Of a stretch of 32,394 nucleotides of DNA, positions 1 through 32,394 are shown in pieces. The stretch is from positions 1 to 32,394 of the forward strand of contig JAUNKK010000028.1 of assembly GCA_030532825.1 (NCBI GenBank), written 5' to 3'. The notes under the pieces are model-generated. The model was not told the DNA's origin and did not search any database. It was given only the letters and a program-made list of their open reading frames with translations. This DNA comes from Propionibacteriaceae bacterium (lineage in GTDB: Bacteria; Actinomycetota; Actinomycetes; Propionibacteriales; Propionibacteriaceae). The position numbers were made by a program, and so were the translations under genes. Position 1 is the first letter of the stretch. Each line of letters starts with the position of its first letter.

Positions 1-54
1 TTCGGTTTGTTCCTCGGCAGCGCGGGTAACTCTGGGGTCAAGCTGGGGGCGCAT
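1..54 (-). CDS. 5' end of an unidentified gene, cut by the window edge
   Basis: An ATG at 54 on the minus strand opens a reading frame with no stop before the window edge. The 18 visible codons begin MRPQLDPRV and are rich in Arg, Glu and Pro, which fits a soluble protein. A GGATGG stretch a few bases upstream could serve as ribosome binding site. It lies 31 bases after the MFS stop on the same strand, so it is probably the next gene of the riboswitch-controlled transporter operon. Too little is visible to assign a family. A second ATG at 62 in another frame also stays open, so the start is uncertain. Confidence 0.4.
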   Translation of the reverse strand, partial: MRPQLDPRVTRAAEEQTE

Positions 55-85
55 ATCGCCATCCTACTGACTACTGCGCAGGGCG

Positions 86-1327
86 TTAATGGTCCTGCTC
101 CACCCAGCGCAGCACGCGGCCGCTCGCCCCAACCACGATGAGCGCAAGGACCGCCAGCGCCACCCACGGGGCCACGGCCAACGGTCCCGGGACGCGGGCC
201 CATTCGAGCAACGCCCCGATCGGCGCCCCCGTCACGAGCACCGCCAGTCCCCCAATCGACGACATGACCCCCATGTGCGCCCCCAGTTGGCTCTCCCGGG
301 AGAGATGGCCGACGGTGTCGCGGGCGCGGGGTTGCACGGCCATGAAGCCGACATGGAGCAGCACCACGAACAGCACTTTCGGCAGCGCCCCAAACACCCC
401 GCCGGGCGAGGGAACCCAGGCTACGGCGGCGATCACCAGGAAGGCGGCGGCCGTGCACAGGTGGGCCAGCCGGAACACCCGCGTGGTGGAAAGCCGGTCC
501 ATGGCACGCGTGAGGCTGGACTGCGTGGTGATCACCAAGGCCGAGGCGAGCAGGAAATACCACGTGATGGTCGCTGAGTCATCCTGGCTACGGTGGATCT
601 CCACCGGCAGGGCCAAATACATCTGGTTGTAGGCGATCAGCTGCACCAGGTTCAGGGCGGCGAAGGCCAAGAAGCGTCGGTTGCGGAATACCAGCCGGAA
701 GGACTGAGCAAGGTTCGTTCGCGCCCCGACGCGCATTCGGGCTGGTAGCCAGATCGCGTGGATCACCCCGATGATGGCGAACAAGCCAGCGGCGATGAGG
801 CAGGTGGTCTGGAAGGGAACGAACAGCACGATTCCCCCGAGAGCGGGCCCCACAGCAGACCCCGCCTGGGAAAAGACCTGTTGCAGACTCAAAACCTGCG
901 TCCGCGGCGGCCCACCCGCTGCCGCCGTCGTCCTGGCCAAGCCCATGATGGCTGACTCGGACGCGGGCGAGAACAGCGCGGCAGCGAGGCCGATGAGCAC
1001 CACACCCACGACGATCCACAGCAGCTCCCGCGTGGCCGCTAGGGTCGCGAACCCGACCACCCTGATGCCGATCCCCACCAGCAGCACCGGCTTGATTCCG
1101 AGCCAGTCCGATAGGGCACCGCCGAGGAAGAACAGCCCCTGCTGCGAGAAGGTGCGCAGCCCCAGGATGATCCCGATCAGCACCACCGCCAACCCCAGGT
1201 CGTCTTCCAGGTAGGCGGCGAGGAACGGCACCACCAAGTAGAACCCGACGTTGAACGCGAACTGGGTGGCGATCAGCAGCCCCAGCGGGTGGGGCAGGCG
1301 GCGAAACATCCTGATGTCGTTGATCAT
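86..1327 (-). CDS. MFS transporter, 12-TM, last complete gene of the transporter operon
   Basis: A 413-residue major facilitator superfamily protein. Hydrophobic segments run throughout, and the loop after helix 2 carries a motif-A-like sequence (GGALSDWLGIKPVLL, about residue 69). It is predicted to sit in the cytoplasmic membrane as a proton-coupled transporter, most often an exporter in this type. It starts 9 bases after the stop of the upstream ATPase gene, so it is co-transcribed with the ABC importer. The order importer, two ATPases, MFS recalls the staphylopine locus, where cntE exports the metallophore that CntABCDF re-imports. That parallel is inference from gene order only. The substrate cannot be read from the sequence. 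An alternative start is Met7. Confidence 0.85.
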   Translation of the reverse strand: MINDIRMFRRLPHPLGLLIATQFAFNVGFYLVVPFLAAYLEDDLGLAVVLIGIILGLRTFSQQGLFFLGGALSDWLGIKPVLLVGIGIRVVGFATLAATRELLWIVVGVVLIGLAAALFSPASESAIMGLARTTAAAGGPPRTQVLSLQQVFSQAGSAVGPALGGIVLFVPFQTTCLIAAGLFAIIGVIHAIWLPARMRVGARTNLAQSFRLVFRNRRFLAFAALNLVQLIAYNQMYLALPVEIHRSQDDSATITWYFLLASALVITTQSSLTRAMDRLSTTRVFRLAHLCTAAAFLVIAAVAWVPSPGGVFGALPKVLFVVLLHVGFMAVQPRARDTVGHLSRESQLGAHMGVMSSIGGLAVLVTGAPIGALLEWARVPGPLAVAPWVALAVLALIVVGASGRVLRWVEQDH

Positions 1328-1336
1328 CGCCAGTTG

Positions 1337-2086
1337 TCAGGCCAGGTCGATCAGGAGCTTGGTGTAGTCGTCGGCAGGGTTGGCGAGCACCTCTTGGGTG
1401 GGGCCCTGCTCAAGGATGCGTCCATTCTTCATGACCGCGATGCGATCGGCCAGCTGGGAGACGACGGCGATGTCGTGGCTGATGAACAGCATCGACAGCT
1501 CCTGTTCCCGCCGCAGCTGGACAAGTAGGTCCAGGATGCTGGCCTGAACGGTGACATCAAGCGCCGAGGTGATCTCGTCGCAGATGATGAGCGCCGGCTC
1601 CGCCAGCAGGGCCCGGGCGATCGCGACTCGCTGCGCCTGCCCGACGCTGATGGCGTGCAGCCCGCGCCGCAGGATCTCCTCTGGCAGGTTGACGCGCTCC
1701 AGTATGGTGTGGATCGCTGCCCATTGTTCCTCCGCGCTGCGGCGAAGTTTGTAGATCAGGGGTTCCCGCAGCGCGTCCGCGACCCGCATCCGAGGGTTGA
1801 AGGAGGTGCGGGGATCCTGGAACACCATCTGAAGGCGTCGCTGATGAGCCCGTCTGGATCGGCCTCGGGAGGCGTGCAACTGCCGACCTTCCAGCGCGAC
1901 CGTGCCGGCAGTGGGCACCACGGTCCCGGCGATCATGCCGGCGAGAGTGGACTTGCCACTGCCGGATTCCCCGATCAGCCCGAAGCACTCCCCCGCCGCA
2001 ATGTGCAAGGACGTCTCGTGGACGGCCTCGACAAGCCCATGGCGTCCCGGGAAGACCTTGCGCACCTCGTTCACCTCAAGCAGCAT
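1337..2086 (-). CDS. ABC transporter ATPase, oligopeptide/nickel type (DppF/OppF/CntF-like)
   Basis: ATP-binding subunit of an importer of the peptide/nickel/opine class. Visible motifs are Walker A (GESGSGKST, about residue 40), a signature written SVGQAQR in place of the usual LSGGQ, Walker B with catalytic Glu (LIICDEITSALD) and the switch His (FISHDI). The C-terminal HPYT motif typical of the class is changed to DDYT. I chose ATG at 2086 because it has a GGAG seven bases upstream and yields the standard start MLLEVNEV; an in-frame ATG at 2125 adds 13 residues unlike the family. It overlaps the previous ATPase gene by 11 bases, indicating translational coupling. It should form a heterodimer with that ATPase under the fused permease. 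Confidence 0.9.
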   Translation of the reverse strand: MLLEVNEVRKVFPGRHGLVEAVHETSLHIAAGECFGLIGESGSGKSTLAGMIAGTVVPTAGTVALEGRQLHASRGRSRRAHQRRLQMVFQDPRTSFNPRMRVADALREPLIYKLRRSAEEQWAAIHTILERVNLPEEILRRGLHAISVGQAQRVAIARALLAEPALIICDEITSALDVTVQASILDLLVQLRREQELSMLFISHDIAVVSQLADRIAVMKNGRILEQGPTQEVLANPADDYTKLLIDLA

Positions 2087-2882
2087 CGGGAATCTCCAGC
2101 TTGGGTATGGCTGCGACCAGCGCACGGGTATACGGGTGCTTCGGCTCTACCAGAACCTTCTCGGGCGGCCCCGTCTCAACGAAACTGCCATCCGCCAGAA
2201 TGTGGACCGTGGAGACCAGCCGTTTCACCAGGGAGATCTGATGGCTGACGAACAGCACCGCGGTCCCAAACTGCGAAGCCGTGTCGGCCAGCAGGTCCAG
2301 GACTTCCGCCTGGGCACGCACGTCAAGGGCACTGGTCGGCTCGTCGGCCAGCAGCACTCGTGGTTCGCTGAGCAAAGCCATGGCGATGGCCGCGCGCTGC
2401 GCCATCCCACCCGAGAGCTCGAAGGGGAAAGCACTCAGCACGGCATCCGGGTTGGTGAACCGCAAGCGGCGCAGCAGATCCCGAGCCGCGGCCTGGCAGC
2501 CCCGGTGTGAAACCCGAGGGCTGTGCAGTCGTACCGACTCGGTGAACTGCTTTCCCACTCGGATGAGCGGGTCAAAGCTCGCCAGCGGACGCTGGAAGAC
2601 CATCGTCAGTTCAGGGCCGCGGAGCCGCCGCCAGTCCTTCGGTGTGAGATGAGTCACCTCAGTGCTCTGGTACCGGATGGCGCCGTCACGCACCGTCAAG
2701 CCGCCCTGGCGCAGCCCGAGCAGGCAGGACAGGAGCGTGGACTTCCCACCGCCGGATTCTCCGACGATGCCGACCAGTTCCCCGCTCGCGAGGCTGAGAT
2801 CGATGCCGGAGATGACGTCCGGCTGGTCGAGGTAGCCGGCCCGCAGACCGGCCACCTCTAGCACCTTTTGTTCATTCGACAT
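2076..2882 (-). CDS. ABC transporter ATPase, oligopeptide/nickel type (DppD/OppD/CntD-like)
   Basis: First of two different ATPase subunits of the importer, 268 residues. It shows Walker A (GESGGGKST), the signature LSGGMAQR, Walker B (VLLADEPTSALD), the switch His (FVSHQI) and the C-terminal motif KHPYTRAL that defines the oligopeptide/dipeptide/nickel class. The protein is shorter than most DppD proteins, which extend further past the HPYT motif. It overlaps the binding-protein gene by 11 bases at its start and the second ATPase by 11 bases at its end. No strong Shine-Dalgarno sequence is visible, which fits translation coupled to the gene before it. Substrate specificity does not reside in this subunit. 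Confidence 0.92.
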   Translation of the reverse strand: MSNEQKVLEVAGLRAGYLDQPDVISGIDLSLASGELVGIVGESGGGKSTLLSCLLGLRQGGLTVRDGAIRYQSTEVTHLTPKDWRRLRGPELTMVFQRPLASFDPLIRVGKQFTESVRLHSPRVSHRGCQAAARDLLRRLRFTNPDAVLSAFPFELSGGMAQRAAIAMALLSEPRVLLADEPTSALDVRAQAEVLDLLADTASQFGTAVLFVSHQISLVKRLVSTVHILADGSFVETGPPEKVLVEPKHPYTRALVAAIPKLEIPDAA

Positions 2883-4401
2883 GGGTCTCGTGGGTCAGCA
2901 GGTGATACTCGGTCGGCAGGATGTTGAGCCCCTTGACGCTGGCATCCGAGACGACCCACCACTGCGCGTGGCCGTACGGAACGACGGGCAGGTCACTCAG
3001 GGCGATTTGCTTCAGCATACGCGTCTTCTCAAGACGCTGTTCCGGGTCGAAGGTAGCCGCCAAGTCGTCCAGCGCGGCATCCAGTTCCGCGGACGAATAG
3101 TGGGCAAAGTTGCTCTCGCCGCCGGTGCGCAGCATGGTCTCGAAGAAATACTGCGGATCACCCGTGGGGGCCATGGCGAACGAGTACATGCCGATTTCGT
3201 ATTCCCCGGACTTCATCTGATCGGAGGTGGACGGGAGTTCGCTGATCTTCACGTCGACGCCGATGGTGGCCATGTCGGCCTGGAAGAGTTGTGCCATTTG
3301 CCCCAGCTGCGGCCGTTTCGGGTAGGTCAGCAGCCGCAGCGTCAGCGGCTGGTCGTCTTTGACGAGCTTCCCATCCGTCTCGGTATAGCCCATCTCAAGG
3401 AACAGGGCTTTGGCTTTGTCAAGGTCCTTGGCATTGACTTTGAGGTTCAGGCCCTCGGTCCCACCGAAGACCACGCTTTCGGGGAATAGGGCGTAGGTGT
3501 CTTTGCCCATGGCGTTCATCACCGAAACGTAGCCATCACGGTCGAAGGCGTAGTCGATGGCCTCGCGCGCTCGGGGATCGCTGGTGATGGGACTCGTGGT
3601 GTTGAGGATGGCCGTGTCGGCGCGGGTGGAGGTGACCTGCCAGGTCGTGTAGCGAGAGGGGTCGGAGAAAACCGCGAGGCCGGAGGCCTCGGGCTGCACC
3701 GCGACCTGAATCTCACCGGACTGCAAGGCCAGCCCCATCGCTTGCAGGTCGCTGTAGGCACGCCAGGTGACGTGGGTCAGTTGGGGTTTGCCACCCCAAT
3801 AGCCCTCGTAGGCATCCAACTCCAGTTTCTGCGTGGGCGTGAACTCGGTGACCTTGAACGGGCCCGTGCCCTGGGGGGCAGTCACCGGGTCGATCCCCTC
3901 GCCAATGGCCTGAATCCCGGTCATGGGGTCGCTGAGGATGCTGGGGAGCGCGGCCACCGGGGTTTTTGTGGTGATAGTGAGCGTCTGGCCGTCGGCAGTC
4001 ATCGACTCGATGGGCAACTGCGCCTGGGCTCGAACGTTAGTCGCGATGGCGTATTCCAGGGATGCCTTGACCGCTGCCGCATCCATTGGGTTGCCATTGT
4101 GGAAGGTCACCGCATCACGCAGGGTGATCTTCCAGGTCATATCGTCGGTGTTTTCCCACGCGGTGGCCAGCTTGGGGACCAGATTCAGTTGGTCATCGAC
4201 ATCGACCAGGGTCTCGGTGATGCCATCGCGTGAGTTGTACCAGCCGATGTAAGCCGAGGCGGCGTCCAGGGACTCGCCACGGTCAATGGAGCCATAGGTC
4301 AGCGTGGTGGTGGTTTCTTTGGGGGCATCGGCGGAGCCGCCGCAGCCAGACAGGAGCATGGCCGAAGCAACGGCACCTGCCAGGAGTGTTCTGAGTTTCA
4401 C
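2872..4401 (-). CDS. ABC transporter substrate-binding lipoprotein, family 5 (SBP_bac_5)
   Basis: Extracellular binding protein of the importer, 509 residues. The N-terminus is a lipoprotein signal with lipobox LLSG-C20, so it should be lipid-anchored to the outer face of the membrane. The mature part shows family-5 features such as the conserved segment TWKITLRDAVTFHNG near residue 90. Family 5 binds peptides, nickel or cobalt chelates and opine metallophores (OppA, DppA, NikA, CntA). Which of these applies cannot be read by eye. The GTG start overlaps the permease stop in a GTGA junction, and an AAAGG lies about ten bases upstream. Under a cobalamin riboswitch, a cobalt complex, metallophore or corrinoid ligand is more likely than peptides (inference). 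Confidence 0.92.
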   Translation of the reverse strand: MKLRTLLAGAVASAMLLSGCGGSADAPKETTTTLTYGSIDRGESLDAASAYIGWYNSRDGITETLVDVDDQLNLVPKLATAWENTDDMTWKITLRDAVTFHNGNPMDAAAVKASLEYAIATNVRAQAQLPIESMTADGQTLTITTKTPVAALPSILSDPMTGIQAIGEGIDPVTAPQGTGPFKVTEFTPTQKLELDAYEGYWGGKPQLTHVTWRAYSDLQAMGLALQSGEIQVAVQPEASGLAVFSDPSRYTTWQVTSTRADTAILNTTSPITSDPRAREAIDYAFDRDGYVSVMNAMGKDTYALFPESVVFGGTEGLNLKVNAKDLDKAKALFLEMGYTETDGKLVKDDQPLTLRLLTYPKRPQLGQMAQLFQADMATIGVDVKISELPSTSDQMKSGEYEIGMYSFAMAPTGDPQYFFETMLRTGGESNFAHYSSAELDAALDDLAATFDPEQRLEKTRMLKQIALSDLPVVPYGHAQWWVVSDASVKGLNILPTEYHLLTHETHVE

Positions 4402-6323
4402 GTGGTTGTTACCTTTCTTCTCTGTATCGGATCAGCATTCGCGGACAGCACTTCCTGAGAAGCATCCGCAAACAAATTGACGATCAACGTCACGAGCAGG
4501 AGGACCAGCCCGGGCCCAAACACCAGCCACGGCGCCACCTGCAAATAGGAACGGCCTTCGCTGATCATGGTTCCCCACTCGGACGTCGGCTGCGGCAGAC
4601 CAAGGCCGACGAAGGAAAGAGTGGCTAGATTCAGGATCACGCTCCCGAGGCTGGAGGCGGCCATCACCAGCAGGGGGCTGCCAATGTTGGGCACCATGTG
4701 GCGAACGAAGATTCGAATACCGGGGACGGCATTCATGCGCGCGATTTGGATATAGGGGGCTTGCTTGACCTGAAGGGTGAGGATGCGGGCATAGCGGGCA
4801 ATGCCCGTCCACGACGCCAGGGTCAGAGCCGCCACGGCGCTGACGAAACCCGGGCCGAACATGGCGGCGAAGGCCAACGCCAGAATGAACTCCGGGAAGG
4901 ATTGGAAGACGGCTGTGATTCGCTGAATAACGGCGTCCACGACCCCGCCAGCGAGGGCCGAGACCACCCCGATGATGGTGCCAAGCACCAGAGCGCAGCA
5001 CACCACCGTCAGCGCCACCGACAGCGTGGGACGGATGCCCGCGAGCACGCGGGAGAAGACATCGCGGCCGAGGTTATCGGTGCCGAGCCAGTGCACGGCC
5101 CCTGGAGGTTGGAGGGCCGCCGTGATTTCGGTGGCATTGGGGTCATAGGGCGTGATGAGATGAGCGACCAGTGCGATGACGGCGATGGCTCCAACCGCTC
5201 CCACGAGGATCCGCCAGGCGAGCCGCGGGGAGAGCCGAGCCAACACCTGCTTTCGCGGTTTGGGCAACATCGACGACGAACTAAGCGTTGCCAGATCGGG
5301 ATGCTGGATGGTCACCGGTTCGGTTGGCTCGTCACCATCAGCCCGAGCGGATCGCCGAGTCACACCGACGCGGGACTGCTCACTCAGCCGAGGGTCGAGG
5401 AAAAAGGCCAGCAGGTCCGCCACCGTGTTGGCGACGAGGAACACCAGGGCGCACCACAGCACATAGGCCTGGATGACGGGGTAGTCCTTGGCTTGGATGG
5501 CGCCGAGGGCATAGTTGCCGATGCCCTGCCAGGAGAAGATGGCCTCGACCACGGCGGAGCCCGCAAGCAGTGCGCCGAAGCTGGTGGCGCCCAGCGTGCA
5601 CATCGGAGCGGCGATGTTCCGCACGATGTGCAGCCCCACCCGCGCCTCCCCCATGCCCCGGGTCCGCAACCCGGCCGCGTAGGGTTTGTCGAACTCCTCC
5701 AGGGCGATGGCACGGATCTGGCGGATGTACCAGCCGACCATCGCCAGGCTGAGGGTGAGGGTGGGCATGATGATGCCTCGCAGGTCCTGTGAGGCAGAAA
5801 TCGGGAAGAGCCGGAGTCCCATGCCGAGGATCTGCAAGACCAGCAGGGCGAACAGAAAGCTCGGCACCGCCGAACTGACGTAGCTCAGGAAACGGGCAAC
5901 CTGGTCGAACAGGCTGTGGGGCCGCGCGGCCGCCGCGATTCCGACGGGCAGGGCCACCAGCCAGGCGAGTGCCAGGGAGGCGGTGGTAAGCGCCAACGTC
6001 AACGGTAGTCGCCGAAAGAAATCGGCCATGATTTGGGTGCCGTTGCTGAGCGATGTACCCAGGTCGCCATGCAGCAGCCGGCCAAGCCAATTCAGGTATT
6101 GGTCCAGCACTGGTTCGTTGAGCCCGAGTCTGTCCCGCATGAGCTCGATCATTTCGGCGGTGGGCTGGACGCCTTGAGCGGTGAGCATGTTCTCGGCGAG
6201 GTCACCGGGGGTCAGGTAGGTCAAAACGAATGCGAGGACGCTGACTCCAAAGAGCACCAGCAGTGTGTTGGCGACCCAACTCAGCAAGCGACCGAGCAAG
6301 GTCGATGAGAAGAAACGGCCCAT
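4398..6323 (-). CDS. Fused ABC permease (DppB-like plus DppC-like halves in one chain)
   Basis: A single 641-residue protein holding both membrane subunits that are normally separate. Residues 1 to about 315 are a DppB/NikB-type permease: first helix near 15-38, conserved YLTPGD, and EAA loop around 217-236 (GLRTRGMGEARVGLHIVRN). Residues about 316-365 form a hydrophilic linker rich in Arg, Asp, Ser and Pro. Residues about 366-641 are a DppC/NikC-type permease: conserved WLGTDNLGRDVFSR near 412 and a second EAA loop around 528-546. There is no stop or frame break between the halves. It is the first gene of the operon. GAGGAG lies three bases before ATG 6323, about 20 bases after the riboswitch. 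Confidence 0.9.
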   Translation of the reverse strand: MGRFFSSTLLGRLLSWVANTLLVLFGVSVLAFVLTYLTPGDLAENMLTAQGVQPTAEMIELMRDRLGLNEPVLDQYLNWLGRLLHGDLGTSLSNGTQIMADFFRRLPLTLALTTASLALAWLVALPVGIAAAARPHSLFDQVARFLSYVSSAVPSFLFALLVLQILGMGLRLFPISASQDLRGIIMPTLTLSLAMVGWYIRQIRAIALEEFDKPYAAGLRTRGMGEARVGLHIVRNIAAPMCTLGATSFGALLAGSAVVEAIFSWQGIGNYALGAIQAKDYPVIQAYVLWCALVFLVANTVADLLAFFLDPRLSEQSRVGVTRRSARADGDEPTEPVTIQHPDLATLSSSSMLPKPRKQVLARLSPRLAWRILVGAVGAIAVIALVAHLITPYDPNATEITAALQPPGAVHWLGTDNLGRDVFSRVLAGIRPTLSVALTVVCCALVLGTIIGVVSALAGGVVDAVIQRITAVFQSFPEFILALAFAAMFGPGFVSAVAALTLASWTGIARYARILTLQVKQAPYIQIARMNAVPGIRIFVRHMVPNIGSPLLVMAASSLGSVILNLATLSFVGLGLPQPTSEWGTMISEGRSYLQVAPWLVFGPGLVLLLVTLIVNLFADASQEVLSANADPIQRRKVTTT

Positions 6324-6352
6324 GAACTCCTCGCTTGTTAGCTAACCGGACA

Positions 6353-6445
6353 TGTCGGGTGCAGGTCGGGCTCGCCTTGGGGAGGCATACCGTTGCGGAG
6401 CAACTCCGGATTCGCACCGGGATCCCAACGCACAAGGTGAGCCTA
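6353..6445 (-). promoter_or_regulatory. Cobalamin (adenosylcobalamin-type) riboswitch
   Basis: Read on the minus strand, the leader of the transporter operon has the conserved core of a cobalamin riboswitch. The segment CCGGTGCGAATCCGG (about 6406-6420) forms the P3 hairpin with its conserved GGTG.GAATCC. It is followed by CTCCGCAACGGTA, matching the CCCGCAACTGTA region. A B12-box-like sequence follows, AGCCCGACCTGC (6361-6372), a few bases shorter than consensus. CTCACCTT (6434-6441) can pair with AAGGCGAG (6371-6378) in seven of eight positions, closing the junction as P2 does. It ends about 30 bases before the start codon, so control of translation initiation is likely: cobalamin would shut off the operon. 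Confidence 0.8.
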
Positions 6446-6448
6446 GTC

Positions 6449-6461
6449 GATAACCATTACC
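6449..6461. promoter_or_regulatory. Possible metalloregulator operator or -10 region of the transporter operon
   Basis: GATAA-N3-TTACC is an AT-rich interrupted dyad (one mismatch) just upstream of the riboswitch. Its geometry resembles half of a Fur/Zur-family box. The minus-strand hexamer GGTTAT inside it could instead be the -10 element, putting transcription start just before the riboswitch. I could not identify a convincing -35. Treat as tentative. Confidence 0.25.
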
Positions 6462-6571
6462 GATACCTCATCGGGCAGACCCGGAGCATGCCGCAGCCTG
6501 GGATCCCGAACCTCCTCCAGCGGTCGCCTGGCCATGCGATGTCCCACGGCCTGGCCGCTGACCTGGGGCTC

Positions 6572-6577
6572 TAGACT
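6572..6577 (+). promoter_or_regulatory. -10 element of a leaderless pncB transcript
   Basis: TAGACT matches TAnnnT and ends six bases before the pncB ATG, so transcription should start at or next to the start codon. No Shine-Dalgarno sequence is present. No clear -35 is visible. Confidence 0.55.
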
Positions 6578-6583
6578 CGGGAC

Positions 6584-7936
6584 ATGACGACAGCCTTGCT
6601 GACCGACCACTACGAGCTGACGATGGTGCAGGCCGCCCTGGATGCGGGCACCGCCGACCGACGTTCCCTGTTCGACCTCTTCACGCGTCGGCTCCCCGAA
6701 GGACGGCGCTATGGCGTCGCGGCCGGGCTGGGTCGGGCCTTGGCTGCGATTGACGAGTTCCGCTTCGACCCTGCCACCCTGCAGTTTCTGCTGGATCAGG
6801 GCATCATCCGGGATAATCTTGCCGCCTGGCTGGCCGACTACCGATTCAACGGCGACATCTGGGGCTACCCGGAAGGCGAGGTGTATTTCCCGGGTTCCCC
6901 TGTGCTATCAGTCGAGGGTAGCTTCGCGGAGGCCTGCATCCTGGAGACGCTGCTGCTGTCGATCTTCAACCACGATTCGGCCATCGCGGCAGCCGCCTCC
7001 CGCATGACCGCCATGGCGGAGGGCCGGCCCTGCGCGGAGATGGGGTCGCGGCGTACCCACGAGTGGGCGGCCGTTGGCGCCGCCCGGGCTGCGTACATCG
7101 CGGGCTTCGCGGCCACCTCGAACTTGGAGGCAGGGCGCAGTTACGGCATCCCGACAATGGGCACCGCTGCACATTCCTTCACGCTGCTGCACGACTCCGA
7201 GGAGGCTGCGTTCCGCGCGCAGTTGGGGGCGCTGGGAGTTGGCACAACGCTGCTGGTCGACACCTATGACGTGGAGGCGGCCATCCGCAAGGGCGTTGAG
7301 CTGACCAAGGGGCGTTTGGGGGCGATTCGTCTCGACTCCGGCGACCTGCCCGTCATGGCTCGGCAAGCCCGGGATCTGCTGGATGACCTGGGGGCCACCG
7401 AAACCCGGATCACCGTCACCTCCGACCTTGATGAGTGGCAGATCGCAGCGCTTCGTGGCGCTCCCGTCGATGGTTTCGGCGTCGGCACTTCGCTCGTGAC
7501 GGGTTCCGGGCATCCAACGTGCGGCTTCGTCTACAAGCTGGTGGCGCGCGCCGATAGCGCCGACAAGGAGGCCCCCATGCTCCCCGTCGGCAAGCTTTCC
7601 AAGGGGAAGAACACCTTGGGCGGGCGAAAGTTCGCGATGCGAAGGCTGGGCGCGGACGGCCGGGCGGAAGCGGAAATCATCGGTCTCGGGACAGCCCCCA
7701 TCAACGACGGCAACGACCGGTACCTGCTGACGGACTTGGTCCGGGACGGGCAGCGCAGCCACGAGGGAACCCTGGAGGAGGCGCGGGCGCGTCACCGAGA
7801 TTCGCAGGCGGAGCTGCCGCTGGCGGCGCTGCGTATCAGCAAGGGCGACCCCGCCATCGAGACCATCATTCTGGATGGCAGCGGGGCACAGACGACGAAC
7901 CCCTACCAAGCAGCGCCCCGCCCAGCGAACCTCTAA
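6584..7936 (+). CDS. pncB: Nicotinate phosphoribosyltransferase
   Basis: Catalyses nicotinate + PRPP + ATP to nicotinate mononucleotide, the entry step of Preiss-Handler NAD salvage, in the cytoplasm. The 450-residue length fits the bacterial enzyme. The N-terminus LLTDHYELTMVQAAL is the family signature, and the central segment ending GAIRLDSGD with the following TSDLDEW fits the type II phosphoribosyltransferase barrel. The region KLSKGKNTLGGRKF is also typical. It begins six bases after a -10 element and is probably translated from a leaderless mRNA. Its stop overlaps the end of the convergent malQ gene by four bases. It is divergent from the transporter operon, with a 260-base gap that holds the riboswitch. 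Confidence 0.95.
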   Translation: MTTALLTDHYELTMVQAALDAGTADRRSLFDLFTRRLPEGRRYGVAAGLGRALAAIDEFRFDPATLQFLLDQGIIRDNLAAWLADYRFNGDIWGYPEGEVYFPGSPVLSVEGSFAEACILETLLLSIFNHDSAIAAAASRMTAMAEGRPCAEMGSRRTHEWAAVGAARAAYIAGFAATSNLEAGRSYGIPTMGTAAHSFTLLHDSEEAAFRAQLGALGVGTTLLVDTYDVEAAIRKGVELTKGRLGAIRLDSGDLPVMARQARDLLDDLGATETRITVTSDLDEWQIAALRGAPVDGFGVGTSLVTGSGHPTCGFVYKLVARADSADKEAPMLPVGKLSKGKNTLGGRKFAMRRLGADGRAEAEIIGLGTAPINDGNDRYLLTDLVRDGQRSHEGTLEEARARHRDSQAELPLAALRISKGDPAIETIILDGSGAQTTNPYQAAPRPANL

Positions 7937-10050
7937 TCCACCTGGTTCATAACCTCAGCGATCCGGCGGGGCAGATCGGCCTGATAGACATCCTCCAAAC
8001 GCAGGTTTCGCCCATCGGCATCCGCCAGAGGCACACGCCAGTTCGGGTATTCATCCATGGTGCCGGGCTGGTTTTGGGCGCGTTTCTCGCCGACGGCGTC
8101 CGCTAAGGAGGCGACGAGTACCTTGGAGTTCGTGAGCTTGAGGTAGCGGTGCAAGGCCACCATCACCTCAGGGTTGTCGTCTGCGCGGGCTGGGTCCAGA
8201 ACGCCGTGGTCGATCAGCCGGGCGACCCAGAAAGCGCGTTCCCGCTCGGCAGCAGCCAACTCGTCGGCGACCGGCTCAAGCAGCAACCCGAGTTGCTCGC
8301 GCAGCCTGACGTGCTCCCCCTCCAGATACCCGAGGGTCGGCGGCAGGTCATGGGTGGTGACCGAGGCCATGCAGTACTCTCGCCAGTGTTCGGGTGGCAA
8401 TACCTGACCATCGGAGCCGTATTCCCACCACAGCACGGCGGTGCCGAGTAGGCCGCGTCGGGACAGGTATTCGCGCACCCAGGGCTCGACCGTGCCGAGG
8501 TCCTCCCCCACCACCAGTGCCTGGGCGCGGTGAGCTTCCAGCGCCAAGATCCCGACCAGCGCATCGTGGTTGTAGCGAACATAGGTGCCACCGACGGGAC
8601 CCAAGCCCTGTGGCACCCACCACAGCCGAAACAGCCCGATGATGTGATCGATCCTCAGCCCCCCGACGCGCCGCAACGCTGCCCGCACCATGGCCTGGAA
8701 GGGCTCGTAGGCCAGTTCCTCCAGCTTGAGGGGATTCCAGGGCGGCTGGCCCCAGTCCTGTCCACCCTGGTTGTACTGGTCCGGCGGGGCTCCGACGGTG
8801 ACACCGGCCGCGAAGACCTCCCGCATCAACCACGTCTCGGCGCTGGCGGCACTGACCCCGACCGCCAAGTCAGCCAGCACCCCCACCCCCATGCCGGCTT
8901 CTTCTGCCACCGTCTGGGCCGACGAAAGCTGCTGCTGGGCCACCCACTGCAGCCACTCGAAGAACTCCACGCGCGGGGCACGTTCGGCTGCGAACTCAAC
9001 TGTCGCGGCCGACCGCGGGTCCTGAAACTCCGCGGGCCACAGCCGCCAGTCGGTGCCGTGCACCTCAGTGAGCGCGCACCAGACGGCGAAGTCTCTGAGG
9101 GCTTGGCCGCCGTCGCGCCGAAAAGCGGCGAACGCAAGTTGCCTGGCGTCGCGTCGCTTGACCTTGAACACCTGCCACAGGGCGGTGCTCTTCACCTCCC
9201 AGATGCCGCTGCGGTCGATCCCAGTCCCGTCTCCCTTGACTGATTTGCGCAGTTTGCGGATGCGGCGGCGCTCTTCGTCGTCTAGCTCGGCATACTCGGG
9301 GACCGCCTCGGGACGGATATAGAGAGGACTGAGGAAACGGCGACTCGACGGCAGGTACGGCGACGGTTCAATGGGCGGCGCGGGCTGCGAGGCGTGCAGC
9401 GGGTTGACCAGCAGGAACCCGGCCTGCTGGTCGCTGCCGGACCAGGTGGCCAAATCGGCTAGATCCTGGAAGTCGCCGAAACCCCACGACCGTTTCGAGG
9501 TGACGCTGTAAAGTTGCGCCGAATACCCCCAGACGCGGTTCCCACGCATCCCGGGCGGGAACCCGACGTGGGTCGGCGTGACGATGAGCGTGGCCTCCGC
9601 CAGGCCCTCGGCGGTGGTGCAGGCGAGGCGGTGGTATCCGAGGGGCAGATCGTCCGGCAGTTCGAACGACGCCTCACCCCGCAGTTGCCCGTCTAGCTCG
9701 CGATCCGGGGTCCAGTTGTCCACCTGAGTTGCGGACTGTCGTTCGCCGTTCTCAAGGACCACGACCAACTCGGCCGACGATCCGGCGGGCAAATGCACGG
9801 CCACCGTGGTGTTTTGGCCCTGCTCGACGACGGTGCATGGCGGCAGGACCCGTCGCCACGCGGCCTCGTCCAGGGCGACGAGCGCCTGCTGGCAGGCCTC
9901 GGGTGAGCTGGCATCAATCCCCATCGCCCCCAGCACGGCCACGATCGTCGTCGCGGAAATCTCGGTGTGGTGTCCCTTCCAGTCCCAGAACTCTCGGGCT
10001 ATCCCGAGGCGCTCGGCTAGGTGCTCCAGTTCGGCCGTGAGCTGTGACAA
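7933..10050 (-). CDS. malQ: 4-alpha-glucanotransferase (amylomaltase)
   Basis: A GH77 enzyme that transfers maltosyl and longer glucan segments between alpha-1,4-glucans and releases glucose, in glycogen and maltodextrin metabolism. The 705-residue size is that of the actinobacterial form, which has an N-terminal beta-rich extension before the catalytic barrel. Catalytic landmarks are GLRIDHIIGLFRLWW (nucleophile Asp), VVGEDLGTVEPWV (acid/base Glu) and TTHDLPPTLGYL (third carboxylate). Translation most likely starts at TTG 10050, with AAGGAAAG about seven bases upstream. The RDD gene ends 24 bases before it on the same strand, so the two may be co-transcribed. Confidence 0.95.
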   Translation of the reverse strand: MSQLTAELEHLAERLGIAREFWDWKGHHTEISATTIVAVLGAMGIDASSPEACQQALVALDEAAWRRVLPPCTVVEQGQNTTVAVHLPAGSSAELVVVLENGERQSATQVDNWTPDRELDGQLRGEASFELPDDLPLGYHRLACTTAEGLAEATLIVTPTHVGFPPGMRGNRVWGYSAQLYSVTSKRSWGFGDFQDLADLATWSGSDQQAGFLLVNPLHASQPAPPIEPSPYLPSSRRFLSPLYIRPEAVPEYAELDDEERRRIRKLRKSVKGDGTGIDRSGIWEVKSTALWQVFKVKRRDARQLAFAAFRRDGGQALRDFAVWCALTEVHGTDWRLWPAEFQDPRSAATVEFAAERAPRVEFFEWLQWVAQQQLSSAQTVAEEAGMGVGVLADLAVGVSAASAETWLMREVFAAGVTVGAPPDQYNQGGQDWGQPPWNPLKLEELAYEPFQAMVRAALRRVGGLRIDHIIGLFRLWWVPQGLGPVGGTYVRYNHDALVGILALEAHRAQALVVGEDLGTVEPWVREYLSRRGLLGTAVLWWEYGSDGQVLPPEHWREYCMASVTTHDLPPTLGYLEGEHVRLREQLGLLLEPVADELAAAERERAFWVARLIDHGVLDPARADDNPEVMVALHRYLKLTNSKVLVASLADAVGEKRAQNQPGTMDEYPNWRVPLADADGRNLRLEDVYQADLPRRIAEVMNQVD

Positions 10051-10074
10051 GGATTCTTTCCTTCTGGCGGAGGG

Positions 10075-10728
10075 TTAGTTCTTGACGACGACGGTGCGGG
10101 CCACCATGTCGTGTAAGGCTTGTTTCTTAAGCGTGAACAGCGGCATCAGGTAGTTGATGGGTAATAGCAGCGCGAACACAGTGGGTAACAGGAGCAAAAC
10201 CATTTCCACCAAAGCTCGTGACGCGGCCGCCAGCGGCCTTGGCCGCTTGCCGGTGAGGTCGGCGACGCGAATACGAACGATCATCTTGCCCACCGTCGCC
10301 CCCCACACCGCGATGAACACGGTCCGGTACACCCAGCCGAGACCAACCAGCGCGAGCGTGGCGATACCAAGGGTCCGCTGCACGTCAGCCGGGAACTCGG
10401 GTACCGCTGTGCTGCCCGCCTGGGCGGCCACAAGCACATCGTTCCACCAGGCGGTGAGGCCCTGGCTGAACGACTCAGGCAGGAAGAACGCGATGGCAAA
10501 CCACGCCGGTAACGCTGCCAGCAGCACATCCAGCACATAGGCTGCGGCCCGACGCCACCAACCGGCGTAGGCCGCTCGGTCGGCCGCCGAACGGGTGGGC
10601 GTGGGATGGGGTCGCGTGGCGGGCCGGGTGACCTGCGACCACGATTCGCCGTCCCAGTAGCGCTCGTCGCCGGAGCCGGCGGGGTCTGGATACCAGCCCG
10701 CTGACGGCTGCGCTGCGGAAAACTGCAT
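10075..10728 (-). CDS. RDD-family membrane protein with N-terminal DUF2510 motif
   Basis: A membrane protein of about 217 residues. The N-terminus carries the short DUF2510 repeat (AGWYPDPAGSGDERYWDGESW), found at the cytoplasmic ends of many actinobacterial membrane proteins. The rest is an RDD domain: a first helix after RRAAAYVLDVLLA, a central segment GATVGKMIVRIRV and a final helix pair. RDD proteins have no uniform function; transport or ion exchange roles have been proposed. I prefer ATG 10728, which starts just before the DUF2510 motif. An upstream TTG at 10755 is in frame but has no ribosome binding site. The MFS gene ends just upstream on the same strand. Confidence 0.8.
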   Translation of the reverse strand: MQFSAAQPSAGWYPDPAGSGDERYWDGESWSQVTRPATRPHPTPTRSAADRAAYAGWWRRAAAYVLDVLLAALPAWFAIAFFLPESFSQGLTAWWNDVLVAAQAGSTAVPEFPADVQRTLGIATLALVGLGWVYRTVFIAVWGATVGKMIVRIRVADLTGKRPRPLAAASRALVEMVLLLLPTVFALLLPINYLMPLFTLKKQALHDMVARTVVVKN

Positions 10729-10762
10729 GGCCCCAAGAATGCCATCTTGGGACAACTAGTGA

Positions 10763-12097
10763 CTAATGGACGGAATCGTGGACAGGCCCAATTCGCAACG
10801 AGGACACGACCGCAAGCCCTGCCGCCACCAGCAGGATCAGGAAAATCCATCCGAAGGTCGGCTGATTGGCCGCGAGCAAGGCCGCGTAGGTGGCTCCCGT
10901 CACCGCGGTCAGCACCGAATTGCCGATGCTTTCCGAGACTTGCAACGCCCCGGAATTGCGTCCCTGCTCCTGTGTCCCAGACAGCGCCATGGTCGCCACA
11001 GCGGTGCTCGACATGGTCAGTCCCATCCCGAACCCGGCGACGGTCCACGCCACCATCCCGGCCCACAGCGGCACGGCAGTCCAGATGACGAAGGCGGTGA
11101 GTGCTGCCATGGCGGCGGCTACCAAGGCCGCCCCCAGGGTGATCAGTTGATCGCGGCGCAGGCGTACCCAACTGCGAGACTGCAGCCAGGAACCGGCGGT
11201 CCAGCCGAGACTACCGATGGTGAGCGCCAGGCCCGATTGAAAGGTGGTGAGCCCACGGAGGTTCTGCAGCCCGAGCAGCAAGAACGCCTCCCCCGCGTAG
11301 AACGCGCCGGCTTGCAGGGCTCGGGAGGCGACGATCGGCCCCAGGCCGGGACGAAGGCTCCGGACCCTCCGGGGCAAAGCTCGGGTCATCCCCAGCAGCA
11401 GGGCCAAAACGCCCCCCAAGGTCGCTGCGGCTGCCCAGAGGCCCTGCACCTGTCCAGCGATCTGCAACAGGGCAGGGGCACCTGCCACGGCGACAATGGC
11501 CCAGGCCGGGATACGTCGAGCGCCGGGATCAGGGGTGTAGCGGTTCTGCACCGCCCGCAGGTGTGGCAGAACCAACAGCCCGGCCGCCAGCAGCAGCGGC
11601 AGCGTCGATGCGAAGGTCAACCGCCAGTTGATCTCGACCAGCACCGCCGAGACCAGCGGACCCAGGAACGCCGGAAGCACCCAGCAGAAGCTCAACATCG
11701 CCAAGACCGACGGGCGCCGCTCCGCCGGAAAAGCCAAGGCAATCACCACGAACAGACTCAGGTTGAGGGCTCCCACACCCAATCCCTGGACGAAGCGCGC
11801 CACCAGCACCGTCGTCACGTCTGGCGCCACGGAACCGATGACCAAGCCCCCCAACAGGAGGGAGAATCCGGTCAGTGTCGGACGCAGCGGCCCATGCCGG
11901 TCGCAGTATTGGCCAGCGGTCAGCGTAGCGGCCAGCATCCCGATCACCAGTGCGGAGAAGGCCCACGGATAGAGCCGTTCCGCGTGCAGGGAGGCCATGA
12001 CTCGCGGCAGGGCAGCGGCGACGCCGATCATCTGAAAGGCCATCGCGAATACAGCTAAGAGCAACCCCGCCAGCAGGCCACGTGTCCCCTGGCTCAT
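10763..12097 (-). CDS. MFS transporter, drug-efflux-like
   Basis: A 444-residue major facilitator with hydrophobic helices throughout. A motif-A-like sequence (GQYCDRHGPLRPTL) follows helix 2, and the segment FVQGLGVGALNLSLFV matches motif B/C regions of drug:H+ antiporters. It may export a small molecule or drug; the sequence gives no substrate. The ATG at 12097 has a weak GGGAA about seven bases upstream. It is divergent from the DUF3039 gene with only 35 bases between start codons, so their promoters overlap. It probably leads a short operon with the RDD gene and possibly malQ. Confidence 0.85.
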   Translation of the reverse strand: MSQGTRGLLAGLLLAVFAMAFQMIGVAAALPRVMASLHAERLYPWAFSALVIGMLAATLTAGQYCDRHGPLRPTLTGFSLLLGGLVIGSVAPDVTTVLVARFVQGLGVGALNLSLFVVIALAFPAERRPSVLAMLSFCWVLPAFLGPLVSAVLVEINWRLTFASTLPLLLAAGLLVLPHLRAVQNRYTPDPGARRIPAWAIVAVAGAPALLQIAGQVQGLWAAAATLGGVLALLLGMTRALPRRVRSLRPGLGPIVASRALQAGAFYAGEAFLLLGLQNLRGLTTFQSGLALTIGSLGWTAGSWLQSRSWVRLRRDQLITLGAALVAAAMAALTAFVIWTAVPLWAGMVAWTVAGFGMGLTMSSTAVATMALSGTQEQGRNSGALQVSESIGNSVLTAVTGATYAALLAANQPTFGWIFLILLVAAGLAVVSSLRIGPVHDSVH

Positions 12098-12118
12098 AAG
12101 TGGTTCCCATTCAGCATC

Positions 12119-12124
12119 TACGAT
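12119..12124 (+). promoter_or_regulatory. -10 element of a leaderless DUF3039 transcript
   Basis: TACGAT matches TAnnnT and ends eight bases before ATG 12133. No Shine-Dalgarno sequence precedes the gene. Confidence 0.5.
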
Positions 12125-12132
12125 TGCATGTT

Positions 12133-12387
12133 ATGAGTGAGCTTGCCCCTGGTTCCCAGACCGTCCTCGACGAACGCACCGACCTGCGAGACTCCGATGA
12201 CCACGAGCGGTTCAGCCACTACGTGCCCAAAAACAAGCTGGTGAAGGCCATGGTCACGGGCACGCCCGTTGTTGCGCTGTGCGGAAAAGTGTGGGTTCCG
12301 TCCCGCAACCCCGAAAAGTACCCCGTCTGCCCGGAGTGCAAGGAAATCTATCAGTCCATGAACCCCGGGCAGGGCGACGACGAGTAA
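12133..12387 (+). CDS. DUF3039 family small protein, possible zinc-binding
   Basis: An 84-residue protein of the actinobacterial DUF3039 family, of unknown function. Its core reads HERFSHYVPKNKLVKAMV, then ALCGKVWVPSRNP and PVCPECKEIY. Cys50, Cys66 and Cys69, perhaps with His29, could form a zinc site (inference). The start at 12133 gives the family-typical acidic N-terminus; an ATG at 12100 in the same frame would add 11 residues and lie upstream of the -10 element. It converges on ahcY with nine bases between stop codons. No terminator hairpin is visible between them. Confidence 0.85.
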   Translation: MSELAPGSQTVLDERTDLRDSDDHERFSHYVPKNKLVKAMVTGTPVVALCGKVWVPSRNPEKYPVCPECKEIYQSMNPGQGDDE

Positions 12388-12396
12388 GTGCCGGTC

Positions 12397-13827
12397 TCAG
12401 TAGCGGTAGTGGTCGGGCTTGAACGGCCCGGCCACTGGGACACCCAGGTAATCGGCTTGCCGCTGGGTGAGGGTGGAGAGTTCCACTCCCAGAGAGGGCA
12501 GGTGCAGCCGGGCCACTTCTTCGTCTAGGTGCTTTGGCAGGACGTAGACGCCCGGCGGGTACTCGTCGGGGCGGATGAACAGTTCCATCTGGGCCAGCAC
12601 CTGGTTAGTGAACGAGTTGCTCATCACGAACGACGGATGGCCGGTGGCGTTGCCGAGGTTCAGCAACCGTCCCTCGCTGAGGATGATGACGGCGTGCCCA
12701 TCCGGATAGATCCATTTGGCGACCTGGGGCTTGATATCCACCTTGGTGACATCGCCGCGGGCAGCTAGCCCGGCCATGTCGATCTCGTTGTCGAAGTGCC
12801 CGATGTTGCCGACGATGGCCTGATGCTTCATACGGGCCATGTGTTCTTCCATGATCACATCACGGCACCCCGTCGCGGTGACGAAGATGTCGGCGATCTC
12901 CACCACCGACTCCAGCTTCGCCACCTGGTAGCCATCCATAGCGGCCTGCAACGCACAGATGGGGTCGACCTCGGTGACGATCACGCGGGCGCCCTGGCCG
13001 CGCAGCGATTCGGCGCAGCCCTTGCCGACATCGCCATAGCCGCAGACCACCGCCACCTTGCCGCCAATCAAGACGTCGGTGGCGCGGTTGATGCCGTCGA
13101 CCAGGGAATGGCGGCAACCATATTTGTTGTCGAATTTCGACTTGGTGACAGAGTCGTTGACGTTGATGGCACCGAACAGCAGCCGCCCGGCGGCATGCAT
13201 CTCGTAGAGGCGGTGCACGCCGGTGGTGGTCTCCTCGGTGACGCCCAGGATTCCGGCGGCGAGGGTCTCGAAGTCCAACTCGCCCAAAGCCTCCCGTAGC
13301 GCGGCTTTAACCACCAGCCCCTCCTCAGAGTCCGACGGGTCATCCGCGGGAACCGCCCCAGCGCGCTGCGCCGCCACCCCGTCGTGCACAAACAGCGTGG
13401 CGTCGCCGCCATCGTCGAGAATCAGGTTGGGCTGCTCCTCCCCAGGCCACTCCAATATTTGGCGGGTGCACCACCAGTATTCCTGCAGCGTCTCACCCTT
13501 CCACGCAAACACCGGGACGCCCTTCGGGTCCTCGGGGGTTCCCTCCGGTCCAACGACGACCGCCGCGGCGGCGTGATCCTGGGTGGAGAAAATATTGCAG
13601 GAGGCCCAACGAACCTGAGCGCCTAATGCGACGAGGGTCTCAATGAGGACCGCAGTCTGCACCGTCATGTGCAGCGACCCTGCGATCCGGGCGCCCGCTA
13701 GGGGTTTCTCGTCGCCGTAACGCTCACGCATGGCCATCAGGCCGGGCATCTCGTGTTCGGCAAGGGTGATCTCCTCGCGGCCGAACTCGGCAAGGGACAG
13801 GTCAGCTACACGAAAATCGGGTTTCAC
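12397..13827 (-). CDS. ahcY: Adenosylhomocysteinase
   Basis: Reversibly hydrolyses S-adenosylhomocysteine to adenosine and homocysteine, removing the product inhibitor of methyltransferases. At 476 residues it is the long bacterial form. Visible are the substrate segment [20 protein letters not shown], the NAD-binding glycine motif [13 protein letters not shown], and the invariant C-terminus PFKPDHYRY whose Lys and Tyr reach the NAD of the neighbouring subunit. The GTG start at 13827 lies seven bases after a TAGACT -10 element that overlaps the end of aroQ. Transcription can therefore begin here independently of the operon upstream, and no space remains for a SAM or SAH riboswitch. Confidence 0.96.
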
Positions 13828-13834
13828 GCCGGGG

Positions 13835-13840
13835 AGTCTA
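13835..13840 (-). promoter_or_regulatory. -10 element of a leaderless ahcY transcript, inside the end of aroQ
   Basis: On the minus strand TAGACT ends seven bases before GTG 13827 and overlaps the aroQ stop codon. No Shine-Dalgarno sequence is present before ahcY. Confidence 0.5.
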
Positions 13841-14272
13841 CGCCGACTCCGGGGCGTCGGCGAGATAGGTCAAGGCCATGTCGTAACCAGCTAGGCCACA
13901 CCCGACGATGATCCCCGCCGCCTTCGGGGACAAGACGCTCGCCTGCCGAAACTGTTCGCGGGCGTACACGTTGGAAATATGGACCTCCACATACGTGACG
14001 AGGGCAGCGGCATCCGCGATGGCATGGCTGTAGTGAGTCCAGGCGCCAGCGTTGAGGACGCAGGACATACCGCGGTCGGCGGCTTCGTGGAGCCATTCGA
14101 TGAATTGGCCTTCGTGTTCTGTCTGCCGGACCTCCACCTCCATCCCCAGCGTGCGGCCATGCGCTACGAGGTGGGCCGCCAGTTCGGCGTGCGTCGTGGC
14201 GCCGTAGATCTCCGGTTGCCGGGTCCCGAGCCGACCCAGGTTGGGGCCGTTGAGCACCAGCACCCGCCTCAT
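13838..14272 (-). CDS. aroQ: 3-dehydroquinate dehydratase, type II
   Basis: Converts 3-dehydroquinate to 3-dehydroshikimate in aromatic amino acid synthesis. The 144-residue length fits the small dodecameric type II enzyme. Visible are [10 protein letters not shown], then Arg18 and Tyr23 of the active-site lid (TRQPEIYG), the substrate loop [11 protein letters not shown] and the catalytic His region [12 protein letters not shown]. Type II enzymes usually have NVHARE, so Tyr after NV is a mild variant. I prefer ATG 14272, which overlaps the preceding stop in an ATGA junction and has GGGGGAG five bases upstream. GTG 14278 is a possible alternative. It is the last gene of the manB-Trm112-SIS operon. 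Confidence 0.93.
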
Positions 14273-15303
14273 GCCCACTCCCCCGTCCCCGAGTTGCCTA
14301 GCCCGATGCCCAGGTAGGTCGCTGCGTATCTTCCCTGCTGCAATAGGTTCACGTAGCGCTCCACATCGGAGGTGCCCAGCTCAGCCAAGCCAGACCCGAT
14401 ATGACAAACTCGCACCCCCACCGCATCGGCCAGCTGCGTGAGGCGCTGGACGGTAGTTGTGAGCTCCTGGGGAACTTGGTGAGCATCCAGCAGCAGCAAG
14501 GCCGGAGCGGCCTCGGCTTGGTTTTCGATGGGGTCGCTGAACACATCGCGGCGCGGTGTGCCGCGCAGCACAGCTTCCAGCTCTTCGGCGTCAGCGGCGA
14601 GGGCCAAACGGCCGCTGGCGCGTCGCAGCGTCTCGGCGATTCGGCGGGAGGCGCGACCGGCGATCGCGGTGCCGCCCCAGACCAGCGGGAAGCAGTCGGC
14701 CAGCCCCACCGCTAGGTCCTTGCCTGGGTTGTCGCCAAGCGGTCGACCTGGCGAGCAACTCGCGGCGACAGAATCCGCCGCCTCGGCTGCAACCTCCACG
14801 TCCACGGCCGGACCCAGTTCCAGTTGCCCCAGCAGCGCTAGAACCGCGATGGCAGCGGCCATCGGGTCGTCGGGGGGCGTCGGCAGATGCGTGGTGAGAC
14901 TCCCGTTTCCGGCCGCTGCTAGCTCCGAGTCGGCGGGGGCCGCCACGATGACCGTGGCCCCGCGCCGCACCGCCTCAGCGAGGCAGTGCACCTCCCAGGC
15001 CCGCGCATCGTGAGACCCCAGAACCACCACGAGATCTAGGGGGCCCACCCAAGCAGGCAGGGCCGGCCCGGGCCAGGCCATGAAGGGCACCGGGCAGGCC
15101 GGCTCCAGGACCGCCCGGACCAGCCGTGCTTCGGCTCCGAGCGCTAGGACCCCGCGCGGTCGGTCGGAGCGGGACAACCGCCCGACGGGCTCACTCAGGG
15201 CGGCGCGCCGAATCCGGGAACCTGCGGAGGCCAGCCAGAACAGGGACTCGTTGGCGGTGAGGTCGTCGGCCTCAAGGCGAGCGTCGTCAAACCACGCAGT
15301 CAT
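14269..15303 (-). CDS. SIS-domain protein, phosphosugar-isomerase-like (Rv3256c-like by position)
   Basis: A 344-residue protein similar in layout to the bifunctional phosphoglucose/phosphomannose isomerase group of SIS proteins. It has a Rossmann-like first half (LDLVVVLGSHDARAWEVHC, about residues 111-129) and a second SIS-like half (PLVWGGTAIAGRASRR). In mycobacteria a similar-sized conserved protein sits between manB and manA. I see no clear glucose-6-phosphate isomerase active-site signature, so enzymatic activity is unproven. Start ATG 15303 has GAGG six bases upstream. It follows the Trm112-like gene by seven bases and overlaps aroQ by four. A role in mannose-phosphate supply is inferred from its neighbours. 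Confidence 0.75.
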   Translation of the reverse strand: MTAWFDDARLEADDLTANESLFWLASAGSRIRRAALSEPVGRLSRSDRPRGVLALGAEARLVRAVLEPACPVPFMAWPGPALPAWVGPLDLVVVLGSHDARAWEVHCLAEAVRRGATVIVAAPADSELAAAGNGSLTTHLPTPPDDPMAAAIAVLALLGQLELGPAVDVEVAAEAADSVAASCSPGRPLGDNPGKDLAVGLADCFPLVWGGTAIAGRASRRIAETLRRASGRLALAADAEELEAVLRGTPRRDVFSDPIENQAEAAPALLLLDAHQVPQELTTTVQRLTQLADAVGVRVCHIGSGLAELGTSDVERYVNLLQQGRYAATYLGIGLGNSGTGEWA

Positions 15304-15310
15304 CCGTGCC

Positions 15311-15502
15311 TCACAGCGTGCTGCGGGCCTGGTCGATCACCAGGACGGGGATACGATCCTGCACGGGATAAGCAAGCCCGCACGTCGACGCGGTGCACAC
15401 CAGTTCGGCCTTGTCGTAGTCGACGGCGAACTTCGCATGGCAGGCCGGGCAGGCGGCAATCGCCAAAAACTCCGCCGACAAATCCATCAGGGCCTCGGTC
15501 AT
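15311..15502 (-). CDS. Trm112 family protein
   Basis: A 63-residue Trm112/UPF0434-type protein. It has one pair CPAC near residue 19 and a second Cys pair further on (VCTASTCG), then the family ending YPVQDRIPVLVIDQAR. The four cysteines probably hold one zinc ion. Eukaryotic Trm112 activates methyltransferases; the bacterial role is poorly defined. A strong AAGGAGG stands four bases before ATG 15502, one of the best ribosome binding sites in the window. It lies between manB and the SIS gene in a tight operon. Confidence 0.88.
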   Translation of the reverse strand: MTEALMDLSAEFLAIAACPACHAKFAVDYDKAELVCTASTCGLAYPVQDRIPVLVIDQARSTL

Positions 15503-15511
15503 GCTTCCTCC

Positions 15512-16885
15512 TTAACGGCCGCGGACGAGGGCGAGCACTTCATCGCGAAGGCTCACCATGGTCGCCTCGTCTCGCGCTTCCACATTAAGCCGCAACAACG
15601 GCTCGGTGTTGGAAGGACGCAGGTTAAACCACCAACCGGCCGCAGAATCTGCCACGGTCAAGCCGTCCCCGAAGGTCACTTCCCCACGGTCAGCGAAGGC
15701 CCGCTCCACCTGCGCCGTGACGGCAGCATGGTCAGTGACCACCGAGTTGAGTTCCCCCGACCGGTGATACCCATCGAAGCGTGCCGCCAGGGCGGACAGC
15801 GGCTGCGACGAGGTGCGCAGCAACTCTAGAATCTGCAGAGCCGCCAGCATCCCCGTATCGGCTCCCCAGAAATCGCGGAAATAGTAGTGTGCGGAATGTT
15901 CGCCTCCGAAGATCGCGCCCTCGCTAGCCATGAGAGCTTTCACGTAGGTATGTCCGACCCGGGAGCGCACCAGCCGCCCCCGCCCCGCAACCGCGTCGGC
16001 CACTGCTTGAGAGGTGATGGAATTAATGACGATGAGCCCTCCGGGTTCCTTGTCTAGTTCCGCGAGCGCGATCATGGCGGTGACGACGGAGGGATCCACC
16101 ACCTCGCCGCGCTCGTCGATCAGAAAGCACCGGTCGGCGTCGCCGTCGAACACCAGGCCTACATCGGCGCCCTCGGCGCGCACCGCAGCCTGCGCCGCTA
16201 CGAGATTCTCAGGCTCCAGCGGATTCGCAGGATGGTTCGGGAACGACCCGTCAAGGTCCAGATAGAGGCCGACGAGTTCCACATCCCGGTTGCCCAGCGC
16301 CGCTGGAGCCACCATTCCGGCCATGCCGTTGCCGGCATCGACCACGACCTTCAGACGACGGCCCTGTCGAAGTGGCACGATCTGCTCTAACTTGGCCACG
16401 TAGTCGGCCTCCAGGTCAAGCTCCCGATACCCCCCCGTGATGTGCTCCCCGGGGACGACGCTGTCAGCCAGGTCACGCAACTCGATGGTGAACGCAGCCG
16501 GCACAGGCTGGGCGTTCGCGAGGCAGAATTTGATGCCGTTGTAAGAGGCGGGGTTATGGCTGGCCGTGAACTGCACCCCGGGCAGTCCCAGGTGTCCCGA
16601 GGCAAACCACAACTGATCCGTCGAGGTCAAACCGAGGTCGATCGCCTCAGCCCCGGCGCGGCGCGCCCCGTCGATAAAGGCCATCGACAGCTCTCGCCCC
16701 AGAACACGCATATCACGGCCCACCACGAAGGCGGCCCCGTCCAGGCCGAGCAGCTTCACAAATGCCGCCCCTAATCGCTTGGCTCCTGTCAGGTCCCACT
16801 CGGGCGAATCCCCCTGTACGACTCCCCGGATGTCGTTAGCTTTGAAAATCTGCTCCTTCAGCACGCCAGCGAGCTTACCGTTCAC
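15512..16885 (-). CDS. manB: Phosphomannomutase/phosphoglucomutase
   Basis: Interconverts mannose-6-phosphate and mannose-1-phosphate (and often the glucose forms), supplying ManC with substrate for GDP-mannose. The 457 residues show the four alpha-D-phosphohexomutase signatures: phosphoserine loop TASHNPASYNG with Ser109, metal loop FDGDADR (246-252), sugar loop GGEHSAHYYF, and phosphate loop RPSNTEPLLRLNVEA. The start GTG at 16885 gives a normal N-terminus. There is no clear Shine-Dalgarno, and a TATTTG just upstream is a poor -10, so how this operon begins is unresolved. The Trm112, SIS and aroQ genes follow closely. Confidence 0.93.
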   Translation of the reverse strand: MNGKLAGVLKEQIFKANDIRGVVQGDSPEWDLTGAKRLGAAFVKLLGLDGAAFVVGRDMRVLGRELSMAFIDGARRAGAEAIDLGLTSTDQLWFASGHLGLPGVQFTASHNPASYNGIKFCLANAQPVPAAFTIELRDLADSVVPGEHITGGYRELDLEADYVAKLEQIVPLRQGRRLKVVVDAGNGMAGMVAPAALGNRDVELVGLYLDLDGSFPNHPANPLEPENLVAAQAAVRAEGADVGLVFDGDADRCFLIDERGEVVDPSVVTAMIALAELDKEPGGLIVINSITSQAVADAVAGRGRLVRSRVGHTYVKALMASEGAIFGGEHSAHYYFRDFWGADTGMLAALQILELLRTSSQPLSALAARFDGYHRSGELNSVVTDHAAVTAQVERAFADRGEVTFGDGLTVADSAAGWWFNLRPSNTEPLLRLNVEARDEATMVSLRDEVLALVRGR

Positions 16886-16939
16886 CTCTCAAATAGGCTG
16901 GCAGCCGACGGGTTCGCGTCACTGGTTTCCTGGTTGGCC

Positions 16940-17305
16940 TCAGTCGATGGTCGGGAGCAACCTCAGGTGGCCTCCCTTGCGCCCCGGCTCCGGGGTGGGG
17001 GGCGGTGAGGTCGGCGGCGTCGGTTCAGGCTGTTCGTCCCGCAGCCCAATTTCCCGCACCGCGTTGGCGAGAGCCACCAGCTCATCGTCGGTGTCGATAT
17101 CACGCTTGCGCGGCTCAAGAGGTAGACGGATGACTTCCCAGCCGCGCGGCACGGATGTGCGGGCGGCGTGCTCGGCGCACAAGTCGAAGGCACCCGGAAC
17201 CGGCGCCTCCGCCAGCGGCCCCAACACAGCCGTGGAATCGGCGTACACGTAGGTCAGCGTGGCTACTGCCGGCAATCCGCAGGCACTCCGTGAACATCGA
17301 CGCAC
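16940..17305 (-). CDS. DUF3499 family protein
   Basis: A 121-residue actinobacterial protein of unknown function. The N-terminus RRCSRSACGLPAVATLTYVY and the following DLCAEHA place Cys4, Cys9, Cys43 and His46 as a likely metal site, resembling a small zinc ribbon (inference). The second half is acidic, then ends in a Pro-Glu-Thr-rich tail (about residues 90-110). The start is GTG 17305, six bases after a -10 element, with no Shine-Dalgarno sequence. It is divergent from the Rv3259-like gene. The same divergent pair stands beside manB and whiB2 in mycobacteria, which argues for a conserved function. Confidence 0.85.
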   Translation of the reverse strand: MRRCSRSACGLPAVATLTYVYADSTAVLGPLAEAPVPGAFDLCAEHAARTSVPRGWEVIRLPLEPRKRDIDTDDELVALANAVREIGLRDEQPEPTPPTSPPPTPEPGRKGGHLRLLPTID

Positions 17306-17311
17306 TTGGGA

Positions 17312-17317
17312 AGCGTA
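17312..17317 (-). promoter_or_regulatory. -10 element of a leaderless DUF3499 transcript
   Basis: On the minus strand TACGCT ends six bases before GTG 17305. The 93-base gap to the divergent gene carries both promoters. Confidence 0.5.
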
Positions 17318-17386
17318 TCGCTTCTTTCGCCCCGATGCGTGGCTCTAGCCCGGCTCGGCAACCGACGAACGTTGGCGACCAGCCAG

Positions 17387-17392
17387 TAAAGT
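17387..17392 (+). promoter_or_regulatory. -10 element of a leaderless Rv3259-like transcript
   Basis: TAAAGT matches TAnnnT and ends six bases before ATG 17399. No Shine-Dalgarno sequence is present. Confidence 0.5.
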
Positions 17393-17398
17393 GGCCGC

Positions 17399-17836
17399 AT
17401 GTCACGCAGCCGGGACCGACACGACAGGGGGCTCCGCGGGCCTCTGGCCTTGCCAGACCACAAAGGCCGCGCGCTGGTTCCGCTGCGTACCCCGAGCCGC
17501 GCGGAGTACTTCAACCAGTGCGTCAAGGACGCTCTCACCACCATCGCCGAGGTTAATCCCCAGGCACTCGTCGGCATCGTGGTTGGCGTGGAGGAAGTAC
17601 CCCTCCTCAAGACCGCCTGGTCTGGGGACCGGGTGCCGATGTCCGCGGCGCTCGAACCGTCCAAGGGACGGCCCGCCCAGATCGTGATCTACGAGCGTCC
17701 CCTCGAACACCGCGCCACGAGTCGACAGAGCCTACGGGAACTGGTGCACCGCACCATCGTGGAGCAGCTCAGCGCACTTCTCGGCCTGCCAATCCGCGAT
17801 CTCGTCGGCGACAACCCACCCGATTGGGAAGACTGA
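17399..17836 (+). CDS. Zincin_1-like ('metallopeptidase family') protein lacking the HExxH motif
   Basis: A 145-residue protein related to Rv3259 and to the small zincin-like family that databases label as metallopeptidases. It starts with a basic stretch and a conserved core (LVGIVVGVEEVP, then IVIYERPLEHRA). Where classical members carry HExxH for zinc, this protein reads ELVHRTIVEQLSALLGLP, with a single His and no HExxH. As I recall them, mycobacterial members also lack the full motif, so this appears to be a subfamily feature rather than decay. Peptidase activity is therefore doubtful. It is divergent from DUF3499, and its stop lies 16 bases from the convergent DUF5719 stop. Confidence 0.75.
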   Translation: MSRSRDRHDRGLRGPLALPDHKGRALVPLRTPSRAEYFNQCVKDALTTIAEVNPQALVGIVVGVEEVPLLKTAWSGDRVPMSAALEPSKGRPAQIVIYERPLEHRATSRQSLRELVHRTIVEQLSALLGLPIRDLVGDNPPDWED

Positions 17837-17852
17837 ATGCCCTCGACGGCTG

Positions 17853-19115
17853 CTACCGCAGGCTAGGGTCCAGTTCGGCGGCGATGGGCTCGACAGCCCC
17901 CGACGTAACGGGCTCTAGCGGAGCCACCCAGGAGCCTTCCTCCCCCGCCGCGACCACGGCGCCGAAGACGGGGCTGCTGGCCGTCACCCGCACCTGCTGC
18001 CCCGCTTCCGCGGCGGGTAGCGGATGGACCACCGTCTGGCCCGCGCCCACGTCGACCGTCGCATTCTCCTCCGCGGCGTCGGCCCCCGTCGTCACCACGG
18101 TGACCGAGACGGCCTCGCCTTCCGGGTTCGTCAATTGCAGGACCCCACCCGGGGCGGTGTATGTACTCAGTTCTGTGCCGGCCTGCACCGGGGCAATCTC
18201 AGCAGCGTCGGTGACGGTGTAGGACAGTCCTGCGATGACTGGGGCGTCGGCGGTAACGCCGATGGCGGTGGGCTCGCCCGCCAGGGCCGCCTCCAGCGGT
18301 ACGGCGACGCTTGAGTATGGCGCGACGCTGATGTCCTCGCCACCCGCCGGGACATAGGCGGGGGTGGTGCCGAAAGCGGTCAGGTCAACCGTCAACCGCT
18401 GTTCGCTGGGGTTTGCCAGCACCACGACCGCTTGGGTGGCTCCGGCGGGAACCCCCGGCAGGTAATGCTGCTGAGCAAGTTGGGATGGGATCGCGGCCGT
18501 GGCGCGGGCCGACGTCTGGGTAAAGGCCGCGACAGCCGCCCGCCCCCGACTTGCCTTGAACGAAACCCCAACCGGCGTGGCCTCAGCGGTCAACACCGAT
18601 AGCGCGACGGTGCGCTCTTCGAAGGGGGCGAGCGCGATACCTCGGGCGCCCAGCGACTGGATCTCGCCATCCGTGCCATACAGCGTGAGGTCGATGGCCG
18701 CCTCGGATGCGTCGGGGTTCACGATCCGAAGTTCCGTGTCTGCTGTGGCTGGTAGCGCGATGACTCCCTGGGAAACGGGCCGAATGCAGGGGGTGAGGGT
18801 CTTGACCGACCCGCTGCCCGTCAGGGCACCGCCCACCGGACCCCCGATTCCCTCGGCGACTACCGGGGCTTCTTGGGCGGTGAGGACCGTCTGGGTGGCC
18901 TCAGTCGTTTCGGTACCCAGCGTCCCGGCCTTGTCGGCACGGTCGACCATCACCGTGGCCTCACTGGCTGCGGGCACGCACACGACCTTCACGGAGCGGG
19001 TGGCCTCCACCGTGGTGACGCGCGGCAGTGCGGCGGGCGTGAGGGTGGTGAGGGCGACGACCAAGCCCGCAATCATCCCAAACCCGATGACCGATTCCAC
19101 AATGCGCCTCATCAT
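17853..19115 (-). CDS. DUF5719 family membrane-anchored extracellular protein
   Basis: A 420-residue protein with an N-terminal hydrophobic segment (about residues 5-29), probably an uncleaved anchor or signal, followed by a long Val-, Ala- and Thr-rich, beta-type outer domain. Segments such as LRIVNPDASEAAIDLTLYG and VLANPSEQRLTVDLTAFG recur, suggesting repeated beta-sandwich modules. The function is unknown. ATG 19115 overlaps the glycosyltransferase stop in an ATGA junction and has a GGGGGAA close upstream. Translational coupling to the 1001-residue glycosyltransferase suggests the two work together in envelope glycan assembly (inference). An upstream extension of the frame lies wholly inside the neighbour and is not coding. 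Confidence 0.8.
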   Translation of the reverse strand: MMRRIVESVIGFGMIAGLVVALTTLTPAALPRVTTVEATRSVKVVCVPAASEATVMVDRADKAGTLGTETTEATQTVLTAQEAPVVAEGIGGPVGGALTGSGSVKTLTPCIRPVSQGVIALPATADTELRIVNPDASEAAIDLTLYGTDGEIQSLGARGIALAPFEERTVALSVLTAEATPVGVSFKASRGRAAVAAFTQTSARATAAIPSQLAQQHYLPGVPAGATQAVVVLANPSEQRLTVDLTAFGTTPAYVPAGGEDISVAPYSSVAVPLEAALAGEPTAIGVTADAPVIAGLSYTVTDAAEIAPVQAGTELSTYTAPGGVLQLTNPEGEAVSVTVVTTGADAAEENATVDVGAGQTVVHPLPAAEAGQQVRVTASSPVFGAVVAAGEEGSWVAPLEPVTSGAVEPIAAELDPSLR

Positions 19116-22100
19116 GATTCCCCCAAAGAGCGTCGGGCTGCTTGAGTCCCACCGATCGTCGGGGCCGCCAAGCCCACGATGGCTAGCACGATGACTAGCT
19201 GCCATGCGAATCCTCCCCATGTCGGCCGGAGTTGCCACGACAGTTGTCCCGAGACGCCGGCGGGAATGGTGAATATCGCGGCGGAATCGTCCAGGTGGGA
19301 GAGTTCCTGGCCGCCGACCGTGGCTTGCCAACGGCTGTCCGGAGGCTCAGCCAGCACCAGTTGCCGGTCCACGTCGGCCGCCGCGATCTGCCCATCCAGA
19401 ACCGCATTGCTGCCGGAGGCATCGACAACGCGGGCGCGGGCGGGCAGGTCAACCACGGTCCACAGCGCGGTGTCATCCGTCAGCTGGGAGTGGCTGAGGC
19501 CCGCGGCGTTTCCGACCGCGGCCAGTTGTTCGGAGCTAAAGCCCCGCATCCAAATGTGGCTCAAACCGACCTCGGTCAGTTGGGTTGCGAGGTCTTCGGG
19601 CGCGTCGCCACCGCTGACCAACTGCACGAGCGTGGCATACTCCAGGTTAAATCCGCCTGCAGGGTTACGTTCAGCCGAGCCCCACATGGGCTGGGCAGAG
19701 TCAACAACGTTCCAGCTCAGGGTTCCGTCATCGTTGGCCTCAATGAGCAACACGCGGGTCTGGCGGGCCGACAGCACCACTTCGCCGACGTAATTGAGTT
19801 GCGAAGCCCGGTTGGTGACCGGGCCGGCGAACCCGAAGAAGGCCCAAAGCCCGGCAGCCAGGACGCTGAGCGCGGCGAGACCGCCAAGCACCAGGCGGGT
19901 ATCGAACCGGGCCCGATCTTCGCTCAATCGAAGCGTGACGATGGGGGCCAGCAAGGCAGCGACGGTCAAGAGCGCCCAACCAGACAGCAGCGCCCGCGCC
20001 TCACCGCCATTGACGGTGAGGGCCATGCGGGACAGAAAAACCCCGATGATCACGGGGCACGCCAGCGCCGCGATCGAGATGATCCGGGTCTTCGTGCTGC
20101 GGAGGGCACACGTCGCATAGAAGGCGGCCAGGCCGAGTGCCCCGAAGAACACCAGGTTCGCCCAAAGCGGGAAGCCGGACGGCAGGATGCGGCCGAACAA
20201 CATCGTCAACGAGGTGGGCTCCCAGGCAGGCCAGGCCAACGGGTCGGGCCCAGTCAGGATCCGCCCTGGCCACCGCCACAGCGTCGGAAACCAGGGGCCG
20301 AGAAAGGCGATGGGCAGAGCGATGGCGATAAGCATTCGTGGCCAGATCGTCTTGTCCCGCACCGTCCATAACACGGCGCCGATCAGTGCAATCAGGGTAA
20401 GGGCGGGCCAAACCGCGGTGCCGAGCAGCAGCCACGCGGCAGCCGAGGCAGGGGCCCGCAGGCGTTCCGCCCCAGCGGAGTCATCAAGGGCGATGCGGTA
20501 TGCGCAGCTCGCGATGTGGGGCAGCACAATTGCGAGCACCATGCCGGCTGGATCGCCTGCCGTCACCAGCCCAAGCAAAATCACAGCGGCGGCCCAGGTT
20601 CCCGCAACTACGGCAGCCGTCCTGCGAGCCACGCCTATTCGCCGCAGAAAGGCGTGGGCCGATAGGGCGGCCAGCAACGGCACCAGCGTCAACGCCAGCA
20701 GCACGAACCACTTGGGGCTTGCCAGAGCGAAGGTGGAAAAGAATGCGCCCAGGTTTAGCCACGGTGCGTTAGAGCCCCCCACGTCAGTGACGGGGCTTAA
20801 CGCCGCCTGCCACGCGTGGCCGAGAGTACCGGGGGCAGGCAGCAGGCCGCCTCCGAAGATCTCGCCCAGGCCGATGAGGTCCCGGGCGGCGACGGCGCCG
20901 GCGACGATCAGCACGATGGTCAGGACGCTGAGTGGCGCCAGCAGGCGGCGCCTCTCCGGGCCGCCTGCGAAATCATCGCCGGTCATCTCGTCAATGCTGA
21001 AGTCGGATTCTTGGTTGGTGAAGTCCCGATAGCGCTCCGCCAAGTCGGATCCGATCCGATCGATCGCGTTACGCAGCGGCCAGTGCTTGCCGGGCAGCAG
21101 GGAGCCCACATCCGCTGGCTGAGCCGGGGTCCGGGCGGCAAGGCTTGACACCTGATCCGAGGAACTCCGGAAGCGCCTCAACGCCCGCAACTCGGCCTTG
21201 GCGAGCCGAGGGGATTTCAGCAGCAGGTAGCCGGCGGCACGTAGCCAGCTTCCGATAACCAGACGGGTCTTTGAGGTCGGCTTCGCCCCCCGCGCGGCCA
21301 CCACCCGGAGTGCTGCCAGGCGGTCGATCTCATGGGAGTCGCTGGCCAAGGAGGAGGGCCGCTCGCCGGTACGTCCGGATTGCCGGTGGATAACGGCTGC
21401 ATCCGGCCAGGTGATCACCTTGAATCCGACCTCGTTGGCTCGCCAGCCGAAGTCCACCCCGTCCCGGTGCAGGGGCAGTTCTGGGGCGAGCCCACCCAAA
21501 CGCAGCCACGCCTCGCCGCGGATCAGCATGCCCGCGGTTGAGCCGCCCAACACCGCCCTGGAACGTTCCTGCCCTTGGTCGATGTCACCGGGGTCGACCA
21601 TATCCACCCGACGGCCCGTCGGCGTGATCGACTGGCCCACCTCGGATAACGTCTCCGGGTAGTTGCGCCGACGGGGTTGCAGCAGCTTAGGCAGGACGAC
21701 ATCGGCCTGCTGTGAGGCCGCCCCGCGCAGTAGTTGGCGCAACGCATCCGGGTGTGGCGCGGAGTCGTCGTGCAGCAGCCACAGCCATGCGGGAGGCTCC
21801 TGCAATGCGGAGTTGACGGCCGCACCGAAAGACTGATCGGCCGGCCCGGGCACGAGCGCCGTCACCACCCCGGCCGAGTAGGCCTGCGCCAGGATGGGGC
21901 GCGACTGATCGGCCGACCCGTTGTCCACGACGATGATGCGGCCAGGGCGCGGATCAAGCGCCGCAAGAGCCTGCAATTGCCGCGCCAGCCACTCGCCGGC
22001 GTTATGAACTACCATGACCGCAGTCACATGACGCGGGTTGATTTCATTGAATGCCTCGGCCTCGGGCTCCTCGTCCATCCACGCCCAGAGGTCGTCGCGG

Positions 22101-22117
22101 GCGGCTCGGGTGGTCAA
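19112..22117 (-). CDS. Large membrane glycosyltransferase, GT2 domain plus multi-TM region
   Basis: A 1001-residue protein. Residues about 28-270 are a GT-A family 2 domain: nucleotide-binding start TAVMVVHNAGEW, sugar-binding IIVVDNGSADQS and acidic motif LLHDDSAPHPD (Asp117-Asp118). From about residue 385 many transmembrane segments follow, then an outer beta-rich domain (about 770-960) and a final helix near the C-terminus. Such proteins build or modify surface glycans using nucleotide- or lipid-linked sugars; the substrate is unknown. The start is TTG 22117, with AGGAGG seven bases upstream. It follows whiB on the same strand and overlaps DUF5719 by four bases. Confidence 0.85.
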   Translation of the reverse strand: MTTRAARDDLWAWMDEEPEAEAFNEINPRHVTAVMVVHNAGEWLARQLQALAALDPRPGRIIVVDNGSADQSRPILAQAYSAGVVTALVPGPADQSFGAAVNSALQEPPAWLWLLHDDSAPHPDALRQLLRGAASQQADVVLPKLLQPRRRNYPETLSEVGQSITPTGRRVDMVDPGDIDQGQERSRAVLGGSTAGMLIRGEAWLRLGGLAPELPLHRDGVDFGWRANEVGFKVITWPDAAVIHRQSGRTGERPSSLASDSHEIDRLAALRVVAARGAKPTSKTRLVIGSWLRAAGYLLLKSPRLAKAELRALRRFRSSSDQVSSLAARTPAQPADVGSLLPGKHWPLRNAIDRIGSDLAERYRDFTNQESDFSIDEMTGDDFAGGPERRRLLAPLSVLTIVLIVAGAVAARDLIGLGEIFGGGLLPAPGTLGHAWQAALSPVTDVGGSNAPWLNLGAFFSTFALASPKWFVLLALTLVPLLAALSAHAFLRRIGVARRTAAVVAGTWAAAVILLGLVTAGDPAGMVLAIVLPHIASCAYRIALDDSAGAERLRAPASAAAWLLLGTAVWPALTLIALIGAVLWTVRDKTIWPRMLIAIALPIAFLGPWFPTLWRWPGRILTGPDPLAWPAWEPTSLTMLFGRILPSGFPLWANLVFFGALGLAAFYATCALRSTKTRIISIAALACPVIIGVFLSRMALTVNGGEARALLSGWALLTVAALLAPIVTLRLSEDRARFDTRLVLGGLAALSVLAAGLWAFFGFAGPVTNRASQLNYVGEVVLSARQTRVLLIEANDDGTLSWNVVDSAQPMWGSAERNPAGGFNLEYATLVQLVSGGDAPEDLATQLTEVGLSHIWMRGFSSEQLAAVGNAAGLSHSQLTDDTALWTVVDLPARARVVDASGSNAVLDGQIAAADVDRQLVLAEPPDSRWQATVGGQELSHLDDSAAIFTIPAGVSGQLSWQLRPTWGGFAWQLVIVLAIVGLAAPTIGGTQAARRSLGES

Positions 22118-22172
22118 GCGGGTTCCTCCTGTCAGTGGGCCCCAGGATGAAGGGGCACCACTGACGATAGCG

Positions 22173-22430
22173 TCAGATGGCCTGACGCTTCAGCTTCCGG
22201 CGCTCACGCTCTGAGAGACCACCCCAAATACCGAACCGTTCGTCATTGGCCAGTGCGTACTCCAAGCATTCGGCCCGAACGGTGCAACTGCTGCACACAC
22301 GCTTCGCCTCCCGCGTGGAGCCCCCCTTCTCCGGGAAGAAAGCCTCGGGGTCCGTTTGCGCACACAGCGCGTGCTGATGCCACGCGAAAACGTCCTCGGC
22401 ATCCCCCCCCAACGTCCAGATGTCGTCCAT
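22173..22430 (-). CDS. WhiB-family iron-sulfur regulator (WhiB2-like)
   Basis: An 85-residue WhiB protein. Cys23, Cys46, Cys49 and Cys55 (pattern C-x22-C-x2-C-x5-C) bind a [4Fe-4S] cluster, followed by the turn GIWGGLSERERRKLKR, which contacts the housekeeping sigma factor and DNA. Location next to manB/manC and envelope genes matches mycobacterial whiB2 and streptomycete whiB, which control division and septation. I chose ATG 22430, with AGAGGGGG just upstream; an earlier in-frame start at 22505 would lie upstream of the promoter. It has its own strong promoter. The glycosyltransferase gene follows after 55 bases. Confidence 0.93.
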   Translation of the reverse strand: MDDIWTLGGDAEDVFAWHQHALCAQTDPEAFFPEKGGSTREAKRVCSSCTVRAECLEYALANDERFGIWGGLSERERRKLKRQAI

Positions 22431-22451
22431 GTTGCCCCCTCTCTGGCCCAA

Positions 22452-22480
22452 ATTACACACGTGCAATTCCTTTGCGTCAA
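22452..22480 (-). promoter_or_regulatory. whiB promoter (-35/-10)
   Basis: On the minus strand TTGACG (22475-22480) and TGTAAT (22452-22457) are separated by exactly 17 bases, the clearest sigma-70-type promoter in the window. The transcript would have a leader of about 15-20 bases containing the whiB Shine-Dalgarno. Confidence 0.7.
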
Positions 22481-22512
22481 GCTCGTTCGGCGAGTCGGCT
22501 TGCATTTTCGCC

Positions 22513-22524
22513 TAACGAACGTTA
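22513..22524. promoter_or_regulatory. Possible operator dyad upstream of whiB
   Basis: TAACGAACGTTA has perfect five-base inverted arms around AA and lies about 33 bases upstream of the whiB -35. This is a common place for an activator site. The cognate regulator is unknown. Confidence 0.25.
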
Positions 22525-22785
22525 ATTCCGATCCGGTTCTCCGCCCCCTTCGCCCCCTACCCAGACCTGGCGACGGCCCGCCGTCCCCCGGCCATCGCTG
22601 GCCCACAGTCAACAATCCGAAGTTGAAGATGAACACCGCCATGATACCCGGCGGCGCGAAAGCAACTCGACGCGCAGCAGCCGCCAAGATTCCCCAACAC
22701 ACGACGCCACAGCCGACGCTTCACGCCCAGCCACTCACTCCACTCACATCACTCAACCCCGCTTTGACAAGGCCTTATGTGACTA

Positions 22786-22824
22786 AAGCCGGGAAGCGAG
22801 CCATCTCGACTCACTCCCCGGCTT
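22786..22824 (-). terminator. Hairpin downstream of manC, possible terminator
   Basis: AAGCCGGG (22786-22793) pairs with CCCGGCTT (22817-22824), and an inner stem CGAG/CTCG closes a CCAT loop on the plus strand. On the minus strand it lies about 80 bases after the manC stop and is followed by only a short T run, so termination would be weak or factor-assisted. Confidence 0.35.
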
Positions 22825-22905
22825 GACCGATCGGATGACACGACAGCTCCCCGGAAGGGCCACTGTGACCCCAAAAATTGGGCTGTCCTACTTTTGGCTG
22901 GCGAA

Positions 22906-23985
22906 CTACGCGAACTCCACGCCGTGACGCTCACGGACGAGGTCCACCAGGTCGCGCACCCGGCTGGTGTTCCCCAGCGGCGCCACCAGAGTCGCCGTCG
23001 CCGTGTGGACGATGAGGGTGTTGTTCAGGCCCAGAGCTGCCACGAGATGCCTCTCGTCGGAGGCGTTGATGATGACGCAACCCTGTGCGTCCAACGTGAT
23101 GGTGCGGCCGTCGACCCGGTTGCCATGTTCGTCAAGGAGGAACTGCTCCGCAAGAGTCTGGAAGCTGCCGACGTCTACCCAGGCGGCTTCCAGTCCCACG
23201 GCCAGCACCTCAGCCCCGGTCGCGCCACCAGAGGCGGGCTGCATCACGGCATAGTCAATCGATGTCTTCTTCAGGGTGGGGAACAACTCATCCAGCAACC
23301 CCGGGGCGGCCGCGATCCGCCGGACCTTCACCGCGGTGTCCGGCACGAGGCGCTCCAATTGCCCCAGTAGTGTCGCCGCCCGCCACACGAACATCCCCGC
23401 GTTCCACCAGTACTCCCCCGAATCCAGGTAGTGCTGTGCCGTGGCCAGGTCAGGCTTCTCGCGAAACTCGCTGACGCCCCAGGCGCCGGGAAGCCCGGAC
23501 ACTTCGCCCGCTCGATGTAGATAGCCGTACCCGGTGTGCGGCTCGGTGGGCACGACCCCCATGGTGACGAGGGCATGTTCGCGAGCCTCGGCCACTTCGA
23601 AGGCCCGGGCCAGAGTCGCCCGGAAACCGTCGGCGGGTTCGATGATGTGATCGGCGCTGAGCATGGCGATCACTGCGTCAGGATCGCGGAGCTCCAGGAC
23701 CGCAGCCGACCAGGCCACGGCGCTCAAGGAGTCTCGGCCTACCGGCTCGCCCAGCAAATTCTCCGCCGGAAGTTCGGGCAGCTGCTGAGCAACCACATCG
23801 GCATAGGCCCGCGACGTGCAGATGAGGATCCGCTCGTCTGGTATCAGTTCCGCTACTCGTTCGTAGGCCAGCCGGAGCAGACTCTTGCCGTCGAAAAGTT
23901 CCAGTAACTGTTTGGGGGTACCTTGCCGGGACAGGGGCCAGAGCCTTGTTCCCGAGCCACCCGCCATGATGACCACGTATCGCAT
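22906..23985 (-). CDS. manC: Mannose-1-phosphate guanylyltransferase
   Basis: Makes GDP-mannose from mannose-1-phosphate and GTP, the donor for mannosylated lipids, polymers and glycoproteins. The 359 residues form a nucleotidyltransferase domain with the N-terminal signature MAGGSGTRLWPLSR, the later FREKPD and WNAGMFVW. It lacks the C-terminal isomerase domain of the long bifunctional form. I chose ATG 23985, which gives MRYVVIMAGG and lies six bases after a TACTGT -10 element; an in-frame ATG at 24018 falls upstream of that promoter. Together with manB it completes mannose-6-phosphate to GDP-mannose. It is divergent from TIGR03089. Confidence 0.94.
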   Translation of the reverse strand: MRYVVIMAGGSGTRLWPLSRQGTPKQLLELFDGKSLLRLAYERVAELIPDERILICTSRAYADVVAQQLPELPAENLLGEPVGRDSLSAVAWSAAVLELRDPDAVIAMLSADHIIEPADGFRATLARAFEVAEAREHALVTMGVVPTEPHTGYGYLHRAGEVSGLPGAWGVSEFREKPDLATAQHYLDSGEYWWNAGMFVWRAATLLGQLERLVPDTAVKVRRIAAAPGLLDELFPTLKKTSIDYAVMQPASGGATGAEVLAVGLEAAWVDVGSFQTLAEQFLLDEHGNRVDGRTITLDAQGCVIINASDERHLVAALGLNNTLIVHTATATLVAPLGNTSRVRDLVDLVRERHGVEFA

Positions 23986-23991
23986 GAACAC

Positions 23992-23997
23992 ACAGTA
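23992..23997 (-). promoter_or_regulatory. -10 element of a leaderless manC transcript
   Basis: On the minus strand TACTGT ends six bases before ATG 23985; no Shine-Dalgarno sequence is present. Confidence 0.5.
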
Positions 23998-24019
23998 GGG
24001 GTAAATAGCGATCCACATT

Positions 24020-24025
24020 TACGAT
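24020..24025 (+). promoter_or_regulatory. -10 element of a leaderless TIGR03089 transcript
   Basis: TACGAT matches TAnnnT and ends seven bases before ATG 24033. It faces the manC promoter across a 47-base gap between start codons. Confidence 0.5.
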
Positions 24026-24032
24026 TGCGGAC

Positions 24033-24698
24033 ATGTTCATCGACAGACTCCACCGACGCCCCGCGGCCTCGCCCCTGATTACCCACTACGACGCCGCAGC
24101 CGGAACCCGCGTGGAACTGTCGGGACACACTTTCACCAACTGGGTCGACAAGACCGCGAACCTCTTGGAGGACCTCGGCGTAGATCCCGGTGAAACCATT
24201 CACCTTGAGTTGCTCACTTCAGCTCCCGGGCACTGGGTGACAGCTGTTTGGGTTGCCGGGTGCTGGCAGCGCGGTTGTGTGCTCGCTGCCGCGCCAGGCG
24301 GCGAGGCCGTGGCGGTGGTGGGCCCAGACAGCCCAACGCGCGGCCCCATCACGGTGATGTGTTCGCTCCACCCGCTTGGGCTTGCCCTTCCCGCCCCGGT
24401 CCCGGATTGTGTTGACTTCGCGGAGGTGCTGGTCCAGCCCGATGCCCGTGTCGTGGAGCCCGTCGCACCCGAGGACATCGCCTGGCTCCCCGACATCACT
24501 CACGCTCAGGTAGCGCAGACCGCATCCAGCCAATCCCGGCGACTATTCGCCGATCCCCGCCCCGGCTGGGCCACAGTTCAACAACTTCTGATAGCACCCA
24601 TGCTGGGAGGGGGCTCGACGGTTGTGGCCACCGGGGCTTCGCAGCAACGCCTCGACGAGATCGCCACCCAAGAACACGCGATGTTCACGAAGCTATAG
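24033..24698 (+). CDS. TIGR03089 family protein
   Basis: A 221-residue actinobacterial protein of the TIGR03089 family, function unknown. It resembles the N-terminal part of AMP-forming acyl-CoA synthetases (FTNWVDKTANLLEDLGVDPGETIHLEL), but is far too short for an active enzyme and lacks the catalytic C-terminal region. It may be a degenerate derivative kept for another role (inference). It begins seven bases after a -10 element without Shine-Dalgarno. It is divergent from manC, and its stop overlaps the end of the convergent GT2 gene by six bases. Confidence 0.8.
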   Translation: MFIDRLHRRPAASPLITHYDAAAGTRVELSGHTFTNWVDKTANLLEDLGVDPGETIHLELLTSAPGHWVTAVWVAGCWQRGCVLAAAPGGEAVAVVGPDSPTRGPITVMCSLHPLGLALPAPVPDCVDFAEVLVQPDARVVEPVAPEDIAWLPDITHAQVAQTASSQSRRLFADPRPGWATVQQLLIAPMLGGGSTVVATGASQQRLDEIATQEHAMFTKL

Positions 24699-25670
24699 CC
24701 CACGCAGGAAGCCGAGCCCCCACCCAAGGTGCATCACGGCGAGCACCAGCGGCAGGCGGCGACGGGGCGCTGCGTCGACCCCCGTCATCGCTGTCGTGGC
24801 GTAGCCGAGGTAGGCGACATAGCTGGCGGGGAGCAATCCAAGCACGGCAAGCCACGGCACCCGCATCACCAACCCCAGCATGCCACCCAGCAGCCCCGTC
24901 GCCGAGCCAACCACCGCTGCTGGTGGAATGAGGTAGCGCAGGCTCGCGGTCTCGGGATGGCGACGGATGACCTCGCGGCGCCACTGGCCGGTGCGATAGA
25001 ACTGCTGAGCCAGGGCTTTGACGGTGGAGCGGGGCCGGTAGACCGCGCGCAGTTCCGGGCTAAACCACACGACATGACCCGCTTTACGCAGCCGATAGTT
25101 CAGCTCCCAGTCTTGGGCTCGGTGAAGGGACTCGTCGAAACCGCCGATGTCCAGCAGCGCCTGGCGCCGGAAGACCCCCAGGAAGACGGTATCGGCCGGG
25201 CCTGCCGGAGTGTCGGCAAGGTGAAATCCTCCCCCACCCATGCCAAGCGGGGAGTTGTACGCCGCCGCTACCGCGCGCTCGAATGGGGTCCGGCCACGAG
25301 CATCCATGAGCCCGCCGACGTTCGCTGCCCCGGTCTCGTCGAGCAGCCGCACCGCGGTCTCGATGTAGCCAGGGCTCAGCTCGGCGTGTCCATCCACTCG
25401 CACGATGATCTGGTACTGGGCAGCTTGGATGGCAAGGTTCAGGCCCGCCGGGGTAAAGCCGGTGGGATTGTCGACCACCCGGATTCGGGCATCCCCAGCG
25501 GATAGTTCGTCGGCAATGAACCGCGTCCGGTCATCGCTGGGACCGACGGCCAATAGCACCTCCACGTCGCCGGGATAGCCCTGGTCCAAGACCCGCTCGA
25601 CGGCGGCTCTCAGGTGCCGTTCTTCGTTACGCACGGGCATGACGACACTGACAGATTCGAAGGCAGTCAC
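24693..25670 (-). CDS. Glycosyltransferase family 2, membrane-associated
   Basis: A 325-residue GT-A glycosyltransferase. It starts with SVSVVMPVRNEERHL, carries the acidic motif IIVRVDGHAELSPGY near residue 90, and the acceptor-site QDWELNYRLRKAGH. Two or three hydrophobic segments in the last 90 residues anchor it in the membrane. Related actinobacterial proteins act in surface polysaccharide synthesis; the donor and acceptor are unknown. The GTG start lies four bases after the stop of the upstream LCP gene. No Shine-Dalgarno is visible; a TAAGTT six bases before the GTG could be an internal leaderless promoter. Adjacent LCP proteins suggest that it helps make a polymer they attach to peptidoglycan (inference). 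Confidence 0.88.
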   Translation of the reverse strand: MTAFESVSVVMPVRNEERHLRAAVERVLDQGYPGDVEVLLAVGPSDDRTRFIADELSAGDARIRVVDNPTGFTPAGLNLAIQAAQYQIIVRVDGHAELSPGYIETAVRLLDETGAANVGGLMDARGRTPFERAVAAAYNSPLGMGGGGFHLADTPAGPADTVFLGVFRRQALLDIGGFDESLHRAQDWELNYRLRKAGHVVWFSPELRAVYRPRSTVKALAQQFYRTGQWRREVIRRHPETASLRYLIPPAAVVGSATGLLGGMLGLVMRVPWLAVLGLLPASYVAYLGYATTAMTGVDAAPRRRLPLVLAVMHLGWGLGFLRGL

Positions 25671-25674
25671 CGGA

Positions 25675-27144
25675 TCAACTTACCCGGCACACCGGGGCCT
25701 CCGCCTCTTCGCCCTCCGAGGCGTGCTCGGGGCTCGGAGACAACGTGCCCCCGGGCTCCATGCTTTCATCGCTTTCATCGCGGCTACGCGGCACGGCTGA
25801 TGTGGGCGATGGGGCGGGTTCCATCGTGGCTGGGCTGGCGCTCGTCGGCGCAGACTGAGGGTGATCTAGCGCCTGGGATTCCGCGATGCGCTCGGCGACA
25901 GTGGCCCGGATCACCTCGAAATCGGGGTCTCCCGTGTCGATCAGCGGCGGGGTGAAGTTCACGGTGTCGATGGGCAGCGACCTCCCCTTGAGGGCGAGGT
26001 CCACCAGCTCAGAAAGCTCCCCGGTACCCACGTCGGTGCGCACCAAATCCGAGCTGGCAGCAGCAAGATCGACGAAGCGTGTTGCGACCGTGCTGGGGTC
26101 TAGCTGCTTCGCCATGGCGGCCATGACGCACTTCTGCCGGACCATGCGCTCATAGTCGTCGGAGCCAGCGCGGGAACGGGCAAACCAGAGGGCGTGGTAG
26201 CCGTCTAGGTGAACGTCTTCCCCGGGCTCGAGCCAGCCGTAGATCTCCGATCCCACCCCGCCGATGGGGACCCGCTTCCCGATGTCCAGCCGGATCCCGC
26301 CCATCGCGTCGACGAGGCTCTGGAAGCCACCGAGATCGATCATGGCGTAGTAGTTCAATTCCAGGCCCAGCGTCTCTGACACCGCCTCTTTGGTGGCCTC
26401 AAGGCCAGCGTCTTTGCCCGGGTAAAGGTCGGCATGTTCCTGACCAAGCGTGAATACGCCGTTGAGCATGCATTCACCGCCGCAGCGGTAGCCGTCCGGG
26501 TAGAGCTTCCGCATTGGGGAGGACTCGGGAAATGGCACCCCCATCAGGTTGCGTGGTAACCCGAAAAGGACTGTTCGGCCCGTCTCGATGTCGATGGAGG
26601 CCACGTTGATCGAGTCAGGTCGCAGGCCCTCTCGGTCTTCGGCGGCGTCCACGCCTAGGAGCAGGATGTTGTAGCGGCCATGTTTCGCCTCGGTGTCGCC
26701 CCCGCCCTCAAATACGTCAGCGACGTGGCTGGCGGCCGTCAGCGCGCTAGCCACCAGGTTGGTACCCACCCCAGCCAATAGGGCCAGCGTGAGGCAGGCG
26801 GCCGTCAGGGCCAACCGGGCACGGCGCGTCAGTTCGGGTGGGCGGGACAGCCGCCAGGCGTCGAGCAGGAGAAGAACCCACCCGGCGAAGATGACCCACA
26901 CGAGTACCCGCAAGGTCGTTGTCACGGGGCGGCTGAGCAGCAGCCCCAGGGTTGGGCCGCGCCAGAATAAAAGCCCTACCGCTACTAGGAGGACCACGCC
27001 CAGGGCGGCCAGCCAGATCCGCAACGCCAACCGCCCCAGCGCTCGGTTGCCAGCCACGAACTGCGCCGCGCCAGGCAGCAGAACGCTGAGCAGGACCAAG
27101 CCGACGGCCCGTCGATTGCGGACGGCGGCCTCGGTTGTCGTCAT
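25675..27144 (-). CDS. LytR-CpsA-Psr family protein with multi-TM N-terminus
   Basis: A 489-residue LCP protein. LCP enzymes transfer lipid-linked glycopolymers (teichoic acids, arabinogalactan, capsule) onto peptidoglycan outside the membrane. The first about 150 residues hold several helices, beginning AVGLVLLSVLLPGAAQF. The LCP domain starts at NILLLGVDAAEDR, with RPDSINVASID, the catalytic LPRNLMGVPF and ARSRAGSDDYERMVRQ. An acidic, Pro/Ser-rich tail of about 70 residues follows. I chose ATG 27144, with GGAG six bases upstream; an open frame further upstream runs into the divergent LCP gene and is unlikely to be translated. GT2 follows after four bases. Confidence 0.9.
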   Translation of the reverse strand: MTTTEAAVRNRRAVGLVLLSVLLPGAAQFVAGNRALGRLALRIWLAALGVVLLVAVGLLFWRGPTLGLLLSRPVTTTLRVLVWVIFAGWVLLLLDAWRLSRPPELTRRARLALTAACLTLALLAGVGTNLVASALTAASHVADVFEGGGDTEAKHGRYNILLLGVDAAEDREGLRPDSINVASIDIETGRTVLFGLPRNLMGVPFPESSPMRKLYPDGYRCGGECMLNGVFTLGQEHADLYPGKDAGLEATKEAVSETLGLELNYYAMIDLGGFQSLVDAMGGIRLDIGKRVPIGGVGSEIYGWLEPGEDVHLDGYHALWFARSRAGSDDYERMVRQKCVMAAMAKQLDPSTVATRFVDLAAASSDLVRTDVGTGELSELVDLALKGRSLPIDTVNFTPPLIDTGDPDFEVIRATVAERIAESQALDHPQSAPTSASPATMEPAPSPTSAVPRSRDESDESMEPGGTLSPSPEHASEGEEAEAPVCRVS

Positions 27145-27248
27145 GCGGGGCTCCATACCATCTAGGATCGGGGACCAATCAAGAGTGAACCCCGCGGAGC
27201 GCCAGTCACAGCAGGCGCGCCGCTCAGGGGGTGGATTTATCCGGCAGG

Positions 27249-27254
27249 TAGCCT
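27249..27254 (+). promoter_or_regulatory. -10 element of a leaderless LCP transcript
   Basis: TAGCCT ends eight bases before ATG 27263. No Shine-Dalgarno sequence is present. The 118 bases between the two divergent LCP start codons hold both promoters. Confidence 0.45.
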
Positions 27255-27262
27255 TTTGCATT

Positions 27263-28519
27263 ATGAGCGACCAGCAGCGCGACCCAGATCTCGACTGGCT
27301 GTACCGACGCGAGCCCACTCCTGAGGCCACCCGCATCTACTCGCCCGAGGAACAGGCTCGCCTCGTTGAGCCGCGACCCACGCCCAGCCCTCAATCCTGG
27401 CAACAGCCCGCTACGCCTCATGGCTCCCAGTACGCCACGCAGCAGCCCGCATCGCCCTACTCTGAGGGCTACCCGGCATCGCCGCCGCGGGAGTCCGGCG
27501 TTCCGCCTCGCCCTCCGCAGCAACCGCCGGTCAAAGGGCAGCGCCCACGGACGCGGCGGCCCCGGCGCCGACGCCCCGTCCGGCGCATCATCGGCGTGCT
27601 CGTGCTGGCCTGGCTGGTGTTTATGGTCGGCACACCCATCTACGCCTGGATGATCGGCACGGTCGTTGAGACGGAGTATTCCGGGACGCGACCCGCCGAT
27701 CAGCCTGGCACCGCCGTCCTGCTGGTGGGCTCGGACGGTCGTGACCAACTCACTGAACAGCAGCGTGGTGAACTGGGCACCGGCGATACCGAGGGCCGCC
27801 GCACCGACAGCATGATGCTGTTGTACCAGCCGCCTTCGGGCAAGTCCGTGCTCCTATCCCTGCCCCGGGATTCCTGGGTGTCGGTTCCCGGCAACGGAAA
27901 CGCGAAGCTCAATGCCGCCTATGCCTGGGGTGGCGCCCCGTTGCTCATCCAGACGATTGAGGAGAACACCGGCATTCGCATCGACGGTTACCTGGAGGTG
28001 GGTTTCTTGGGGGTCGTTGAAGCGGTTGACGCGGTTGGCGGCATTGAGGTCTGCCTCGACGAACCCATCCAGGATCGGGACTCCCACCTGGATCTGCCCG
28101 CCGGATGTCAAAATCTCGACGGCAAGACGGCCCTCGGCTACGTGCGGATGCGCAAAGCCGATCCACGCGGCGATGTTGGCCGCATGGAACGGCAGCGCGA
28201 GGTCATCGGCAAGGTTGCTAAGAAGGCCCTAAATCCGCTCACGCTTCTCAACCCGGTTTCCTACTGGAACCTTAATCTCGCCGTCGCGCACACGCTGGGA
28301 CGGGGCGCCGACACCGGCCCGTTCGAGGTATTGGCTGGAGGCCGAGTCTTCATGGGTGCGGCTCTGGGCTCTAGCTATTCGCTGAGCGTTCCCGTCGCGG
28401 ATGCCAACGCCACGCGCGGTGGCGAAAGCGTCATGCTCTGGGATGAGGACGCGAGCCAGGCGGTCTTCGACACCATCAAGAGCGGAAACACCGAGGCGCT
28501 CGCCAAGTACTCCCAGTAA
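27263..28519 (+). CDS. LytR-CpsA-Psr family protein with proline-rich cytoplasmic head
   Basis: A 418-residue LCP protein. The first about 100 residues are Pro-, Gln- and Ser-rich and end in a strongly basic run (RPRTRRPRRRRPVRR), then one membrane helix (about residues 112-134). The outer LCP domain shows TAVLLVGSDGRDQL, RRTDSMMLLY, LLSLPRDSWVSVPG and GYVRMRKADPRGDVGRMERQ, with the Arg and Asp residues that bind the lipid pyrophosphate. It is predicted to attach envelope polymers to peptidoglycan. ATG 27263 gives the start MSDQQRDPDLDW; earlier in-frame codons lie in the divergent gene. A DUF3352 gene follows after 117 bases. Confidence 0.92.
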   Translation: MSDQQRDPDLDWLYRREPTPEATRIYSPEEQARLVEPRPTPSPQSWQQPATPHGSQYATQQPASPYSEGYPASPPRESGVPPRPPQQPPVKGQRPRTRRPRRRRPVRRIIGVLVLAWLVFMVGTPIYAWMIGTVVETEYSGTRPADQPGTAVLLVGSDGRDQLTEQQRGELGTGDTEGRRTDSMMLLYQPPSGKSVLLSLPRDSWVSVPGNGNAKLNAAYAWGGAPLLIQTIEENTGIRIDGYLEVGFLGVVEAVDAVGGIEVCLDEPIQDRDSHLDLPAGCQNLDGKTALGYVRMRKADPRGDVGRMERQREVIGKVAKKALNPLTLLNPVSYWNLNLAVAHTLGRGADTGPFEVLAGGRVFMGAALGSSYSLSVPVADANATRGGESVMLWDEDASQAVFDTIKSGNTEALAKYSQ

Positions 28520-28594
28520 CCTCGCTGGAGCATCTGGCGTAGTCCGACGCTCATGGCTGCCACGCCTGTCGCTGGTTTTGACCCTGGATCCCGT

Positions 28595-28600
28595 TATCCT
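28595..28600 (+). promoter_or_regulatory. -10 element upstream of the DUF3352 gene
   Basis: TATCCT lies 36 bases before ATG 28637, leaving a short leader with a normal ribosome binding site. A TTGACC at 28578-28583 is only 11 bases away, too close for a standard -35. Confidence 0.4.
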
Positions 28601-28636
28601 GGAAGAGTCCCAAGAACCCGAGGCAGAGGGAAAACC

Positions 28637-30154
28637 ATGAACCAGAACAACTCAGGGCAGCCTGGTGGCTCGCCTCAACCTGGAAACTATCCTCCCAACC
28701 CGCTTGGTCCCTTAGGGCAAGGACCGCAGGCAGCCGCTCCTGTGAAGCGCAAGTCCAAGGCCCCGATGATCGTCGCCGCCGTCCTGGCGCTGGCGCTCGT
28801 GGCCGGGGGCGGGTTCCTCGCTTGGTCGTTGCTGCGGGGGGCCGCTCCCGCCGCCGCCAAGGGGCTTCCCAAGGACACGCTGGCGGTGGTGGAGGTCAAC
28901 CTCAACCCGAGTGCCGGCGACAAGCTCGCTGTTAAGGATCTCGCCGCCAAGTTCCCGGCGCTGGCCGGCAAGGTGAATGCCGCCGGCGATGACTACAAGG
29001 CCGCTGTGTACGCCAACACCATCGCGGCGCTGAGCCCCGATGCTCCTGACTATGAGGCCGACGTCAAGCCTTGGCTCGGCGATTCCGTCGCCGTAGGCGT
29101 GGTGAAGTCCGGGGACTCCTCGGATGTGTCCTCGGCGCAGCCCGTGGTCTCGATCCAGGTCACTGACAAGGACAAGGCACAGGAGTTCGTCAATGCGCAG
29201 TTCTCCGGAACCAACGTCTTTTTCGTCGACGACCTGATGATCCTCACCGGCGAGCACAGCGGCATCACGGAAGAGTCCCTGAAGAACGGAAACCTCACCG
29301 CCAACGAGGGCTACACAGCCGACATGGCGAAGCTCGGTGACGGCTTCCTGGCGACGGCCTGGGCCTCTGAAGAGGCTATTAGCGCCTACGCGGAGACCTC
29401 CATGGACACGTCCCTTCCCGCGAACTACCGGGGCCGTAGTGCCTTCGGCCTCAAGGTCGAGGATGGCTCGCTGGCCCTGCGCACCGTCACCTGGTCGGAG
29501 AACGCCCCGAAGGCTGGCGGCAACGTCACTGACCTTGCCGCCGGTCTGCCCGGCGACTGGCTCGGCGCAGCGGCGGCCGCGGTACCTTCCGAGGCCGTTG
29601 ATCAGGTGTGGGAGACACTGGTCAATGCCAACGACCCAAGCATCCAGCAGGGCCTGGAGAAGGTGGGCATCACCTCGGCCGACGACCTGCGCACGTTACT
29701 CGGCAAGCAGATCAGCTTCTCCGGAAATACAGACCAGGGCATGCCGAAGTTCGTCGTCAAGGTCCGCACGGATGATCCTGAGGGTCACAAGAAGCTGATC
29801 GAGGACATCGTCAACAATGGCCTTGCCATCGGAGACTCGGGCCTGCAGGTCGAAACCACGGTGCAGGGCGATGTCGTGGTCACCACCATCAACGCCAACG
29901 CCAGCGAACTGGATTCCGGGCCTAAGCTCGGCGACAACGAGGGGTACCAGAAGGCCATCAAGGGCATCTCCGACCCCCAGAGCGTCGTCTGGGTTGATGT
30001 TCCCAAGGTGGTAAGCCTCGTCGAGGAGCAGATGCCCGACGGCCTTGACCGCGAGGTCAAGGAGAACCTCGACCCGATCACCGGCTTCGGCGGGGCGTCA
30101 ACTCGGCTTGATGACCACTACACCGATTCCTGGCTGCGTATCACCACAAAGTGA
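28637..30154 (+). CDS. DUF3352 family membrane-anchored protein
   Basis: A 505-residue protein of the DUF3352 family, function unknown. A Pro-, Gly- and Gln-rich cytoplasmic start (residues 1-35) is followed by one membrane helix (about 44-66) and a large outer domain, GLPKDTLAVVEVNLNPSAGDK onward. The domain has repeated substrate-binding-like segments (LGDSVAVGVVKSGD, FVVKVRTDDPEGHKKL). ATG 28637 has AGAGGGAAAA upstream. The LCP gene lies 117 bases upstream on the same strand, so partial co-transcription is possible. It ends at a strong terminator. A role in envelope homeostasis is inferred from context. Confidence 0.85.
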   Translation: MNQNNSGQPGGSPQPGNYPPNPLGPLGQGPQAAAPVKRKSKAPMIVAAVLALALVAGGGFLAWSLLRGAAPAAAKGLPKDTLAVVEVNLNPSAGDKLAVKDLAAKFPALAGKVNAAGDDYKAAVYANTIAALSPDAPDYEADVKPWLGDSVAVGVVKSGDSSDVSSAQPVVSIQVTDKDKAQEFVNAQFSGTNVFFVDDLMILTGEHSGITEESLKNGNLTANEGYTADMAKLGDGFLATAWASEEAISAYAETSMDTSLPANYRGRSAFGLKVEDGSLALRTVTWSENAPKAGGNVTDLAAGLPGDWLGAAAAAVPSEAVDQVWETLVNANDPSIQQGLEKVGITSADDLRTLLGKQISFSGNTDQGMPKFVVKVRTDDPEGHKKLIEDIVNNGLAIGDSGLQVETTVQGDVVVTTINANASELDSGPKLGDNEGYQKAIKGISDPQSVVWVDVPKVVSLVEEQMPDGLDREVKENLDPITGFGGASTRLDDHYTDSWLRITTK

Positions 30155-30176
30155 TCAGCCAATAGGCGCCAATAGG

Positions 30177-30209
30177 ACAGGGGCCCCGGTTTCCCGGGGC
30201 CCCTGTTTT
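30177..30209 (+). terminator. Strong intrinsic terminator after DUF3352
   Basis: A perfect 13-base stem, ACAGGGGCCCCGG with CCGGGGCCCCTGT, closes a TTTC loop and is followed by TTTT on the plus strand. It stands 23 bases after the DUF3352 stop, between that gene and convergent purE. The reverse strand lacks a T run but the same hairpin could help stop purE transcripts. Confidence 0.88.
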
Positions 30210-30215
30210 GCTGTC

Positions 30216-30701
30216 TCAGCGATTGCGGATGGCTTCGCCTTTGGCATGGGCAGCATCATGCAGATCGGCCTGGAACTGCACCAGTTGCGCACGCAGCTTC
30301 GGATCGCTGGCCCCCAAGATCCTGACCGCTAGGAGGCCTGCGTTGCGGGCGTTACCGATCGCTACGGTGGCTACCGGCACCCCCGAGGGCATCTGGACAA
30401 TGGACAGCAGCGAGTCCATGCCGTCCAGGTATTTCAGTGGGACGGGGACGCCAATCACGGGAAGTGGCGTCAAAGCCGCCAGCATTCCCGGCAAGTGTGC
30501 GGCGCCCCCCGCTCCAGCGATGATGACCTTGAAGCCGCGCTCGTGAGCACGGCGTCCAAAGTCCACCATCTCCTCGGGCATGCGATGAGCACTGACCACG
30601 TCGGCGTGGTAGGTGACGCCGAACTCGTCGAGGGCGGTAGCGGCGGCCTGCATCGTTGGCCAATCGGAATCCGAGCCCATCAGGATCGCGACATCAGGCA
30701 T
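30216..30701 (-). CDS. purE: N5-carboxyaminoimidazole ribonucleotide mutase
   Basis: Moves the carboxyl group of N5-CAIR to form CAIR in de novo purine synthesis. The 161-residue size is that of class I PurE. The signature [10 protein letters not shown] near the N-terminus, [11 protein letters not shown] with the catalytic His, and the loop [13 protein letters not shown] are all present. The ATG at 30701 overlaps the end of purK by eight bases and has GGGAG six bases upstream, so translation is coupled to PurK, which makes its substrate. The gene ends a few bases from the shared terminator hairpin. Confidence 0.96.
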
Positions 30702-31851
30702 CAGGGTCTCCCATCAGGTAGCGGGCGGCGTGGCGGGCCCGGGTGAGCGCCGCGTCCACGTCGTGGTCGCAGGCGGTAACGTGGCCGACTTTACGGCCGG
30801 GACGCACCTGCTTGCCGTAGAGGTGGACCGCGATCTCCCGATCACGGGCGAAAACGTGCTGCAGGGCCCCCGTGAGGTCCTGTTCCGCTCCCCCCAGCAC
30901 ATTGGTCATGACCGCGACGGGACTGGTCATGGTCGGGGCACCCAGCGGCAAGTCGAGGACCGCGCGGATATGGTTGGCGAACTGGCTGGTTCGGGCGCCG
31001 TCGAGGCTCCAGTGACCGGTGTTGTGGGGGCGCATGGCGAGTTCGTTGACCACGATGCGACCGTCACGTGCCTGCATCAGTTCGACGGCCAGCACCCCGA
31101 CCACGCCCAGTTCCCCAGCTATTCGAAGCCCCAGTTCCTGCAGCGCCGTAGCTCGCTCAGGGGCTAGGCCCGGCGCCGGAGTAACGGTCTCAACGCAGAT
31201 GCCGTCGCGCTGGGTGGTCTCGGAGACGGGATACACCACGGCCTGCTGGGATGACCGCACGGCGATCACGGAGAGTTCGCGTTCGAAGTCGATGAACTCC
31301 TCGGCGACAACCACTACCTCTTCGCCAGCCGAGACCTCAGGCTTAGCGGCGAACGGCAGCCCCGCGTCCTCAGGCCCGGTGAGCTGCCATACGCCCTTGC
31401 CGTCATATCCGCCGCGGGAGGTCTTGGCGATGATTGGCCAGCCACGTCGCTGGCCGAATGCGACTAACTCCTTGGGGGTGCGGCAGATAGCGAAGTCCGG
31501 GCAGGGAACCCCGAGGGCCGATAGGCGCTCCCGCATCCTCGCTTTGTCCTGGGCAAACTCCAACGCCTGGGGGCTAGGCCGTACCGCTAGCTGTTCCTGC
31601 AACTTCTGCAGGTGCCGTGTGGGAACGTGTTCGTGATCGAAGGTGACGACGTCGCAGTCAGCAGCAAAACGCTCCAACGTCGCGAGATCGGTGTAGTCGC
31701 CGACGGTGGTGAGCGGCACCACTTGCGCGGCTGAGACATTGGGGGCTTCGGCAAGTAGCCGAACTTCGATTCCGAGGGCGATAGCGGCCTGGTGCATCAT
31801 ACGGGCCAGTTGCCCACCCCCGATGATCCCAACGCGGTAACGACGATTCAC
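30694..31851 (-). CDS. purK: N5-carboxyaminoimidazole ribonucleotide synthase
   Basis: ATP-dependent carboxylation of aminoimidazole ribonucleotide with bicarbonate to give N5-CAIR. The 385 residues form an ATP-grasp enzyme: start [21 protein letters not shown]-site region [13 protein letters not shown], and metal-site segment [19 protein letters not shown] 31851 gives the correct family N-terminus and lies eight bases after a TAGGCT -10 element. An ATG at 31902 in the same frame would add 17 residues overlapping the next gene and precede the promoter. It is upstream of purE in a two-gene operon. Confidence 0.95.
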
Positions 31852-31859
31852 GAGGCAGC

Positions 31860-31865
31860 AGCCTA
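31860..31865 (-). promoter_or_regulatory. -10 element of a leaderless purKE transcript
   Basis: On the minus strand TAGGCT ends eight bases before GTG 31851, within the 22-base gap after the PH-domain gene. No Shine-Dalgarno sequence is seen. Confidence 0.5.
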
Positions 31866-31873
31866 GTGGGGGT

Positions 31874-32371
31874 TCACGCCTCCTCGTCAGGTTCCCCGTC
31901 AAAGATGAGGTCGGCGATCACGACATGAACCTGCTCAACTCTCGGTACGTCTGGAAGATGGAGGGGCTGCTCAGCGGCGGTCACCAGAATCAGCGTGCCG
32001 CACCCGAAGATTCGGTCGGACAGGGAGCGCTCGTAGTTGACGTTGTTGATACTGCGCAGCGGCAAGTCGTGTCCGGTCTTGTTGAGGATGCCTTTGCGGG
32101 TGATGATGCGCCGATTGGTGATGGTGTATGTGGCTGTGAACCACCTCAGGTAAGGCAACAGCACCCACGCGAAGAATGCGATCGCATAAAGCCCGATGAG
32201 CACGTAGGTTCCTATGGGTCGGGCCTGCTGGGGTAGCAGCGCCAAACCAATGCCGAGGATCACCGTTGAGGCAATGAGAACGATGATCGCCAGTAAGAGG
32301 GCTTTGATATGGGTTCGCATGGTTAGCACGATCTGCTCGTCGCGCGCCAGCAGGTCCTTGTTTCTCGCCAT
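31874..32371 (-). CDS. PH-domain (bPH2/YdbT-type) membrane protein
   Basis: A 165-residue protein with two membrane helices (about residues 24-46 and 54-72) followed by a bacterial PH-like domain: TYTITNRRIITRKGILNK, then LPLRSINNVNYERSLSDRIFGCGTLILVTA. This architecture is common in actinobacteria and its role is not established; lipid or protein binding at the membrane is possible. Start ATG 32371 has GAGG very close upstream and a CAGACT six bases before it, a weak leaderless -10 candidate. It precedes purK on the same strand with a 22-base gap. Neighbourhood with purK is widespread in actinobacteria but has no known functional meaning. Confidence 0.88.
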   Translation of the reverse strand: MARNKDLLARDEQIVLTMRTHIKALLLAIIVLIASTVILGIGLALLPQQARPIGTYVLIGLYAIAFFAWVLLPYLRWFTATYTITNRRIITRKGILNKTGHDLPLRSINNVNYERSLSDRIFGCGTLILVTAAEQPLHLPDVPRVEQVHVVIADLIFDGEPDEEA

Positions 32372-32394
32372 GCCTCAAGTCTGTCATGAATCAG

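Follow-up and report, generated by a model that had tools for sequence, protein, structure and literature searches.

The window, a stretch of 32,394 nucleotides (nt) analysed in full, carries on its minus strand a five-gene operon that we read, with a probability of about 0.64, as being repressed by cobamides through a compact riboswitch and as encoding a cobalt-type importer together with an exporter-like MFS protein that serves the same task. The riboswitch (recognized by a covariance model that we call R1), the gene families and the recurrence of the MFS gene beside such importers all come from this analysis. The features, in the order of transcription, are as follows.

6440..6445, minus strand: TAGGCT, candidate −10 element just 5′ of the aptamer (sequence reading)
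6354..6433, minus strand: compact cobalamin riboswitch aptamer (R1 match 6428–6354; P2 arms by eye)
6327..6331, minus strand: AGGAG, Shine–Dalgarno sequence of the permease gene (sequence)
4398..6323, minus strand: fused NikB–NikC-type permease, 641 amino acids (aa; two BPD_transp_1 stretches, Pfam)
2872..4401, minus strand: family-5 solute-binding lipoprotein of the Opp5A/NikA type, 509 aa (SBP_bac_5, 245.2 bits)
2076..2882, minus strand: ABC ATPase, 268 aa (ABC_tran, 93.2 bits; oligo_HPY, 30.3 bits)
1337..2125, minus strand: ABC ATPase, 262 aa (ABC_tran, 110 bits)
86..1327, minus strand: MFS transporter, 413 aa (MFS_1, 90.6 bits, Pfam)

All five open reading frames (ORFs) lie on the minus strand, and in the ORF listing adjacent ones overlap or sit 9 bases apart. 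The ORFs and Pfam matches bear out the gene content given by an earlier, sequence-only reading (permease, family-5 lipoprotein, two ATPases and MFS protein), except that the plain 'permease' comprises two BPD_transp_1 stretches within one protein, that is, a NikB–NikC fusion. The best NCBIfam models are CntF, NikD and CntD for the 268-aa ATPase (Walker A motif GESGGGKS; LSGGM) and the dipeptide ATPase, OppF and NikE for the 262-aa ATPase (Walker A motif GESGSGKS; signature ISVGQ), each scoring under its cut-off. A lipobox (LSGC) occurs at residue 17 of the binding protein. Both the five-gene order and the leader are kept in two other genomes (L027 and L028), with proteins 66–78% identical to those of the window.

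The P3, P5, P6 and P7 core pairing of the leader covaries among relatives, which, as judged from sequence comparison, identifies it as a compact cobalamin riboswitch. R1, whose 22 source sequences are other compact riboswitches and include neither the window nor either ortholog, matched positions 6428–6354 of the minus strand at 50.8 bits (E = 1.6 × 10−12 in 160 kb), upholding the proposal of a minus-strand cobalamin riboswitch ahead of the operon. The ortholog leaders scored 58.8 bits (L027) and 61.0 bits (L028), and the best non-riboswitch match in the same search reached 11.8 bits. Across its 14 pairs, 95.3% of which are standard, the R1 alignment has a covariation score of 0.477, compared with 0.122 for shuffled controls and 0.105 or less for slid ones. 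Over the whole 3.3-Mb genome, R1 found 11 places at E ≤ 0.1, including the window at 3.3 × 10−11; the other ten are the ten RF00174 matches of the genome (nine above gathering and one at 27.8 bits), six of which are themselves members of R1. Besides P3, P5, P6 and P7, the aptamer contains CCGCAACGGT and the B12-box-like GAGCCCGACC, and P2 arms (GTGC at 6433–6430 and GCAC at 6362–6359) were read by eye.

Nowhere in the 32,394-nt window does an Rfam family score at or above gathering. Taken by itself, the RF00174 check proposed in the sequence-only reading would have counted as a refutation: on the minus-strand leader the model gave 15.4 bits against a gathering score of 31.5 (E = 0.11 over 501 bases), with its 3′ part aligned to bases other than the box originally seen. 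Because the leaders of both orthologs are also under gathering (29.0 bits with RF00174 and 41.6 bits with RF01482) and R1 accepts all three, we did not take the failed score as a refutation and did not let the Rfam models decide the matter on their own. The case rests on covariation and model score, not on fold stability: the minimum energy of the 122-nt leader is not more stable than that of shuffles (z = +1.05). In the window, L027 and L028, the segment that pairs best with the P5 loop overlaps the Shine–Dalgarno sequence (RNAduplex), at a strength not above that of shuffled downstream sequence (fraction 0.37 for the window, 0.64 and 0.39 for the orthologs). Hexamers resembling TAGGCT were seen by eye upstream of several paralogous leaders, and TAGGCT itself may be a promoter −10 element.

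Sequence comparison places the binding protein closest to NikA/Opp5A rather than to DppA, OppA or CntA. Among NCBIfam models, Opp5A_nikA ranked first (357.9 bits), followed by nikA (145.7 bits), CntA (106.9 bits), DppA (66.4 bits) and OppA (46.6 bits). The best matches in the PDB were nickel-binding proteins (3t66, 214.5 bits; SaNikA 4ofj, 161.7 bits), with DppA (85.0 bits) and 5yh5, which we take to be CntA (73.8 bits), both behind them. The protein therefore does not cluster with DppA/OppA, an outcome that had been named as one that would undo the proposal. The metal cannot be read from the family, because the binding protein and both permease halves fall under the curated NCBIfam cut-offs (Opp5A, 357.9 of 600 bits; Opp2B, 328.2 of 350; Opp2C, 273.2 of 300). 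The earlier picture of a cobalamin riboswitch that precedes a Nik-type importer and an additional MFS gene holds, and cobalt uptake is the likeliest task of the operon. That the operon instead encodes a Dpp/Opp peptide importer that has nothing to do with metals, plus an unrelated drug-efflux MFS protein as a passenger, is very unlikely: superfamily membership and the best score of one ATPase on a dipeptide-transporter model are what speak for it, whereas the DppA and OppA scores lie far below that of Opp5A_nikA, and the MFS gene recurs across several layouts.

Regulation of related loci points in the same direction. RF00174 lies above its cut-off directly upstream of 21 of the 37 Opp5A-type loci examined, including those in seven of eight Paenibacillus, 12 clostridial loci, Piscicoccus and a Dermatophilus metagenome-assembled genome (MAG) whose permease is 63% identical to that of the window; one clostridial locus with a weak box (L056) is counted here, and its exclusion gives 20 of 37. 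A further 14 of the 37 have no riboswitch at that place. Riboswitches were placed on loci by contig coordinates and then verified by the presence of the B12 box in the DNA of the locus; a direct scan confirmed six (L038, L039, L049, L063, L064 and L065), and matches from other contigs that were in range numerically were excluded by eye, as they had no box. On the strength of these 21 loci, the window operon is probably a B12-repressed cobalt-type importer. The same count weighs against a nickel importer with an incidental B12 riboswitch, since cobamide control fits cobalt, not nickel; the closest families are named nickel transporters, yet we consider this explanation improbable. An identical cobalt-over-nickel argument appears, in the accessible portion of PMC2667541, for Clostridium tetani and Desulfitobacterium hafniense.

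The genome has a use for cobalt, as it contains a CbiF/CobM corrin-ring gene above cut-off and CobS, and the host probably makes its own vitamin B12. The window operon is not the sole candidate for cobalt supply, because a CbiM–CbiQ–ATPase cobalt transporter set sits behind another cobalamin riboswitch of the same genome, where L004 is a further gene of the Opp5A type. Corrinoid transport is a frequent target of cobalamin riboswitches, and this frequent control, together with the ability of NikA to bind haem described in the part of PMC2667541 available, would suit a family-5 protein that imports a corrinoid such as cobinamide in the manner of BtuF, with the MFS protein handling a lower ligand or a precursor of B12. 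Beside other riboswitches of this genome, however, there are already several genes of the Peripla_BP_2 and FecCD families, to which BtuF and BtuC belong, and the nearest solved relatives of the binding protein are nickel-binding proteins; we regard corrinoid import as a doubtful alternative to cobalt import.

The MFS protein resembles an exporter, to go by its sequence. Its best NCBIfam assignment is MdtH, at 120.7 bits against a cut-off of 469; it has GSAVGPALGG, presumably the antiporter motif, at residue 156; and its family profile matches the solved exporters NorA, LmrP, QacA (an identity that we assume) and EfpA, all of which we take to be proton-driven. MdtH, NorA and LmrP are, we assume, DHA-type MFS exporters. 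Our new observation is that this MFS gene repeatedly accompanies such importers, in two operon layouts (A and B) and alone behind a riboswitch. Within the genus it is present in 11 of 39 genomes. Seven of these have a Nik-type importer in cis (two in layout A and five in layout B, three of the latter operons being without a riboswitch), and the remaining four have the MFS gene alone behind a riboswitch and, in every case, a separate Opp5A-type operon under B12 control. Exporters of this kind are paired with at least three distinct importer operons, in cis or in trans, although the trans pairing may go back to one event, because the four lone-MFS genomes form one clade in the MFS tree. One genome (G095) has a B12-controlled Opp5A-type operon without the MFS gene, three genomes of another family have the MFS gene without a riboswitch or an importer gene in the 4 kb seen, and no relative of the window MFS was found at the Bacillota loci. 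An apparent MFS–binding-protein fusion at L132 (879-aa ORF) was set aside as a chance upstream extension of the binding-protein frame in GC-rich DNA, with the MFS in another frame.

The sequence-only reading had likened the operon to an opine-metallophore system, and this part fell. Such a shuttle, in which the MFS protein would be a CntE exporting a staphylopine-like opine and the ABC system would take back its cobalt complex, has the same parts as cntKLMABCDFE in the text of PMC9598555 at hand, an importer with an MFS gene after two ATPases. The CntE model (NF047574), however, gave no match to the window MFS at E ≤ 10, in a search whose HMMER filters drop most matches above about 0.1, and scored 697 and 392 bits on two Paenibacillus MFS proteins (including that of L189). 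Compared singly with the 697-bit protein, the window MFS gave 22.3 bits (E = 0.022), and a profile comparison gave a probability of 22.6%. The CntA model reached 106.9 bits on the binding protein against a cut-off of 800. Opine dehydrogenase (PF10100, CntM) was found in none of 13 actinobacterial genomes, including that of the window, and in seven of eight Paenibacillus genomes, which served as the positive control. With all three tests against it, we rejected Cnt membership. Moreover, in Paenibacillus G202 and G205 the Cnt-type operon has no riboswitch (by either gathering score or R1), whereas an Opp5A-type operon elsewhere in each genome has one; the window binding protein is 33–37% identical to those of the Opp5A-type loci L038–L045 and 23–24% identical to the Cnt type. 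By its sequence, then, the window operon resembles the Paenibacillus Opp5A-type operon rather than the Cnt-type one, and the opine shuttle, already largely refuted, has next to no credence left.

We therefore favour a cobamide-repressed operon for cobalt supply, which might work as follows. When cobamide is plentiful, the aptamer (6433–6354) would fold and turn expression off, perhaps at translation start, as the P5 loop could reach the Shine–Dalgarno sequence. Under B12 shortage, the binding lipoprotein, fused permease and two ATPases would be made, and, judging from regulation and family, the importer would supply the cell's own corrin synthesis with cobalt, taken up either free or complexed with a small chelator. 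The MFS protein made alongside would be an exporter; that the two share a task is suggested by how often its gene turns up with importers of this kind, in cis or in trans. Two versions seem likeliest: the MFS protein would export a small molecule that binds metal and is then retrieved by the importer, or it would expel an unwanted accompanying metal, or a complex of one, that comes in along with cobalt. Its substrate could be a non-opine cobalt chelator. A full B12-repressed cobaltophore cycle, in which the MFS protein secretes such a chelator and the Opp5A-type importer retrieves the complex, so that cobalt foraging in some Propionibacteriaceae and Dermatophilaceae is confined to low B12, is a tentative and rather unlikely extension of this model. 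The literature searched, with partial coverage, yielded no description of a cobalt chelator that bacteria secrete for this purpose; whether they make one can be approached genetically through an MFS clade linked to B12 control and Nik-type importers. In addition, the threshold of the standard model can miss compact cobalamin riboswitches of this bacterial family, so its B12 regulons are probably under-annotated.

Compared with RF00174 and the AdoCbl family RF01482, the window aptamer shares the P3, P5, P6 and P7 core, CCGCAACGGT and the B12-box-like GAGCCCGACC, but has a much shorter stretch from P7 to the box, lacks the long P1–P2 and scores under gathering; it resembles other compact riboswitches from the same bacterial family. 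The MFS protein shares family-level similarity, including its GSAVGPALGG motif, with MdtH, NorA and LmrP, but is far under the MdtH cut-off, and many of its relatives adjoin B12-controlled importers. With cntKLMABCDFE (PMC9598555, as far as its available text goes; Paenibacillus copy L189), the operon has in common an importer and an MFS gene at the operon end, whereas the window genome has no opine dehydrogenase, the MFS protein is not CntE, the binding protein is not CntA, and control is by B12 rather than by Zur and Fur. Its closest precedent lies in the NikABCDE-family operons behind B12 riboswitches in C. tetani and D. hafniense, which the accessible text of PMC2667541 predicts to be cobalt importers; B12-repressed cobalt-type importers have thus been predicted since at least 2009, and the Actinobacteria row of Table 2 in that text (40 organisms) has no NikABCDE. 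The window operon shares with these systems, as described there, a Nik-type importer under a cobalamin riboswitch and predicted cobalt uptake, and it differs in belonging to an actinobacterium, in its fused NikBC, in its compact aptamer missed by Rfam and in the MFS gene within the operon.

The operon lies on a contig (C194) that the window covers completely, in a draft genome of 3.33 Mb:

6323-86, minus strand: five tightly packed genes encoding a fused NikB–NikC permease, a family-5 binding lipoprotein, two ABC ATPases and an MFS transporter

Upstream is a nicotinate phosphoribosyltransferase gene in divergent orientation. The contig stops 85 bases beyond the MFS gene, so a further operon gene may follow. 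Among NCBIfam models, the binding protein scored best with Opp5A_nikA (357.9 bits; cut-off 600) and the permease halves with Opp2B (328.2 bits; cut-off 350) and Opp2C (273.2 bits; cut-off 300). The solved structures closest to the binding protein are the nickel-binding proteins 3t66 and 4ofj, with DppA ranking behind. The second ATPase (1337-2125, minus strand) carries ISVGQ at the position of the ABC signature, the consensus of which is LSGGQ; the letters are identical in the orthologous operons of two other genomes (L027 and L028).

The sequence-only reading had placed a cobalamin riboswitch in front of this operon. RF00174 matched the leader at only 15.4 bits, and a scan of the whole window with Rfam reached the gathering score nowhere. 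Because the orthologous leaders also fell below gathering (RF00174, 29.0 bits at L010, on the contig shared with L027; RF01482, 41.6 bits at L011, the place shared with L028), we built a covariance model, R1, from 22 compact cobalamin riboswitches (six from the window's own genome, five each from G190 and G057, and six from another six genomes in the genus). The window and its two orthologs were excluded from it. We set the structure as P3, P5, P6 and P7, with 14 pairs; 95.3% of cells in the alignment are paired, and both-side changes occur in 10 pairs. The covariation score was 0.477; shuffled alignments averaged 0.122, none of 500 reaching the observed value, and sliding the structure gave 0.105 at most. 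The shuffle significance is overstated because the aligned sequences are kin. R1 matched the window at 6428-6354 with 50.8 bits (E 1.6e-12) and the orthologs with 61.0 bits (L028) and 58.8 bits (L027); its top match that is no riboswitch scored 11.8 bits. Within the own genome, R1 returned the window and 10 other matches, which are the 10 places listed by RF00174 and include 6 members of R1 itself. We therefore assign the leader, by R1 and not by RF00174, to the cobalamin riboswitches as a genuine compact form; the assignment is well supported.

Short P2 arms can be discerned by eye (GTGC/GCAC in the window, AGCG/CGCT in L027 and AGC/GCT in L028). The leader could act through pairing of the P5 loop with the Shine–Dalgarno sequence, which is conceivable in the window and both orthologs and is no better than with shuffled sequence. 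In L027, a 25-codon GTG frame (1217-1294) occupies the stretch from riboswitch to permease and has a stop that overlaps the permease ATG at 1291. Counting the window, the own genome has 11 cobalamin riboswitch places, two of them (the window and C147:15589) below Rfam gathering.

This organism probably synthesises corrin rings itself and requires cobalt: its genome has a CbiF/CobM gene that scores over the cut-off (331 bits, C73:4225-4971) and follows a riboswitch, and it encodes CobS. It also carries a recognised cobalt transporter set, with CbiM, CbiQ and an ATPase next to one another after a cobalamin riboswitch (C147, L033 9944-7414). Regulated in the same way, this set lends support to the idea that cobalt uptake is under B12 control here. 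The window operon would therefore be the second such system or, counting L004, the third. L004 (2-868 on C84) is another Opp5A-type binding protein with a canonical cobalamin riboswitch (76.5 bits); it sits at a contig end, the remainder of its operon being off the contig.

B12 control extends widely through this importer group. We kept the best 80 of 280 relatives of the binding protein (one genome per species scanned) and, for 37 of these loci, searched the genome with RF00174 and placed the matches. In 21 of the 37, a riboswitch over the cut-off immediately precedes the operon: 7 of 8 Paenibacillus loci (L038-L044), 12 clostridial loci (L047-L049, L051, L052, L055-L057, L064, L065, L069 and L074, counting L056 despite its weak box), a Dermatophilus MAG (L063) and Piscicoccus (L067), where the riboswitch before the Nik-type operon is followed first by a gene for a homocysteine methyltransferase-like protein (664-1749). 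Two further loci, the orthologs, have a riboswitch below the cut-off, and none was found directly before the operon in 14 (L037, L045, L046, L050, L053, L054, L058-L062, L066, L070 and L078), the upstream part being shortened by a contig end in L046 and L054. According to one published study, the NikABCDE genes that C. tetani and D. hafniense carry are preceded by B12 riboswitches and are set apart from nickel-specific members (PMC2667541). The window operon likely encodes a cobalt-type importer, and importers of this kind have been predicted before.

Relatives of the MFS protein (E<=1e-50) occur in 17 of 293 genomes of the order, own included. In the genus, 11 of 39 genomes have the MFS gene.

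Settings of the MFS gene in the genus
Layout A (permease-SBP-ATPase-ATPase-MFS, SBP being the binding protein): G000 (own genome), G190
Layout B (ATPase-ATPase-MFS-SBP-permease-permease): G134, G036, G105, G180, G192
Lone MFS: G070, G147, G159, G174

The MFS gene lies within the operon in all three layout A genomes (window, L027 and L028). Layout B was seen at six loci (L132-L135, L137 and L186). Loci L126-L128 likewise show ATPase-ATPase-MFS-SBP, the DNA examined there stopping short of the leaders. Riboswitches precede L132 (RF00174, 30.6 bits; R1, 74.4 bits) and L134 (33.0 and 79.9 bits), both R1 members; none was found before L133, L135, L137 or L186. Four lone MFS genes (L118, L119, L120 and L123) follow immediately behind a riboswitch (RF00174, 29.9-38.6 bits; above gathering in 1 of 4). 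In Piscicoccus L067, an MFS gene (47% identical) is convergent to the B12-controlled Nik-type operon, with a riboswitch on its own strand (8499-8706) about 0.5 kb upstream of its conserved part. Three genomes of another family (L129-L131) have an MFS relative with neither an importer neighbour within 4 kb nor a riboswitch. A second MFS gene in the window (10763-12097, minus strand) has no significant BLASTP similarity to the operon MFS (E 4.9), and no riboswitch match was found near it.

An MFS-less Opp5A-type operon (SBP-permease-permease-ATPase-ATPase) occurs in 6 of 39 genus genomes (G000, G070, G095, G147, G159 and G174); the complete order was observed in G147 and G174, one permease half is absent from the BLAST rows in G095, G000 has only the first gene on the contig, and G070 and G159 were examined at the first-gene region. 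It lies behind a canonical riboswitch, which scores 76.5-96.0 bits with RF00174 in G000 and in the four genomes with a lone MFS, and 46.6 bits with R1 in G095. The operon is thus present in 4 of 4 lone-MFS genomes versus 1 of 28 MFS-negative genomes, an association that may reflect one event, because the lone MFS form one clade in the MFS tree. hisG lies upstream of all four lone MFS genes and of three of six layout B loci (L132, L133 and L186; not L134, L135 or L137). A single chromosomal site downstream of hisG thus holds the MFS alone in some genomes and a whole operon in others, as though the MFS had stayed in place while importer genes around it came or went. When layout A is compared with layout B within the genus, the MFS proteins are 48-51% identical (39% in G180), the ATPases 36-44% and the binding proteins 23-31%, values that point to one kind of exporter having been combined with different importers.

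A profile of the MFS family finds the chains of NorA, LmrP, QacA and EfpA, which are proton-driven exporters, and the protein contains GSAVGPALGG, known as the antiporter motif. As it would be repressed by B12, a pure cobalt efflux pump is unlikely; it may export a non-opine chelator or remove an unwanted metal complex. In the literature searched, outside which most subscription papers lie, neither 'cobaltophore' nor 'cobalophore' was found, nor cobalamin riboswitch, metallophore and cobalt together, and its titles and abstract openings describe no MFS of this kind; these negatives are weak evidence for novelty. The protein is a recurrent exporter partner of such importers, apparently undescribed in that literature, and this partnership makes a cobalt-chelator cycle testable.

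The proposal that the MFS is a CntE exporting an opine had to be abandoned: there was no CntE match at E<=10, CntA scored far below its cut-off and no opine dehydrogenase was found in the 13 actinobacterial genomes searched. Both systems occur, at separate places, in the two Paenibacillus genomes examined. The Cnt-type operon at L189 encodes a CntA-type protein and two CntE-type MFS proteins over the cut-off, with CntL- and CntM-type proteins below it. In both genomes the Cnt-type operon has no riboswitch by Rfam gathering or R1, and the Opp5A-type operon has one.
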